Shown: piece after piece, positions 1-64,000 of the stretch
Layout of the letters: each line of letters opens with the position of its first letter
Position numbering within the stretch: position 1 is the first letter of the stretch
Assembly (NCBI GenBank): GCA_029251525.1
Contig: JAQXDE010000035.1
Location: forward strand, 124,001-188,000
Length of the DNA stretch: 64,000 nt
Direction of reading: 5' to 3'
DNA from: Saprospiraceae bacterium
GTDB taxonomy: Bacteria; Bacteroidota; Bacteroidia; Chitinophagales; Saprospiraceae
Made by a program: the position numbers and the translations under genes
Notes under the pieces: generated by a model
Database searches by the model: none
The model's input: the letters and a program-made list of their open reading frames with translations, nothing else
What the model was told of the DNA's origin: nothing

Positions 1-739
1 TGACTCCCTCATCTTCGGTTAAAGGTTGAATGTTTGCATAGACACTTTTTCCAGGTTCGACTCGAGTACTTGTTTTCTCTCCAGGCAAAAGAATGGGAAC
101 TTTAATTCGAGCTTTATATTTAGGTTTACCTTTATTATCCTCCAATCTTTGAACTAAATTTTCAGCCGCTCGTTTTTTAGAATCCATTGCATCTTCGTGA
201 GGTGCCATTCTATAACAGGTAATTAAGTCTGAATTCTTTGCCAATCGGTTGGACACATTCCCATGTAAATCCATCGAGGTAGAAATCAAGGTTTCATTGC
301 CAATTACTTTTCTTATCCGAATAATAAAATCTCCTTCAGGATCGTCTAATCCTTCTACACTCATTGCTCCATGAATGTCCAAAAAAAGCCCATCATAAGG
401 CAAGTCTTGTTCTAATAATTTTAACGTTTTACTCAGTAACGATTCGTATGCTTCCCGAGTAACTGTTCCCCCAGGTAATGCATGTCCTTTTACAGTAGGA
501 AACCATTTTGCTCTTTTTCGAAGGTCTGCTGACTCTGCTAAGAAAGGATATAAAAAAAAAATTCCATTTTTGTATCTAGCATGAAATGCTTCTTCTTCTG
601 TTTTGGCAGGAGAAAACGTACTTGATTCAATCGCAATTCCAGCAATTGCAATTCTTGGGATTTTAGTTTCTTTTTTGCCACAGGAAAAAAGGAGTAATAG
701 TAAAATACTGAGGCTTAGACGAGTTGAAAAATTGTACAT
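1..739 (-). CDS. M81 family (MlrC-like) lipoprotein, partial
   Basis: The reading frame is open from an ATG at 739 to the window edge, so the C-terminal part is missing. It starts with a lipoprotein signal (MYNFSTRLSLS..LLLLLFSC, lipobox LFSC at about residues 18-21), so the mature protein should be lipid-anchored outside the inner membrane. The sequence then shows hallmarks of the N-terminal domain of MlrC/peptidase M81 proteins: IAIESSTFSP near the start, DGLFLDIHGAM, DPEGDF and MDLHGNVS. MlrC is known as a zinc-dependent hydrolase of linearised microcystin; most relatives have no known substrate. The DIHG and DLHG histidines fit metal binding in the family. The substrate cannot be told from sequence, and no toxin-degrading role should be assumed. 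Confidence 0.8.
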   Translation of the reverse strand, partial: MYNFSTRLSLSILLLLLFSCGKKETKIPRIAIAGIAIESSTFSPAKTEEEAFHARYKNGIFFLYPFLAESADLRKRAKWFPTVKGHALPGGTVTREAYESLLSKTLKLLEQDLPYDGLFLDIHGAMSVEGLDDPEGDFIIRIRKVIGNETLISTSMDLHGNVSNRLAKNSDLITCYRMAPHEDAMDSKKRAAENLVQRLEDNKGKPKYKARIKVPILLPGEKTSTRVEPGKSVYANIQPLTEDEGV

Positions 740-993
740 TTTATTTTTTTGGTTGGTTATCAATTAGAGAATATTGCAATCTATTATTATATTATCTGAA
801 AGCAAAAATTGATGATGTCCTCTGTTTTTAATATAGTTATTTTCTTCGGATTAAATTTAGAATAAGATTTACTTTTACTCGGTGAATAAGCTTTAAAAAA
901 TTCTTCATTCTTTTTCCATCAAGAATTTCGCAAACTTTGGTTAACTTAATTTCGATATTGGATTTTTTGAATAATTAGATTATTTTTTCTTTA

Positions 994-1752
994 TTATTTA
1001 TCTAGCCAACCTTTAAAATTAACTACTCGTTCTCTACTGACAACAACATCATCATTTGGACTTGGAAGTAACTCTAATTTTAATCGACTATTAAAATAAG
1101 TATTGATCTTGTTGATGGAAGAAAGTTTAGTAATATATTTCCGGTTAACTCTAAAATGAAAGTCAGGGTCCAAACAGTCTTCTAGTTGATCCAGCGTGTA
1201 ATCCAAAATATGTCTTTTACCATTGATATTTTTTGCGCAAACTATTTTGTCTTCAGAGTAAAAGTAAGCAATATCGTCTATTGGGATGTAGGAAAATTCT
1301 TGTCCTGATTTTACCAGAAAACGCTCTTTGAATTTTTTGCTGTGAATATTATTTAGCAATGCTTCGATGGCAGAAGAATCATATATTTGTGGTTGTTGAT
1401 ATAATTCATTAAATTTTTCCATTGCTTTTTTAAGTTCCAAAGGATCAATTGGTTTAAGTAAATAATCTACGCTATTTACTTTGAAAGCTTTTAAAGAATA
1501 TTGGTCGTAAGCAGTTGTGAAGATAACTGGAGATTTGATAGTAGTTTGTTGAAAAATATCAAAACTTAAACCATCTGCCAATTGTATGTCCATAAAAATT
1601 AAGTCAGGTTGATCAAATGTGTTGAGCCATTTAACTGCATCCTCAACACTATCAATAACTTCTAAAATTTCTGCCTTTGGAGCGCACTTTTGTATTAATT
1701 TTTTTAGACGAAGTGCAGCAGGGCGCTCATCTTCGATAATAAGAGTTTTCAT
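994..1752 (-). CDS. LytTR-family response regulator
   Basis: This is a 252-residue response regulator with an N-terminal receiver domain (about 1-120) and a C-terminal LytTR DNA-binding domain (about 146-250). The acidic pocket (EDE at 7-9), phosphoacceptor D55 in FMDIQ, the TTAYDQY segment and K in LLKPID are all present. The LytTR part has the typical RFLVKSGQEF start and the FHFRVNRKYI segment. Its ATG overlaps the stop of the upstream kinase gene by four bases (ATGA), so the two are surely co-transcribed and translationally coupled. Such LytS/LytR-type pairs are abundant in Bacteroidota and mostly uncharacterised; the regulated genes cannot be inferred here. Confidence 0.93.
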   Translation of the reverse strand: MKTLIIEDERPAALRLKKLIQKCAPKAEILEVIDSVEDAVKWLNTFDQPDLIFMDIQLADGLSFDIFQQTTIKSPVIFTTAYDQYSLKAFKVNSVDYLLKPIDPLELKKAMEKFNELYQQPQIYDSSAIEALLNNIHSKKFKERFLVKSGQEFSYIPIDDIAYFYSEDKIVCAKNINGKRHILDYTLDQLEDCLDPDFHFRVNRKYITKLSSINKINTYFNSRLKLELLPSPNDDVVVSRERVVNFKGWLDK

Positions 1753-2834
1753 ATAATTGCTGTTTTAATTGAAGTTTCTTTTTCAGAGGCAATATAATCA
1801 CAAAAAAGAGGTAGAGCAACCAAGAATGAATCTACAGTAACAATAACATCAACTTCTTTTTTTGTGAAAAATTGATATCGATTTTTTATGTTTTGTAATC
1901 CCATGCTTGTCGATGAGATTACTTGGTTTTTTTTCTGTAAATTATTTTTAATAATTAGTTTATCTCTTTCAATAAATACATTTATGGTTAATGGTTTTTT
2001 TGTAGAGATGATGTTATGCTTAATGACATTTTCAAATAGAATTTGAAGAGAGAGAGGTACTATTTTTGTTTGGTAGTATTTTAAAGGGATGTCAATATTG
2101 GTATTTAGATTCTCTCCGAATCTTTCTTTTAGCAAAAAGATGTAGGCATTGAGGAATTCTAATTCATCACTTATTGAAACTATTTTTTGGTCTCTAATTT
2201 CTAAAATATACCGATAAACTTTTGATAATTTTTGTACAAAATTGACAGCTTTGTTTGGTGCTTCGGGAATTAAATAAGTCAAGGTATTTAAACTATTAAA
2301 AAGAAAATGAGGATTAACTTGATTCCTTAATCCTTCCAATTGGCTTTGGATATTTTCTCTTTGAAGCTGTTCTTTTTCCTGTGTTGATTTTTGTAGTTTT
2401 GTGTAAAAAATCATTCCTTCATAGATTGTCCAAATTAAAAGTATTGACATAAAACTTCCTACAACTTCTGATAATCCTCTTTTAGGTTCTCTTTGCCAAT
2501 CATTAGGAATGTATATATCTACAAGGTTTCCGATAACAATTTTTATAACAAAATATCCTATGATCATCAAGCCGATTTGGGATATTAACCGTTTCCATAT
2601 TTGATTTTCTTCAGGTAATTGGTTTAGTAAAAAAGCAATAACATAACGAAAGATAATCCAATAAGTAAAAGTATAAATTATTCCAATAGTGTAACAACGT
2701 CTGAAAAATGATAGTTTATTTTCTAAAAATAGCTCAGGAAACATGATAAAATTAATAACGAATGCAATGATTGGTATGCCCACTAGCATTAACCATTTGT
2801 CATTGAATCCTAGTGTGTTTTTTACATAAGCCAT
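1749..2834 (-). CDS. LytS-like sensor histidine kinase
   Basis: This 361-residue membrane kinase has four hydrophobic segments (about residues 15-33, 47-70, 85-103 and 122-144), a short coiled linker (about 148-170) and a His_kinase domain with the family motif NPHFLFNSLNTL, whose phosphoacceptor is H176. The C-terminal ATPase part includes the N-box region ILFENVIKHN and the G region SMGLQNIKNR, so both halves look intact. No periplasmic sensor domain is visible; sensing is probably through the membrane helices. It is the first gene of a two-gene operon with the LytTR regulator just downstream. Its signal is unknown. Confidence 0.93.
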   Translation of the reverse strand: MAYVKNTLGFNDKWLMLVGIPIIAFVINFIMFPELFLENKLSFFRRCYTIGIIYTFTYWIIFRYVIAFLLNQLPEENQIWKRLISQIGLMIIGYFVIKIVIGNLVDIYIPNDWQREPKRGLSEVVGSFMSILLIWTIYEGMIFYTKLQKSTQEKEQLQRENIQSQLEGLRNQVNPHFLFNSLNTLTYLIPEAPNKAVNFVQKLSKVYRYILEIRDQKIVSISDELEFLNAYIFLLKERFGENLNTNIDIPLKYYQTKIVPLSLQILFENVIKHNIISTKKPLTINVFIERDKLIIKNNLQKKNQVISSTSMGLQNIKNRYQFFTKKEVDVIVTVDSFLVALPLFCDYIASEKETSIKTAII

Positions 2835-2886
2835 AGAATAAATTTATAAAGATTAGTTGATGTTTCAGCCTAATAAAGGTTTAAAA

Positions 2887-2926
2887 AAAAGGATGAATCA
2901 ATCTTTAAAAAAATTGGTTCATCCTT
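2887..2926 (-). terminator. Intrinsic terminator, minus strand
   Basis: On the minus strand GGATGAACCAAT and ATTGATTCATCC pair around an AT-rich loop and are followed by a run of eight T. It lies about 180 bases beyond the amidase stop codon and just before the LytS/LytTR operon, so it probably ends amidase transcripts. Confidence 0.75.
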
Positions 2927-2950
2927 TATCTAAACTATTTATTGTAAAAC

Positions 2951-3007
2951 GATAGTTATTATAATACAACTATCCGCTCTTCAAAATGATAGTTTTTTAT
3001 GATAGTT
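2951..3007. repeat. GATAGTT heptamer cluster with inverted copy
   Basis: GATAGTT occurs at 2951, 2988 and 3001, and its inverse AACTATC at 2968-2974, so the first two form a perfect 7-bp hairpin. The cluster lies between the amidase stop and the two-component operon. It could be a regulator binding site or 3-prime-UTR structure; the sequence alone does not decide. Confidence 0.4.
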
Positions 3008-3107
3008 TATATTTCTTTCTGATAAGTTGTTGATTTTTAGTGATGAACTGTAAATTTTCATTACCCTAAAGACATAGGTGCTTAGTAAACCAAAATAGTC
3101 TTTTAAT

Positions 3108-4316
3108 TCAGAAAGCTAAAGCCTCGTACATCCAATTAGCCAATGCTTGTCGATTGTCTTTTAAAAATCGTTGTTGATCATCACGATTTCTAATATTTCC
3201 AAGTTCAATGTAAACTGACTTTCCTTTTGTCTCTCGAAGCATGTGCAAATCTCTTTCTCTTATTGTTCCATGATACTGGCCATTTCTTCGATATTTTTTA
3301 TATTTGGAAGCTAACTTTTTTTTGATTTTTTTTGCTAAGGCTAGGCTACTAAGACTTCCTGGGTAATAGTAGAAAAATACATCTGCTCGTTGTCCTTTTC
3401 CTCGGGAATCGATATGAAGAACTATAGTTGTTTGATCTTTATCTTTTACACCTAGGTTTTTATATTTCTCATATAATATATTAATAGCGTTTGATCGCTG
3501 AAACAATCGCTTTTTTTGAGAAAGAGGAATAGCATAATCCCCATAACAATATTCATCTTCATCACATTTCAGTAAATCATCATCTCTTATTCCGTCATTT
3601 GGATCGCGAGTAATCATATAAGCAACTGCTCCATGAGCAATTAAGTTACGAGTTAGTCTAAGTGAAATATCATAAGCATATTCGTCTTCACACATATTTA
3701 TTTTTCCCCTTTTTCCAATAGCTCCTGGATCAGGTCCACCGTGTCCACTTACGATATAAAATACTTTTCCTTTAAGTCGATTACTTGCAATAGGAACATG
3801 AGCATATTTTTTCCCAAAAATACCAAACTTACGAGCCTCCTTATATTTTTTTTCCGTTTTTACTGCTGCTTGATGAGCAATGATTTCATTTGGGTTTACT
3901 ATTTTATCCAAGCAATTTAATTCATGAAATGGAACCCAGAGAATTTGGCTGTTAACCACATTTTGACGTCTCAATTTATTTTCTAATAAGAATTCATTAT
4001 ATTTTTTAATTCTTATTGCTTGAGCCCACTCTGATAACCCTACGGTTGTACGTATACTTTTGCCGTTGTATTTATAAATCAATACCGGGATCCTATAGTT
4101 TTTGCCTGCTCTTAGCTTGGTACTTTGATTGGTTTTGTTCAAATGATGAAACTGTTCAAAATTACAACGATGATTATTCAATTGGTATCGAGAAAGAAGT
4201 GTGAGAATATTGTCACCAGGTATGGCCGGAACATCGTGAAAAGTTGGTTTGTCATCCGCAGCTTTTAAAGAAGAAAAACAGATAAGAAGTAAAAAAAGAT
4301 AAAGGCAATTTTTCAT
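3108..4316 (-). CDS. N-acetylmuramoyl-L-alanine amidase (Amidase_3)
   Basis: The 402-residue protein has a signal peptide (cleavage near LKA-AD, about residue 19), a LysM-like N-terminal region (about 30-80, including the RAGKNYRIPV stretch) and a C-terminal Amidase_3 domain (about 183-402). The zinc and catalytic residues are visible: H192 in SGHGGPDPGA, E210 or E212 in CEDEYAYDI, H301 in VLHIDSR and E371 in YIELGN. The enzyme should cut the amide bond between muramic acid and the stem peptide in the periplasm. A short Cys-containing acidic insert (CDEDEYCYGD, about 251-260) is a feature I do not recognise from the classical AmiC type. It stands alone, with its own terminator downstream. Confidence 0.88.
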   Translation of the reverse strand: MKNCLYLFLLLICFSSLKAADDKPTFHDVPAIPGDNILTLLSRYQLNNHRCNFEQFHHLNKTNQSTKLRAGKNYRIPVLIYKYNGKSIRTTVGLSEWAQAIRIKKYNEFLLENKLRRQNVVNSQILWVPFHELNCLDKIVNPNEIIAHQAAVKTEKKYKEARKFGIFGKKYAHVPIASNRLKGKVFYIVSGHGGPDPGAIGKRGKINMCEDEYAYDISLRLTRNLIAHGAVAYMITRDPNDGIRDDDLLKCDEDEYCYGDYAIPLSQKKRLFQRSNAINILYEKYKNLGVKDKDQTTIVLHIDSRGKGQRADVFFYYYPGSLSSLALAKKIKKKLASKYKKYRRNGQYHGTIRERDLHMLRETKGKSVYIELGNIRNRDDQQRFLKDNRQALANWMYEALAF

Positions 4317-4494
4317 AGTAAAAGTAGTGTTGATCGTAGTATTATGTTATATACAAGGAACATTAATATTCGTTTGGAAAAATAGCAATTCAATGAAATT
4401 AGTTAGGAGTGAACTAGGTCCGAATTACAAATATAAAAAATTTAGAAATTTTTTCACAAGAGACAAAGTATGTCTCGTTTTTTCCAAGGATTTA

Positions 4495-4998
4495 TTACAA
4501 ATAATCTTGCAATCTATATTCATCATCAAAGTCAAAAGGTATTTCAAATTTAACTCTTGATTGTCGAATAGTTATAGTTCCTAGTGAGCGAATTTTGATA
4601 GATTGTTTTTTCCACGCGCCATTCAATACATTTTTGAAATTTTTAAAAAATTCTTTTTGTGAGATCGGAACTTCAAAACTTAGTGGTAATGAAAAATCGC
4701 TGTTAGCTCCCATTTCAATTTCTAAGTCTTGGGTGAAATGAGTAGTTTTTTTTCCATCAACAATTACGTCAAAATCAACTTTGGAAATAGTTAGTTCATA
4801 GGGGTTAGGATTATTAATTACGGCATCAGATGTAAAGGTTATTTTTAAGTCAGGTGGAAGCGTTGCATTTTTAAATTTTATATTATCTAACCGAACGAAT
4901 TCTGGATACTTTAAATTGGATGCTTGGTTAAAGATGTACAAACCTACACCCAATAAAAGGGCAAATAATGTAGTAGCTAATATTTTCGAAATTTTCAT
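4495..4998 (-). CDS. LEA type 2 (WHy-domain) family protein
   Basis: This is a 167-residue protein with one N-terminal hydrophobic segment (about residues 5-24, signal or anchor) followed by a single LEA_2/WHy-like beta domain. The family pattern is seen in the NPNPYELTISKVDF segment and the later LPLSFEVP strand. LEA2 domains are small fibronectin-like folds of unclear bacterial function, suspected to act in envelope or lipid-related processes. The start lies only 11 bases after the stop of the upstream class V aminotransferase gene, so the two form an operon. The C-terminus ends in an acidic/aromatic stretch without T9SS features. Confidence 0.75.
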   Translation of the reverse strand: MKISKILATTLFALLLGVGLYIFNQASNLKYPEFVRLDNIKFKNATLPPDLKITFTSDAVINNPNPYELTISKVDFDVIVDGKKTTHFTQDLEIEMGANSDFSLPLSFEVPISQKEFFKNFKNVLNGAWKKQSIKIRSLGTITIRQSRVKFEIPFDFDDEYRLQDYL

Positions 4999-5009
4999 TA
5001 ATTAGATTT

Positions 5010-6182
5010 TTAAAAAATAGTTTTTTGGGAAGTAGAACGTTTAAAGCAATAAATTAATTTTTCGAAATCTTCCGAATTATTGTAAACGTGTGGAGCAACT
5101 CGAATCGCATCTCCACGCTGTGAAACTTTTAGTTTATTTTTTTCAAAGTTGAATTTTAATTTTTTCATATCCATATTAGACGATAGTTTAACGCCAAATA
5201 AATGTGCTACTCTATAGTTTTCTTCCTCTATTTGGCAACCCATATCTAGAAGTTTTTCTATGGGTTTCTGAGTAATATTTTTACAATAATTTTGAATGTT
5301 TTCTACTCCCCATTCCAAGAGTTGATCGAGTGATTTTTGAAGCATAGGTACACCAATAAAATTGCTTTGCTCACCCATAGAGTATCTGTTCGCTTGGGTT
5401 TTATAATCAGGTTGATAATTGACCAAATTTTCAAATTGCTGGCTATCCAATCTATTGATCCAGTTTTCTTCAATTGGCTCACCTGAGTCAAATTTTTCTC
5501 CAAAGTATCCAACTCCAGAAACGTATGGTCCCAATAACCATTTATAACCTGCACAAACTAATGCATCAGGCTTTACGCTTTGAATATCAAATGGATAAGC
5601 ACCTATTGATTGAGTACCATCTATAATCATTAATGCTTTATTTTTATTAGTTTTTTCTCTTATTTTTTCTAAATCAAAGAGAGTTCCATCTGCCCAATGA
5701 ATATTTCCTAAAGCTATGGCGATAGTATTTTCGTCTATGGCATCTAAAATATTTTTATTCCAGATTTTTCCTTTGGGTGAACTTATTTGAGGTGCAGTTA
5801 TGATTTTAATTTCTGCACCAGTACTGTCGGATAATTTTTTCCAAGAATAATAATTAGATGGAAACCCTTCTCCTACTAGGATAATATTGTCTTTGTCGGT
5901 AGCGTGGACGTTTTTAACTATACTGGCTATTCCATAGGATGCGGAGGGAATTATTGCGATTCTTTGAGAATCAGGGCAATTGATCAATTTGGCAAAAGTG
6001 CTTTTTAGTTTTTCTACTGGGGCAAAAAAATCAGACCTTGTTACTTTCCAAGGTTGACTTTTTTGAAGAATGGCTTGAACTCCTGCTTGTTCTACTGTTC
6101 TAAGGTTAGGAGACATGTAGGCACAATTGATGTAACTTATTTCCTCCGAAAGATTGAATTTATCTTTTTGACAATCCAGCAT
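5010..6182 (-). CDS. Class V PLP-dependent aminotransferase
   Basis: This 390-residue protein has the fold-type I layout of class V aminotransferases/cysteine desulfurase relatives. The pyridoxal phosphate lysine is K214 in CAGYKWLLGP, and the cofactor aspartate lies in MIIDGTQSIGAYPFD (D188). A substrate-binding stretch, RVAPHVYNN, is near the C-terminus. The N-terminus (YINCAYMSPN) matches the kynureninase/isopenicillin-epimerase-like subgroup, not IscS. No catalytic Cys loop typical of desulfurases is evident, so an aminotransferase, lyase or epimerase role is likelier; the substrate is unknown. It leads a two-gene operon with the LEA2 gene. A near-consensus -10 element (TATATTG) lies about 25-30 bases before the ATG. 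Confidence 0.85.
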   Translation of the reverse strand: MLDCQKDKFNLSEEISYINCAYMSPNLRTVEQAGVQAILQKSQPWKVTRSDFFAPVEKLKSTFAKLINCPDSQRIAIIPSASYGIASIVKNVHATDKDNIILVGEGFPSNYYSWKKLSDSTGAEIKIITAPQISSPKGKIWNKNILDAIDENTIAIALGNIHWADGTLFDLEKIREKTNKNKALMIIDGTQSIGAYPFDIQSVKPDALVCAGYKWLLGPYVSGVGYFGEKFDSGEPIEENWINRLDSQQFENLVNYQPDYKTQANRYSMGEQSNFIGVPMLQKSLDQLLEWGVENIQNYCKNITQKPIEKLLDMGCQIEEENYRVAHLFGVKLSSNMDMKKLKFNFEKNKLKVSQRGDAIRVAPHVYNNSEDFEKLIYCFKRSTSQKTIF

Positions 6183-6692
6183 GATATTTAATTTTTTTGC
6201 AATATAAGTAGTCGGGTAAGAATAAACGATATTTTATGTGACATCTTTTTTTTGTGAACTCATTCTGTTTCAATATATCTTAAATGATTTTTAAATCTTA
6301 AAATTTGTTTTTTCAAAAGATATAAGTTTTACTAAAACAGTAATAATGAATAAATTATTTTTGATTTACTTTATTATATAATTTAATTAAACTCTAAAAT
6401 TGGTTTTTAAAACTCAATAAATGATTTAATTGAATCTAAATGCTAGTAGATTCAAAAGAAAATGAATTGTTATATACTTTTTTAAAATTAAGTTGAGGAA
6501 ATCATTTATATAATTAAAACCTTGTGTTATTTGATTTTCTGAGGTGAATTTTAATTTTAATTATCTTTGATTATTATATTTCTGTGAATGAACTCGTTTC
6601 AGCTTATTGGAACAGATTTATTTTTGTGGAAAAAAATAAAAATAGTACGGTTAATTTGCCTAGTTGAATTAGCTTTTTTGAAAAACCTTTTA
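6183..6692. other. Gene-free AT-rich spacer
   Basis: About 500 bases of very AT-rich sequence between two divergent genes. I see no coding frame with family similarity, no tRNA and no convincing hairpin. It should hold the promoters of both flanking genes. Confidence 0.5.
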
Positions 6693-6700
6693 TAGATTTG
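6693..6700 (+). promoter_or_regulatory. Bacteroidota -7 element
   Basis: TAGATTTG matches TAnnTTTG and is followed by CACC. It sits 22 bases before the ATG of the 52-residue membrane protein, giving a short leader. A well-spaced TTTG upstream element is not obvious, so the call rests on the -7 box. Confidence 0.45.
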
Positions 6701-6721
6701 CACCAACAAAATTACTTTATT

Positions 6722-6880
6722 ATGAATCAAGAAGAAACATCTTCATCGAAGACAGATTGGCTTTTATTTTTAATATCTACAGTTGTAATGATTGTGATGT
6801 TAGTTTGGGTAAATGAATGGTTTTGGTTAGCTATGCCCTTCTCACTGACTTATTTGGTGAAAGCCTTAAAAATGATGTAA
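6722..6880 (+). CDS. Small hydrophobic protein, 52 residues, unknown
   Basis: The ATG at 6722 opens a 52-residue frame: a polar, acidic/serine-rich N-terminus (MNQEETSSSKTDW) and then one long or two short hydrophobic segments (about residues 13-33 and 35-46) rich in V, M and W. It has a promoter-like TAnnTTTG just upstream and a good terminator just downstream (6922-6956), which together argue for a real transcription unit. An in-frame TTG upstream (6698) is inside the promoter box and is not the start. I do not recognise a family; it may be a small membrane protein, and no function is proposed. Confidence 0.6.
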   Translation: MNQEETSSSKTDWLLFLISTVVMIVMLVWVNEWFWLAMPFSLTYLVKALKMM

Positions 6881-6921
6881 ATCAATAGGATTACACTTTT
6901 TAAAATACTACAATATAATAA

Positions 6922-6956
6922 AATGGTCGTGCTAAACTCTAGTACGACTATTTTTG
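6922..6956 (+). terminator. Intrinsic terminator of the small-protein gene
   Basis: TGGTCGTGCT and AGTACGACTA form a stem with one G-T pair around AAACTCT, followed by TTTTTGT. It lies 42 bases after the stop of the 52-residue gene. Confidence 0.75.
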
Positions 6957-7040
6957 TATTGAGTAATACATGTACTTTATTTGGAAGAATAAAAACGTTT
7001 ATTTATCTGAGACATTTTGTTAAAATTATGTCAATGATAA

Positions 7041-8012
7041 CTATTGATCAAAAGCTTTTAAGATTTCTATCACTAATTTAGTTGATTGATATAAAAAAGA
7101 GGGATCAATATTTTCAAAAGTATCAGTTACTTGATGATAATCTTTATGGTCTTCTACGCCCAAGTAAATAAACGGAATTTTCTTTTTATGAAATGGTTTA
7201 TGATCTGAGGCATTCGTCCAATCATTATATCCTAGATCAGGAGTATCATGACCAAATAAAACATTAATTGAAGATAGTGAATTAATGTTATTTAGACTTT
7301 TTTTTAAGGTTGGATAATGATGAGTTCCACAAATATAAATTTCATTATTTTTATTTCGACTTATCATATCTAAGTTTATATTCATTAAAATTTTATCAAT
7401 CGAAATCGGTGGATTTTCTACAAAATACTTTGCTCCTTCTAGACCTAATTCCTCTGCATCGAATGCAACGAATAAAATGGAATTCATTGGTGGATTTTTC
7501 TTGAAATAAGCAGCAGATTCTAGCATGGCTGAAATTCCTGAGGCATTATCGTCTGCACCATTAAATATTTTTTCACCTCGTTTTCCCAAATGATCATAAT
7601 GAGCACTTAACACAATATATTTTTCAGGTTGTATTGTACCTGGAATTTTTCCAATAATATTATTGCAATTATAAGTATTCTTATAGATTCTTTTATAGAA
7701 GCTAAAGGCTTGCAGGAAACTAGAATTCAGTTTTTCTAAACCTAATTCTTTGAATCTTGAAACAATATATTCACGAGCTAATTCATTTCCTTTTTCTCCA
7801 CTTCTTCTTCCCTCTAATTGGTCTGAAGCAAGATATTCTACATCTTCCATTATTTGAAAAGAATCAATAGTACTTTGCTTTAGGTTCATTTTATTTTTCG
7901 AAATAATGAAAGATTCTTCAGCAGTAAATTTGTCTTGAGTTTTACAAGAAAGAACACAACTAAAAATCATTAGGATATAAATGATTTTAGGAATATTAGT
8001 AGTTGAGATCAT
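7041..8012 (-). CDS. M28 family zinc peptidase, lipoprotein
   Basis: This 323-residue protein begins with a lipoprotein signal (lipobox CVLSC, C23) and carries a single M28 aminopeptidase-type domain. Co-catalytic zinc ligands are visible: H138 in LSAHYDHLG, D154 in GADDNASG, the catalytic/ligand pair E187-E188 in AEELGLEG, D215 in NLDMIS, and a terminal His in KDYHQVTDT. An N-terminal segment (VEYLASDQLEGRR) is typical of the Bacteroidota M28 subfamily annotated as M20/M25/M40-like. It should act as an exopeptidase on peptides at the periplasmic or outer face. It is monocistronic, separated from purB by a strong hairpin. Confidence 0.9.
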   Translation of the reverse strand: MISTTNIPKIIYILMIFSCVLSCKTQDKFTAEESFIISKNKMNLKQSTIDSFQIMEDVEYLASDQLEGRRSGEKGNELAREYIVSRFKELGLEKLNSSFLQAFSFYKRIYKNTYNCNNIIGKIPGTIQPEKYIVLSAHYDHLGKRGEKIFNGADDNASGISAMLESAAYFKKNPPMNSILFVAFDAEELGLEGAKYFVENPPISIDKILMNINLDMISRNKNNEIYICGTHHYPTLKKSLNNINSLSSINVLFGHDTPDLGYNDWTNASDHKPFHKKKIPFIYLGVEDHKDYHQVTDTFENIDPSFLYQSTKLVIEILKAFDQ

Positions 8013-8038
8013 TGGTTTATTTTCTGTTAAATGAGCTG

Positions 8039-8082
8039 AAAGGTTATTGATTACTCTTTTTGACGAGTAATCAATAACCTTT
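8039..8082 (-). terminator. Perfect 18-bp hairpin between purB and M28 gene
   Basis: AAAGGTTATTGATTACTC pairs perfectly with GAGTAATCAATAACCTTT around an 8-base loop. It lies 19 bases after the purB stop on the minus strand, so it most likely ends purB transcripts, although the T tail is short. Confidence 0.7.
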
Positions 8083-8100
8083 CAACTCTGATTGTAAATA

Positions 8101-9432
8101 TTAAATTCCTACATAATTTTGAGGTGTAATTACTTTCAACTCTTCTTTGACGATTGGAGTAATATCGAGGGTTTCAATGAATTCATGAATATCATCTTTA
8201 GTTACACTTGCTTTTCCACGGGTAAGATTTAATAGAGCTTCATAAGGTTTATCAAACCCCTCTCTTCGTAAAATATTTTGGATAGCTTCTGCAACAACCA
8301 TCCAGTTTTTTTCAAGATCTTCATTTAATTTAGCTTCATTTAAAAGTAACTTGCCAATTCCCTTTTCAATAGATCGAAAGGCAATTAAAGTGTGTCCCAT
8401 TGGAACTCCAACATTTCTTAATACGGTGCTGTCTGTTAAATCACGCTGCAATCTAGAGATAGGTAACTTATCACTCAAGTGAGTAAATATGGCATTGGCA
8501 ATTCCTAGATTTCCTTCTGCATTTTCGAAATCGATTGGGTTTACTTTATGAGGCATAGCCGAGGAACCTATTTCCCCTTTTATCGTTTTTTGTTTAAAAT
8601 ATTCCATTGAAATATAACTCCAAATATCTTTGCAGAAATCTAAAAGGATCGTATTAATTCTTTTGATGCCTTGAAAAGTGGCAGACAAATTATCGTAATG
8701 TGCAATTTGGGTTGTATATTGTAATCTTTCTAAGCCAAGGTATTCAGTCACAAAGTGATTCCCAAATTTTTGCCAATTGATAGAAGCGTATGCTACATGA
8801 TGTGCGTTGAAATTACCAGTTGCTCCTCCAAATTTAGCAGTAAAAGGAATTTGTTGTAGTAATCTTAACTGATTATCTAATCGCTCAACAAATACTTTTA
8901 TTTCTTTTCCTAGTCGAGTAGGTGATGCAGGTTGTCCATGAGTCTTTGCCAACATTGGAATACCTGCCCAATCCATTGCTAGGTCATTAATGTAGTTTCT
9001 GATTTTTTTAAAAAAAGGAAAGTAAACTTTCTGCATAGAGTGCATCAGTAGAAGAGGAGTAGCGGTATTATTAATATCTTGAGAAGTTAATCCAAAATGG
9101 ATGAATTCTTTAAATTCAGAAATTCCGATTTCGTCAAATTTTTCTTTTAAAAAATATTCAACTGCCTTGACATCATGATTGGTTATTTTTTCAATATTTT
9201 TGATATTAAGTGCATCTTGTAAATTGAAATTTTCGAAAATATCATTTAATTTATCCACTTTATCCAAATCAAACTCTGATAATTGAGGCAAAGGGTGTTG
9301 GCATAAAGCAATAAAGTATTGAATCTCTACAAATACTCGATATTTGATTAACGCATATTCAGAAAAATAATCAGAAAGTTCTTTGGTCTTTTCGTGGTAT
9401 CTACCGTCGATCGGTGAAATTGCAGTTAGCAT
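8101..9432 (-). CDS. purB: Adenylosuccinate lyase
   Basis: The 443-residue protein matches the fumarase/aspartase superfamily member PurB from its start (LTAISPIDGRY) to its end. The superfamily signature GSSAMPHKVNP lies at 289-299 with the catalytic serine in the mobile loop (S290/S291), and the second catalytic His is in THGQPASPT (H165). PurB cleaves SAICAR to AICAR and adenylosuccinate to AMP, each time releasing fumarate, in cytosolic purine synthesis. Length and N-terminus fit the E. coli-type enzyme. No other pur genes are nearby, so it is a lone gene here, ended by the hairpin at 8039-8082. Confidence 0.97.
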   Translation of the reverse strand: MLTAISPIDGRYHEKTKELSDYFSEYALIKYRVFVEIQYFIALCQHPLPQLSEFDLDKVDKLNDIFENFNLQDALNIKNIEKITNHDVKAVEYFLKEKFDEIGISEFKEFIHFGLTSQDINNTATPLLLMHSMQKVYFPFFKKIRNYINDLAMDWAGIPMLAKTHGQPASPTRLGKEIKVFVERLDNQLRLLQQIPFTAKFGGATGNFNAHHVAYASINWQKFGNHFVTEYLGLERLQYTTQIAHYDNLSATFQGIKRINTILLDFCKDIWSYISMEYFKQKTIKGEIGSSAMPHKVNPIDFENAEGNLGIANAIFTHLSDKLPISRLQRDLTDSTVLRNVGVPMGHTLIAFRSIEKGIGKLLLNEAKLNEDLEKNWMVVAEAIQNILRREGFDKPYEALLNLTRGKASVTKDDIHEFIETLDITPIVKEELKVITPQNYVGI

Positions 9433-9503
9433 ATTTTTGATTTGATATTTTTAAAATTAAAATTCTTGTAAAAATAGAAAAAGGTGGGGAAGTTTTATCA
9501 AAA

Positions 9504-9542
9504 GAAAAGGGGTAAGAAAATCAATTTTTCTTACCCCTTTTC
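9504..9542 (-). terminator. Terminator of the AsmA-like gene
   Basis: AAAAGGGGTAAGAAA and TTTCTTACCCCTTTT make a perfect 15-bp stem. Read on the minus strand it is followed by CTTTTGAT and lies about 20 bases after the AsmA-like stop codon. Confidence 0.8.
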
Positions 9543-9560
9543 AATTATTCAATTTTGAGT

Positions 9561-12500
9561 TTACTTTTTGATATTATCTATAGTCACCGCATCAATCTTC
9601 TTTTGATATTCTAAACTAATTTCTGCGGCCTTTTCATCAGCCTCTTTGATTACCTTATCTGCGTTTTGGTTAGCTTTGTCCTCTAGTTGTTGCGATTTTT
9701 TATCTGTTTCTTTTTTAATCTTATTTGCACCTGCTTTGGCAAGTCGTTTTTTAATAGGGTTGGAACCAGCTTCTTTTACAATTAGATCAGCTTGTTTGTA
9801 GCCTTCTTTTTTAACTTTTTCTGCTGCATTTTTTCCTTCCAGTCTAATTTTTTCAGCACTTTTAATTGCAGCAGATGTTAATTTTTGGATCCGATCATTT
9901 GCCTCCCTTTCCAGTTTAGCCTTTCTCTCTGCTACAACTTTTGATAGGTCCTCTTTCTTTTTCTCTATAATTTCATTTACGTCTGTTTTAACTTTATCCT
10001 TCACTTCCTCTACTTTTTCTGTTATAGCGCCTTGCACTGTTTTTCCACCGCTCCCAACTAAACTAAATTGAACTTTGGGATTTGTCATAGAACCAGTTAA
10101 TTTGATTTTTAAGTTAACAAATTCTTTTTCTTTAATGTTTAAACCTAATTTAGAAGCTTGATTCTTTAGTTTTTTAATTCCATTGCTAGCAGTATTTCCT
10201 ACAGTATTTTGGTTAATTAATTTCATTGGAATTTTGGCTTTAATATCGTAGTCAATATCCTGGGTAATACCATGTGACCCGCCTATCATCATATCAATGC
10301 CTTGATATTTTAGAGGGAATTCTTTGATTAAAACATTACCGTCTTCTATTTCAAACCAGTTTTTTGTTCCTTTTAGGTCAATTTTATGATTAGTTAGTTT
10401 TTTAATATTTAGAGCCTCTCCAATTTTTTTTAAAGGAGTAAAATCTTGTATGACACCATTAACTGTTTGTAAAAAACCTTCTGCTGTTAATGTATTCAGA
10501 TCAGGCATTAAATCTTCACCTAAAACTCCTTCTAGACTCATTTTAGTAGAATAATTCCCTTGAATATATTTGGCAATTGGGGCTAAAGCCTTGACAGTAT
10601 TTATTTGCTTAAAAGAGGAATTGAAATCAAAGCTTTTGACATCATAAGTTAACTTATATTTTGGTTTTCCAGGATTAGAGGTATCGTAATATCCATTTGC
10701 TTCAATCTTCCCACCAAGAGTTCTACCGTTCAAGTTTGACATTTGAATCTTACTATCTTTTATGGCTAAGTTCCCGCTAAAGTCTTTTAGATTAATATTG
10801 GTGTACGTCAATTTTTTAATATTTGCGTTAATATTAATGTTGATATTATCAGGTATAATAATAGGTGTATATTCCTCTACCTCATTAGCAATTGTCTTTG
10901 ACTTTGGTGCCTCGGGTTCTTCCATAAAAGGATTTAAATCAAATAAATTTGATCTCATTACGAACTCACCACCAAGAGTCTCATTTTTAAAAATATAATT
11001 AAAAACGTTAATAAAGTTACCTTTTCCGCTTATATCACTTTCTCCTAATATAGTTTTGAAGTTATTGATTATCAATTCATTAGAGGTGAATATTCCTTTT
11101 GCGGAGGAGTTGTCTAATTGGTAAACATCGTAATCAATTTTTCCAATTTTTGCATCCACGATAAACTTAAATCTATTGAAAATTTCAATTTCCTGTTCTG
11201 ATTCTGAAGAAATAGGCGGTGGGGTCTCCTTTTCCATTTCAATCATCCATTCATCTACATTTAAATAGGTAGATCTTAATTTTATATTACCTGTTAAAGT
11301 TTTCTTAGGAGAAAAATAAGCCAAAATATTATCCAATTGTCCTGATATTTGTAAATCACTTTTTCCTAATTTTCCAGTAAAGTTACTAATCTCAATATTT
11401 TGAGGTGAAAGGGTTACTTGAGCATCTCGGATGAATACCTTTGGGATTCCTTGAGCGTTATAGATTAAGTTTTTGAATGATGAGTTTCCGCTTATATTAG
11501 CATCCCCATATTGTCCTTTATCTAATATCGATAATTGAGTTTGAGCTGTAAAGTCGGCATTAATAATTCCAGATAACTCTGTTACACCTTCCAAAGGAAA
11601 TGCTTTGGATATTTCGGCTAAATCAATAGTTCCCTTGATCTTAGTATCGATGTTTGGATCAGAGATCGGAGTAGTTAATTTGAATCTTCCCTCAAATGGT
11701 TTTCCTCCTAGAGCAAATTTAAAATCAGGAATATCAATTTTTATTTTATCAAAATTCGAACTAGGGTTCTCTATGTTTATGTTTGCAAAAATATTGTTGA
11801 AACCCGAAGGTAAATCAGGGTATTGAAAACTGCCTTGATTCACATCTAGGTTTATCTTAAAACTTGGAAATAATTCTTTTCGGGCATTGTAAATACCTTT
11901 TAAGTATCCATTGAATGTTATTTTTCCATCAGCTTTTACATCTTTAAAGTCATTAGTGTATGCACTCGGGATTAATGACAATAAATTCTTAAAGTCATTT
12001 TTAGGTGCATCAAATGTGAGGTTAATCTCTATGTTTTCATTCTCTTGCAATTGTAAATAGCCATCGGCTAGTAATTTCATTGCATTGATTTGCAAACTAT
12101 TATTCTTTAACGTATATGTATTTTTATTTAGGTTAATATTGAAGATAGCGTCTAGTGATGTATTGACTTTTTTAAGATAACGAACCCCTCCACTTATTGC
12201 AGATAATTGCTCAATATTAGTTTTAGTGGTAAGATCAAATACATCTTGTGTGAAGTCTCCATTACCTTGGTGATTTAAATTTTTTAGTTCCAAAAACATG
12301 TTATTAGCACGATCATCATAAGTGAAATTTCCGTCGTTAATTGCATATTTTTTTAATTGAATTAGAAAGTCATATTCAGCTGGTGGTTCATTAGATGGTT
12401 CACTTAATTTGACAATATCATAATTTGCTTTTCCGGTATTTAAAACCAGAATATTGACCTCAGGTTGGTCAAAAGTGATCATTTTAATTACGACTGGTCG

Positions 12501-12821
12501 ATCAGATTTAATTACAGAAATCAAATCTAGTGTGAAATCTATATTTTTAGCTTTAACTAAATTAATTCCTTCGAAATCATTAATTCCAGTTACTATTAAT
12601 TGATCCATCTTAAAACTAAAGTCAGGAAAACTTCGTAGAAGAGAAAGATCTACATCAGCAAAATTAATCTTGGCATTTAAAGTATTGTTAGCTTCCTCTT
12701 TAATTTTTACTAAAATTTCTTCTTTGAAAAAATAAGGGATAGAAATAGCTGCTCCTAAAAATAAAATAACAAAAATTAGAATCGTTGAGAATATTCGCTT
12801 TACAAGTTTTGATAATTTCAT
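9561..12821 (-). CDS. AsmA family protein with charged helical tail
   Basis: This 1086-residue protein begins with a basic start and one membrane segment (about residues 10-31), followed by the AsmA N-terminal pattern (NTLNAKINFADVDLSLLRSF). A long beta-rich middle has repeated short strands typical of AsmA/TamB/DUF748 bridge-like proteins. The AsmA-2/DUF3971-like region (about 700-930) includes the conserved NGVIQDFTPLKKI and VQFSLVGSGG stretches. The last ~150 residues are an extended Lys/Glu/Ala-rich helix, probably coiled coil. AsmA-like proteins span the periplasm as hydrophobic grooves and are thought to move phospholipid between membranes; that role is inference here. It is single, with a clear terminator. 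Confidence 0.85.
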   Translation of the reverse strand: MKLSKLVKRIFSTILIFVILFLGAAISIPYFFKEEILVKIKEEANNTLNAKINFADVDLSLLRSFPDFSFKMDQLIVTGINDFEGINLVKAKNIDFTLDLISVIKSDRPVVIKMITFDQPEVNILVLNTGKANYDIVKLSEPSNEPPAEYDFLIQLKKYAINDGNFTYDDRANNMFLELKNLNHQGNGDFTQDVFDLTTKTNIEQLSAISGGVRYLKKVNTSLDAIFNINLNKNTYTLKNNSLQINAMKLLADGYLQLQENENIEINLTFDAPKNDFKNLLSLIPSAYTNDFKDVKADGKITFNGYLKGIYNARKELFPSFKINLDVNQGSFQYPDLPSGFNNIFANINIENPSSNFDKIKIDIPDFKFALGGKPFEGRFKLTTPISDPNIDTKIKGTIDLAEISKAFPLEGVTELSGIINADFTAQTQLSILDKGQYGDANISGNSSFKNLIYNAQGIPKVFIRDAQVTLSPQNIEISNFTGKLGKSDLQISGQLDNILAYFSPKKTLTGNIKLRSTYLNVDEWMIEMEKETPPPISSESEQEIEIFNRFKFIVDAKIGKIDYDVYQLDNSSAKGIFTSNELIINNFKTILGESDISGKGNFINVFNYIFKNETLGGEFVMRSNLFDLNPFMEEPEAPKSKTIANEVEEYTPIIIPDNINININANIKKLTYTNINLKDFSGNLAIKDSKIQMSNLNGRTLGGKIEANGYYDTSNPGKPKYKLTYDVKSFDFNSSFKQINTVKALAPIAKYIQGNYSTKMSLEGVLGEDLMPDLNTLTAEGFLQTVNGVIQDFTPLKKIGEALNIKKLTNHKIDLKGTKNWFEIEDGNVLIKEFPLKYQGIDMMIGGSHGITQDIDYDIKAKIPMKLINQNTVGNTASNGIKKLKNQASKLGLNIKEKEFVNLKIKLTGSMTNPKVQFSLVGSGGKTVQGAITEKVEEVKDKVKTDVNEIIEKKKEDLSKVVAERKAKLEREANDRIQKLTSAAIKSAEKIRLEGKNAAEKVKKEGYKQADLIVKEAGSNPIKKRLAKAGANKIKKETDKKSQQLEDKANQNADKVIKEADEKAAEISLEYQKKIDAVTIDNIKK

Positions 12822-13211
12822 AGTGCTTCAATCTTTTTGGTAATGATGCTATTGGTTAAACTGTTATCCATGTTGGAATTAAAATGTAAGAGTAATTTCT
12901 ATTTTATTGTATTGCAAAAGTAACTAATATGAGTAATTTTATTTCAATTAAGAAAATCAATTTATTCTTTATTTACAAAGATGACTATATTGCGCTCATT
13001 GGGTAGAAAAATTTCTATTATAATGTTGTTTTGCTTGAATAATAAATGAAAGAAAATCGACTGTCATTATGTTTTTATTTTTCTTTTGATAAAAAAGTGA
13101 GTTGAAATAATATGTTACAAACGATTTTTTTGTCAAAACATTATTAGTTCACTATTTACAAGCAATTAAAACTGCCTAATTTTAATTAACCTTTTTTAAT
13201 ATAAGAATTGA
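12822..13211. other. Intergenic region between divergent genes
   Basis: A 390-base AT-rich spacer between the AsmA-like gene and RNase D, which are transcribed away from each other. I see no ORF, tRNA or strong hairpin; it should contain both promoters, but no clear TAnnTTTG box stands out. Confidence 0.5.
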
Positions 13212-14399
13212 ATGACTCATAATAATGATATGAATTACACCTTGATAGAGACTAATGAAGGGGTGCAAAGCTTTTTAAATGAAAACCAAAATATTGAATG
13301 GATGGGATTTGATACTGAATTTATCGGTGAAAAAAGATTCCATACCTTATTATGTCTTGTCCAGTTAGCTACTGAAAATGGATATTATTTATTAGATACT
13401 TTAAAGTTAAAGTCATTCCCTGGAATTTTAGATTTGTTTACAAATCCTAAAATATTAAAACTAACACATGCAGGAGAGAATGATTATAGAATATTTTACA
13501 AGCAATTTGGAATCATTCCCATCAATGTTTTTGATACTCAATTAGCTGCAGGTTTTGTGGGTTACAAATACCCAACTTCATTTCAAAAATTGGTAGAAAA
13601 AGAATTAGGTGTTTTTGTTCCAAAAGGGTACACTGTTTCTGATTGGGAGGAACGTCCATTTTCTCCCAAGCAAATAAGTTATGCATTAAATGATGTGATC
13701 TATTTGAAAGGTTTATGGGAATCAATTACTGCTAAATTAGTGAAACTTAACCGTCAAACTTGGTCCCAAGAAGAATGCGATAAAATAGCCACTGAAAAAT
13801 ATTATTATGTCAATCCACATCGAGATGCTTTTCGGAATAATGCCATATCAAATTTGAAAACTCGAGAACAGATGTTTATGATCCGTTTATACAATTGGCG
13901 AAAAAAAGAGGCGGATCGAAAAAATTATTCTAAGGAAATGATTTTACCAAATAAACTTATTACTCCAATTGTGAAAAATATGAATTCGGGAAAAAATGCG
14001 TTACTTAAAGATCGAAGGCTCCCGACAAATACTATTTCTAGGCACTGGGATACTTTTAATGATTTATTTAATCGTAAAATAGAGGAAGCCGATCGGGTAA
14101 TTTTGGCATCTATTCCAGCTCAAAAAGAGTCACCGGATCCTATGGAAAATACCATGTTGGAAATGTTGTATTCTATTGTGGAATATATTTGTCAAAATAA
14201 CCAAGTGGACCCTACCTTAGTTTTAAGTAGAACTACTTTTAAATTAATGAAAGCTGAGCCAAGCTTTTTTGATGAATCATTAGCTCAAGGTTGGCGAGCT
14301 GATTTGTTGGGAGAAGACTTATTGTTATGGCTAAGAAAACGAAAGCAATTAATTATAGAAATGGTTGATGGGAAATGTGTGATTCGAATGATGGATTAA
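13212..14399 (+). CDS. rnd: Ribonuclease D
   Basis: This 395-residue protein carries a DEDDy 3'-5' exonuclease domain (about 25-175) with all four acids: D34 and E36 in GFDTEFIGEKR, D91 in AGENDYRIF, and Y157/D161 in SYALNDVIYL. A first HRDC domain follows (about 205-290), and the remaining C-terminal region probably holds a second degenerate HRDC. In E. coli, RNase D trims the 3' ends of tRNA precursors; the same role is likely. An internal Met at residue 7 is an alternative start. The gene is single, with nothing obvious in common with its neighbours. Confidence 0.93.
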   Translation: MTHNNDMNYTLIETNEGVQSFLNENQNIEWMGFDTEFIGEKRFHTLLCLVQLATENGYYLLDTLKLKSFPGILDLFTNPKILKLTHAGENDYRIFYKQFGIIPINVFDTQLAAGFVGYKYPTSFQKLVEKELGVFVPKGYTVSDWEERPFSPKQISYALNDVIYLKGLWESITAKLVKLNRQTWSQEECDKIATEKYYYVNPHRDAFRNNAISNLKTREQMFMIRLYNWRKKEADRKNYSKEMILPNKLITPIVKNMNSGKNALLKDRRLPTNTISRHWDTFNDLFNRKIEEADRVILASIPAQKESPDPMENTMLEMLYSIVEYICQNNQVDPTLVLSRTTFKLMKAEPSFFDESLAQGWRADLLGEDLLLWLRKRKQLIIEMVDGKCVIRMMD

Positions 14400-14753
14400 G
14401 ATTTATCGATGTTTCTTCTAGATGAAAAACATAACACCAAAATACAATTTCCAAAGATTAAATTTTGTTTTATTTAAGACGTTAGGTTTGTCGTTTGTTT
14501 GGATGAAGTTCCAGTATATTTTAAATGGACTATTCCTGGATGAAAATTCCTGTTTTTTAGCTTGGTAAAAAGGTATTATTGGGTTTGGTGGTATTGAAAC
14601 CATATTGTTGTTTTACACGACCAAATATTAATCATTTGGAGCATAATAATTGTTGGGTAGAGAAATAGATAACTTTATTTGTAAAAATAAATAGCATTAA
14701 AGTTATTTCGAAGCAAGATCAATATGAAATTTAAAACATTATTTATTAAGTAG
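14400..14753. other. Intergenic region between convergent genes
   Basis: About 350 bases separate rnd from the oppositely oriented HD-domain gene. A 61-codon minus-strand frame (14418-14603) has no family resemblance and is probably chance. Nothing else is recognised. Confidence 0.45.
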
Positions 14754-15437
14754 CTATTTGTTTTCATCCAATACGTAATTATTCAATTCAGCTTGAATGT
14801 TTTCAACGGCTTGTTTTTCAAAGTTTTCTTTAAAGAAAGGGGTAATAAAAATTTGATCTCTGGAAATGAATTTTTCCAAAAATGATTTCCTCTTAGCTAA
14901 ATAAAGTTCCTCTGGGAAAGCACTAAACTCTTTTCTAATTGCAGAAGTATATTGATTGTAAGTGGTTGGCTCACTTGCTAAAACAGACTTATTAATGTCT
15001 AAAAAAAGCTCGTTATCATGATCCTTTAAAATAGGGGAGTGGTCAATCGTGCTTAGAATCATTTTTTCTAGATTTTCTAAAAAGGAATCAGCTAAAAATG
15101 GTGACAATAATTCCAAAGCGCGTTCTGCACTTTTTGTTTCATTATCATTTTTATTTGGGTCATATATTAAATCATGAAACCATATAGATAGCTCAAATAA
15201 AATTGGATTTCCAATGAAATCATAATAATCCTCAGCCATCATTAACATACTATATATGTGTGATAAGTTGTGATAGGATCGATGTGGTTCAGAATATTTT
15301 GAAATTACTTCTTCAAGAATTTTGCGTGATTCTAATTTGGGGATACTTAATTGATAAGAAAGCATATCCCAGACTTCTTCGATGAATCCTAATTTGGAAT
15401 CATCCATTTTTTCTTCAATTATCTTAATAGGTAGCAT
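14754..15437 (-). CDS. HD-domain metal-dependent phosphohydrolase
   Basis: This 227-residue protein belongs to the group annotated as predicted metal-dependent HD superfamily phosphohydrolases. The metal-binding pattern is present: H55/H59 region in YHNLSHI, the HD pair in IWFHDLIYD (about 87-88), a later STIDHSP His, and an Asp in FLDINKSVLA. The family's substrate is unknown, probably a nucleotide or related phosphoester. The ATG at 15437 has a good TATCTTTG promoter box 25-32 bases upstream. A second Met (residue 11, MDDSKLG) is also a possible start. It shares a 109-base divergent promoter region with the GNAT gene. Confidence 0.82.
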   Translation of the reverse strand: MLPIKIIEEKMDDSKLGFIEEVWDMLSYQLSIPKLESRKILEEVISKYSEPHRSYHNLSHIYSMLMMAEDYYDFIGNPILFELSIWFHDLIYDPNKNDNETKSAERALELLSPFLADSFLENLEKMILSTIDHSPILKDHDNELFLDINKSVLASEPTTYNQYTSAIRKEFSAFPEELYLAKRKSFLEKFISRDQIFITPFFKENFEKQAVENIQAELNNYVLDENK

Positions 15438-15461
15438 TTATTCGTTTAATGTTTTGCGCGT

Positions 15462-15469
15462 CAAAGATA
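15462..15469 (-). promoter_or_regulatory. -7 element of the HD-domain gene
   Basis: On the minus strand TATCTTTG (TAnnTTTG) is preceded by TTTTG at a 17-base spacing, slightly shorter than the usual 19-20, and lies 25 bases before the ATG at 15437. Confidence 0.55.
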
Positions 15470-15513
15470 CTCTTTTTTATTAAACGCAAAATCTATATTT
15501 TATGGAAAAATTG

Positions 15514-15521
15514 TAAATTTG
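15514..15521 (+). promoter_or_regulatory. -7 element of the GNAT gene
   Basis: TAAATTTG (TAnnTTTG) lies 26 bases before the ATG at 15547. The upstream TTTG is not evident, so confidence is moderate. Confidence 0.5.
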
Positions 15522-15546
15522 GTTTTATTTAGATTACAATAATATT

Positions 15547-16020
15547 ATGAACTTACCCAAGTTTTACTCTTACATAGAAGCAAAGAATTCACACGGAAAG
15601 ATTGCAAATGAAATTATTTTTTCAGTTCTAGATGAATATGGACTTGGAGGATTTAACCATCATTCAGATGATTCACTCAATAAAATTGAAAATTCTTTTT
15701 CAGGTGGCTTTTTTGGGTTATTGCAAAATGAAAATCATGAAATTATTGGAACTTTTGGTTTATATAAACTTAATGAGGTTAATTGTGAAATTCGAAAAAT
15801 GTTTCTTTTGCCTAAAGCAAGGAGAAAAGGACTGGGGAAATGGATGGTTAATTTCTTAATAGGTAAAGCAAAGGAATTAGGATTTCAAAAAATTACCCTA
15901 GATACAGCCAGTGTCTTATTGGAAGCTATTGATTTATATAAAAAAATGGGATTTAAAGAAATTGAGGCATCCAATGATTCACCAAGGTGTGATAGGGCTT
16001 TCGAATTGGTTATTGAATAA
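15547..16020 (+). CDS. GNAT family N-acetyltransferase
   Basis: This 157-residue single-domain GNAT protein has the acetyl-CoA pyrophosphate loop in motif A, here ARRKGLGKW (about 96-104), preceded by the strand CEIRKMFLLP. The C-terminal segment AIDLYKKMGFKEI corresponds to motif B. It should transfer an acetyl group from acetyl-CoA to an amine. The acceptor cannot be predicted; the length and the KMFLLP/KMGF pattern resemble small stand-alone acetyltransferases. It is transcribed divergently from the HD-domain gene. Confidence 0.88.
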   Translation: MNLPKFYSYIEAKNSHGKIANEIIFSVLDEYGLGGFNHHSDDSLNKIENSFSGGFFGLLQNENHEIIGTFGLYKLNEVNCEIRKMFLLPKARRKGLGKWMVNFLIGKAKELGFQKITLDTASVLLEAIDLYKKMGFKEIEASNDSPRCDRAFELVIE

Positions 16021-16078
16021 TTAGTGTTTTGCGATTATATGATAAGCCAGTTAATATCCTTAAGACAGCTCCTAGATT

Positions 16079-16793
16079 TTATTTAATTAAACTTGGTTGC
16101 CTAAATGGATTTCCGTTTGAATTAATAGCGGCTTGGATACTTTCTCGAAAATTATAGTAAGTTTGGTCTGTGTGGAATAAGGTAGATATCACGGTATCTC
16201 CTTTAATGAAATCAAATCCAATTGCATAAACTATTTCATTGTCAGTCGTTGCTAAATAATCAGTTATAGTAAAATTTTGCTTATCATTTCTTTTTCCTTG
16301 AGGATTTTGAAACTAAAGCCTAAGCCTTGTAAGGACTGTCTGGCGTCAAAACTGTTTCTAGTGTATCTATCAATATAGGTTTTAGAATTTGTGTTGTAGC
16401 AGATGCAATCCATCCATTCTCATCTCTAACTAGGATTGAGAAATCTTCCTCATAACTCTCAGAACAAATGAAAGAAGTTCCAATGTTATAAACTTTTGTA
16501 TTAGTTGGATCGCTGTAAATCCCCTCACTTAAAGTATAAACTTCTCCTTGATGAGTGATTTTCATTGAGGCTCCATCAATAATTGGTAATCCTTGTTCAG
16601 CAAACAAATCTACACTCTTATATATAATTGCTAAAAATGGCTGTCCTACTTATAAGTAACATTCGATAGCTAATTGTTTCTCATAATTTGGCAACGCTAA
16701 ATCCAGTTCTTTTTCCAGATCACAATTTGAAAAAATTGTCATAAGGGAAATTGATATTAAAAAATTCGAAAGATTATTTTTGAGTGATATCAT
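16079..16793 (-). pseudogene. Decayed DUF4249 lipoprotein gene
   Basis: Three pieces of one gene are visible. From an ATG at 16793 comes a lipoprotein signal (lipobox FSNC) and the DUF4249 N-terminal pattern (EKELDLALPNYEKQLAIECYL), stopped by TAA at 16650-16652. The same frame continues (VGQPFLAIIYKS..., then 16607-16320) through a beta-rich stretch ending at TAG. A third piece in another frame, 16079 to about 16316, encodes DYLATTDNEIVYAIGFDF and ends near GNPFRQPSLIK, resembling the DUF4249 C-terminus but shortened. One stop, one frameshift and lost middle sequence mark it as a pseudogene. DUF4249 proteins usually accompany TonB receptors; none is adjacent here. Confidence 0.75.
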
Positions 16794-16912
16794 AGTTGAT
16801 CTTAACTTACATTCCAAATTTAAGGAGTTATTTGACAACTCAGTTTTTTCGAATTTTTGTTTTTCAATTATTAAAATCTGTACCAGATTATTATTAGAAA
16901 TTGAGTAATTAA

Positions 16913-16944
16913 TTTTTGTTTAAAGGATTTTTTGTTTAAAGGAT
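16913..16944. repeat. Perfect 16-bp tandem duplication
   Basis: TTTTTGTTTAAAGGAT is present twice head to tail (16913-16928 and 16929-16944), in the spacer upstream of the DUF4249 pseudogene. Confidence 0.8.
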
Positions 16945-16969
16945 TTTTAGTTTTAAGATTTTAAGTTCT

Positions 16970-17003
16970 AAGATTGTTTTTTTAGCATAAAACAATCTTT
17001 TTT
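16970..17003 (+). terminator. Orphan plus-strand terminator
   Basis: AAGATTGTTTT and AAAACAATCTT form a perfect 11-bp stem followed by TTTTTAATTTTT. No plus-strand gene ends nearby (the closest is GNAT, about 950 bases upstream), so it may end an unannotated small transcript or antisense RNA. Confidence 0.6.
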
Positions 17004-17175
17004 AATTTTTTTCAATTTGATAACAAAGAAAATAGTTCACATCTCCAATATTAAAAATTAATTATTATTCACTTTTTTTACTGTTTTTTATTAGTAAATT
17101 GTTGATTGTCAGTTAATTAAGTGTGCATATTTATTTTTTGTTTAAAAAAATAGTTCACAAAAGATGTATTTTGTC

Positions 17176-17207
17176 TTTGTCTAGAGCCATTCTCGAGTAT
17201 ATATTTG
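17176..17207 (+). promoter_or_regulatory. Strong Bacteroidota promoter before ncRNA array
   Basis: TTTG (17176-17179), a 20-base spacer and TATATTTG (17200-17207) match the major sigma-factor consensus of this phylum exactly. No coding frame follows; instead the first core-plus-terminator unit does, implying an RNA starting near 17214. Confidence 0.75.
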
Positions 17208-17213
17208 TAATGT

Positions 17214-17355
17214 AATTAGTGATAAGGTATTTAAGAGATGCCAAAGGCTTAAAAGTAACGCCAAAAAAGATTACAAATAAGGATATGTTCATGGGATTAT
17301 AATTTGTTGTAGTTAGTCAGAGTCCTATTAATTAGGATTCTGACCTACTTCTTTT
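17214..17355 (+). ncRNA. Putative small RNA, about 140 nt
   Basis: The interval runs from the expected start of a consensus promoter to a terminator hairpin (17316-17344) and contains no plausible ORF. It holds the conserved core ATATGTTCATGGGATTATAA at 17283-17302. A 9-base inverted pair (ATTTGTAAT at 17203-17211 and ATTACAAAT at 17270-17278) brackets the first part, but its left arm overlaps the -7 box, so it may not be in the RNA. The same core plus terminator recurs twice downstream. The family is not recognised; candidates to exclude are 6S RNA and the Rfam Flavo-1 motif. The core also reads as ATG-TTC-ATG-GGA-TTA-TAA, a five-codon frame, perhaps by chance. Confidence 0.55.
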
Positions 17356-17372
17356 CTCATGGTAAAAAATAT
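17275..17372 (+). repeat. Core-terminator repeat unit 1
   Basis: This ~97-base unit contains the core at 17283, the extension GTTGTAGTTAGTC, the hairpin and a TACTTCTTTTCTCATGG tail. It is about 90 percent identical by eye to the unit at 17437-17533, with most changes in the loop-proximal stem and tail. The changed stem base (G versus A) keeps pairing. Confidence 0.85.
17316..17354 (+). terminator. Terminator of repeat unit 1
   Basis: GTCAGAGTCCTA and TAGGATTCTGAC pair over 12 bp (one G-T) around TTAAT and are followed by the pyrimidine-rich CTACTTCTTTTC. Confidence 0.65.
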
Positions 17373-17436
17373 AGGAGAGGAATTGAAATAGAGGGAATTG
17401 CAAAATGATGCAATCAAAGCTGAAGGTTCAGCACTT

Positions 17437-17533
17437 AAATAAGAATATGTTCATGGGATTATAATTTGTTGTAGTTAGTCAAAGTCCTATTAATTAGGAT
17501 TCTGACTTACTTCTTTTTCATGATAAAAATATA
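17437..17533 (+). repeat. Core-terminator repeat unit 2
   Basis: A second copy of the core (17445-17467) and hairpin, 162 bases after the first. It is preceded by a different small hairpin (GCTGAA-GG-TTCAGC, 17420-17433) where unit 1 has a GCC-rich stretch. No clear TAnnTTTG box was found directly upstream, so it may depend on read-through or a weaker promoter. Confidence 0.85.
17478..17517 (+). terminator. Terminator of repeat unit 2
   Basis: GTCAAAGTCCTA and TAGGATTCTGAC pair with the same TTAAT loop as unit 1; the tail is TTACTTCTTTTTC. Confidence 0.65.
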
Positions 17534-17558
17534 AAAATGAGCAGAGGTTACTAAAAAA

Positions 17559-17594
17559 GAAAGTCATAAGACCCTGAAGGCATTATGACTTTTC
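17559..17594 (+). terminator. Hairpin between units 2 and 3
   Basis: AAGTCATAA and TTATGACTT form a 9-bp stem around a 13-base loop and end in TTTT. A diverged core-like string (GTTTATGGGGATATAATCT) follows at about 17604-17622. Confidence 0.5.
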
Positions 17595-17721
17595 TAGAAT
17601 TTTTGTTTATGGGGATATAATCTATTAGAATACAAATCTAATAAATTTATTCATATTAAAGTATAATTATTTGTGTTTTTACACAATAAAAATATTTACT
17701 AAATAAGTTTTAGTCAAAGAG

Positions 17722-17744
17722 ATATGTTCATGGGATTATAATTT
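17722..17744 (+). repeat. Core repeat, third copy
   Basis: The core ATATGTTCATGGGATTATAA plus TTT is identical to copies 1 and 2, but the flanking sequence is different. It is followed, after an AATTGAAC spacer, by an unrelated, stronger terminator. Conservation of the core while flanks and stems differ argues that the core itself is functional. Confidence 0.8.
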
Positions 17745-17752
17745 AATTGAAC

Positions 17753-17790
17753 AAGTCGCATTTTCAACTGAAAATGCGACTTGTTTTTTT
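17753..17790 (+). terminator. Strong terminator of repeat unit 3
   Basis: AAGTCGCATTTTC and GAAAATGCGACTT make a perfect 13-bp stem with an AACT loop followed by G and seven T. It isolates the array from pyrC, whose ATG is 139 bases further on. Confidence 0.88.
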
Positions 17791-17928
17791 GCTTAAAACT
17801 GGATATTATATTCAATTAGAATGATTTTTAGCAAAAATTAATGTATCAACTCGGAATTATAAAATCCGGTTACAATTGATGATATAATTTTTCTATTTTC
17901 GCTTTTTTAAGTTTTCAAAATAGAAGAT

Positions 17929-19269
17929 ATGGCAACCATCCTAATAAAAAATGCCCAGGTAGTCAACCGAGGTAAAATTTTCCAATCAGATATACTAGTA
18001 AAAAATGGCAGAATCGATAAGATTGATTCTATTATTGATGCAGTTGTAGATCGCGAAATAGATGCCACAGGTAAATATATCTTACCCGGTATTATTGATG
18101 ATCAAGTTCACTTTAGGGAGCCAGGTCTGACTCATAAATCAGACTTGTATACAGAACCAAGAGCAGCTGTTGCTGGAGGCGTTACATCGTTTATGGAAAT
18201 GCCAAATACTAAACCAGCTGCAGTCACTCAAGAATTATTGCAACATAAATACGATATCGCCTCACAAAAATCATTAGCGAATTACTCGTTTTTTATGGGA
18301 GCAACTAATGACAATTTAGAAGAAGTTTTAAAAACAGATGCTGAGAATGTTTGTGGTGTCAAAATTTTTATGGGGTCAAGTACAGGTAATATGTTAGTGG
18401 ATAATCGAAAGACCTTAGAAGGTTTATTTTCAGAGGTACCGATGCTAATGGCCACACATTGTGAAGATGAAGCAACGATTAGAAAGAATATGGAGCATTA
18501 CAAAGCCATCCATGGGGAAAATATCCCAGTTGGACTGCATCCAATAATTCGCTCCGTTGAAGGTTGTTATTTGTCATCAAGTATGGCAATAGAAATGGCA
18601 AAAAAACATAATTCTCGATTACATATTTTACATATCTCTACAGCTGACGAAATAGAGCTTTTCCGAAATGATATTCCTTTGACCGAAAAAAGAATAACCT
18701 CTGAGGTATGCGTGCATCATCTTTATTTTAATGCTTTGGATTATGAAAAATATGGTACTCAAATTAAATGCAATCCTGCAATAAAAGCTTCAAAACATCA
18801 GGAAGCACTTTTTCCAGCCTTGTTGGATAATCGGTTGGATATCATTGCGACTGATCACGCACCGCATACTTGGGATGAAAAAAGTAATAGTTATTTTAAT
18901 GCACCCTCAGGAGTTCCATTGATTCAGCATACATTGAATGTAATGTTAGAATTTTATCAAAATGGAAAAATTTCATTAGAAAGAATCGTTGAGAAAATGT
19001 GCCATGCACCTGCGGAATGTTTCCGAATCAAAGATAGAGGTTTTGTAGAAGAGGGAAATTGGGCGGATTTAATAATTGTTGATTTGGAGAAAGAATGGAT
19101 AGTAGAAAAAAGTAATGTGCATTATAAATGTAATTGGTCTCCATTTGAAAATCATACTTTCAAAGGTAATGTTGAGGCAACTATAGTTTCTGGACATTTG
19201 GCCTATGAAAATGGGATATTCTTTGAAGGTAAAAAAGGAGAGAGAATGCAGTTTGATTCTTATAATTAA
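17929..19269 (+). CDS. pyrC: Dihydroorotase
   Basis: This 446-residue amidohydrolase is of the long, class I dihydroorotase type. Recognisable parts are GKYILPGIIDDQ, HFREPGLTHK, the MEMPNT motif (90-94), K145 in GVKIFMGSSTGN, H177 in ATHCEDE, H235 in HILHIST and the catalytic D309 in IATDHAPHT. It catalyses reversible cyclisation of carbamoyl-aspartate to dihydroorotate, step three of pyrimidine synthesis. The usual metal-binding H-x-H is here Q59-x-H61, which I believe is common in the Bacteroidota subgroup but could not verify. It is followed by a convergent nucleoside transporter gene, a pyrimidine-themed neighbourhood. Confidence 0.92.
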   Translation: MATILIKNAQVVNRGKIFQSDILVKNGRIDKIDSIIDAVVDREIDATGKYILPGIIDDQVHFREPGLTHKSDLYTEPRAAVAGGVTSFMEMPNTKPAAVTQELLQHKYDIASQKSLANYSFFMGATNDNLEEVLKTDAENVCGVKIFMGSSTGNMLVDNRKTLEGLFSEVPMLMATHCEDEATIRKNMEHYKAIHGENIPVGLHPIIRSVEGCYLSSSMAIEMAKKHNSRLHILHISTADEIELFRNDIPLTEKRITSEVCVHHLYFNALDYEKYGTQIKCNPAIKASKHQEALFPALLDNRLDIIATDHAPHTWDEKSNSYFNAPSGVPLIQHTLNVMLEFYQNGKISLERIVEKMCHAPAECFRIKDRGFVEEGNWADLIIVDLEKEWIVEKSNVHYKCNWSPFENHTFKGNVEATIVSGHLAYENGIFFEGKKGERMQFDSYN

Positions 19270-19278
19270 TCCATGAAA

Positions 19279-19327
19279 AAGCTAAGCCTTGTCAGTGCAT
19301 TGAGTGTTGGCATAGCTTAATATTTTT
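19279..19327. terminator. Shared terminator between pyrC and nucleoside transporter
   Basis: AAGCTAAGCC and GGCATAGCTT pair over nine of ten positions around a 20-base loop, followed by AATATTTTT on the plus strand. It lies between two convergent genes. Confidence 0.55.
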
Positions 19328-19334
19328 ATAATGA

Positions 19335-20750
19335 TTAGAATAAGAAACTACTCTCAGAAACAATCATTCCCGCAATAGCAGCAGTAATAAAACAAGCCAC
19401 AGTTCCTCCAATTAATGCTTTAATTCCAAATTCTGCCACAGTTGTTTTTTGCCCAGGAGCAATCGCACCAATACCTCCAATTTGAATTCCGATCGAAGCG
19501 AAATTAGCGAATCCACAGAGTGCATAAGTTGCAATAATCAAAGATTTAATTTGTAAGACTTTGGTGAATTTTCCTAATTCAGCATATGCAAAGAATTCAT
19601 TGATTGCTGTTTTTTGACCTAATAATTGACCTACCAAAAATATATCTGTGCTAGGTACTCCTAAAAGCCAAGCTATTGGTGCAAAAAGGCAGCCTAGGAT
19701 AAATTCAAGATTCAATCCAGCCATTGCAGAGGGTTGAATTTGAAATCCATTTCCTTTTAGATAACCAGCAAATTGTGCCACCCAACCATTCAATGGAGTA
19801 TAATATCCGATGACATCAGTTAGGAAATAATTTAGCATAGCAATCAGAGCAGTAAATACCAATAACATTGCTCCAACGTTTACAGCTAACTTCAAACCAT
19901 CAGTAGTCCCAATTGCGATAGCTTCTAAAAGGTTACTACCAATTTTATCTTTAGGAACCATAAAGTCTTGATTCACTCTTTCAGGTTCATCTTGTGGATA
20001 CAGTATTTTTGCAGCAACAATTGCAGCTGGTGCAGAAATTATAGATGCTAAAAGAAGGTGTTGCGCAAATAAGTTTTTCGAAGCATCTTTCGCGGCTTCG
20101 ATGGCTAATTTACCAGCCTCTTCAGACATTCCTGCAATGTTGGGTAATACCGCAAATGATTCTCCCAAGAATCCAACATATGCTGCAAAAACTCCTCCTG
20201 CTATTGTTGCCATTCCTCCTGTCATTAAGCAAAGCATTTCAGATCGAGTCATTTTTTCCAGATAGGGTTTAACAACTAAAGGAGCTTCCGTTTGTCCAAT
20301 AAAAACATTTGCTGCTGCTGCTAAACTTTCTGATCCAGATAATCCCATGACCTTTTTCATTAGCCAAGCAAAACCAAAAATGATTCGTTGTAAAATTCCT
20401 AAATAATATAAAACAGCAGAGAATGCCGCAAAGAACACGATGGTAGGTAAAACTTGAAAAGCGAAAACATATCCGAAGGATTGAGAGGGGTCCATTAATC
20501 CCGCAAATAGGAAAGTAGCGCCAGCTTCAGTAAACTTTAGAATTTGAACAAAAAAATCAGAAACGATTTTAAAAAAAAATTGAAGGAAAGGAATATTTAG
20601 TAACGCTAAAGCAAGTCCAAGTTGAATTAATAATCCTTTTAATACTAATCCCCAATCAATAGCTTTACGATTATTACTTAGTAAATAACAAATCCCTATA
20701 AGTGCAACGATCCCTAAAGATCCGCGAAAAATTCCTACTGTTAATTCCAT
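19335..20750 (-). CDS. Concentrative nucleoside transporter (CNT/NupC family)
   Basis: The 471-residue protein has about 10 hydrophobic segments and the CNT signatures: Nucleos_tra2 N-terminal core (RGSLGIVALIGICYLLSNNR), the gate region (SGSESLAAAANVFIGQTEAP), GGMATIAGGV and the C-terminal ALCGFANFASIGIQIGG. It should import nucleosides using a sodium or proton gradient. A longer frame begins at 20789, but a promoter-like TACTTTTA box (20777-20784, minus strand) would put the transcript start inside that extension, and CNT proteins normally begin near MELTVGIFRG; I therefore chose the ATG at 20750. It converges on pyrC. Confidence 0.93.
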   Translation of the reverse strand: MELTVGIFRGSLGIVALIGICYLLSNNRKAIDWGLVLKGLLIQLGLALALLNIPFLQFFFKIVSDFFVQILKFTEAGATFLFAGLMDPSQSFGYVFAFQVLPTIVFFAAFSAVLYYLGILQRIIFGFAWLMKKVMGLSGSESLAAAANVFIGQTEAPLVVKPYLEKMTRSEMLCLMTGGMATIAGGVFAAYVGFLGESFAVLPNIAGMSEEAGKLAIEAAKDASKNLFAQHLLLASIISAPAAIVAAKILYPQDEPERVNQDFMVPKDKIGSNLLEAIAIGTTDGLKLAVNVGAMLLVFTALIAMLNYFLTDVIGYYTPLNGWVAQFAGYLKGNGFQIQPSAMAGLNLEFILGCLFAPIAWLLGVPSTDIFLVGQLLGQKTAINEFFAYAELGKFTKVLQIKSLIIATYALCGFANFASIGIQIGGIGAIAPGQKTTVAEFGIKALIGGTVACFITAAIAGMIVSESSFLF

Positions 20751-20967
20751 AGTTTTTGTTTGTATTTTGCGAGGGGTAAAAGTAAGCAATGCATTTGAAA
20801 ATAGGTAATGATTATATCCAAATCAATTTGAAGACTTTTTGTTAATCTTATCTATGAATTTCATGCGTTTAGCGAAAGGAAAAGAAAGTATTTATGAATT
20901 ATACTGATATTTAAAAAGAAAAATTAAAAAATTAGGAAAGTTCAACATTTAAATCAAAAATTTTAAT

Positions 20968-21780
20968 ATGAAAAAAAAGAGGACGGCGGCATTACTGGCA
21001 CTTTTATTTGGGGTATTTGGGGTTCATAGATTTTATTTAGGAGAGCGAGTCAAAGGTTTTTTACACCTGGGGTTATTTTTTATAATGATGGTGGCAACTG
21101 TTGAAGAAAATAAACCTTTTATTTTTCTTCCAGCAATTTTAGGATTCGTAGATTTTATTTTATTTCTAGTAAAACCTAAAGAGGAGTTCGATGAGAAATA
21201 CAATATTAATTATCTTAATGATTATCCTCAAACTAATGATAGAAGGAACAGATTATATGATTCAAGAATGTCAAGAGAGACTAGTCTAAAAGAATTGAAG
21301 AGAAGAAGAGTAAGTGTTGAGCCAGTTAATTCATTTAAAGAATCTGGGATGCGAAAGTTTGATGAATATGATGTGCAAGGTGCAATTATTGATTTCCAAA
21401 AAGCTTTGCATGCTGATTTTAAAGATTCCAAAACTCATTTTTTGATGGCTTGTTGTTATTCTATTGATGAGGAATTTGAAAAATCCCTTTTTCATTTGGA
21501 CAAAGCTGTTGATTTCGGATTTATTGATTTCGATACTATCCATGGATCAGATGCATTGGCTTATTTAAGGACGAATGATCGATTTGAAAAATTTGTAAAA
21601 AATAGTTACCAAATTCCCAGGTACTTACCAGAAGAACAAGATGAGAAATTGGATATTATAGAGAGTGAAAAAGCAACTGATTTGCTAGATCAGATTGCAT
21701 CATTAGGAGCGTTATATGAAAAAGGGGTGTTGACACCGGATGAATTTCAAGAACAAAAGCAAAAGCTTCTTTACCCTTAG
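20968..21780 (+). CDS. TM2-domain protein with TPR-like and SHOCT modules
   Basis: This 270-residue protein has three parts. The N-terminus is a TM2 domain (about 1-75): two membrane helices with the conserved GVFGVHRFYLG turn. The middle (about 120-200) resembles TPR-like helices (FDEYDVQGAIIDFQKAL and later FLMACCYSIDEEFEKSL). The C-terminal SHOCT motif (about 236-268) reads LLDQIASLGALYEKGVLT followed by DEFQEQKQKLL. TM2 and SHOCT are both common, poorly understood modules of small membrane proteins; the TPR-like region suggests a protein-binding role in the cytoplasm. Gene neighbours give no further clue. Confidence 0.8.
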   Translation: MKKKRTAALLALLFGVFGVHRFYLGERVKGFLHLGLFFIMMVATVEENKPFIFLPAILGFVDFILFLVKPKEEFDEKYNINYLNDYPQTNDRRNRLYDSRMSRETSLKELKRRRVSVEPVNSFKESGMRKFDEYDVQGAIIDFQKALHADFKDSKTHFLMACCYSIDEEFEKSLFHLDKAVDFGFIDFDTIHGSDALAYLRTNDRFEKFVKNSYQIPRYLPEEQDEKLDIIESEKATDLLDQIASLGALYEKGVLTPDEFQEQKQKLLYP

Positions 21781-21912
21781 TTAAAATATTATGTTGTTAT
21801 TGTAAGATTTTAAAACAACCGGTAAACATTTTTATTTTAAAAAAGAAGTCAGTTTTATTTGATGCTCTAATCAAAATATTAATTTCTGTTTTAAATATTT
21901 TACAAATACTTA

Positions 21913-23805
21913 ATGAAAATGCGCTTTAACCAATTAATTTTATTTTTGTTCCTCGCCATTTTATTATTACAATGTGGAGAGGAAAAAGTACTTGCTATAA
22001 AAGATAAAATGAATACAGGACCACCCAAAAATATTAGAAAAGATATTCACAGTTTTGCGGAGCCAGAAGTAGCTAAAGCCAAACACCTTGAACTAAATTT
22101 ATTAGCTGATTTTGACACAAAAACCTTATCTGGTTTTGCCTTATTTGATATAGAAAATAACCAAGCAGATAAAATTATTTTTGATACACGAAATTTGAAT
22201 ATCGAAAAGGTCACACTTGGTGAAAATGAAACTCCCACGATATTTACAATAGGAGAGGAAAAGGAATTCTTAGGTAAGCCTCTTGAAGTTGTAATAACTC
22301 ATGAGACACAAAAAGTGAAAATTTATTATTCAACCAATCCTGATGCAGCTGCAGTTGATTGGTTGAACCCACAACAAACTGCTGGGAAAAAACATCCATT
22401 TTTATTTACCCAAGGTCAAGCTATTTTGACCCGAACTTGGATTCCATGTCAAGATTCCCCAGGGATTAGAATTACTTATAATGCTACAATTAAAGTTCCT
22501 AAAGAACTTTTACCCGTGATGTCAGCAAGCAATCCGACGGAGAAAAATAACACAGGAGTTTATCAATTTGAGATGAGACAACCTATTCCACCTTACCTAA
22601 TTGCCTTGGCTATTGGAGATTTGGAGTATGGTGAAATTGGTGAAAGAACAGCGATCTATTCAGAACCAAGTTTGCTAAAACCATCATTGTATGAGTTTGC
22701 AGATATGGAGAAAATGTTAATCGCTGCAGAAGATTTATACGGAAAATATTTATGGGATCGCTATGACGTAATTGTGTTACCTCCAAGTTTTCCTTTTGGG
22801 GGAATGGAAAATCCAAGGTTGACTTTTGCAACTCCAACAATTATAGCAGGTGATCGATCATTGACTGCTTTAATCGCTCACGAGATGGCGCACTCCTGGT
22901 CAGGGAATTTAGTGACTAATGCTACATGGAATGATTTCTGGTTGAATGAAGGTTTTACCGTTTATTTTGAACGAAGAATAATGGAGGCTTTATATGGAGA
23001 AGAATATGCAAATATGTTAGCTGTCCTAGGATTTCAAGATTTAGAAGCAGATGTAAAAATTTTGGATGATAAGGATACACATCTTTTTCTAGATTTAGAA
23101 GGTCGAGACCCTGATGATGGAATGACTGATATTGCTTATGAAAAAGGAGCTTACTTTTTGATGATGTTGGAAGATAAAGTTGGACGGGGGAAGATGGATG
23201 GATTTTTAAAGACTTATTTTGATACTCATAGATTTAAGACACTTACCACTGAGGAGTTTATTTATTATTTAAATAAAAATTTGATTGATAAATATCAAGT
23301 TGAGGTGGATATTGATGAATGGATTTATGGCCCAGGAATTCCTGAAAATGTTACTAAAGTTACTACAGAAAAGTTTGTAGTAGTTAATAAAGTTGTAGCC
23401 TTTATCAAAGAGAATTACGATTTTGGTGACTTAGAGGTATCGGATTGGACAACACATGAATGGCTGCACTTTATTCGTCAATTACCAATTGTTGATGAAA
23501 AGGATTTGATGAAAAGGTTAGACAATAAATTTAATTTTTCTAATTCAGGAAATTCAGAGGTTTTGGCTGCTTGGTTTGAAGTTGCAATTAAAAATGGATA
23601 TGCTAACAACATACTTCCAAATATTGAAGAATTCTTGATTGGAGTAGGAAGACGTAAATTTCTAACTCCTTTATATCGTGCATTTAAAGAAAATGGGCAA
23701 CTTGAAATCGCTCAAAATATTTATAAAAAAGCAAAACCGAATTATCATTCTGTTTCAACTCAAACGATGGACAAACTCTTATTGAAGGGAGGAATTAAAG
23801 ATTGA
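21913..23805 (+). CDS. M1 family metallopeptidase (leukotriene-A4-hydrolase-like)
   Basis: This 630-residue lipoprotein has lipobox LLLQC with C21. The N-terminal beta domain is followed by the gluzincin core with the exopeptidase motif GGMEN (296-300), HEMAH (323-327) and the third zinc ligand E346 in WLNEG. A helical C-terminal domain (about 490-630) matches Leuk-A4-hydro_C. The length and domain order fit bacterial M1 aminopeptidases of the LTA4-hydrolase branch (aminopeptidase B-like). It should remove N-terminal residues from peptides, anchored in the periplasm or at the cell surface. It is monocistronic and followed by a bidirectional terminator. Confidence 0.94.
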   Translation: MKMRFNQLILFLFLAILLLQCGEEKVLAIKDKMNTGPPKNIRKDIHSFAEPEVAKAKHLELNLLADFDTKTLSGFALFDIENNQADKIIFDTRNLNIEKVTLGENETPTIFTIGEEKEFLGKPLEVVITHETQKVKIYYSTNPDAAAVDWLNPQQTAGKKHPFLFTQGQAILTRTWIPCQDSPGIRITYNATIKVPKELLPVMSASNPTEKNNTGVYQFEMRQPIPPYLIALAIGDLEYGEIGERTAIYSEPSLLKPSLYEFADMEKMLIAAEDLYGKYLWDRYDVIVLPPSFPFGGMENPRLTFATPTIIAGDRSLTALIAHEMAHSWSGNLVTNATWNDFWLNEGFTVYFERRIMEALYGEEYANMLAVLGFQDLEADVKILDDKDTHLFLDLEGRDPDDGMTDIAYEKGAYFLMMLEDKVGRGKMDGFLKTYFDTHRFKTLTTEEFIYYLNKNLIDKYQVEVDIDEWIYGPGIPENVTKVTTEKFVVVNKVVAFIKENYDFGDLEVSDWTTHEWLHFIRQLPIVDEKDLMKRLDNKFNFSNSGNSEVLAAWFEVAIKNGYANNILPNIEEFLIGVGRRKFLTPLYRAFKENGQLEIAQNIYKKAKPNYHSVSTQTMDKLLLKGGIKD

Positions 23806-23815
23806 TACTACACAT

Positions 23816-23853
23816 AAAAAAATCCACCTCGAAGAATCGAGATGGATTTTTTT
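23816..23853. terminator. Bidirectional terminator
   Basis: AAAAAATCCACCTCG and CGAGATGGATTTTTT pair around AAGAAT, with T runs on both strands, between two convergent genes. Confidence 0.9.
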
Positions 23854-23868
23854 AAAATTATGGTTAAA

Positions 23869-25716
23869 TTATTGTTTGATTATCTTTCTTGCTATAGTTC
23901 CTCTTTCTGATTTTAAGTTGAGATAATATACCCCAACACTAAGGTGTTCTAAATTAAGACTTCCTGAGAATTTATCCTGAATAGAAATATTTTTTGAAAT
24001 GAGTAATTTCCCATTTATATCTAGGATCTCTAATTGTAAGTCAACTGTTTTATTCACTAATATTTCAATAAAAATATCTTTGTCAAAAGGGTTTGGGGTA
24101 ATAGTAACTTTATTTAGAGATGGAATATTTTCTATATTTGTAGTTACTGAGGTTACTGATGATGTATTAGTGCAACCGTTCCCACCAGTTACGATTACAG
24201 AGTAATTACCAGACTCGAAAGCAGTAAAAACTTCGTTGGTTGCTCCAATGATTGGCTGACCATTAAACAGCCATTGATATGCAGTATAAGTATTTGGTGC
24301 AGTTAACAAATTGTCATTTACAGAAATTATAGGAACTGGGGGTAGAGTTAATGAATTGATAGTAAATGATTCGGTTGAGGTACAACCTGCATTATCCGTA
24401 ATTGTAATATTATAATCATCCGCTGCTAGATTATTTAAATCTAAATTTGGTAGATATGTGTAAGGTGGTGTTCCGCCAGCACCTGCGATTTGAACAACAC
24501 CATTCGTTTCTCCTTCACAAGGTTCACTAATTATATTTGCAGAAGCTGTAAGAGATGCACAAGCACCTGAAACGACTTTGTAAATTCGACCTTGCCCCAT
24601 TCGAGCACAATAAATTTCTCCGTCCACATCTTCACCAAAAGTAGAAATATCATAATTAAAATCTGCTACTTCTTGACCAACCCAACCACCTGAACCATCA
24701 GATGCAACGGTAAAAAACTCTCCTGTACAATAGTCGGCAAAGATATAAATCCCCTCCAAGTCAGGATAATCCTCTCCTCTGTAAACAAAACCTCCTGTAA
24801 TGGAACATGGACCACTAAACCCACTGTGTTGAACTTCATAGATAGGTGATACATATTCATCTGATGACCCACAGTTACTCGTATTTACATTTCCATTTAA
24901 ATGGTTTCCTTCGTAGCACCGCCATCCATAATTTTCACCACCAGGACTGTTTGCAGGTTGAAAATCAATCTCTTCCCAAGCATTTTGGCCAACATCACCA
25001 ATCCAAAGATCACCAGTTTGTTTGTCAAAACTGAATCTCCATGGGTTTCGAACACCGATTGCCCATATTTCATCCAAAACATTTGCATCATTTATAAAAG
25101 GATTATCAGAAGGTATAGAATAAGGAGAACCATTATCAATATCGATTCGTAGTATTTTACCCAACATTGTTTGAGTGTTTTGTCCATTACCCCAAGTGCC
25201 CCATGGATCATTACCTGATCCACCGTCACCCATTCCTACATATAGATATCCGTCTGGGCCAAATTTGATACAACCCCCATTATGATTCCAGGTTGGCTGA
25301 TCAATTTTCAATATGGTTAAAGCAGAATTAGGATCTGCAAGGTTTGAATCTGAGGCATCCCTTGAATATCTTACAATATAGGTGTCTTCATCATTTCCGA
25401 TATAATTCACAAAAAAATATCCATTATTTATATAATCTGGATGGAAAGCTAAACCAAGTAGACCTTGCTCGTTTTGGCCACTAGTTTGTGTAACGAGATT
25501 ATCAATATCAAGGAAGGGAGTTGATATAACGATGGCATTTTCATCAATTATCTTTATTCTGCCAGATCTTTCTACCACAAATAAACGATCATCTCCAGCA
25601 TTAGTTATGTCAACTGGAGAAAGAAAGCCAGTGGCATATTGTTCCAGCTCAATTGTTTGGGCAAAAGTGAAATAGGGAAAGAAACCTAACAAAAAAAAGG
25701 CATACAGTTTTTTCAT
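23869..25716 (-). CDS. PQQ-dependent sugar dehydrogenase-like protein with T9SS domain
   Basis: The start is placed at the ATG at 25716, because MKKLYAFFLLGFF...TFAQ is a clean signal peptide and the 14 upstream codons are not. The 615-residue protein has a six-bladed GSDH/soluble glucose dehydrogenase-like propeller (about 25-375), seen in DRLFVVERSGRI, LLGLAFHPDY, IKFGPDGYLYVGMGDGG and IWAIGVRNPWRFSFD. A SprB-like repeat follows (about 385-455), then an Ig-like stretch (about 460-520), then a T9SS sorting domain with NPFDKDIFI and C-terminal RKIIKQ. It should be exported and possibly cell-surface attached. Whether it binds PQQ or oxidises sugar cannot be shown. Confidence 0.85.
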   Translation of the reverse strand: MKKLYAFFLLGFFPYFTFAQTIELEQYATGFLSPVDITNAGDDRLFVVERSGRIKIIDENAIVISTPFLDIDNLVTQTSGQNEQGLLGLAFHPDYINNGYFFVNYIGNDEDTYIVRYSRDASDSNLADPNSALTILKIDQPTWNHNGGCIKFGPDGYLYVGMGDGGSGNDPWGTWGNGQNTQTMLGKILRIDIDNGSPYSIPSDNPFINDANVLDEIWAIGVRNPWRFSFDKQTGDLWIGDVGQNAWEEIDFQPANSPGGENYGWRCYEGNHLNGNVNTSNCGSSDEYVSPIYEVQHSGFSGPCSITGGFVYRGEDYPDLEGIYIFADYCTGEFFTVASDGSGGWVGQEVADFNYDISTFGEDVDGEIYCARMGQGRIYKVVSGACASLTASANIISEPCEGETNGVVQIAGAGGTPPYTYLPNLDLNNLAADDYNITITDNAGCTSTESFTINSLTLPPVPIISVNDNLLTAPNTYTAYQWLFNGQPIIGATNEVFTAFESGNYSVIVTGGNGCTNTSSVTSVTTNIENIPSLNKVTITPNPFDKDIFIEILVNKTVDLQLEILDINGKLLISKNISIQDKFSGSLNLEHLSVGVYYLNLKSERGTIARKIIKQ

Positions 25717-25864
25717 AAAAATTATATTTTGAAATATCAGTCTAAAAAGGAATATCACAATATTACGATTTTTTGATTTTATCCTAAAAAAGGTAGGCTA
25801 GTTTCTTTGTAAATTAGATGGCAAAAAATTAATTGACAATTATTTTAAAAAAAGACAAAAAAGG

Positions 25865-25896
25865 TTTGACTTTTGAAATAACTAAATATATATTTG
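25865..25896 (+). promoter_or_regulatory. Promoter of the tRNA-Ser/tRNA-Pro operon
   Basis: TTTG (25865-25868), a 20-base spacer and TATATTTG (25889-25896), followed by CACC, form the consensus Bacteroidota promoter about 48 bases upstream of mature tRNA-Ser. Confidence 0.85.
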
Positions 25897-25943
25897 CACC
25901 GCATTTGAAAGAAAATGCACTTGAATTAAAAATAAAATCACTC

Positions 25944-26035
25944 GGAGGAGTGGGAGAGTGGCTGAATCCACCGGTTTGCTAAATCGACGTACTTGGAAAC
26001 AGGTACCGCGGGTTCGAATCCCGCCTCCTCCGCCA
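25944..26035 (+). tRNA. tRNA-Ser (GCT)
   Basis: The 92-base gene has a 7-bp acceptor stem (GGAGGAG with CTCCTCC), discriminator G and an encoded CCA. It has the D-arm of serine tRNAs, anticodon GCT at 25978-25980 in the loop TTGCTAA, the long variable arm expected of a class II tRNA, and a T-arm with GGTTCGAATCC. The first pair of the anticodon stem looks mismatched. It reads AGC/AGU codons. Confidence 0.95.
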
Positions 26036-26069
26036 GTTTTATAATAAAACCATTCTTTATAGAATGTAT

Positions 26070-26144
26070 CGGGGCATGGCGCAGTCCGGTTAGCGCACCT
26101 GCTTTGGGAGCAGGGGGCCCCAGGTTCGAATCCTGGTGCCCCGA
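26070..26144 (+). tRNA. tRNA-Pro (TGG)
   Basis: The 75-base gene has acceptor stem CGGGGCA/TGCCCCG, anticodon stem CCTGC/GCAGG with loop TTTGGGA and anticodon TGG at 26105-26107, and T-arm GGTTCGAATCC. Unlike the serine tRNA 34 bases upstream, CCA is not encoded (A then CAAT), so it must be added by tRNA nucleotidyltransferase. Its 3' end borders the eroded island. Confidence 0.95.
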
Positions 26145-26175
26145 CAATGTAGGTCATTGATTTACAACGACTTAT

Positions 26176-26211
26176 AAAGAGTCAATCATTAATTTGGTTG
26201 ACTCTTTTTTT
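26176..26211 (+). terminator. Terminator of the tRNA operon
   Basis: AAAGAGTCAA and TTGACTCTTT pair around an AT-rich loop and end in seven T, 32 bases after tRNA-Pro. Confidence 0.85.
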
Positions 26212-26281
26212 GTTGTGTGCAACATAGGTGCAACAAGTTTTATATCTTTATTTTTTTGAAGTTGAAATAAATTTAAATTCT

Positions 26282-26410
26282 ATGTTTTCTACACCTGAAA
26301 ATCCCCTTTATTATTTCGAGAATTATTTGCTCAATGATGGCTATTCTAAATCTATCCAAGAATTCTACATTACTGCTGAAGAATTTTTTGTGCATTATCA
26401 TATTGATTAG
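26282..26410 (+). pseudogene. Remnant of a tyrosine integrase N-terminus
   Basis: The 42-codon frame reads FENYLLNDGYSKSIQEFYI and then FVHYHID. This is the typical start of the SAM-like core-binding domain of tyrosine recombinases (L..GYSKST...Y...). It stops at TAG (26408-26410), and the catalytic domain is absent. Upstream, GTGCAACATAGGTGCAAC (26217-26234) is a direct repeat of the kind seen beside integrase genes in this phylum. Position right after a tRNA supports an integrase origin. Short length keeps certainty moderate. Confidence 0.5.
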
Positions 26411-26743
26411 AAAAATTTGTGCATCATACATTTTGATGAGTTAGACGAACTTGGTCAACAGGTAAAAAGTTTATGGAGGTATGAGGACTTCATAGAGGAA
26501 AAATTTAGAAAAGAGTTTAATACTGTTTTAGATTTGATTGAGTCTCACAAAATCAAAAATTCAATTAACAGAGGAGATGCTTTGTACAATTACCTTGAAA
26601 TTCAAGCTTCTAAAATTCAATACTTTTATGATAATGGAATTGATATCATTAGATTGATACCTGTTATTATGTTGCCATTGATAGGTATTTTAAAAAGGAT
26701 TAATGAAGTTTTTTTTTCTAAAAAAATGGTTATTACAAAATAG
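26411..26743 (+). pseudogene. Unrecognised ORF continuing after the amber stop
   Basis: The same frame as the integrase remnant stays open after its TAG for another ~110 codons, without an ATG near its start (first possible start TTG at 26417). The product is acidic and helical, with EDFIEEKFRKEFNTVLDL early and a hydrophobic stretch IRLIPVIMLPLIGILKR near the C-terminus. I recognise no family. It may be the remainder of a gene broken by deletion, or a small membrane-associated protein using TTG. Confidence 0.35.
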
Positions 26744-26771
26744 AAGATGAAGAATTTAAAAAAATAAAATC

Positions 26772-27902
26772 ATGTACATCATTGACAAAACCACCAACTC
26801 TATCAAAAAAATAGGGGAGAAGTCTTTCAAAGAATTAGGTTTCCGAGAACGAGAACATTTGTAGCAATGGATTGCCAAAGCACCCGATTGTTTGGGAGAA
26901 GAATTGTTGATTATCCAAGAAGAATTTGCTGGTTTTGAAGAAACTAAGGAACGCTTGGATTTATTAGCTCTTGATAAGGAAGGCAATCTCGTCATTATCG
27001 AAAATAAGCTTGATGATACGGGACGAGATGTAACTTGGCAAGCATTGAAATATGCGTCCTACTGCTCAACTCTCACCAAAGATGAGATTATCAATATTTA
27101 CCAAGCATACCTTTCTAAAAAATCCAGCGAAGAAAAGGCTACAGATAAACTCGAAGAGTTTTTTGATAATGAAGACTATGAAGACAAACTGAATTTAGGT
27201 AGTGCTCAACGAATCATCTTGATTGCAGGACAATTCCGCAAAGAGGTTACCTCAACTGTTATGTGGTTACTCAATTACGGGCTAAGGGTACAATGTTTTA
27301 AATTGACTCCATTCCAAATGGGAGAAAACCTACTGCTCAACTTCGACCAAATCATTCCTGTAAAAGATGCTGAAGACTTAATCATCAGTATGGCGAAAAA
27401 GACCAAAGAAGAAATTTCTACCCAGTCTGTCATGAAGACTCGTCATATCATACGCAAAGAATTCTGGGGAAAACTTCTTCCTGTGATGAATGAGAAAATC
27501 ACTCTCTTCCGAAACATCAGCCCAGGAGTTTATCATTGGATTGGAGCAGGTTCAGGAGTCCGAGGTCTTGGGTTCAATTTTGTCATTTCCAAATCCTATG
27601 GTCGAGCAGAACTTTATGTTGACCGAGGTACTCAGGAAGAAAATAAATCCATTTTTGATTTTCTGCTTACCCAAAAAGAGGAGATAGAAACTAGTTTTGG
27701 AAGTGCCTTAGTATGGCAAAAGTTAGAAGATAAAAGAGCCTCAAGAATCAAATGTGAAATGGAAGCCAATGTTTTTAATAAGGATGAATGGGAAAAAATG
27801 ATTGAATTTATGACCGATGCCATGGCTCGATTAGAAAAAGCATTTAAGAAGCCTCTTCAACGAGTGGATAAAAAATTGAAGGGTAGTGAAATTAAAAAAT
27901 AA
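26772..27902 (+). pseudogene. DUF4268 / PD-(D/E)XK nuclease-like protein with in-frame amber
   Basis: The ATG at 26772 opens a frame (MYIIDKTTNSIKKIGEKSF) that is interrupted by TAG at codon 31 (26862-26864, where a Gln codon CAG is the likely ancestor) and then continues for 345 codons without fault. The nuclease core is D63 in RLDLLAL and E77-x-K79 in VIIENKLDD. The C-terminal part (FWGKLLPVMNEK, FVISKSYGRAELYVDRG) fits DUF4268. Such proteins are found in defence islands and resemble restriction-type nucleases. If a TTG at 26892 is used, a protein lacking 40 residues but keeping the catalytic motif could still be made. Wobble positions look more C-rich than in the neighbours. Confidence 0.7.
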
Positions 27903-27911
27903 TAAAAGCAA

Positions 27912-28790
27912 ATGAAAATTATTCCACCATATCAAATCACTAGTGAAATTTTAAATACCATCAACCAAGCTGAGAAATATATTGTATTAGTTTCTCCCTA
28001 TGTCAATTTCACTAATTGGGACAGAATAAAACAAGATCTAATAAATGCCATGAAGAGAGGAGTAAAAGTTGAATTCTTCACTCGCTTTGATTCAAATAAC
28101 AGTCAAAGTTGGGAGCAAATAGAATTATTAGGTATTCAGCCAAAACTCATTAAAAACCTTCATGCTAAATTATATTATAGTGAGAAGAGTGCAATAGTTA
28201 CTTCAATGAATCTATTAACTAGCTCTAATTTAAATGCAATTGAATTTGGATCAATCTATCATACTGAAGAGGAACTTAAAGAGTTGAAATCTTATGTACG
28301 ACAATTCTTATTGCCACATATTGAAGAAGAAATGCCCAATGAAGATGATCTATATTTAGGTAACGAAAAGTTTATTTTTGCTTTACAAAATTATATTTCA
28401 TGTAATTTGAAGATAGATGTTTATTGCAAATGGAAAAATGGTTCAATTGAAATTAAGGCAGGTACTACTTTTTTCTTAGCATTAGATAAGGTGAAAAAAG
28501 TCATCTATTTGTCAGCAATCATTTCAGGAGACATGTATCAGGATAGTCATCATTTTATTAATGAATGTAATAGACACTTGAATGATTTTGAAATATCTGT
28601 AGAAAAGGGAAGAAATCGAAGTTATGATACGATGCACCTAATATCAAAAAAGAAGTTATCAAATACTAATTTTGACTACTTGCTTGTAAATGAAAAAAAA
28701 GTAGTCATCGAAATGATATATTTCTTTGTTTCCAATTTGCTTCTTTTTAAGGAAGATTGCTATCAAAAAAAGAAAAAAGGAGAAGGTTAG
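27912..28790 (+). CDS. Phospholipase D-like domain protein
   Basis: This 292-residue protein has one N-terminal PLD-like half (about 1-125) with a modified HKD motif: H84-x-K86 in LHAKLYYSE, the usual Asp replaced by E91, followed by SMNLLTSSN (N100, S104/S105) and E111. One motif means it must dimerise to form an active site, as nuclease-type PLDs (Nuc, NgoFVII-like) do. The C-terminal half (about 150-292) is not recognised. It begins 9 bases after the DUF4268 stop, so it was co-transcribed with it. In this setting a nucleic-acid-directed, defence-related role is likelier than lipid cleavage, but that is inference. Confidence 0.72.
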   Translation: MKIIPPYQITSEILNTINQAEKYIVLVSPYVNFTNWDRIKQDLINAMKRGVKVEFFTRFDSNNSQSWEQIELLGIQPKLIKNLHAKLYYSEKSAIVTSMNLLTSSNLNAIEFGSIYHTEEELKELKSYVRQFLLPHIEEEMPNEDDLYLGNEKFIFALQNYISCNLKIDVYCKWKNGSIEIKAGTTFFLALDKVKKVIYLSAIISGDMYQDSHHFINECNRHLNDFEISVEKGRNRSYDTMHLISKKKLSNTNFDYLLVNEKKVVIEMIYFFVSNLLLFKEDCYQKKKKGEG

Positions 28791-28901
28791 AAAGTCTGAA
28801 GAAGTTTGAATTGACCATACTCCTAATTATAAAAGTTAATAATTTACTTAACCTGAAATATTACCACTTAATCTATCTATAATTTAAAAATCAAATACCT
28901 A

Positions 28902-30023
28902 ATGGGCTATAGAAATAAATTTGAAGAATCTGATCACAAAGCATTAAACTCTATTGTTGCCACTAAAATCCTTGACTTAATGGCAAAATTACGGAATGAG
29001 GAAAATGACAATTCACAACGTCGTTGGATTTGGGAGTTATTGCAGAATGCTAAAGACGTTGTAATTGATGGACAAAAGATTGATATAGAAATCGAACTAG
29101 AAGAAAAACCCGAGAGTAAATCTATATCTTTTAGTCATAATGGAAAACCATTTTCAGTAGATAATATAACCTACCTAATCAATCAGGTATCAACAAAAGA
29201 GCGAAATAAAAAACCTGAAAATGGTGAAAATAAAACTACGGGTAAATTTGGGACAGGATTTATTACTACTCACCTGTTATCAGAAAAAGTGGAAGTAAGA
29301 GGTATTGCTAAGGAACCAGATGAGGAATATCGGCCATTCTTATTGCCACTTGACAGAAGTGGACGTTCTGAAGACGAAATTATCAAAAGTGTTAGTGAAT
29401 CAATTGCTATAAGAGATGCTCTTGATAATCAAGAGGCAAACATCGATTATAATCCTGTAGCTTTAAATACTTCATTTTTATACAATTTAGATGAAGAGGG
29501 TTATGAGGTGGCAGAGATCGGGTTAAAAGATTTACAGGGTTCGTTGCCCTATACCTTAGCTTTTGTACCCATAATTAATTCAGTACATGTTAAGCATCAG
29601 AATTGTAATTACTCTTTATCTGGTTATGAAAAACAAACTGACGAGATTGAATTGTTTTCTATTCTTCGAAAGACTTCGGAGGAGACCAAAGAAATAAAAA
29701 TAGTAAAGCTCACAAAGGGAAAAACTTCCATAGCTATTGAAATAGAAAATAAAGAAGGAAGAACATTTGTAAAACCTATAACCTCATTGTTACCAAAAAT
29801 TTTCTGTGATTTTCCTTTGATTGGTACCAACAATTTTCCATTCCCTGTGATTATAAATAGTTCTTATTTTAATCCAACCGAACCTAGGGATGGCATTTGG
29901 TTACAGGAAAAAAATACAGATGAAAGTCAAGAAAATAAATCCTTGATCTTAGATGGTCTTGAATTATATTTCCAACTATTATCATATGCCATTGAAAACA
30001 AATGGGGTAACCTTTTGCTTTAG
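28902..30023 (+). pseudogene. GHKL (sacsin-like) ATPase, 3'-truncated
   Basis: The 373-residue frame has an HSP90/sacsin-type ATPase domain: N-box RRWIWELLQNAKD (E45, N49, D52), G1 region SFSHNGKPFS (78-84) and G2 GKFGTGF (114-120). A beta-rich middle region ends with PTEPRDGIWLQEK and a helix. Related ATP-binding proteins in restriction and defence islands are normally much longer. Here the frame ends (NKWGNLLL) exactly where the coding frame of an ABC ATPase begins, so the end was lost by deletion or recombination. Activity of the remaining part is doubtful. Confidence 0.65.
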
Positions 30024-30712
30024 GTAACTTTAATTTTAATTTGGAAAAGGGAAAAATCTGTGCAGTTGTTGGAGAAAGTGGTTGTGGAAAAACAACACTA
30101 TTTCGATTAATTGCAGGACTAGAACATCCTGATAATGGAGAAATAAAAATAGCCAATCAAGTTGTATCTAATCTATCAAAAATCGTTACACCACAAAAAA
30201 GAAACGTCGGAATGGTCTTTCAAGATTTTGCTTTATTTCCTCATCTTACGGTTGCACGAAATATTGGATATAGTTTACCATTAAATGAGTCTGAAAAAAT
30301 AAAAGATGTCTTAAAAACAATGGAACTAGAAGGTTTTGATCAACGATTTCCTCATGAATTGAGTACAGGGCAACAGCAACGAGTTGCTTTAGCTAGAACC
30401 TTAGTGACTAATCCTCAGTTACTTTTGTTGGATGAACCTTTCAGTAATTTAGATGCATTGTTGAAAAATTCATTGAGAAGAGAATTAAGCGAAATGATAA
30501 AACCTTTGGGAATTTCGATTTTATTTATCACCCATGATTTGGATGATGCACTTGCAATCGCAGACGAGGTAGTGATTATGAAAGATGGGGAATTATTAGA
30601 ATCAGGTTCGATTACAATGGTGAGTCAGCATGCAAAAAATGAATATGTGAAATCCATTTTTTCTAATTTGAAATCTTCTGCTGAGATAATTATTCATAAA
30701 TTAAGTCGTTAG
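30011..30712 (+). pseudogene. ABC transporter ATPase lacking its N-terminus
   Basis: The frame is open from 30011 (PFALGNFNFNLEKGKI) and has no ATG before the Walker A motif GESGCGKTT; the only usable start is TTG at 30041. Q-loop (VFQDFALFPHL), signature LSTGQQQR, Walker B LLLLDEPF and the H-loop ITHDLDD are intact, as in polyamine/iron-type (PotA/FbpC-like) ATPases. About 20-25 residues (first beta strands and A-loop) are missing, replaced by the truncated GHKL ATPase gene. No TOBE domain or permease gene is next to it. It is most likely a remnant of a gene hit by the island's right-hand junction. Confidence 0.65.
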
Positions 30713-30807
30713 ACGATTGAATTTTTTTCATTCAAAATCCCTTCATCTGCTATCTTTTCATCATTTACTACCTAATATATTTAGCAAAAAATACCTATCA
30801 TTCGGTA

Positions 30808-30838
30808 TTGGTTGACACATTTTTGCATACTACTTTTG
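30808..30838 (+). promoter_or_regulatory. Promoter of the DUF4856 gene
   Basis: TTG (30808-30810), a 20-base spacer and TACTTTTG (30831-30838) fit the phylum consensus; the ATG follows at 30890, giving a leader of about 45 bases. Confidence 0.65.
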
Positions 30839-30889
30839 CGTCGTTATATTTATTTAGATTAAATCCAATTAGATAAAAAAATACTTAAA

Positions 30890-31996
30890 ATGAAATTACA
30901 ATTTTCTCTCTTATTTATTGCAGGTTTACTAGCTTTCACATCTTGTAAAAAAGATGAAGATTCGATTGAAGAACCAGGTTTTACGATTCCTACAACTTAT
31001 AATTTTGAAAACGTTGATTATGGTGGACAGACACAACGAATTGGAATGTTGACAGAATTGAAAGCCTACATGAAAAGTGCTAATAATTCTGGAACTGCAT
31101 TAGATGCCAATAAATTAGCAGCAATGTATACTAATGATTCAGCGAATGCAGGTTGGTCAGGAACATACGATGATTCAAAAGTAATGAGAAGTAAAACTTT
31201 TGAAGGAGTTCAAGTAACATTTGACGCACTCTTAGATGATTTAGCTACTGCAAGTCAATCGGCTGTGGCAGGTTTTGATGGAACTGCGGGGGTCGTGACT
31301 AGTAACGATGGCGCAAAAAATTATTTGTTGAATGCTAAAGGAGTTGAACTAGGACAGGTTATTGAAAAAAGTTTGATGGGAGCACTTTTGTACTATCAAT
31401 CATCAGGAGTTTATTTTGAGCCTGGAAAAATTGATACTGATAACGAAACGGTAATTGCGGGTAAAGGCACATCGATGGAACACGCCTTTGATGAAGCATT
31501 TGGCTACTTTGGCGTACCAGTTGATTTCCCATTGAATACTGATAATGTTGTTTTTTGGGGAAATTACTGCAATGGAAGAAATGATGTATTAGGGAGTAAT
31601 AAAAAAATTATGGATGGTTTTCTAAAAGGACGTGCTGCTATTTCTGCAAAAGATATAGTTGCTCGTGACGAAGCTATTGAAACAGTTCGAGATGAATGGG
31701 AGTTAGTTATAGCAGGAACAGCAATTCATTACATCAATAGTGGATTGGCAAATTTTGATGATATAGCTAAAAGAGCACATGGATTATCTGAAGCCATCGG
31801 ATTTATTTATTCTTTGCAATTTAGTCCAACGAAAAGTGTTACTAACGCACAGATTGAGGAATTACTCATTCTGGTTGGTGGTTCTGCAAGTATTTTGGAT
31901 TCAGAATTATACAACGTAACAGAAACTAACCTTAATGCTGCAAAAGATAAGTTGGCTGATTGGTTTAATGTAATTGATAAAAAAGACGAATTTTAA
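30890..31996 (+). CDS. DUF4856 (imelysin-like) lipoprotein
   Basis: This 368-residue protein begins with a lipoprotein signal (lipobox FTSC, C19) and matches the DUF4856 pattern: PTTYNFENVDYGGQTQRI at the start of the mature part, SMEHAFDEAFGYFGVP (a GxHxxE-like imelysin segment) and the helical C-terminus (IHYINSGL, LSEAIGFIYSLQF). DUF4856 proteins are distant relatives of the imelysin/EfeO group and are often encoded with TonB receptors or iron-related genes; the ligand is unknown. It has its own promoter and terminator. The damaged ABC ATPase gene upstream may once have been functionally linked, but that is speculation. Confidence 0.82.
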   Translation: MKLQFSLLFIAGLLAFTSCKKDEDSIEEPGFTIPTTYNFENVDYGGQTQRIGMLTELKAYMKSANNSGTALDANKLAAMYTNDSANAGWSGTYDDSKVMRSKTFEGVQVTFDALLDDLATASQSAVAGFDGTAGVVTSNDGAKNYLLNAKGVELGQVIEKSLMGALLYYQSSGVYFEPGKIDTDNETVIAGKGTSMEHAFDEAFGYFGVPVDFPLNTDNVVFWGNYCNGRNDVLGSNKKIMDGFLKGRAAISAKDIVARDEAIETVRDEWELVIAGTAIHYINSGLANFDDIAKRAHGLSEAIGFIYSLQFSPTKSVTNAQIEELLILVGGSASILDSELYNVTETNLNAAKDKLADWFNVIDKKDEF

Positions 31997-32401
31997 ATAG
32001 TACAATTTGCATTGTAGAGCATTTTGCGTTGTTGTTCTCGTAAGAGAATGGCAGCGCTTTTTTTATTTAATAGCCAAAATAACTGGATTTGAAAATTATT
32101 TGTTATTCCCTAGTTATTCGATTTTTAGTGAATGAGTTGAAAACCTTTCTTTCAAAAAGGATAATTAATTGAAAGTTATATTAATTATAACTATTATTTT
32201 TTTGTTGGTGTTAAAATAATGTAAGAATTGATCGTAAAAGATTTTGTTCAAGCAACGATGGTTGCAATTCTGATTTCAATGATTTCTGCATTATTTGAGA
32301 AATTGAGGATATTTATTTTTTATAACATCATATTTACAATAAAATAAAATATTAATATTTAATTCTGTACATTGAGGTATTAATTCACTTAAATTAGTAT
32401 T
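31997..32401. other. Intergenic region
   Basis: Apart from the terminator near its start, this 405-base AT-rich stretch holds no recognised element. It should include the promoter of the GntP operon, but no clear TAnnTTTG box was seen. Confidence 0.4.
32026..32064 (+). terminator. Terminator of the DUF4856 gene
   Basis: GCGTTGTTGTTCTC and GAGAATGGCAGCGC form a 14-bp stem (several G-T pairs) with a GTAA loop, followed by seven T. Confidence 0.85.
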
Positions 32402-33718
32402 ATGCCTCTTTTATTTGTATTAATTGGAATATTAATTTTATTTATTCTGATTGCTGGTTTTAAACTAAATGCTTTTATCTCATTTATAATAGTTTGTTTG
32501 TTTGTTGGGATAACAGGAGGCATGGAATTGACCTCTATTGTTTCTTCCATTCAAGTTGGAATGGGGAACACACTAGGCTATTTAGTAATGATTTTGGGAC
32601 TAGGAGCTATGTTAGGAAAATTAGTTGCTGATAGTGGTGCTGCACAACGAATCACGACAAGGTTAGTCTCCAGTTTTGGAATAAAAAACGTTCAATGGGC
32701 AGTTGTACTAGCGGGGTTTATAGTTGGTATTCCTATGTTTTACACTGTTGGGTTTGTTATATTAATTCCTTTAGTTTTTACTGTAGCAGTGACAACGGGT
32801 TTACCATTAATTTATGTTGGTTTACCGATGCTTGCATCTTTATCAGTAACCCACGGATTCCTCCCACCGCACCCTGCACCAACTGCTATCGCTCAAATGT
32901 TTGAGGCTGATATTGCAAAAACTTTGCTTTTTGGAATTATCATAGCCATTCCAACGATCATCGTAGCAGGACCATTACTAACTCGTAGATTGAAGAAAGT
33001 AGATGCTACGCCACTGAAGGCGTTTTATAATCCAATAATTTTAAAAGACAATGAAATGCCTAGTTTTGGAATTAGTGTTTTTAGTGCATTGCTTCCAGTT
33101 ATATTGATCGGTTTTTCGACTTTAGTACTTAGTTTTATTCCTGAAAATGTTACTTATAGAAAAGCATTTGAATTTATTGGTAATCCTTCGATTGCCATGT
33201 TGATTTCTGTTCTTGTTGCGATTTATACTTTGGGTTTATCCCAAGGAAAGAAAATGAAAGAATTAATGGATTCCGTTTCAAAAGGTGTTACAGGTATCAC
33301 AATGGTTTTATTAATTATTGGAGGAGCAGGAGCTTTAAAACAAGTTTTAGTGGATAGTGGAGTGAGTGAATATATAGGAGAATTAATGAAAGGATCTACT
33401 ATTTCACCTTTAATTTTAGCTTGGTTAATTGCGGGTGTAATCAGAGTTTGTGTTGGATCTGCGACCGTTGCTGGAATGACTGCAGGAGGTATTATGTTAC
33501 CAGTAGTTTCGATTACTGGAGCCAGTCCGGAATTAATGGTAATTGCCATTGGGGCAGGGAGTTTGATGTTGTCTCATGTCAATGATGGAGGATTTTGGTT
33601 ATTTAAAGAGTATTTTAATTTAACTGTAAAAGAAACCCTATCCACTTGGACAGTCATGGAAACAACTGTAGGAGTAATGGGAATAATTGGTGTTTTAATA
33701 TTAAATTTATTTGTTTAA
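32402..33718 (+). CDS. GntP family permease
   Basis: This 438-residue membrane protein has about 12 hydrophobic segments and matches the gluconate:H+ symporter (GntP) family. Landmarks are LGLGAMLGKLVADSGAAQRI near residues 64-83, the GIPMFYTVGFVILIPL and THGFLPPHPAP segments, and near the end SATVAGMTAGGI and SHVNDGGFWLFKEYF. Family members import gluconate, other sugar acids, hydroxy acids or D-serine. It is the first gene of a tight three-gene operon with a RidA protein and a membrane dipeptidase, which suggests uptake of a D-amino acid or an amino-acid-derived compound instead of gluconate. Confidence 0.92.
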   Translation: MPLLFVLIGILILFILIAGFKLNAFISFIIVCLFVGITGGMELTSIVSSIQVGMGNTLGYLVMILGLGAMLGKLVADSGAAQRITTRLVSSFGIKNVQWAVVLAGFIVGIPMFYTVGFVILIPLVFTVAVTTGLPLIYVGLPMLASLSVTHGFLPPHPAPTAIAQMFEADIAKTLLFGIIIAIPTIIVAGPLLTRRLKKVDATPLKAFYNPIILKDNEMPSFGISVFSALLPVILIGFSTLVLSFIPENVTYRKAFEFIGNPSIAMLISVLVAIYTLGLSQGKKMKELMDSVSKGVTGITMVLLIIGGAGALKQVLVDSGVSEYIGELMKGSTISPLILAWLIAGVIRVCVGSATVAGMTAGGIMLPVVSITGASPELMVIAIGAGSLMLSHVNDGGFWLFKEYFNLTVKETLSTWTVMETTVGVMGIIGVLILNLFV

Positions 33719-33730
33719 AAAATATGTATA

Positions 33731-34195
33731 ATGGACAAGTTGCCTTCAGAAAGAATCAAAGAATTAAATTTAGAATTTCCACCTGCTCCAAAACCTGCTG
33801 GTGTATATCGTCCAATATTGGTGGTTGATAATTTTTTATATGTCTCGGGACAAGCACCGATAAATTTTGATGGAAGTAAGATGCAGGGTAGAGCAGGTGA
33901 TAATTTAACAATGGAGGAAGCTAAAGTAGCTGCTCGTCAAGTAGGGTTGACAATGTTATCTACCATTCTCACTCATTATGGAGATATTGACAAAGTAAAA
34001 AGAGTGGTTAAAGTATTTGGAATGGTTAATTGTACTCCTGATTTCACCAAACAACCATTGGTTATAAATGGTTTTAGTGAATTAATGGCAGATATTTTTG
34101 GAAACGAAAATGGAATTGGAGTAAGAAGTGCTGTGGGAATGATGTTACCAGATGGTATTACTGTTGAAATAGAAGCGATGTTTGAATTACATTAA
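33731..34195 (+). CDS. RidA family (YjgF/UK114) protein
   Basis: The 154-residue protein is of the longer RidA subgroup: KPAGVYRPILVVDNFLYVSG, AKVAARQVGLTMLSTIL and the C-terminal GVRSAVGMMLPDGITVEIE. The Arg in GVRSAVG and the late Glu match the residues that bind and deaminate imine/enamine intermediates in RidA. It starts 12 bases after the GntP permease stop and lies 16 bases before the dipeptidase gene, so it belongs to the same operon. It probably removes reactive 2-aminoacrylate-like intermediates formed by amino acid breakdown. Confidence 0.9.
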   Translation: MDKLPSERIKELNLEFPPAPKPAGVYRPILVVDNFLYVSGQAPINFDGSKMQGRAGDNLTMEEAKVAARQVGLTMLSTILTHYGDIDKVKRVVKVFGMVNCTPDFTKQPLVINGFSELMADIFGNENGIGVRSAVGMMLPDGITVEIEAMFELH

Positions 34196-34211
34196 TTTAG
34201 TAAATTGAAAT

Positions 34212-35276
34212 ATGTTTATATTCGATGCACATCTCGATCTATCTATGAATGCCCTAGAATGGAATAGAGATTTAACTTGGACAATTGAGGAAATAAGAAA
34301 AAGTGAAATTGGAATGTCTGACAAACCAGACAGAGGAAAGAGTACAGTCACTTTTGGTGAAATGCGAAAAGGTAATATTGGGATTTGTGTCGCTACCCAA
34401 ATTGCACGATATGTAAAACCAGAGAATAAACTTCCTGGTTGGAATTCACCTTCTCAGGCGTGGGCTCAAACACAGGGTCAATTGGCATGGTACAAAGCCA
34501 TGGAAGCCAAAGGTGAAATGATTCAAATTACCAATCTTCAGGAGTTAGATACTCACCTTGAGTTATGGAAAACGTCAATGCCTAATTCTCCCATAGGTTA
34601 TATTTTAAGTTTGGAAGGGGCGGATTCAATTGTTACAATTGATCATCTCGAAATGTCTTTTCAGCAAGGATTGCGTGCAATTGGTCCTGCTCACTATGGT
34701 CCTGGAACATACGCTCATGGCACAGATTCAACAGGTGGTATAGGTTATAAAGGGAAAGAATTATTAAAAAAAATTGAAGCGCTAAATTTAATTTTAGATG
34801 CCACCCATTTATGTGATACTAGTTTTTGGGAAACTATGAAGAATTATAATGGACCTATTTGGGCTAGCCATAATAATTGTAGAAAATTCGTTAATCACAA
34901 TCGACAATTTTCTGACGAACAAATAAAGGAACTTATCAATAGAGACGCTGTTATAGGAGTTGCCCTCGATGCTTGGATGATGGTTCCAAATTGGGTTAGG
35001 GGTGAATCCACGCCTAAAAGTATGGGAGTTACCTTGAGACAAATGATTGATAATATAGATCATATTTGCCAATTATCAGGTGACGCTCTTCATGTTGGTA
35101 TAGGTACAGATCTAGACGGTGGATTTGGAAAAGAACAAACGCCAAGTGATTTAGAAACAATTGCAGATCTACAAAAGGTGCCTCAAATGTTAGCTGATAA
35201 AGGATTCGACAAGGAGGATATAGATAATATTATGCATCAGAATTTTATTTCTTTTCTTCGAAGAGTTTGGGGATAA
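34212..35276 (+). CDS. Membrane dipeptidase family (M19) enzyme
   Basis: This 354-residue TIM-barrel protein of the renal dipeptidase family shows the binuclear zinc ligands: H7 and D9 in FDAHLDL, E135 in LSLEGAD, and histidines in LILDATHLCD and PIWASHNNCR. The catalytic-side Asp lies in GIGTDLDGGFG. No signal peptide is present, so it acts in the cytoplasm. M19 enzymes cleave dipeptides, often with a D-residue at the C-terminal side. With the upstream GntP permease and RidA it forms an operon probably devoted to D-amino-acid-containing peptide use; this role is inferred from context. Confidence 0.92.
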   Translation: MFIFDAHLDLSMNALEWNRDLTWTIEEIRKSEIGMSDKPDRGKSTVTFGEMRKGNIGICVATQIARYVKPENKLPGWNSPSQAWAQTQGQLAWYKAMEAKGEMIQITNLQELDTHLELWKTSMPNSPIGYILSLEGADSIVTIDHLEMSFQQGLRAIGPAHYGPGTYAHGTDSTGGIGYKGKELLKKIEALNLILDATHLCDTSFWETMKNYNGPIWASHNNCRKFVNHNRQFSDEQIKELINRDAVIGVALDAWMMVPNWVRGESTPKSMGVTLRQMIDNIDHICQLSGDALHVGIGTDLDGGFGKEQTPSDLETIADLQKVPQMLADKGFDKEDIDNIMHQNFISFLRRVWG

Positions 35277-35290
35277 AAATATTTGTTCTC

Positions 35291-35319
35291 AAATTGATTA
35301 TTTAATTAATTATCAATTT
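35291..35319. terminator. AT-rich inverted repeat between convergent genes
   Basis: AAATTGAT and ATCAATTT pair around an AT-rich centre, followed by TTTTGAT. It overlaps the last codons of the minus-strand haloperoxidase-like gene; a weak shared terminator. Confidence 0.4.
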
Positions 35320-37488
35320 TTTGATAGCCATATTTTTTTGATTTTTAATAATCACAAAATACATTCCAGGCATTATTCCATTGGTCGATATTTCCACATT
35401 AAAACTATTTATTTTCTTTGAGTATACAACCTGCTGCAAAGCATTAATTATAAACAAATCCTCAAAAAAACCATTAGTTTCTAAATTAATTATTTTACCT
35501 CTTTGAACTGGATTTGGATAGATAATGGTTGGGTTATCAAAGTTAGAAAATTCATCTGCACTTTCACCATTGAAATAGTAATTCGCATTTTCAATAACCT
35601 TGTTTCCCAGGATAATACCAAGCTCTCGACCTGGTATATCATCCACAGGCGGATGAATTCCTCCCCAAATTCGTGATAAACTACATTGATCTGAGGCATC
35701 TCTATAGGTTGCCCATTGCAAAGTTACATCAGTGGTAGGCCCATCTTCAAAAACTAAAAATTCATTTTGCTTAGCTTCAAATGTTCCCATTCCTCCTGGG
35801 AAAAAAGGATCAGCTGTAAGATAAGTTAAAATTTCTGCAGCAGTTCTTGAAAAGGTGGAATGCCCTGAAACATAGCCTGCAAAGGGGGGGGTAATAAAGG
35901 ATGGACGCTGATATGGCCACCAATTTTCAGCTAATATCCATCCGACTCCAGCAAAATCAGTAGTAGGGTCGATAATAAATTCTGGTCCTTTCCAAGATTT
36001 AAATTTTATTTTTCCTAAAAATTCTGAGCCAGAAAAGTCTGGGTCATTCTCATTGATGAGTTCAATAAAATTAGGATGCAAAAGGATTCCATTGGGATGA
36101 TAACTTGGAAGAGAAGGATCGGATGATTGACCTAAGCTTGCCATATACCGAAGGGCAGAAATTGGTCGAATGTAATCATAATATCCTTTTATACTCCAGG
36201 CTGAGATGGCTGCATCATGCATTCCACCACCTAACATAAAATATGCTTTAACATCATATTCCAAAATAGGTAATTCCTCATCTCCATTATATTTCCTCTC
36301 AAATTCAGATTGATCCATTACATAATTAATGATGGAAAACCAATGGCCAGGAGGTGTTTCAGAGTCAGGGCCATCTGCCCAAAATTCAGCTAGAATTCTA
36401 CAATAATCTCCCCGAGTAATTATTTGTTCTTGATATGGTTGTCCTGTTTTTGGGTTTTGATTATAACCGATTCCCCAATCACCACCTTCTTCTTTATAAA
36501 AGGATTGATACTCTGCAAAGTTAGTTGGGTATTCCATGATGTTTCCAATCGTGGCAGGAGAAATATCAATCATAGTTGTATCTGTTGGGTCAAGATGAGC
36601 AGACCATTTTGCCACTATTGAGAATCCCCATTGATACTCTTCCGAATGATCACTTGCCAAAAGTGGAGGAGCACCTGGATCTAGATAAATTTGGTAAGTT
36701 TGATTATCACGACTTTTTATAGTTCTATCATCTTCTGTTAAACTAAATGGAGTGACTTCTCCCCACTCAGGACTCAAGAATAAAGGAATTGCTTCTGATG
36801 ATGGGTTACCGGATTGGTCAATAAAATTATTAAAAAATAAAGGTTGCCATCTGTTGGGATTTATGCCTACCACAGTTTGATTATTGACTGGGTCAAGAGA
36901 AGGATTTATGGGTTCGTAAAAAATATTCTCATATCTATTTTGTTCATTTGATCCATCTTTTAGTCCGTATTTTATTATTTCCTGTCCAATAAAGTTTCCA
37001 AGACTTGCTGGGTCTCCATAAGTATAATCAAAATTTGTAAATGAAATATCATATCCTTTTTCTATCATGAATTCATCAATAAGGTTTTTTGTTTCATTAA
37101 ATCTTGGTGCATCCTTATACCGATGTAAAACGATTCTATAAATTGCAAAACTGATTGTTCGATCTAAATCTTTATTGGCTCTTAATAAATCAAGATCATT
37201 AAAGTCAAATAAAGATTTAAAGTTTTTCTTCTCTCTTCCGATTAGATAGGGATCTGATTCATCATCAAAAATTGCCCAACTGTCATACATGGCAATTGAA
37301 GTATGGAAAAGGTTTCTAGCGTGAATGGTAGGACGTGCAAAGTCATTTCTAATAGCCTCCAAAATTAGCTCATTCCACTCTCTTGCTATGCTGCGCTCTT
37401 GCCCCTTTAGTTGTATTCCCGAAAACAAAATAAAAATGGTTAAAGGAAATAAGAGGGAAAAATTAACTTTCAGGTTCCTTTTTTTCAT
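35302..37488 (-). CDS. Vanadium haloperoxidase/PAP2-like protein with T9SS domain
   Basis: The start at 37488 (MKKRNLKVNFSLLFPL) gives a proper signal peptide ending near LKGQ; an upstream in-frame ATG adds nine unlikely residues. The 728-residue protein matches the secreted vanadium-dependent haloperoxidase/acid phosphatase class: an N-terminal helix bundle (AREWNELILEAIRND), YIRPISALRY, the central motif GYVSGHSTFSRTAAE and the C-terminal SRIWGGIHPPVDD with the axial His. The last ~85 residues form a T9SS sorting domain (NPVQRGKII, ending KKLIIN). It should be exported as a secreted or surface enzyme. Halide specificity or phosphatase activity cannot be told from sequence. Confidence 0.87.
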   Translation of the reverse strand: MKKRNLKVNFSLLFPLTIFILFSGIQLKGQERSIAREWNELILEAIRNDFARPTIHARNLFHTSIAMYDSWAIFDDESDPYLIGREKKNFKSLFDFNDLDLLRANKDLDRTISFAIYRIVLHRYKDAPRFNETKNLIDEFMIEKGYDISFTNFDYTYGDPASLGNFIGQEIIKYGLKDGSNEQNRYENIFYEPINPSLDPVNNQTVVGINPNRWQPLFFNNFIDQSGNPSSEAIPLFLSPEWGEVTPFSLTEDDRTIKSRDNQTYQIYLDPGAPPLLASDHSEEYQWGFSIVAKWSAHLDPTDTTMIDISPATIGNIMEYPTNFAEYQSFYKEEGGDWGIGYNQNPKTGQPYQEQIITRGDYCRILAEFWADGPDSETPPGHWFSIINYVMDQSEFERKYNGDEELPILEYDVKAYFMLGGGMHDAAISAWSIKGYYDYIRPISALRYMASLGQSSDPSLPSYHPNGILLHPNFIELINENDPDFSGSEFLGKIKFKSWKGPEFIIDPTTDFAGVGWILAENWWPYQRPSFITPPFAGYVSGHSTFSRTAAEILTYLTADPFFPGGMGTFEAKQNEFLVFEDGPTTDVTLQWATYRDASDQCSLSRIWGGIHPPVDDIPGRELGIILGNKVIENANYYFNGESADEFSNFDNPTIIYPNPVQRGKIINLETNGFFEDLFIINALQQVVYSKKINSFNVEISTNGIMPGMYFVIIKNQKNMAIKKLIIN

Positions 37489-38284
37489 AAATGAAAATGT
37501 ATTATGTTTTATCAAGATAATCGTTTTTAAATATGAGGTCTTTTCATTTGAATAGATTGGATTTTTTTAAGATTTACCAAATTCAACTTTATTATAGAGT
37601 TCACCAAGTATTTTACCAATAATATTGTTTAAAAAGAAACACATTATCTCATTAACGTTAAATTAACGACAATTTATTCTGAAGTTGTAATTTACATTAT
37701 TGCATTACATCATTATCTACCTGTTTTCAATTTTTATCACTGTAACCCCACAGGGATTGAAGAAATTATGACAATGTTAAAGTAATTAAAGTTGATTTAA
37801 TTCAAAAAATATTTCCTTGAAGGCATATTTTTATAACTCATAACATAGAATGGGAAATATGATTCATGCATTGGAACCTGAGTATTTTATGACCTTAGTG
37901 ATGCACAGCATTAAATAGGACTTGGATTCTAAAAACATGGTCGATTTATTATACCTCATTTCTATTGTGTTTTGAGTAATTTTCTTTTGTAAGGGGTTAA
38001 TCCAATACTTTTACTACTTTATTCTATTAATATTTTCATTTATACCCGATAATTTAGATTAATTAGTTTATTTTTTCGGTTTATTTTTTTGTTCAAAATG
38101 CGAATGGATTACTTTTGATAAACTCCAAAGATTCCATAAAATTAGATTCTGGTAGATTGCCGTTTTATCTTTCTTAATTTTTTTTATTTAATCAATCAAT
38201 CAATCAATTATTCAACAAGAATTCAATATTTTTTTTGTTCCTTGATCTTAGTAATGTTTTATTATCTTCAATTAATCTTCTTTC
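37489..38284. other. Long AT-rich intergenic region
   Basis: Nearly 800 bases between divergent genes with no coding frame I can support. It contains a tetranucleotide run (see the separate repeat) near the TetM-like gene and long T tracts. The sequence may include a decayed gene, but no recognisable motif remains. Confidence 0.4.
38190..38209. repeat. AATC tetranucleotide repeat
   Basis: AATCAATCAATCAATCAATT, four-plus tandem copies of AATC, lies 76-95 bases before the ATG of the TetM-like gene, probably in its promoter or leader. Confidence 0.8.
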
Positions 38285-40273
38285 ATGCCATTTAAGGGTA
38301 TTTTAACCATAGGTATTTTGGCTCATGTTGATGCGGGTAAAACGTCTTTGACAGAATGTTTGCTACATACTTCAGGAACAACCCAAAATAGAGGAAGTGT
38401 AGATAAAGGTTCAGCAATTACAGATGGTTTGGCAATGGAAAAAAGTAGAGGGATTTCTATCAAGACTTCAACTGTGGATTTTGTTTGGAACGATATTCAA
38501 ATCAATATCGTTGATACACCCGGGCATATTGATTTCTCTGCTGAAGTAGATAGAGCACTATCTGTCTTGGATTTGGTTATTTTGGTGGTGTCTGCCGTAG
38601 AAGGTGTGCAGGCTCATACTATCAATTTATGGGAAAGCATTCGAGAAAGAAAATTGCCAGTTTTGTTTTTTATTAATAAAATAGATCGAGAAGGAGCAGA
38701 TTTGGAATTAGTTTATAGTGACCTTGAAAAGGATCTGGGAGCAAAATTATTCGCACTAAATTATGGAGATATTCTTCTTCCTGGATCACCTAAAGTAATC
38801 AATTTTATTAAGGTACAGCCATACCTTTCTGATTTTATTTTAGAAAAATCTTTTGAGAATTTAGCAGAACTAGATGAAACATTTTTAGAAGATTATTTGG
38901 AAGGGGAAATGGATAATTTAGCTTTGGTTTTTGAGAAAGCTAAAAAGCAAATTCAACAGCATAAGTTGGTTGGTGTATCATTTGGTAGTGCCAAAATGGA
39001 AATAGGAATAGAAAATATATTACACCAAATCACCACTTTATTTCCGGTTAAAATACCTCCGGATTTTAAGCCATCAGCTAAAATATTTAGAATTGAGTAT
39101 GATGCCAAGTATGGCCGTTTAGTTCATGTAAAATTATACGGTGGTCAGTTAAAGAATAGAGATACTATTTGGTCTAATTGCCTTCAAAAAGAAATAAAAA
39201 TCAATCAAATATTTCAACGGAAATTAGGTAAGATAGAACAAGTGGGGGAATTGTCAGCTGGTGAAATTGGTTTGATGACTATTTCCGATATAGTTATTGC
39301 GGGTGATGTTTTAGGTAAGCAGAATTTTGAAGATAATTTTAATAAAATAAGCCATTCTGTATTAATTGTACAGGTAGTGGCTAAAGAAGAAAGAGATTAC
39401 CAGAAACTTGGGGAAGCTTTAGAGATTTTAAATATTGAAGATCCTCAATTAGAATTTCAATGGCATAAAAAAGATCATGAATTCTATTTAAAAATAATGG
39501 GCTTTATTCAAACTGAGGTACTCAAAGATAGTTTGATAAATCGATTTGGAATTGATACTGAATTTTCACAACCTAAAGTTATTTACCAAGAAACTCCGAA
39601 GCAGTCAGCGGAGGGGTATGTTCGGTATTGGATGCCAAAACCTTGTTGGGCGATTATGACCTTTTTAATAGAACCTGCACCCTTAGGAAGTGGGGTAACC
39701 TTTATTTCTAAAGTGCGAACTAGTGATATTAGTATAAAATATCAAAATGAAATTAAACGCGCGATTCCTTGGTCATTAAGACAAGGGATAAAAGGTTGGG
39801 AAGTGACAGATATTAAAATCACTTTAATAAAAGGTTCGGAACATACGATACATTCCAACCCTGGTGATTTCTTGTTGGCAACACCTATGGGGGTTTTGCG
39901 TGGTTTGGAGTTAGCAGATACAGAACTTTTGGAACCAATGTATACTTTTCAGATAAAGGCAAGTCAGGAATTTTTAGGTTCTGTGTCAAGTGATCTAAAT
40001 CAAATGAGTGCTCAAATAAATTCTCCAACTTTTGATAACGATTTTTTTAACCTAACGGGAAGAGTTCCAGTAGAAAAAGCAATGAATTATGGAATTAAGT
40101 TTAATGCAACAACTTCTGGTAAGGGGCGCATAAAGTTAACTTTGGATGGATATGAAAAAACTACAACTAGTAACGAAAAAATCCGCGACTTTAAAGGTGT
40201 TTCTCCTTTGGATGAGTCACAATGGATATTGCATAATAGAGGTGCTTTTAAGGCAGATGAACAGAGGAGATAA
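38285..40273 (+). CDS. TetM-like ribosomal protection GTPase
   Basis: The 662-residue translational GTPase resembles Tet(M)/Tet(Q) proteins more than EF-G. The N-terminus reads TIGILAHVDAGKTSLTE with G1 at 13-20, then GSVDKGSAITD, MEKSRGISIKT, G3 DTPGH at 77-81 and G4 NKID at 131-134. The phrase ALSVLDLVILVVSAVEGVQA is also typical of the group. Domain IV and V parts (EPAPLGSGV, LRQGIKGWEVTD, FLLATPMGVLRGLE and the tail LDGYEK) align in order with Tet(M). Such proteins remove tetracycline from the ribosomal A-site. Chromosomal divergent relatives may have another ribosome-related role, so resistance is not established. No mobile element lies beside it. Confidence 0.85.
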   Translation: MPFKGILTIGILAHVDAGKTSLTECLLHTSGTTQNRGSVDKGSAITDGLAMEKSRGISIKTSTVDFVWNDIQINIVDTPGHIDFSAEVDRALSVLDLVILVVSAVEGVQAHTINLWESIRERKLPVLFFINKIDREGADLELVYSDLEKDLGAKLFALNYGDILLPGSPKVINFIKVQPYLSDFILEKSFENLAELDETFLEDYLEGEMDNLALVFEKAKKQIQQHKLVGVSFGSAKMEIGIENILHQITTLFPVKIPPDFKPSAKIFRIEYDAKYGRLVHVKLYGGQLKNRDTIWSNCLQKEIKINQIFQRKLGKIEQVGELSAGEIGLMTISDIVIAGDVLGKQNFEDNFNKISHSVLIVQVVAKEERDYQKLGEALEILNIEDPQLEFQWHKKDHEFYLKIMGFIQTEVLKDSLINRFGIDTEFSQPKVIYQETPKQSAEGYVRYWMPKPCWAIMTFLIEPAPLGSGVTFISKVRTSDISIKYQNEIKRAIPWSLRQGIKGWEVTDIKITLIKGSEHTIHSNPGDFLLATPMGVLRGLELADTELLEPMYTFQIKASQEFLGSVSSDLNQMSAQINSPTFDNDFFNLTGRVPVEKAMNYGIKFNATTSGKGRIKLTLDGYEKTTTSNEKIRDFKGVSPLDESQWILHNRGAFKADEQRR

Positions 40274-40730
40274 TTAAGTGAAAAAAGAATTCACTCATTT
40301 ATTCAAGCTACCGTTCTATCGGTAGGAAAATACGGTTATTCCTCCTATTAGCCAACTAGTTATTTTTAGGATCAATTTATTTGCGAGAATTATTTATTGA
40401 GATTTTCGTTTGTGCAAGAGGATAATAAATTGATAACTCAAAGGATGGTTTTGAATGATTGTGAGGTAACTATTGTTGAAACTCGGGAAACTAATTACAT
40501 TAGGTTCAAGGGTGTAGTTTTACATTTTTTTATAAATCTTGATATATCTGATGATCTCTTTATTAAAGCCTTTATTATTGGTGTTTATCTAAATTATGGT
40601 AAAATGTTTTTTTAGCTAAAGTGATGATTTGTAGGTGATATTTTAATGATTTTAGTTTAATATATTTTACAATGACATCAAATTTTAAGGAGAGAAGGTT
40701 TGTTTTTAGTGGTTAAAATAAATTATAACA
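40274..40730. other. Intergenic region with small hairpin
   Basis: A 457-base spacer. CTACCG-TTCTAT-CGGTAG forms a perfect 6-bp hairpin at about 40309-40326 without a T tail. A 72-codon frame starting with TTG (40397-40615) has no signal of being a gene. Confidence 0.4.
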
Positions 40731-41249
40731 ATGAAAATACAATCTATTTTTAATCGTGTTCTATTGGTTTTTTTCTTTAATCTAATTTTTTTGTTGTATC
40801 CAAAATTATCAAATGCTCAATCTGAAAGTGGAGTTTATCTTGAAGGCGGAGGAGCTGTTCCTTATTATTCTTTGAATTATTTTCGTGAAATATTTTCCGC
40901 AGAAAAAACAAAAGTCTATGCTAGGGTAGGAGGTTCTATTTGGGAATCTGGAGTTGCTTTCCCAGTGGGGGTATCTATGTTATTTGGAACAGGTAACCAT
41001 CATCCAATTATTACTTTGGGGGCGACACCACTATCTGAGGGCTTTCGGTTTTGGAAAAGAGAAGATGCTGATATTTTATTAGATCTTGTGATTGGAATGG
41101 AATATCGATATCAACCAATAGCTAAATCCTTTTTTGTAAATATTGGATTATTCCCTTATTTACGTCTTGATCCAACTGTAGATAAGATATCTGAAAAAGA
41201 AACAGCGTTTCATTTTAGACTTGGAGTAGGAGTTGGTTGGTTTTTTTAA
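40731..41249 (+). CDS. Small outer-membrane beta-barrel-like protein
   Basis: This 172-residue protein has a long signal peptide ending at SNAQ (about residue 30). The mature part is made of short amphipathic strands rich in Gly and aromatics (GVYLEGGGAVPYYSL, VYARVGGSIWES, FRLGVGVGWFF) and ends in Phe, the usual mark of outer-membrane barrels. I recognise no named family; similar short proteins occur widely in this phylum as hypothetical outer-membrane proteins. It is transcribed alone, ahead of the GltS remnant. Confidence 0.65.
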   Translation: MKIQSIFNRVLLVFFFNLIFLLYPKLSNAQSESGVYLEGGGAVPYYSLNYFREIFSAEKTKVYARVGGSIWESGVAFPVGVSMLFGTGNHHPIITLGATPLSEGFRFWKREDADILLDLVIGMEYRYQPIAKSFFVNIGLFPYLRLDPTVDKISEKETAFHFRLGVGVGWFF

Positions 41250-41265
41250 AAAGCAAGATTAAAAT

Positions 41266-41273
41266 ATTTTTGC
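41266..41273 (+). promoter_or_regulatory. -7 element before the GltS gene
   Basis: TATTTTTG followed by CA matches TAnnTTTG and lies about 105 bases before the ATG at 41378. The upstream TTG is badly spaced, so this is a tentative call. Confidence 0.4.
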
Positions 41274-41377
41274 AAATTGTATCTTATTCGCGTAAAGACA
41301 AATAGTTATGTGGTTGGTTGGTGTTATTCCAAAAGTTCTACCATATTCATACATTGCCAATTAATTTATTTTAACCT

Positions 41378-42695
41378 ATGAATTATTCTTTTATTCAAGA
41401 TATCGGGTTAGTTTCGATATTGTTATTTCTAGGATTTGCAATTCGATTTCATATTAAATTTTTGCAAAAATTGTTTATCCCAGTAAGTATAATTACTGGT
41501 GTATTGGCATTGTTTCTTGGCAATAATGGATTTGATCTATTGCCATTTTCTGAGCAAATTGGAAGCTATCCTGGGATAATGATTTCATTTTTATTTGGTG
41601 CTACCGTTTACATTTGAGATGAAAAAAGATCGATCACGTGAGTTTCAAAAAAGTATATTTCAAATTGGAAGTTTGACAGCAATTATTTTGTTGTTGCAAT
41701 GGGGGATAGGGCTCTTATTTTCGATGACCATTTTGCAATTGGTTTTTCCAGAAATTAATCAAAATTTTGGATCTGTTTTGGCAGCGGGTTTTTTTGGTGG
41801 ACATGGAACTGCAGCTGCGTTGGGAGATTCTTTTACCAATAATTTGAATTGGGAGGAAGGACAAAGTCTTGCTATGACAAGTGCTACTTTTGGGGTTTTT
41901 GCTGCCACTATTGGCGGAGTCATTTGGATACAATGGGGAGTAAGTAAAAATGAGACTGTTTTTTTAAAACAGTTTCAGGATTTACCAAAGAGCTTGAAAA
42001 CTGGTTTAATTCCATTAGAGGAACAACGTTCCATTGGAAAATCTACCTTTTCCAATATTACAGTTGATCCGTTGTTAATGCATATTATGATCGTTGTTTT
42101 TGTAGGAATTTCTGGTATTTATTTAACCATGTGGACAAAACCTTTATTACATGGTTTTAGTATTCCTTCATTTTCATTTTCATTTATAGTTGGAATAATC
42201 ATAAAACAAACTTTTTCTAGAATTCGAATGAATTCATATTTTGATACTCAATTAATGAATAGAGTATGTGGTATTTTTGCAGACCTTATTGTAATATTTG
42301 GGATTGCTTCTATCAACGTATCTGTTGTGATACAGTTCGCCTTACCTTTGGTAATACTATTTATAGTAGGAGTAATCTTATCAATATTTCTTTTTATGCG
42401 TTTGGGGTCAAAGGTGTTTACTTCGTTTTGGTTTGAAAAATCTATTTTCTTGTGGGGAATGTCGTTGGGTGTTACTGCCATAGGAATCGCATTACTTAGG
42501 ATGGTTGATTCCGAAGGTGAGTCAGAAACACTTCCTAATTTTGCCATTGGCTATATTGGAGTGACTCCTTTGGAAATCACTTGCTTGGTTTCTTTTCCAA
42601 TTCTAGCTAGTCAAGGTTATCAATGGTATTTCACATTATCATGTATATTGTGTGCTTTACTTTTCTATTATTTATTAACTAAAATTGGAAAATAA
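41378..42695 (+). pseudogene. gltS: Sodium/glutamate symporter (GltS family), frameshifted
   Basis: Two overlapping frames together make one GltS-like transporter of about 440 residues. The first (41378-41617) encodes the N-terminal helices up to PGIMISFLFGA; the second, one base out of phase, picks up at about 41600 (LPFTFEMKKDRS) and runs to 42695. It includes the pore signature GFFGGHGTAAALG and TLMVRM-like C-terminal helices. Restoring two bases in GGTGCTACCG (for example a lost CT of CTCT) would give the expected FGALPF junction. No slippery site is seen, so a real mutation or a sequencing error is likelier than programmed frameshifting. Confidence 0.8.
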
Positions 42696-42780
42696 ACTTA
42701 GAACCATTTGTACTAGATCAGAAATTTATAGATAGACCACCGGTCAGTTTCATTAACAGAGATAAAATAAAATAAAATAA

Positions 42781-43605
42781 ATGTCAATTGTTACTTGTCC
42801 TAACTGTAAATTCTTATTATTTCCATTTGAGAATACATTTAAGTGTCAAAATGGACATTCATTTGATTTTTCTAAGGACGGTTATATCAATTTACTTTTG
42901 GCGAATCAGAAGAAAAAAAATAATCCTGGAGATAATAAAATAATGTTGAATGCCCGAAATGAATTCTTGTCTCAAGGGTATTATGATTTTTTAATCAAGA
43001 ATATTGAATCAATGACTAAGTCAGTTGGTTTTTTTTCAACGGCTTTAGATGTTGAATATTATCTTTTGGATTTGGGATGCGGAACGGGGTATTATACTAG
43101 GAATATATTCAAAGGAAAAAGATTTAAAAAAATAGGAATTGATATCTCAAAAATAGGACTAGCCAAAGCGTCGAAAATAGATAAGGATTCCTTGTACATA
43201 GTAGGATCAGCTTTTAATTTACCAATAAAGGATAATTCAATTGATCTCCTCCTTAATGTATTTTCACCTATCAATCTTCAAGAACTTAAACGTATTTTGA
43301 AACCTGGTGGGTATTACATTAAAGTAATTCCAACTGGAGATCACATGAAACAAGTCGCAGAATTAGTCTACGATGATTTTATTCCTCATCAATCATCTAT
43401 TCAAAAAGACTTTAAGTCAGATACTACCTTTCAGATTTTAAAAGTTGAAACGGTAAAAAAAACAATTTTTCTAGCTGACAAAGATTTGCTTAATTTTATA
43501 TCAATGACACCGTATTTGTATAAATTTAAACAAGATCAACTTGCTTCTCTGAAGGAATTGTCAGTTACTATTTCATTTGAAATTATAATGTGGAAATATA
43601 AGTAA
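42781..43605 (+). CDS. rlmA: 23S rRNA (guanine-N1)-methyltransferase RlmA
   Basis: The 274-residue protein has the diagnostic N-terminal zinc finger (C6-x2-C9 in TCPNCK, C22 and H26 in CQNGHSF) followed by FDFSKDGYINLLL, and a class I methyltransferase domain with SAM motif I at about 95-103 (LLDLGCGTGYY). The NVFSPI segment (about 158-164) takes the place of the usual motif IV. RlmA methylates N1 of G745 in helix 35 of 23S rRNA; the TlrB paralogue acts on G748. The finger pattern and PGDNK segment support the RlmA family; the exact target base is inferred. It is single, following the GltS remnant. Confidence 0.9.
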   Translation: MSIVTCPNCKFLLFPFENTFKCQNGHSFDFSKDGYINLLLANQKKKNNPGDNKIMLNARNEFLSQGYYDFLIKNIESMTKSVGFFSTALDVEYYLLDLGCGTGYYTRNIFKGKRFKKIGIDISKIGLAKASKIDKDSLYIVGSAFNLPIKDNSIDLLLNVFSPINLQELKRILKPGGYYIKVIPTGDHMKQVAELVYDDFIPHQSSIQKDFKSDTTFQILKVETVKKTIFLADKDLLNFISMTPYLYKFKQDQLASLKELSVTISFEIIMWKYK

Positions 43606-44117
43606 TCTTATCATTAAAAAATATTTTATTTCCAAAAGGAAAATAATTATGTGTTTGAGTTATTAAAAATAAAGAGAAGGAGATCAAACAAGACAATGAT
43701 CATTGAGTTGAAGTGTCCAAGATTATTATTATCTGATATCATCTGATGCCCTTTGGATAATTAGAGTATAGGCTTGAATTAAAAAAGTGATAATTTGAAG
43801 CCTATTATCATATCAATTTTAGTTTTTACTAGAGCTGGAGCTTAAATTTCTTGGGGATTTTAGTTCTCTCATTTTTTATATTTTGGAAAATGAAAGACAC
43901 CTTACTATTGATGATTTTTAATGAAAATGTTAAATCATCAATTAACCCCTCTCATTAAAATAATTAATCTTTTGATAATTTGTCGTTTTTTAGCTAAATA
44001 CCTTTTTTTTACACATTAAAATTATTTCATTACTACTGGGGAAATCAAAAAAGAAGTAAATTTCACCTTTTAAATACATAAAATTGATTACCATTAATTC
44101 AAATCAATATTTGTCTA
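43606..44117. other. Intergenic region with inverted repeat
   Basis: A 512-base spacer. ATAGGCTT (43768-43775) and AAGCCTAT (43798-43805) form an 8-bp stem with a 22-base loop, possibly a weak terminator for rlmA. Nothing else is recognised. Confidence 0.4.
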
Positions 44118-46715
44118 ATGAAAAATATACAGATGCGATTTTTACAGACCCTAATATTTTTATTTATTCTTTGTTTCATAACATCTTGTATTGAAACTAA
44201 ATCTTCCAACTCTGATTTAAAAAGCAGAATTCAACAAAAACATGAACCTAGTGATGAGTTCTTCTTGCAAAGAATGGGACCTGATGGACATTTTGCACTG
44301 GATGCATATTCTAATGCCTTAAATGGGATCAATCAGCAAACTTTAACAAGAACCATCAATGGATTTGATAATGAATGGACTACTCAAGGACCTGGTAACA
44401 TAGGGGCACGAATCAATACAGTCAAGGTAAATCCAACTAATGAGAATATTATATTTGTCGGTTTTTCAGATGGTGGAGTGTTTAAAACAACGGATGGTGG
44501 AGTGACTTGGAATCCTATTTTTGACGAACAAGCTTTTCTCTCTATTGGCGATATAGAATTGGATCCTCAAAATCCAGAAATTGTATATGTTGGAACAGGC
44601 GATTTGAATGTTTCAGGTTACCCTTTTATTGGCGATGGACTTCATAGAAGTATTGATGGTGGAGTAACTTGGGCTAATATAGGATTAGAAGAAACTCGGA
44701 TTATTTCAAAAATTATTATTGATCCTACTAATTCCAACAATATATTTACGGCTACTATGGGGTTGCCATTTCAGAGAGGAAGTGATAGAGGCGTTTATCG
44801 TTCTAATGATAATGGAAATACCTGGGAACAGGTTCTTTTTATTAGTGATTCAACCGGAGTTTCTGAGATGGTAATGGACCCTAATAATCCTCAAGTTTTG
44901 TATGCTGTGGGTTGGGATCGAATTCGAAATAATTTTGAGTCTTTAATTAAAGGAGAAGGAGCGAAGGTTTATAAAACGATAGATGGTGGAGACACTTGGA
45001 ATGTCTTAGAAGGTGGATTGCCAAATGATATTGATCATTCAAGAATGGGAATTACGATTTGTGAAAGTAATCCTAGTGTCCTTTATGTTCAGTATGTTGC
45101 GGCTAGTGGTTATCAATTAGAAGCAATCTACAAAACAGAGGATGCAGGTATTAGCTGGGATACTATCCCAATTGATGAAGATATAAACGGATTGAGTGGA
45201 AACGCAATGGGAGGATTTGGTTGGTATTTTGGTAAAATAAGAGTCAATCCAAATGATCCAAATGATATCTATTTGCTTGGTGTAGACCTTTGGAGAACAG
45301 TTAATGGGGGAGAAAATTGGAGTCTTGCCACTCCACCATGGTGGTATTATGATGTTCATGCTGACAAACATGACTTGACTTTTTTAAATAACGGAGGAGT
45401 ATTGTTAGGTACAGATGGTGGATTATACAGATATAATGCAAATAATGATCTTTGGGAAGATATAGAAAATATTCCTACTACTCAGTTCTATCGAGTGGCT
45501 TATAATCCCCACCAATCCGATATATATTATGGGGGTGCACAAGATAATGGGTCAATGGGAGGAAATGAAGATGAGATAAATAATTGGGCAAGAATTTTTG
45601 GAGGTGATGGATTTCAAATGGCCTTTGATCCGGATAATTCTGATCGATTTTTTGTAGAAACCCAAAGGGGTAATATTGGTGTAACATTAGATGGAGGAAT
45701 TAGTTATGATAGTGGTAACAATGGAATTGATGATTCTGATCGAAGGAATTGGGATATGCCATACATAATCAGTCCTCATACTTCTCAGATACTATATACT
45801 GGGACATATCGTGTATATTATGGAGAAGGAGATATACCTGAATGGAATCCAATAAGTGAAGATCTGACTGATGGGGCAGATGCCAATAGTCGTTATAATA
45901 ATATAACTGCAATTGATGAATCTCCAATTGAAGAGGGTTTATTATATGCCGGAACTGGTGATGGGAATGTTTGGAGAGGAGATAATGTTGGTACAACTTG
46001 GACTTCTATATCTGATGGTTTACCAGACCAATATGTTACGGATGTAATAGGTTCACCGTCAGATGTTAACGTTGCGTATGTTACTTATTCAGGATATCGA
46101 GATAATGACTTTTTACCTCGAATCTTCAAATCAGAGAATCAAGGTGGAACTTGGGAGGATATATCTAGTGATCTTCCTGATTTGGCGATTAACGAATTGT
46201 TAATTGTTCCAGAAACGGGTGATTCAGTCATGTTTGTTGCAACTGATGGAGGTGTTTATGGAACAGTCACAGCTGGTACTTCATGGGAAAGGCTTGGAAC
46301 GAATATGCCAATTATTACTGTTTATGATCTAGTTATAAACGAAGATAAAAATGAGTTGGTAGCTGGTACATTTGCTCGTTCGATTATGACATATCCTTTA
46401 GATTCTATTTTCGCAATGGAAGATACCATTATGGTTTCCAATAGTAGCCCAAAAAGGTGGGAAGATTCAGGAATTAAAATAATTCCAACTATTGCTACCC
46501 ATTATACTCGTGTCAAAATTGAAAATACGGAACCAAATCGAAATGCTGAATTGATAGTCATTTCAATAGATGGTAAATTAATGTATCAAGCATCGAAACT
46601 TTCAGGCAATGAAATTATTCATGATTTAGATATTTCAAATTATCCTACGGGGCAGTATTTTGTTAAGGTCAAAATAAGACATAAGGTGATGAGTTCAGCA
46701 TTCGTCAAACAATAA
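44118..46715 (+). CDS. Sortilin/BNR beta-propeller protein with T9SS domain
   Basis: This 865-residue protein starts with a hydrophobic signal that has a lipobox-like end (FITSC, about residue 24). It is built of BNR/Asp-box propeller repeats: SDGGVFKTTDGGVTWNP, SIDGGVTWANIG, NDNGNTWEQ, TIDGGDTWNV, TEDAGISWDT and more, as in VPS10/sortilin-like and GH74-like folds. The last ~80 residues are a T9SS type A sorting domain (GKLMYQASKL, ending SSAFVKQ). It should be exported to the surface or medium. Propellers of this kind bind or cleave glycans or proteins; no catalytic residues can be assigned. A lipobox together with a T9SS domain is odd; an ordinary signal peptide is possible. Confidence 0.82.
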   Translation: MKNIQMRFLQTLIFLFILCFITSCIETKSSNSDLKSRIQQKHEPSDEFFLQRMGPDGHFALDAYSNALNGINQQTLTRTINGFDNEWTTQGPGNIGARINTVKVNPTNENIIFVGFSDGGVFKTTDGGVTWNPIFDEQAFLSIGDIELDPQNPEIVYVGTGDLNVSGYPFIGDGLHRSIDGGVTWANIGLEETRIISKIIIDPTNSNNIFTATMGLPFQRGSDRGVYRSNDNGNTWEQVLFISDSTGVSEMVMDPNNPQVLYAVGWDRIRNNFESLIKGEGAKVYKTIDGGDTWNVLEGGLPNDIDHSRMGITICESNPSVLYVQYVAASGYQLEAIYKTEDAGISWDTIPIDEDINGLSGNAMGGFGWYFGKIRVNPNDPNDIYLLGVDLWRTVNGGENWSLATPPWWYYDVHADKHDLTFLNNGGVLLGTDGGLYRYNANNDLWEDIENIPTTQFYRVAYNPHQSDIYYGGAQDNGSMGGNEDEINNWARIFGGDGFQMAFDPDNSDRFFVETQRGNIGVTLDGGISYDSGNNGIDDSDRRNWDMPYIISPHTSQILYTGTYRVYYGEGDIPEWNPISEDLTDGADANSRYNNITAIDESPIEEGLLYAGTGDGNVWRGDNVGTTWTSISDGLPDQYVTDVIGSPSDVNVAYVTYSGYRDNDFLPRIFKSENQGGTWEDISSDLPDLAINELLIVPETGDSVMFVATDGGVYGTVTAGTSWERLGTNMPIITVYDLVINEDKNELVAGTFARSIMTYPLDSIFAMEDTIMVSNSSPKRWEDSGIKIIPTIATHYTRVKIENTEPNRNAELIVISIDGKLMYQASKLSGNEIIHDLDISNYPTGQYFVKVKIRHKVMSSAFVKQ

Positions 46716-47636
46716 ACAGTAACAATAAATAAATTTATAAATATGGTTGTCAGTACTTAAAGTACTGACAATCATATTTATTTTTCTAGGTGAAATAGAA
46801 TATTACATTTTGTATTTTTTTAAAATAGAAGACAAACCTTTAATAAATTATCTAGGCCATTATAAGATTATTGGTGAAGAAAATTTACTCTGATATTTAT
46901 AGGATAGATTGCAAATATATTTGATTGAGATGATAGAATAAATTGAAAGTAAAATATTACTAGTTAAGTATAAATCAGAATACAACAAATGTCCTAATAA
47001 GTACTTTTGTGCAGATATTGGGAATTGCCTAAGATTTTACTTGTTTTTATGTCGGGTTGATTATTTCATATTTTATTATTGGTAAAATATGAAATTACAG
47101 AACAACTTAGAATATAAGGTTGTATAATATTGATTCGAAAGAAATAAATGTTTAAGTGCCAATAGAAGGTCAACTAAATAATGATGATTTTGCTTTAGAA
47201 TTAGCTAAAGTTTGGGGCTCTAAAATATATTAAGTCATTAATGGTAAGAGAAGAAGCTGTTAGGATATATTTTGATGGGTGTTTGTAGATTTTGATGCTA
47301 AATCAGGAAAATTAGAATTAGAAACTATCCGAATAAGACCAGTTCTAGCAGAGATGGCTTAATTGCATCAGACAACAAATTGTGCTTTAATTTGGTATTC
47401 ATTGATATGTTGAATTCAATTACCGGAAAATTTTGCTCAAAAGGAGAGGGAATTTTTCAAAAGCGAGGATGATAATTTGCTATAAGTGGAATTGTTTTTC
47501 CTTTTGTTTTTTGTACATATTTAGTTGATGTTGGACATTGGATAATCAATAACCCTTATTTCTTTTAGCCTTAAAGGTTTTCAGTTTTTGATAAACTTTA
47601 GAGGATTTTGATTAATCTGAGTAATAACTTTTACAA
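46716..47636. other. Intergenic region with coding-like debris
   Basis: About 920 bases. After the terminator, 47155-47370 shows short peptide-like runs in two frames: GQLNNDDFALELAKVWGS, then after a frame change VDFDAKSGKLELETIRIRP. They are broken by stops, which suggests an old pseudogene of unknown family. The remainder is featureless. Confidence 0.35.
46739..46786 (+). terminator. Strong terminator of the first BNR gene
   Basis: AAATATGGTTGTCAGTACTT and AAGTACTGACAATCATATTT pair over 20 positions (one G-T) and are followed by a T-rich tail. Confidence 0.92.
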
Positions 47637-48716
47637 TCAAACTTTTACATTTCTATTTCTTAAATAAAAATCAGCTAACACCAAAGCTGCCATCGCCTCA
47701 ACAATCGGCACTGCTCTTGGAACCACACAAGGATCATGTCGTCCTTTTCCTTCTACAATAACATCATCTCCCGCTTCATTGATAGAATCTTGTTTTCGGA
47801 TAATTGTTGCAACAGGTTTGAATGCTGCTCGAAAAAATATGTCCATTCCATTCGAAATACCACCTTGAATTCCCCCAGAAAAGTTAGATTTAGTAATAGT
47901 CACTCCATCCTTTTTTCCAAATATATCATTATGTTCTGAGCCTTTCATTATAACACTATCAAAACCACTTCCATATTCAAAACCTTTGCAAGCGTTAATT
48001 GATAACATTGCTTTTCCGAGATCAGCATGTAATTTGTCAAATACTGGCTCGCCCAATCCAACTGGGCAACCTTTTACCACCGCTGAAACAATACCACCTA
48101 TTGTATCACCTTGTTTTTTTATTTTTTTTATCAAATCAATCATTTGTTCGGCTGCTTTTAGGTCTGGACATCGAACTGCAGTTTTTTCAATATTGGAAAA
48201 GTCAAATTTTCGATAATCACTAGAGACTGAAATTTTACCTACTTGACTTACAAAACCAGTTATTGATATTCCTTGTTTTTTTAATAGCAACTTTGCAATC
48301 GCACCAGCAGCAACTCGTGCAGCAGTTTCCCTAGCAGAACTTCTTCCGCCACCTCGATAATCTCGTAAACCATATTTCTTTTGATAAGTAAAGTCTGCAT
48401 GGGATGGACGAAATTTATCTGCAATATGCGAATAATCTTTGGACCGTTGATCTTGATTATAAATCACCATGGATATGGGAGTTCCAGTACTTTTTCCTTC
48501 AAAAATTCCTGATAGAATTTGTGCTTTATCTCCTTCTTTTCGTTGAGTTACAATAGCAGATTGCCCCGGTCTACGACGAGCCAATTCTCTTTGGATAAAG
48601 GTTTCATCTATTTCCAAACCAGCAGGGCAGCCATCAATGATAACTCCGATTGCTTTTCCATGAGATTCTCCAAAAGTGGTAATCTTAAATAATTGTCCAA
48701 ATGAATTTCCAGCCAC
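47637..48716 (-). CDS. aroC: Chorismate synthase
   Basis: The 359-residue protein, from a GTG start (GTG-GCT-GGA-AAT), reads [19 protein letters not shown], the signature N-terminus. It also has the FMN/substrate motifs [22 protein letters not shown] and the C-terminal [17 protein letters not shown]. It converts EPSP to chorismate using reduced FMN, the last step of the shikimate pathway. A longer frame begins with TTG at 48743, but that codon lies within a TACATTTG promoter box, which favours the GTG at 48716. No other aro gene is nearby. Confidence 0.95.
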
Positions 48717-48740
48717 GTTGATTGCTTTTTTGGTGAAGTA

Positions 48741-48748
48741 CAAATGTA
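48741..48748 (-). promoter_or_regulatory. -7 element of aroC
   Basis: On the minus strand TACATTTG (TAnnTTTG) lies 25 bases before the proposed GTG start and overlaps the alternative TTG codon, deciding between the two starts. No good upstream TTTG was found. Confidence 0.55.
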
Positions 48749-48956
48749 GTGATTTTTGAGTTTTCAGAGAGAAGATGATTTTGATTATTTACGATAAGCC
48801 AGTTTTTCTATTTTAAGATAAAGACTTAGATAAGGGCGCGATAATTGCACTAAATACTCAGGTATGTAAATATTATAAAATCTAACATATCAAGTGAGGT
48901 TTTATAAAAAAATAGCACTATTTTGCAGCGTTTTTTGCCTATTTAATCCTCTACCC

Positions 48957-51900
48957 ATGAACAAAAAATTGTTAATTCTGCTTTTTGCAAATATTGCCGC
49001 TCTATTAGGTTGGATGATCTTTCAAAGTAGAAATTCTATCCAACCATCTACAACTCAAATCTCCATTGATCAAAAACAAGATAAAAAAGTTGAAGATTTT
49101 AGTGGAGCTGGAAAATCTTTAGATAGTTGGTCATATGCTCGCTCTTATCCTTTAGAAAAGATAAAGACTAATAGGTTTACTGAAAGTCATGAAATAAAAC
49201 AACGACTTTTGTCTGATATATCTTCTAACCGTTCTGATTGGGAGCCATTAGGCCCACAGAATTTTGCTGGTCGGATTTTAGCGATAACTGTTGATCCAAA
49301 TAACCCAAATACTCTTTATGCGGGAGCTGCAAGTGGAGGATTGTGGAAGTCAATTGATGATGGAGCCAACTGGAATTATCTTTCGACAGGTATGCCTGTT
49401 TTAGGTGTTTCAAGTATAGTGATTAACCCGGATAATTCTGACGAGATGTTTATTGGTACTGGAGAAGTTTATGGAGATTTTGATTCCAATGATGTAAATC
49501 CTAATCAAAATACTGGACAGGGATATACTATTCGATATAGAAGAGGAACGTATGGAATAGGAATTTTGGCAACGTTGGATGGAGGATTGACTTGGAACTA
49601 TAGTTTGGATTGGTCACAAGAGGAAGAATTAAAAGGGGTGAATTGCCTGGAGATTTCGGCATTTGATTCTGATGTTTTATATGCAGGAACCACAGATGGT
49701 CTTTTTCATTCAACAGATGGGGGAACTACTTGGAATAATATTTTGAATTTACCAAATGTTATGAGTTTGGCAATGCATCCAACAAACGAAGGAACTATGT
49801 TGGTTGGAGTTGGAGTATTCGGAAGTACGGGAAGTGCAGTTTATAGGAGTATAGATGGAATTAATTTTACACCAGTTGATTTGCCAGACTTTACTGGGAA
49901 AGCGAGAATGGATTTTTCAAAATCAGATCCAAATATTGCATTTGCAAGTCTAGGTAATTATGATGAAACCGTTGGCTTATTTCGTTCAGAAGATGGAGGT
50001 ATAAATTGGACTTTAGCGAATGACTATGATTATGCAAAATATCAGGGTTGGTATTCTCATGATGTTGCAATCAATCCTACTAATTCTTCAACAGTTTTAG
50101 CTGGGGGAATAAATGTTTACCGTTCGACAGATGAAGGGCAAACGTTAATTCCTGAGTCTGATTGGTTGCTTTGGAATTTATCTGCATTTCCGGTAGAAGG
50201 ACCAGAGCAATTACCTGGTGATTTTATTCACGCTGATATTCATGAAATTATTTATCACCCTAATGTTCCCAATAAAATTTATGTTGCCTCTGATGGTGGA
50301 GTTTTTAAAAGTGAAAATGATGGACTCGATTTCGTGAGTGCTAACTCAGGTTTGCAAACTGTTCAATTTTATCAAAAATTTTCTTCTTCACTTTTGGATC
50401 CTGATTTTGCGATAGGAGGTTTACAGGATAATGCAACAGCGGTTTATCGAGGGAGTTTAGCTTGGGAGAGAAAAATTGGAGGAGATGGATTTGGGACAGT
50501 CATCGATCCTAATAATGATCGAAAAGTTTGGGGATCATTGTACTATATGCATTTGTTCTATTCAGATGACAAAGCTGAAAATTTCAATAGTAATACTGGG
50601 GTTTTGCCAGGTTGCTCAGGTGTTGATCCGGCTTGTTATTCAAATTTTTCAGCTCCGATTTGTTTTGCTCCAAGTAGCACCAATCAAAGACTTTATGGTG
50701 CCTCTAATATTGTTTATACTATTGAAAATGGTACTACGCGAACAGCTACAAATGGAGGTAATCCATTAGATGGGAATAACCCTGTCAATTGTCTTGCAGC
50801 ATCTCCAACTGATCATAATTTAGTTTTTGCTGGGATAGCACCGTTGTATACTTCTCCAGCAAGAATGTTTAAATCTGAAAATGGTGGAGACTCCTGGACA
50901 GAAGTGACTAATGGTTTGCCTGATAGGTTTCCTATGGAGGTAATATTTGATCCTTGTGATAATAATGTGGTCTATACTGTTTTTGGAGGCTATGATTTGT
51001 TGTCACATGTATACAAATCAGAGGATAGAGGAGGTTCTTGGAGTACATTAGGTGAGGATTTACCTGATGTTCCTACTAACACAATTTTTATTGATCCTGA
51101 AAATACTCAGCATATTTATATTGGAAATGACATTGGTGTTTTCGTTTCAACAGATGGAGGTATTACTTGGATAACTTATTCAACTGGATTGCCAGATGCG
51201 TGCATGGTAATGTCTTTAAGTTATACTGCTGCCACACGGAAGTTGCGAGTAGCCACACATGGAAATGGAGTATACGAAACAGATCTTTTGCATGAACAAG
51301 AAATTTATTTAGCAAAAACAGGTCAGTTAGGAGAGTGGTATATAGATGATTTTGAAACTGATTTTGAAGACTTACCTAGTGATTGTATTTTTCAAAATTG
51401 TTTTTATTCAGTCAAAGATTTTGATGGAACAGAATGGCGAGGAAATAATTTGCGCGGATTTGTTTCAGATGATTTTGAGCAACCTGTTCTGAATACTGAA
51501 TGGTTTGTAAATTCTGGTGTTTGGGATGTACAGAATGGAGAGCTTTTACAAACAAACTCTTCTAGTCAAAATACTCAATTAAATATCAACTTAACTCAAA
51601 ATGATTCTACCTCATTTTTGTATCGATGGAAAATGAAATTTGAAGGGAATGGAGTAGATAGAAGCGCAGGTGTGCATATTTTTGCAGATGATTTATCACA
51701 GGATTTTAGAGGGAATTCTTACTTGATTAATTTTAATGAGGATGAGGATAAAGTACAGGTTTACAAAACAAATGCTATTGGAGATTATGAAATTTTGATA
51801 ATTGAAGATGTCACTATTACTTCAGATGATTGGCTGGATTGTAGTGTAGTTTATGAACCTGGAATTGGGCATATTTTAGTTTATTTAGGTGATCAAAGAG

Positions 51901-53396
51901 TCGTTAGTTTAGTTGATAATAATCCTTTGCAAAGTGGTAATGGGTTGTCTTTTAGAACAGAGGAGACTGTTGTCTCTTTTGATGATGTTTCAGTTTTTAA
52001 AGGGAGAGATTGTTCAGGGGTAGAAAATATAAGGGTTGCTATTGACGGGGATTGTCGTTATGAATCTCAAAATGATTCAACCTTTGTCTGTGGTATTCAA
52101 TCAATTGGTTTTTCCAATATACGAGGTTGGTCAAATCCAGATGAGACACAAGTTAAAATTGGAGAATACCCATTAACAATAGAGGGGATAATATTTACGG
52201 AGGATGATGAACCAGTTATGGATGTTGATATTTTAATCGATAGTGCCATTTCTTCTACAACCATAACTAATATTTCTGGTGAATATGATTTAGAGGTAGC
52301 TAGTGGAACTACATTTGAAGTTCGTCCTGAGAAATTAGATGGAGTAGATAATGGAGTAAACACGATTGATATGGTATTGATTAGAAAACATATCTTAGGC
52401 CTAGAATTTTTTGATTCACCGTATACTATGATAGCTGCTGATGTAACTAAAAATGGCTCGATTACCACTTTTGATTTGGTGAAAATAAGATTGTTGATCT
52501 TGAATTTTGAAACTGAGTTTGCTGGAAATACTTCATGGCGATTTGTTCCAAATGACTTTGTTTTCCCTGCACCAATTGATTTTTATAATTTTGATGAATC
52601 AATTGATATTTTTCAAATGACTACAAATAGGGATGAGTTAAATTTTGTAGGAGTGAAGGTTGGAGATGTGAATTCGAGTGCAACACTTTTCACTACAAAT
52701 ACCCCAGTTGAAACTCGGATAGATAAATATGTGTATCTATTGTTGGAAAATCAAAAATTAAATGTTGGTGAGAAAATTTTAGTTCCGTTCTATGCAAAAG
52801 ATTTCAAAGATATTTCTGGGTATCAAATGACTTTAAATTTTGATAAATCTTCTTTGAAGTTTTTGGAGACAAAATCAAATAAGAATAGAGATTTTCCTAA
52901 AGAATTTTTCGGGACAAATAATTTAGAAGAAGGATTGTTGTTGTTGAATTGGGTGTCTGGTGAAGCGGTTTCAGTTGAAGATGAAACTGAATTATTTACC
53001 GTGGTTTTTGAGGTTAAAAAAGGGAATACCCTAAAAGAAGTATTGAAATTAACTGATCAAGAATTACAAACAGAGGCTTATAATGGTCGAAATGACCAAT
53101 TAAGAATTAGATTAGAATTTTTTGAAGAAAAAGAAAATTCAATTTCTGAAGTCAGTTTTTCCCCAAATCCATTTTCTCAAAAAACGCTTTTGAATCTTCT
53201 AAGCGAAAAAGAGGAAGCTAGTAAAGTTATTTTTTATGATGAAGTAGGACAATTTTTAAAATCAGAAGAAATTAATTTGCAAAAAGGAATAAATTTAAAA
53301 GAGTTTGATTTTTCTAGTACTGGTTATGTAGGAGTTATTTTTTATCAAATCAGAAGTAAAAGTGGGATAGTAGTAGGCAAATTATTGAAATTGTAA
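48957..53396 (+). CDS. Giant BNR-propeller protein with dockerin-, cohesin-like and T9SS domains
   Basis: The ATG at 48957 (MNKKLLILLFANIAALLGW) is preferred to a GTG 63 bases upstream, because a TATTTTGCA promoter-like box lies between them. The 1479-residue protein has a signal or anchor, sortilin/BNR repeats (about 90-800: GPQNFAGRILAITVDPNN, GGLWKSIDDGANW, STDGGTTWNN, ENGGDSWTEV, STDGGITWIT) and a jelly-roll/LamG-like module (about 840-1030). A short CarboxypepD_reg-like segment (about 1070-1120) precedes a dockerin-like pair (NTIDMVLIRKHILGL and ITTFDLVKIRLLILN). A cohesin-like domain (about 1260-1400) and a T9SS domain (NPFSQKTLLNL) end it. It is probably a surface adhesin or degradative scaffold; its ligand is unknown. 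Confidence 0.8.
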   Translation: MNKKLLILLFANIAALLGWMIFQSRNSIQPSTTQISIDQKQDKKVEDFSGAGKSLDSWSYARSYPLEKIKTNRFTESHEIKQRLLSDISSNRSDWEPLGPQNFAGRILAITVDPNNPNTLYAGAASGGLWKSIDDGANWNYLSTGMPVLGVSSIVINPDNSDEMFIGTGEVYGDFDSNDVNPNQNTGQGYTIRYRRGTYGIGILATLDGGLTWNYSLDWSQEEELKGVNCLEISAFDSDVLYAGTTDGLFHSTDGGTTWNNILNLPNVMSLAMHPTNEGTMLVGVGVFGSTGSAVYRSIDGINFTPVDLPDFTGKARMDFSKSDPNIAFASLGNYDETVGLFRSEDGGINWTLANDYDYAKYQGWYSHDVAINPTNSSTVLAGGINVYRSTDEGQTLIPESDWLLWNLSAFPVEGPEQLPGDFIHADIHEIIYHPNVPNKIYVASDGGVFKSENDGLDFVSANSGLQTVQFYQKFSSSLLDPDFAIGGLQDNATAVYRGSLAWERKIGGDGFGTVIDPNNDRKVWGSLYYMHLFYSDDKAENFNSNTGVLPGCSGVDPACYSNFSAPICFAPSSTNQRLYGASNIVYTIENGTTRTATNGGNPLDGNNPVNCLAASPTDHNLVFAGIAPLYTSPARMFKSENGGDSWTEVTNGLPDRFPMEVIFDPCDNNVVYTVFGGYDLLSHVYKSEDRGGSWSTLGEDLPDVPTNTIFIDPENTQHIYIGNDIGVFVSTDGGITWITYSTGLPDACMVMSLSYTAATRKLRVATHGNGVYETDLLHEQEIYLAKTGQLGEWYIDDFETDFEDLPSDCIFQNCFYSVKDFDGTEWRGNNLRGFVSDDFEQPVLNTEWFVNSGVWDVQNGELLQTNSSSQNTQLNINLTQNDSTSFLYRWKMKFEGNGVDRSAGVHIFADDLSQDFRGNSYLINFNEDEDKVQVYKTNAIGDYEILIIEDVTITSDDWLDCSVVYEPGIGHILVYLGDQRVVSLVDNNPLQSGNGLSFRTEETVVSFDDVSVFKGRDCSGVENIRVAIDGDCRYESQNDSTFVCGIQSIGFSNIRGWSNPDETQVKIGEYPLTIEGIIFTEDDEPVMDVDILIDSAISSTTITNISGEYDLEVASGTTFEVRPEKLDGVDNGVNTIDMVLIRKHILGLEFFDSPYTMIAADVTKNGSITTFDLVKIRLLILNFETEFAGNTSWRFVPNDFVFPAPIDFYNFDESIDIFQMTTNRDELNFVGVKVGDVNSSATLFTTNTPVETRIDKYVYLLLENQKLNVGEKILVPFYAKDFKDISGYQMTLNFDKSSLKFLETKSNKNRDFPKEFFGTNNLEEGLLLLNWVSGEAVSVEDETELFTVVFEVKKGNTLKEVLKLTDQELQTEAYNGRNDQLRIRLEFFEEKENSISEVSFSPNPFSQKTLLNLLSEKEEASKVIFYDEVGQFLKSEEINLQKGINLKEFDFSSTGYVGVIFYQIRSKSGIVVGKLLKL

Positions 53397-53516
53397 TTTT
53401 CATGACCATAGTTTTTATAGATTAGATGCTTTGAAAATCTAATAATTTGTTTCAAGAAAATCTATGTTTCCTGTTTACTTACATGGTAGAAAAATAAAAG
53501 TGGAACTTTATCTTCG

Positions 53517-53524
53517 TACTTTTG
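53517..53524 (+). promoter_or_regulatory. -7 element of mutS2
   Basis: TACTTTTG (TAnnTTTG) lies 49 bases before the mutS2 ATG at 53573. An upstream TTTG at the right spacing is lacking. Confidence 0.45.
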
Positions 53525-53572
53525 TTGTATATTTTTTAGTTATAAATAAAATCAAAAATAGATTTGAGTATC

Positions 53573-55963
53573 ATGCAACTGGAACCGAAAGATCTTTATG
53601 AAAAGCTAGAATTTGATAAAGTAATAGAATTATTGCAGAAGGAATGTTTAGGTGAACTTGGTAAATTTGCTGTCCAGCGTTTGCCTGTAATGACAGTTCG
53701 AAAAGAAATCCATCAACAGCTTTTAGAAGTAAGCGAATATAAATTGAGTATTGATGATAATAAACATTTTCCACTCACGTCATACTCCGGTTTATCCGAT
53801 GATTTGAAGCACTTAAGTATAGAGAATTCAGTTCTTACAACTGAAGGTTTACAAAGGATTAATACCATCTTACTTTCCATTCGAGATATTTTTAAATTTT
53901 TTACACCTACTCGACAAGATATTTTTCCCAACCTATATTTTATCATTCGAGATGTTGCGTTTGATGCAGAATTGATTGCAGCAATTGAACAAGTGATTGA
54001 TGAAGAAGGTAAAATTAAATCGGATGCATCACCCGAACTTTTAAAAATAAGTAAAGGTATTGGAGCCAAACATAGAGAATTAGATAAAGTATTTCGAGCG
54101 GTTATTACCAAATATCGAAACCAAGGTTGGCTCTCCGATAATGTAGAAAGTTATCGGAATGGTCGTCGAGTATTAAGCGTGCCCTCTGAACATAAACGAA
54201 AAATTCGAGGAATCATTCACGATGAATCCACGACAGGGAAAACAGCTTTTATCGAGCCAGAAATTATCATAGATATCAATAATGATATTTTTGATTTAGA
54301 GACTGAGCAGCGTAGAGAGATTTATCGGATTTTAAAGGGCTTGAGTACTACTTTACGACCTTATATATCTCTATTAGAAGATTATCAAAATCTGATGATT
54401 CGGTTTGACATTATCCAATCAAAAGCTCGTGTTGCCATCAAAATGAATGCAGCTCAACCGAAATTAAAAAAGGTTCCTCACTTTGCAATTCAAACTGCCT
54501 ACCATCCACTTTTATATTTAAAGAATAAGGAAATTAAAAAAGAAACCGTTCCTTTCGATTTAGTTTTTCATAATAATAATCGAATTCTAATGTTGTCTGG
54601 TCCTAATGCTGGAGGGAAATCAGTTACAATGAAAACGGTTGGATTGATACAACTGATGCTACAAGCTGGAATGTTAGTGCCTGTCGATCCTGAATCAGAA
54701 ATGGGAATCTTCAAAAAAGTTTTTGCAGATATAGGAGATCAACAATCTTTAGAAGATGATTTGAGTACTTACAGCTCAAGGTTACAGAACATGAGAACGT
54801 TTTTAGAGCAATCAGATGAAAATACATTAGTATTGGTTGACGAGTTTGGTTCAGGTACAGATCCAAAGATAGGAGGAGCAATTGCAGAAGCAATTTTAAA
54901 AGAATTAAATCATAAAAAAGTGTTTGGGGTAGTTACAACTCATTACTCTAATCTGAAAATTTTTGCTTTTAATTCTCCTGGAATTGTAAATGGTTCAATG
55001 ACTTTTGACAAAGATAATTTGACACCAACATTTGAAATGAAAGTAGGACGACCAGGAAGTTCCTATGCATTTGAGATTGCAAGAAAAACAGGCTTAGATC
55101 AAAAAGTACTCAAATATGCTCGGCATAAAACGGGAAAAAATGAAAAAGCTGTCGATCAGTTATTAATTGATTTGCAAAAAGAGAAGCAAGAACTTGAGGA
55201 GAAAATAGATAGTATGAGGGAACGTGAGAGAAAACTTGACAAGCTAATTAAAAATTATGAAAACCTCCATCGAGATTTAGAATTCAAGCGTAAGAAATTA
55301 AAGCTTCAAGTAAAGGAGAAGGAGTTGCAACAGGTGGCTCGAGATAATAAAGAATTCGAAAAGGTTATCCGTGAAATAAGGGAGGAAAAGAACTTAGAAA
55401 AAGCTAAAGAATTAGCCGCTAACGTTAGAGCACAACGAACAGAATTGGCAGACAATGTTGATGGTTTACGGGATAAAGTATACTATGAACCGACTGAGGC
55501 TAAAGCTGCTAATGCGGTTATTAAAGTTGGTGATTTTGTAAAGTTAAGATCAGGAGGAGCAACTGGAACTGTTGAAAGTATTAAGAAAAACAAGGTGGTT
55601 GTTTTGATGGGAATCATGAAAATGACTACACATTTAAAAGACCTTCTTCCTGCAAATGCACCGTTAGAAATTATTAGTTCTAAGAGAATAAAAACTGATG
55701 TGATTGATTCGGGTACTACTTTTGAGTCAAAGATTGATTTGCGAGGAGTCACTAAAAGTGAATCCCTAAGATTGGTAGAATCTTTTGTAGATAAGGCACT
55801 GATGACAAGCGCTACTCATCTACAAATCCTTCATGGTAAAGGAAGTGGTGCACTAAGGGATGCAGTAAAAATGAAATTAAGAGAATATTCAGATTCGATT
55901 TCTAAAATTTATCATCCACCAAGAGAACAAGGAGGAGATGGAGTAACCATTGTTGAGTTTTAG
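53573..55963 (+). CDS. mutS2: Endonuclease MutS2
   Basis: The 796-residue protein lacks the mismatch-reading N-terminal domain of MutS and begins directly with the core helices (EPKDLYEKLEFDKVIELL). The clamp and ATPase domains follow: Walker A SGPNAGGKSVTMKT (about 345), Walker B TLVLVDEFGSGTDP and the ABC-like Q/D loops. A long charged coiled coil comes next (about 510-640), then a C-terminal Smr nuclease domain with DLRGVTKSESL and the LHGKGSGALR motif. MutS2 acts on branched DNA or, in Bacillus, on collided ribosomes (ATP-driven splitting). An in-frame TTG nine bases upstream is an unlikely start. It is single. Confidence 0.95.
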   Translation: MQLEPKDLYEKLEFDKVIELLQKECLGELGKFAVQRLPVMTVRKEIHQQLLEVSEYKLSIDDNKHFPLTSYSGLSDDLKHLSIENSVLTTEGLQRINTILLSIRDIFKFFTPTRQDIFPNLYFIIRDVAFDAELIAAIEQVIDEEGKIKSDASPELLKISKGIGAKHRELDKVFRAVITKYRNQGWLSDNVESYRNGRRVLSVPSEHKRKIRGIIHDESTTGKTAFIEPEIIIDINNDIFDLETEQRREIYRILKGLSTTLRPYISLLEDYQNLMIRFDIIQSKARVAIKMNAAQPKLKKVPHFAIQTAYHPLLYLKNKEIKKETVPFDLVFHNNNRILMLSGPNAGGKSVTMKTVGLIQLMLQAGMLVPVDPESEMGIFKKVFADIGDQQSLEDDLSTYSSRLQNMRTFLEQSDENTLVLVDEFGSGTDPKIGGAIAEAILKELNHKKVFGVVTTHYSNLKIFAFNSPGIVNGSMTFDKDNLTPTFEMKVGRPGSSYAFEIARKTGLDQKVLKYARHKTGKNEKAVDQLLIDLQKEKQELEEKIDSMRERERKLDKLIKNYENLHRDLEFKRKKLKLQVKEKELQQVARDNKEFEKVIREIREEKNLEKAKELAANVRAQRTELADNVDGLRDKVYYEPTEAKAANAVIKVGDFVKLRSGGATGTVESIKKNKVVVLMGIMKMTTHLKDLLPANAPLEIISSKRIKTDVIDSGTTFESKIDLRGVTKSESLRLVESFVDKALMTSATHLQILHGKGSGALRDAVKMKLREYSDSISKIYHPPREQGGDGVTIVEF

Positions 55964-56010
55964 AATAGGAATTTGTTTATTTTGAAATTTGATTCGAATT
56001 AGAATAAATT

Positions 56011-56049
56011 AAAAAAGGTCATTTGATCCCTATCAAATGACCTTTTTTG
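56011..56049. terminator. Bidirectional terminator
   Basis: AAAAAAGGTCATTTGAT and ATCAAATGACCTTTTTT form a perfect 17-bp stem with a CCCT loop, between the convergent mutS2 and choice-of-anchor B genes. Confidence 0.95.
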
Positions 56050-56069
56050 TGAAAATAACAAAAAGACTT

Positions 56070-58391
56070 TTACATTTTAATAAACCGGTGTAAACTAATA
56101 TTATTTTTACTTTTTAATTTTATAAAATAAACACCATTTGGATAACTAGATATATTCATTTCAACGAAATCATTTTCTTCAATAGTTCTATATTGTTCTT
56201 GTAAAATTTGCCCCTCAGTGGAGATAATTTCTATATGGAAATTCCTACTTCCTTCTAACTCTATTTTTGCAAATAACAATTTACTTACGGGGTTTGGGAA
56301 AACTGAAAATTTAATAATTTTATCAAGCTCCTTGATAGCAACGGTTTCGTCAATGATAATTATATTTGAGTTTCCAAAACAACCGTTTGAATCAACTGTT
56401 TCAACATAATATTCACCAGGCGTCGTTACAATTAATTCTTGATTAATTGAGTTAGGTAAGATTGCTCCATCTTGAAACCATTGATAGGAACTAGCACTTG
56501 TTGAAGTCAATAAATTACTGTTCTGAGTGATTTCAGGGATAATAGGTACGTGGACTGTAATTTCGATTGTATCTAATCCTTCACATCCAGAATCTTCATT
56601 AATAATCTGCAATGAGTAAATCCCATTTTCTGTAACCTCAACTACAGAAGATGAATCAATTGTTTCATCATTATAACTCCAGATATAAGTATAATTTCCG
56701 ACAAGAGTTCCATCTAGATTAACGAAGTTGCCTTGACAAAATTCTGTCGGGCCATTTGGAGTAATAAGAAAAGGTGGGTAGAATGAAAATATTACCTCGA
56801 ATTCTTCACTAATTGATTCACATCCGTTGTCTGAGACAATCAATTGATATGTTCCACTTTCCGTAATCAAAACAGAGTTGGTTGTATTAATGGTTACTCC
56901 ATCTTTTATCCAAGAATATTCATCATAACCATTTGGTACCTCATAGTTGATGCCTTGTCCATTACAAACTATAACGTCTTCGGTATTTAAATTTGAAATA
57001 TTTGGAGATTCGTAAAAGGTTACCACTATTTCATTTGAGATGCTCTCACATTGTTTGTTATTTATAACAACATAATAAGTCCCATTTTCTGAAATTTCAA
57101 GAAAGAAATTAAAAGAATCTACTACTAGGGAATCTTTGTACCAAGTGTACTTTTCGAAACCATCAGGAACTTCTAAAAACCCATTTTCTCCAGCGCATAA
57201 ATCCAAATTACTTGGAAAAATAGTAGAAAGATTTGGAGTAGTTGGTGGATCAATATTTAAAAGTGAAATAGAAGAATCCAATTCTAATACATATAATCCA
57301 GTCAATATATCAGAAGCTAAGATTAGACCTGATGGCAAAAATGGATAGGTACCCCAATTTCCCTCAAAACCTGAATAAGCAGTATCTGTTGGATTGGTAT
57401 CGTAATATGCCGCAGTAAATGGATTTAAAGGATCAGATACATCAAAGACCTGAATTCCATCATGGTAATAAGAACAAAATAAATAGTCACCTCGAATGAA
57501 AGGATTGTGTGGGCGATTATTATCATCATTAGGGTTCAATGGAAATTTGAAAGTGGTATCAATTTCAATAAACTCATTATCCAAATTTTCCAAGTTCATA
57601 ACACCTAATGGTCTTCCAATTGGAACTTCTTCAGCATAAATTGCAAAGTTCCCATCCTCTGAAACCCAACTACTATGATTGTATGCACCTGTATTTTTAG
57701 AGGCTAACAATATAGGTGTGGTTGGATCTGTCATATCCCAAATGAAAAATCCTAGATACCCATGCGATCCGTAGGCGATATTATCTCGTACATAAATATC
57801 ATGTGCATAGCCCTGCCCAGAGGATGGATTTGCTGGTAAATTAACGGAGGCTAAAAGAGTAGGATTGTCAGGATCTTCAGTCAAATCTAAAACAATGACT
57901 CCTCCACTTTGTGTATCAGTTCCAACTGAGTACAAACGTCCATTTTTTTCATCAATAAATATGTTGTGGGCTTCCCCAAAAAATTCAGTACTGTGATAAG
58001 TTTTGGAAATTGAGTTTGGCAAATCACTTAAATCGAAAATCATTAATCCTTCACTCGTATCATCTGATACCGCGTAAGCTCGATCTTTGTAAGTTTTTAT
58101 ATCTCGCCAAATCGTCGTTTCCCCGCCTGGGAAACTATCAATCTCCATCAGGTTGGATGGATCAGCTAAGTCAATAAAATGAACATGTGTCGAACTACCA
58201 ATTATTGCAAATTCATTTCCCTCGCAATCTACATAACCCCAAACTTCATTAAACTGCACTCCTGATGGAGAGGGTCTTGTATCATCTTCCCAAGTATCAA
58301 GAAGTGTCATGTTCATAGAAGGTTGAGCTTGAAGGTGTGAAATCGGTAAGTAAAGAAAAACTAAGCTTAAATAAATTAATCGAGTTGCCAT
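56070..58391 (-). CDS. Choice-of-anchor B family protein with Ig-like repeats and T9SS domain
   Basis: The 773-residue protein has a signal peptide ending at HLQAQ (about 23) and then the choice-of-anchor B domain with LVIVD-type repeats (about 30-380: FNEVWGYVDCEGNEFAII, GSSTHVHFIDLADPSN, WRDIKTYKDRAYAVSD, GEAHNIFIDEKNGRLY). Three or four Ig-like modules follow (about 395-680), each starting with a Cys pattern (DLCAGENG, IVCNGQG, EFCQGN) and having a central Y.W motif (KYTWYKD, EYSWIKD, YTYIWSY, SSYQWFQD). The T9SS sorting domain is the last ~80 residues (FPNPVSKLL, ending LHRFIKM). It should be exported; the propeller's ligand is unknown. Confidence 0.85.
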   Translation of the reverse strand: MATRLIYLSLVFLYLPISHLQAQPSMNMTLLDTWEDDTRPSPSGVQFNEVWGYVDCEGNEFAIIGSSTHVHFIDLADPSNLMEIDSFPGGETTIWRDIKTYKDRAYAVSDDTSEGLMIFDLSDLPNSISKTYHSTEFFGEAHNIFIDEKNGRLYSVGTDTQSGGVIVLDLTEDPDNPTLLASVNLPANPSSGQGYAHDIYVRDNIAYGSHGYLGFFIWDMTDPTTPILLASKNTGAYNHSSWVSEDGNFAIYAEEVPIGRPLGVMNLENLDNEFIEIDTTFKFPLNPNDDNNRPHNPFIRGDYLFCSYYHDGIQVFDVSDPLNPFTAAYYDTNPTDTAYSGFEGNWGTYPFLPSGLILASDILTGLYVLELDSSISLLNIDPPTTPNLSTIFPSNLDLCAGENGFLEVPDGFEKYTWYKDSLVVDSFNFFLEISENGTYYVVINNKQCESISNEIVVTFYESPNISNLNTEDVIVCNGQGINYEVPNGYDEYSWIKDGVTINTTNSVLITESGTYQLIVSDNGCESISEEFEVIFSFYPPFLITPNGPTEFCQGNFVNLDGTLVGNYTYIWSYNDETIDSSSVVEVTENGIYSLQIINEDSGCEGLDTIEITVHVPIIPEITQNSNLLTSTSASSYQWFQDGAILPNSINQELIVTTPGEYYVETVDSNGCFGNSNIIIIDETVAIKELDKIIKFSVFPNPVSKLLFAKIELEGSRNFHIEIISTEGQILQEQYRTIEENDFVEMNISSYPNGVYFIKLKSKNNISLHRFIKM

Positions 58392-59468
58392 TTTATAATT
58401 TTTTTAATTTTTTTGTATAAAAATGTACAGAAACAATGCCAATGAATATTTTTTTGGCCATCTCTTTCAGGTCATGATTGTTAGATCATTTATCAGAAAA
58501 TATCCACTTTTTTAACATTTTTTCTAACCAAGATTGAAAATTTTTTTAATTAAAAGTGGTTTTAAAAAGATAATATATTAGATATTTTTCACGTTAGTCT
58601 GATGTAAGCAAGGTGCGAAATGATTTTGATAAAATTATTTTTTTTATGATAATTAGAAAGTATTTTACATAATTGTTTATTTTTCATTAAAATTTTCTTC
58701 TCCGTCTATATTAACCAATTTTTACCTAAATCGGCAAAACCACTCATGTCAATAATCATCTCCAAGATTGAAAATTATTTTCCGTTTCAACCGCTAATGA
58801 ATGCAAAGTGATAGAAAATTGATTTATACTTTATTTTTAATACTTTTCTTTCATTTTGGATAATTCCAACTCGCAAATATTTATCTGACTCTCCACTAGA
58901 TTCTAAAATTTTAAAGTTCCAGCCATTTGAATTTTGAGTATTATCATTTTAAATCGTTTTCCATTTATAATGTAAATTTTTAAGATTAGGATTTAACTGA
59001 GATGATTCTTGGAAACATTTTAATGACGCTTCATTATTTCACTGGCCTTTCTTAAATTACTTCCACAATAAAAAAGTATTGTGACACCAAGGATATTTTT
59101 GATTATTTATTTACAGATTTTGATAATTGAATTCTGGGTGTTTTTCTACTTAATGATATACTCTTTTTAGTTAAAGGCATCACTTGATAGGGAACCTAAA
59201 TTACTAGTTCAGTAATTTTACCTACATTAACATCTTGTATATGAAAAGAAAAAGCTAAAATAAATAAGTTTGGTAGAATTTATTCATTGATAGAATTTTT
59301 TAGACAGGTGGTAATTCAGAGACTTTTGGGAAAGAAAAGAACCAAAGATAATGAATGAACTATATGAATTTTTCTTGTTAAGTATTTTATATTTGCATAA
59401 AGATAATTATACTTTTCGTTCTAGTATTTTCAATACAAGACTACCCATACCTAAGATCAAGTTATAAA
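58392..59468. other. Long AT-rich intergenic region
   Basis: Nearly 1.1 kb between divergently transcribed genes. I found no credible reading frame, tRNA, repeat or strong hairpin; only the -7 box at its right end is recognised. It could hide a small RNA or decayed gene. Confidence 0.4.
59388..59395 (+). promoter_or_regulatory. -7 element of the DppDF-like gene
   Basis: TATATTTG followed by CA matches TAnnTTTG and sits 73 bases before the ATG at 59469. The TTG upstream is too close to be a proper -33 element. Confidence 0.5.
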
Positions 59469-61274
59469 ATGGCAAAAGAAAAATTATTGGAGGTCATTGA
59501 TTTACAAACTCAATTCTACACTGAAGAGGGGATTGTAAAAGCTGTAGACAAAATAAGTTTTACCCTTTTTAGGGGAGAAACACTTGGGATTGTTGGTGAA
59601 TCAGGATCTGGAAAATCTGTTACCTCTTTGTCGATCATGCAGTTAATTGCTCAACCACCTGGGAGAATTGTCGGTGGGGAAATTCTTTATTATCCAAAAG
59701 GTCAAAGTGAAATTGATTTGCTAAAACTTACTGACAAGGAGATGCAGCGGTATCGTGGTAATGAATTGGCTATGATTTTCCAAGAACCTATGACGTCTTT
59801 GAACCCTGTCTTTCGATGTGGAGATCAGGTTACAGAAGCTATAATATTACATCAAAAAATATCGACTTCTGAGGCGAAAAAACGAACAATTCAACTTTTT
59901 GAAAAAGTGCAGTTACCTGATCCAGAACGCATTTTTAACGCTTATCCCCATCAACTTTCAGGTGGACAAAAACAGCGTATAATGATTGCTATGGCAATGA
60001 GTTGTAATCCAGATGTTTTGATTGCTGACGAGCCAACAACTGCTTTGGATGTGACAGTTCAGAAAGCAATCATCGATTTAATGAATGATTTGAAAAGTGA
60101 GATGAATGCCTCCATCATTTTTATAACTCATGATTTAGGAGTGATTTCTGAAATTGCAGATCATGTAATTGTAATGTTCAAAGGAAAGATTGTAGAACAA
60201 GGAGATATTGGAAGTATTTTCCTAAATCCTCAACATCCATACACTAAAGGACTACTAGCTTGTCGCCCTCCACTTGATTTTAGGTTGAAAAAATTACCAG
60301 TCGTAAGCGATTTTATGGATATTAATAAAAATGACAATGGTGAACTTTTTATTACTGAAAAAATCAATAATATAACAGAGATAACAGCAAATAATAAAGT
60401 TGATTTGAAGACTTGGGCAAAACGGCAAAAGTTTTTGTCATCCCAAAAACCAATTTTGGAAATTAAAAATTTAGAGACTTGGTTCTCAGCTAAAAAGAAT
60501 TTTTTTGGTAGGACAACTGATTGGGTGAAAGCTGTAGATGATGTAAGTTTTAAAGTTTTTCCAGGTGAAACTTTAGGATTAGTAGGGGAGTCTGGTTGCG
60601 GAAAAACAACTTTAGGAAGAACTATATTAAGGTTGATAGAGGCAAAATCAGGTGAAATTATTTTTGAAGGGAAAAAAATAAATGATCTTTCCAAGGAAGA
60701 AATGCGAAGTTTACGAAAAGATATGCAGATCATTTTCCAAGATCCATATTCATCTCTTAACCCAAGGATGACTATCGGAAATGCAATTATGGAACCTATG
60801 CAAGTGCATGAGATTTTAACCAACGACGAAGAAAGAAAAGCGAGGGTAATTGAGTTATTAGAAACCGTAAGTTTAGAGGCAAAGCATTTTAATCGTTATC
60901 CTCATGAGTTTTCAGGGGGGCAGCGACAACGAATCTGTATAGCAAGAGCCTTGGCATTAAATCCCAAATTTATTATTTGCGATGAATCAGTTTCCGCATT
61001 AGATGTGAGTGTGCAAGCGCAGGTATTAAATTTATTGATGGAGTTACGTGAAAAATTTCAGTTCACGTATATTTTTATTTCCCATGACTTGTCAGTCGTG
61101 AAATTTATGAGTGATCGAATGATTGTGATGAACCAAGGGAAAATTGAGGATATTGGCGATGCTGATGAAATTTACAATAATCCAAAAACAAAGTATACAC
61201 GAGATTTGATTGAAGCGATTCCAAAAGGGAAAAAGGAGGATTTGGAGGCAAGGTTAGGAGGACGAGTTACTTGA
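59469..61274 (+). CDS. Fused oligopeptide/dipeptide ABC ATPase (DppD-DppF type)
   Basis: This 601-residue protein has two complete ABC ATPase domains. The first (about 5-265) has Walker A GESGSGKS at 43-50, signature LSGGQKQR at 163-170, Walker B VLIADEPTT and NPQHPYTKGLLAC, the start of an oligo_HPY tail. The second (about 328-590) has Walker A GESGCGKT at 373-380, an FSGGQRQR signature, FIICDESVSALD and the HDLSVVKFMSDRM switch. The linker (about 275-325) is Asn/Asp-rich. It should energise import (or export) of peptides with permeases encoded elsewhere; none lies here. Its stop codon overlaps the end of the convergent DUF5522 gene by eight bases. Confidence 0.93.
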   Translation: MAKEKLLEVIDLQTQFYTEEGIVKAVDKISFTLFRGETLGIVGESGSGKSVTSLSIMQLIAQPPGRIVGGEILYYPKGQSEIDLLKLTDKEMQRYRGNELAMIFQEPMTSLNPVFRCGDQVTEAIILHQKISTSEAKKRTIQLFEKVQLPDPERIFNAYPHQLSGGQKQRIMIAMAMSCNPDVLIADEPTTALDVTVQKAIIDLMNDLKSEMNASIIFITHDLGVISEIADHVIVMFKGKIVEQGDIGSIFLNPQHPYTKGLLACRPPLDFRLKKLPVVSDFMDINKNDNGELFITEKINNITEITANNKVDLKTWAKRQKFLSSQKPILEIKNLETWFSAKKNFFGRTTDWVKAVDDVSFKVFPGETLGLVGESGCGKTTLGRTILRLIEAKSGEIIFEGKKINDLSKEEMRSLRKDMQIIFQDPYSSLNPRMTIGNAIMEPMQVHEILTNDEERKARVIELLETVSLEAKHFNRYPHEFSGGQRQRICIARALALNPKFIICDESVSALDVSVQAQVLNLLMELREKFQFTYIFISHDLSVVKFMSDRMIVMNQGKIEDIGDADEIYNNPKTKYTRDLIEAIPKGKKEDLEARLGGRVT

Positions 61275-61626
61275 TATTTGGAGCTTTCTTTCCATAGGCA
61301 CAATGCCTACAGCCACTGCCACAACAATTACCACGTAGTAAATGATAAAATTCTGTGAAAACAAAAAAACCATTTTCAATATAAAAATGCAATCCCTCTT
61401 CCAAATCTCCTGAATGTCTTGGAAAGATTTGAGTTTCTGCCATTTCAATCAGTCTATTAATTTTTATCAAACAATTTTTACACAAACAGTCATAATTGGT
61501 TTTTTTTAAAAAATCATTTACTTGTTGACTAACAACAATGGAATTACATTGGCAATTAGTAATATCATTCATCCTGCAATCGAATGAGGTTTGACAACGT
61601 TGACAAGCTTTAATTATAGGTTCCAT
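61267..61626 (-). CDS. Cysteine-rich CWC / DUF5522 protein
   Basis: The 119-residue protein has two metal-binding-looking parts. The N-terminal cysteine-rich CWC-like zinc ribbon has ACQRCQTSFDCR followed by ITNCQCN and a CLCKNCL pair. The C-terminal DUF5522 block has FTEFYHLLRGNCCGSGCRHC. The eleven-plus cysteines suggest zinc or an iron-sulfur cluster. Both modules are small, uncharacterised and widely found fused or adjacent in this phylum. It is transcribed towards the ABC ATPase gene and overlaps its 3' end, so antisense interference is possible but untested. Confidence 0.8.
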   Translation of the reverse strand: MEPIIKACQRCQTSFDCRMNDITNCQCNSIVVSQQVNDFLKKTNYDCLCKNCLIKINRLIEMAETQIFPRHSGDLEEGLHFYIENGFFVFTEFYHLLRGNCCGSGCRHCAYGKKAPNIK

Positions 61627-61637
61627 GATTTTATAAT

Positions 61638-61670
61638 AAGTATCAGATACCTCTAGGGTATCTGATACTT
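61638..61670 (-). terminator. Hairpin downstream of the DUF4465 gene
   Basis: AAGTATCAGATACC and GGTATCTGATACTT form a perfect 14-bp stem around TCTAG, 13 bases past the DUF4465 stop on the minus strand. Its tail is AT-rich but not a pure T run. Confidence 0.7.
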
Positions 61671-61682
61671 TACGTTAATTTT

Positions 61683-62654
61683 TTATTGTTTAATTAACAA
61701 TTGAGAGGCAACTTTAGTTTCAGTCTGCACTTTAACTAAATAAGTTCCTTTTGCTAAGTTGTGAATATTTATTTCATTTTTGAAATTATTGAGGCTATTG
61801 TTAGACATCAACCTTCCAGTCATATCAAATATAGAAACCTCTGCTCTTTCCTGTTCCAAGTTTTTTAAAATTAAAAAATCAGTAGTTGGATTTGGATAAA
61901 TTTCGAATAATGATTTTGGTTCTACATTTTCAACTGCAACTAATCCATCAGAAGTAATTACATTGTCAATAGCAAAGTATGCAGGTGTATTCATTCCATA
62001 ATTACTACTATTGTCAGTTGAACTCAAGGAGAACTCTAAACTATCAGCTTGACCTAGCGAAGTTAAATCAACCCATGTCCATTCATCCACGATGTAATCT
62101 TGTGAATTATCAGCAAATCGATAATCTGCTAAATAAAAATTTACAGAATCTGAGGAAAGTGTTCCTCCCAAATATTTTTTAATTGTCAATAAAAAATAAT
62201 CTTCATCATCACCAGTTGCTCCACCAAATTTCTTGGCAAATCCGTCTCCATCTGTCATGCTTAAAAAGGCATAGGTTCCATTTGTAACATAAACTCCATT
62301 TACAATTTCTCCTTGGGCATCATTTTCAAGTTTTATGATTGATCCATATGGAGCATAAGTAACAGCATAAGTCAGAGAATTATCTACTCCTCCTCCAGTA
62401 ATCGAGCTAAAATCATTGGTATAGCCAGCAGTTGAGATATCGGTACTTGCAGATATAACCCAACCTCCCCATCCGCCCCATGATGGAAAATATTCATTGA
62501 ACAACGAAATGTTGCCACTGTTGAAATTGTGGACTCCATCACTACCATTTAATACGGAGTCCACCGGGATGCCGTAATTTTCAAAATCAGAAGTTGTTTG
62601 AGCTATAACTAGTAAAGAAGAAAGTGTAAGTAAGAAAGTAAAGATTTTTTTCAC
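61683..62654 (-). CDS. DUF4465 protein with T9SS domain
   Basis: The 323-residue protein has a signal peptide (MKKIFTFLLTLSSLLVIAQ) and a DUF4465 domain (about 22-235: DFENYGIPVDSVLNGSDG, SWGGWGGWVISASTD, DDEDYFLLTIKKY, VDEWTWVDLTSLGQADSL). A T9SS sorting domain ends in ASQLLIKQ. Its ATG overlaps the TGA of the TonB-dependent receptor gene (ATGA), so expression is coupled. DUF4465 proteins are often neighbours of BtuB-like receptors in this phylum, so a surface-exposed accessory role in cobalamin or another ligand's uptake is plausible. The T9SS signal would place it outside, possibly as a lid or capture protein. This is inference. Confidence 0.85.
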   Translation of the reverse strand: MKKIFTFLLTLSSLLVIAQTTSDFENYGIPVDSVLNGSDGVHNFNSGNISLFNEYFPSWGGWGGWVISASTDISTAGYTNDFSSITGGGVDNSLTYAVTYAPYGSIIKLENDAQGEIVNGVYVTNGTYAFLSMTDGDGFAKKFGGATGDDEDYFLLTIKKYLGGTLSSDSVNFYLADYRFADNSQDYIVDEWTWVDLTSLGQADSLEFSLSSTDNSSNYGMNTPAYFAIDNVITSDGLVAVENVEPKSLFEIYPNPTTDFLILKNLEQERAEVSIFDMTGRLMSNNSLNNFKNEINIHNLAKGTYLVKVQTETKVASQLLIKQ

Positions 62655-64000
62655 GTTTTGATAGTATTTAAAAAGTTATTAAAAGAGAATTTTATTCCTA
62701 GTTGAAAATGAGTTCCAGGCATTGGACGCCTTTCCACTACAATATAATTTACGTTCCAAGAATTTTTGATGTTTAAAAAAATAGTACTCTTATATTTTTT
62801 CCATCCTGTAAAGTACTGCATTCGTATATTACCAATATGGTAAGAGTCAATATCCCCAAATTGACCTCTTGCTTTTCCTGTAAAGCTATGTTGATAGGAT
62901 AGAACAATATTTTTCCAGCTTAATGTTGCCCGACCAAATGCTTGATGTAATGGAACATAAATAATTTGTTCGCCTACTTCCCTTCGAGGTAATTCCATTG
63001 CAACTTCATTCGTTGATTTGATGAAATCGTAACCTATTTTAACATCAATTGCTAAACTATTTTCGGTTGTTTTGCTTTTGTAAAAAAATGAAAAACGAGG
63101 TTCCAACCCACGACTCCAAACTTTAGAAACATTAAATGCAGACCAAAAAGGTTGTCCTTGAGCGGGTGCCCATAAAATCCAATTATCAATATTTCGATTA
63201 AAAGCGGTAATGGAAAATTCAAAATTACTTTTGCCGATTGTAAAAGGATTAGAGATGGTAGCTTCTTCGCTCCAACCAGATTCAGGTTTAAGGTTTTTAT
63301 TTCCTCCTGAATTCCAAAATCGATCATTGAGTGTTGGAATTCTATAATTTCGGCTAACTTTTCCTTGAAATTTAAACCAAGAGAATATAGAATAATCAAA
63401 TCCTAAAGAGGGAACTAAGGGGATTAGATTTCCATCAACTAATTCTTGTCGGATACTCGTCTGGAATTTGTAATTATTTTTTTGGAAAAAATATGAAAGT
63501 TGAATTGCGGATCTATTCTCAATAGGAGATTCCGTATAACCATCATTGTTAGCCATTGTTAAGGAGTGAGTGATAGCTCCAAGGATTTTGTGTTTGTTTT
63601 TCCAAAATTTCTGCACATTAAATTCTGATGTAAGTGTAGAAAAATCACTCAAAGAAATTAAACTTATTGCATTATCTCTGTAATCTAGGCGTTCCTTGAA
63701 AAAACCAACTTTTCCTTGAATAACATATGTTTCATTAATATTTTTCCAATCGACCATAAGTCTAGTAGAACGATCAATTTGATTTGCTATGCTCTTGGTT
63801 TGGACATTAGTAGGTGGGATATTCCGATTAGAAAATTGTTGCCAGATATGAAAGTCAACTTGATTGTTTTGACCCATTTTCCAATACAAGTCTTGGATAA
63901 CATTTAGTTGCGATACTTCTGCATTGGTTTGTTGCCTTTTTGGGAAGCCTGGAGCAACAAAATATTTGAAATTATTCTCTCCTTGTTGATGAAAAACTTT
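62651..64000 (-). CDS. TonB-dependent receptor, C-terminal part (BtuB-like)
   Basis: The reading frame is open from the window edge to 62651, so only the last 450 codons of a receptor barrel are seen; plug and TonB box lie outside. The beta-barrel pattern is clear: alternating aromatic strands, VSRNYRIPTLNDRFWNSGG (the conserved TonB-receptor turn, R.PT..D.FW), NKNLKPESGWSEE and the C-terminal FQLGIKFSFNN strand before the end. The NKNLKPE phrase is typical of BtuB/siderophore receptors. It feeds into the DUF4465 gene by ATGA overlap. The ligand is not deducible from the barrel alone; cobalamin is the leading guess from its partner. Confidence 0.88.
   Translation of the reverse strand, partial: KVFHQQGENNFKYFVAPGFPKRQQTNAEVSQLNVIQDLYWKMGQNNQVDFHIWQQFSNRNIPPTNVQTKSIANQIDRSTRLMVDWKNINETYVIQGKVGFFKERLDYRDNAISLISLSDFSTLTSEFNVQKFWKNKHKILGAITHSLTMANNDGYTESPIENRSAIQLSYFFQKNNYKFQTSIRQELVDGNLIPLVPSLGFDYSIFSWFKFQGKVSRNYRIPTLNDRFWNSGGNKNLKPESGWSEEATISNPFTIGKSNFEFSITAFNRNIDNWILWAPAQGQPFWSAFNVSKVWSRGLEPRFSFFYKSKTTENSLAIDVKIGYDFIKSTNEVAMELPRREVGEQIIYVPLHQAFGRATLSWKNIVLSYQHSFTGKARGQFGDIDSYHIGNIRMQYFTGWKKYKSTIFLNIKNSWNVNYIVVERRPMPGTHFQLGIKFSFNNFLNTIKT

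Follow-up and report, generated by a model that had tools for sequence, protein, structure and literature searches.

Among described bacterial RNAs, the FopS/GibS small RNAs (sRNAs) of Bacteroides thetaiotaomicron provide the closest point of reference for the locus analyzed here; they combine a conserved seed with a terminator, and the seed of FopS binds near the start codon of its target (PMC11697453). The same report names LhrC1-7 of Listeria monocytogenes (PMC11697453). LhrC1-5 of this bacterium are tandem, near-identical sRNAs with repeated seeds and terminators, each transcribed from a promoter of its own. The protein sponges CsrB, CsrC and RsmY-Z repeat GGA-containing motifs within one RNA. 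Finally, sRNAs can be targeted by RNA sponges or anti-sRNAs, of which a Caulobacter RNA sponge is an example (PMC12559287). Post-transcriptional regulation in Bacteroidota outside of Bacteroides has been little studied, and in the full-text literature that we searched neither an sRNA of the Saprospiraceae nor the core sequence reported below has been described.

The locus reported here is an array of a 20-base core in the 5.2-Mb genome of a member of the Saprospiraceae (Bacteroidota). Like FopS/GibS, it points to multicopy, paralogous sRNAs in Bacteroidota with a Bacteroidota-type promoter and a similar layout. Unlike FopS/GibS, however, its core is preceded by roughly 50-100 nt of leader instead of occupying the 5' end, several tandem cores stand behind one promoter, the core is found in the Saprospiraceae only, and a separate complementary sRNA family exists. 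Since no Rfam family of any kind was matched, we do not file the core RNA as a member of FopS/GibS. With LhrC1-5 the array shares tandem near-identical copies with repeated seeds and terminators, but it belongs to a different phylum, has a different seed, and its later copies are mostly devoid of a promoter. With CsrB, CsrC and RsmY-Z it shares the repetition of a GGA-containing motif in one RNA; in contrast to these, CsrA is absent, the core is 15-20 nt long and invariant, and complementary RNAs exist. In the manner of sRNA sponges, the complementary family, which we term B, and other anti-core RNAs would sponge the core sRNA, yet here both partners are multicopy, and the core partner occurs in tandem and has been retained throughout an entire bacterial family.

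Results

The window, by which we mean the entire stretch of 64 kb of DNA that was analyzed, carries on its plus strand three exact copies of the 20-base core (17283-17302, 17445-17464 and 17722-17741). By chance, 0.02 exact copies are expected in it, and none of 100 shuffles yielded three. All three are intergenic, and no open reading frame of at least 60 aa lies within 17176-17790. A diverged copy, TTTTGTTTATGGGGATATAA, was read from the sequence at about 17602-17621 (+). A covariance model built from 32 core units (R1) recovers the three exact copies as 17254-17352 (77.7 bits), 17416-17514 (77.4 bits) and 17693-17788 (71.5 bits), all on the plus strand; it has no other strong match in the window and gives none at the diverged copy. 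Copies 1 and 2 are spaced by 162 nt and lie in a common 81-nt repeat with 96% identity.

Each exact copy is followed by a hairpin on the same strand. Hairpin 1 with its U-rich tail is terminator-like (17309-17355; stem 17316-17344 with 12 pairs and a GTAG/CTAC extension), and hairpin 2 with its U-rich tail occupies 17471-17518. Copy 3 is followed by a strong intrinsic terminator that ends the array (17749-17790; 17-pair stem 17749-17786 plus a T tract). An extra hairpin, AAGTCATAA / TTATGACTT with a TTTTCT tail, was read from the sequence at 17562-17595 (+), 5' of the diverged copy. A terminator scan returned three sites, one of them on the other strand, against 0.1 expected; the hairpins after copies 1 and 3 passed it, while that after copy 2 failed despite its near-identity with hairpin 1.

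Ahead of the first core lies a promoter (17169-17207, +) composed of TTTTGTCTTTGT (TTTG at 17176-17179), 20 nt and TATATTTG (17200-17207). An upstream element, TTCACAAA (consensus TTCACAAT; 17154-17161, +), is located about 45 nt 5' of the TAnnTTTG box. From the position of the promoter, we deduce a 5' leader with an inferred start (17213-17282, +), which folds into a small hairpin near 17246-17262 (+); as judged by eye, a leader hairpin with an A-rich loop also recurs among relatives. The gene 3' of the array, encoding an amidohydrolase resembling dihydroorotase, is on the same strand and lies 188 nt past the last core. At 16320-16840 of the window, on the minus strand, two adjacent short frames give the impression of being fragments of one broken lipoprotein-type gene.

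Most of these features had been claimed by an initial annotation made from the sequence alone. Its three exact copies, its diverged copy (given as near 17604), its gene-free stretch, its promoter of the form TTTG-N20-TATATTTG before the first copy, and its different, stronger hairpin at copy 3 (17 pairs versus 12) all held. The 97-base unit with a common hairpin that it assigned to copies 1 and 2 held roughly, the measured repeat being shorter. Its observation is thereby confirmed; of the hairpins that it took for terminators, the one at copy 2 does not pass the scan.

A further array, also with three exact cores, is present on a different contig of the source genome, between convergent genes (L011 2701-3100; G000:C25:380201-380600). 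Of 41 genomes found by searching relatives, 22 contained the core, mostly with at least two copies, and these 22 belong to a single family. In an even sample of the Saprospiraceae, 127 of 150 genomes, representing 98 of 112 genera, contained a match with no more than one mismatch to a 17-mer, often in tandem; some of these matches are anti-core elements. Core-bearing named records of a public collection likewise belong mostly to the Saprospiraceae, and elsewhere in the class the only matches were isolated ones with one mismatch, a single match in each of 12 genomes. The R1 model matched 33 of 37 Saprospiraceae genomes and none of 162 genomes from other families of the order (sister families). 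The core is thus near-universal among the Saprospiraceae, and the covariance model finds it in none of the sister families that were sampled. In most arrays, cores are spaced by 92 to about 300 nt.

Conservation of the core is pronounced. Across 298 instances gathered at no more than one mismatch, identity at its 13 central positions is 99-100%, and the flanking GGATA (5') and TTTGTT (3') are more weakly conserved. The hairpin after the core varies, whereas the letters of the core scarcely change. A U-tract follows all 84 last cores of multi-core arrays and 72 of the 108 earlier ones. The stem of the hairpin is 90% paired, compared with 22-44% when slid, and every one of its pairs has changes on both sides; double-change cells number 79 against 24.6 after shuffling, and the covariation score is 0.679 versus 0.231. 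The hairpin thus changes by compensatory substitution, and a terminator hairpin with a U tract is conserved by covariation. Folding of single units left the core about 46% unpaired and no more open than the upstream flank, so that a single-stranded core is not demonstrated by folding. The core can also be drawn as a small hairpin. A core variant, TTCATGAGATTATAA, accompanied by a terminator, forms a subfamily beside the main core (L354, L362, L365, L367, L368 and L370); it occurs as a tandem set of three in L354 and also in core-plus-terminator units.

The promoter is equally a property of the arrays as a group. A block consisting of TTCACAAT ... TTTTGTCTTTGT-N19-ATATTTGTATCGTGA is located 5' of first cores. 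In 58 of 84 multi-core arrays, the first core is preceded by its strict anchor, TTTTGTCTTTGT-N19-ATATTTGTATCGTGA, which was found in only 6 of 108 later intercore regions and at 5 of 536 background places; the window array's own promoter is a variant of this anchor. As the block precedes first cores and rarely later ones, we infer that an array is normally one transcription unit. The TTCACAAT element appears at a constant offset in the logo of the 58 anchored arrays and could possibly be an activator site. In many arrays, TTCACAAT (17154-17161 of the window) and an ATTGTGA near the transcription start (17205-17215) are inverted copies about 60 nt apart; whether this pair serves as the operator pair of a regulator is no more than a possibility.

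Searches against Rfam 15 at gathering threshold yielded nothing in the window except two tRNA genes (25944-26144). Within the array region, with E values up to 10 admitted, the best score was 25.1 bits against a threshold of 50. No match above threshold was obtained for the second array or for the A and anti-core loci, and the Rfam model of FopS/GibS matched neither the region nor the other array.

Among the core-like matches that did not fit the array pattern were reverse complements of the core, situated just 5' of a terminator on the other strand. One such anti-core site led to the discovery of a second RNA family, B (for instance, L219:1480-1645, L217 and L294-L353), whose members share an invariant motif, TTTTGGTATGTAGATAGCCTCTCAAAGCTCTTTT, with a terminator behind it. 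The 22-nt center of this motif is present in exact form in 29 of the 150 Saprospiraceae genomes, a patchier distribution than that of the core, and all 29 also give a core match; the motif itself is not known to have a partner. B RNAs contain between one and three anti-cores, elements whose sequence is complementary to that of the core. An anti-core that pairs strongly with the core lies upstream of the motif in 29 of 37 B copies (shuffled cores: mean 0.8, maximum 8), mostly at -48 to -54 and -69 to -76 from the motif, and at least two are found in 14 of the 37. The mean best pair score of B with the core is 11.5 against 4.9, and the mean duplex energy is -20.4 kcal/mol versus -11.7 kcal/mol for shuffled leaders. 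One form found in B, TTATAATCTCATGAA, is exactly complementary to the core variant TTCATGAGATTATAA. The existence and the fixed placement of anti-cores in B are therefore established. That B and the core RNA actually pair with each other is in our view likely, but this is inferred without an experiment, and a bias of anti-core substitutions toward keeping wobble pairs was not significant (p = 0.13; sites chosen without a wobble bonus).

Other RNAs contain anti-cores as well. About six such elements are packed into 260 nt and followed by a hairpin at L216:1370-1660 (+; genome G075), 5' of a gene for a DUF4382 protein; several shortened elements occur in L363, and two in L378. A search with TTCAYGAGATTATAA gave 49 exact matches and none for the reversed control, and many of the 49 lie beside a terminator, either as core variants or, with the terminator on the opposite strand, as anti-cores. 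The genome of the window yielded no B motif, no clear anti-core RNA and no excess over control when searched with the anti-core 15-mer; in most core-positive genomes, too, our searches revealed no B partner. As only 29 of 150 genomes have B and the window's genome has none that we could find, B cannot be the universal partner of the core.

Anti-core sequences also overlap start codons of open frames, namely in L233 (TTTTTAATCCC ATG AAC) and in L376/L377 (TTATAATCTC ATG AAA), which represent two species of one genus. Of 319 start regions sampled from the window's genome, 7 pair with the core at ≤-15 kcal/mol versus 2.7 ± 2.2 in controls that retain TTCATG, and 3 of 40 controls equal this number. 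A core-negative genome displayed no excess, and a second core-positive genome a weak one. These data are merely suggestive; mRNA start sites (UUAUAAUCYC-AUG-AA) can be entertained as further core targets by inference only.

Discussion

We regard the array as most likely the gene of a trans-acting, base-pairing sRNA with the core as its seed, for which B and similar RNAs would be antisense partners or sponges; transcription, pairing in the cell and the direction of regulation are inferred. Several hallmarks of a trans-acting sRNA gene are seen in the sequence, namely its own promoter block, the lack of an open reading frame, a non-coding character and a terminator hairpin with a U tract. In the model that we propose, the single promoter (about 17169-17207) would give rise to an RNA with several cores and a hairpin after each. 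Leaky internal terminators and a strong final one would yield transcripts of about 143, 306 and 578 nt; tandem copies would increase the number of seeds per transcript. The seed, UUCAUGGGAUUAUAA, would sit between the leader hairpin and the terminator hairpin and pair with the anti-core UUAUAAUCYCAUGAA in B sRNAs and in several other terminator-adjacent RNAs. A core-binding protein may participate as well; in 23 genomes CsrA is ruled out for this role, whereas RRM proteins are not.

Most probably, the core defines a new, tandemly arranged RNA family that is matched by a second, complementary one, while the kind of regulator is already known; expression and pairing are inferred here, too. Core and B constitute two new RNA families for annotation, and a near-universal, near-invariant sRNA core together with a complementary sRNA family offers a directly testable RNA-RNA circuit. 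A bolder reading, which we would not favor at present without quite dismissing it, sees the core as the hub of an RNA-RNA network spanning the Saprospiraceae. Tandem seeds on one transcript, their number set by leaky terminators, would be counteracted by anti-core RNAs of several classes that arose separately (B and multi-anti-core RNAs as in L216 and L363), and both sides would be kept by mutual pairing.

The proposal of the initial annotation that a family of tandem small RNAs keeps its core while the hairpins change is supported by the comparative data (distribution, promoter, covariation and lack of an Rfam match). It knew of no described RNA with such a layout, which holds for Rfam, and it named a strong Rfam match, or lack of conservation in relatives along with the absence of a transcript starting near 17214, as outcomes that would refute it. 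The covariance and Rfam searches that it called for revealed conservation in relatives and no strong Rfam match; hence, as far as computation can decide, neither outcome applies. It missed the complementary partners, and it is these that give the best hint at what the core does.

Several points count against a pairing seed. Besides the wobble result, the restricted occurrence of B, the merely suggestive start-site signal and the folding of the core, invariance over 15-20 nt exceeds the need of most sRNA seeds and would be compatible with a site bound by protein as well. The best-surviving alternative is that the core is recognized by an RNA-binding protein, such as an RRM-1 protein resembling RbpB, and that the array is a protein sponge read by protein and not by pairing. 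In its favor, the core is near-invariant across tandem copies, and RRM_1 proteins are encoded by 22 of the 23 genomes examined. However, RRM_1 proteins are present with or without the core and are therefore not specific, and the fixed positions of reverse-complement elements in B would be left unexplained. None of the 23 Saprospiraceae genomes has CsrA, with which sponges carrying GGA repeats classically pair up, and a CsrB-type sponge is thereby rejected. We consider a protein sponge unlikely as the sole explanation, although protein binding and pairing may coexist, as with RbpB and FopS (PMC11697453).

With still less support, the core could be a DNA element (a regulator, recombination or transposition site) that lies by chance beside terminators in either orientation. 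Core-like elements do occur on both strands relative to adjoining terminators. Yet in the A arrays the core sits 3' of a conserved promoter block and 5' of a covarying hairpin, orientation is constant within arrays, the element is fixed in place within another transcript-like unit in B, and no mobility gene is prominent among the recurring neighbors examined. This reading is very improbable.

A cis-acting leader, in which tandem core-terminator units attenuate the downstream gene and the core acts as an antitermination site, can be virtually ruled out. It corresponds to the riboregulatory core linked to termination that the initial annotation had offered as its second option, and the same-strand amidohydrolase gene of the window would accommodate it. 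By contrast, 50 of 82 arrays are followed by a gene on the opposite strand, and a leader is consequently not supported. Moreover, the second array of this genome precedes an opposite-strand gene, and downstream genes mostly differ between arrays. A repeated, translated MFMGL peptide is just as firmly dismissed, since the frame ATG TTC ATG GGA TTA TAA, correctly noted in every core by the initial annotation, is without coding selection: its third positions show the same invariance as the rest, single substitutions comprise 2 synonymous cases versus 28 that are not, and only 10 of 63 changes of the TAA codon retain a stop.

The trans-acting sRNA thus remains our preferred reading. Upstream neighbors of the arrays recur without a common theme; a protein resembling cytochrome c peroxidase is found in 19 arrays (names from reading sequences).
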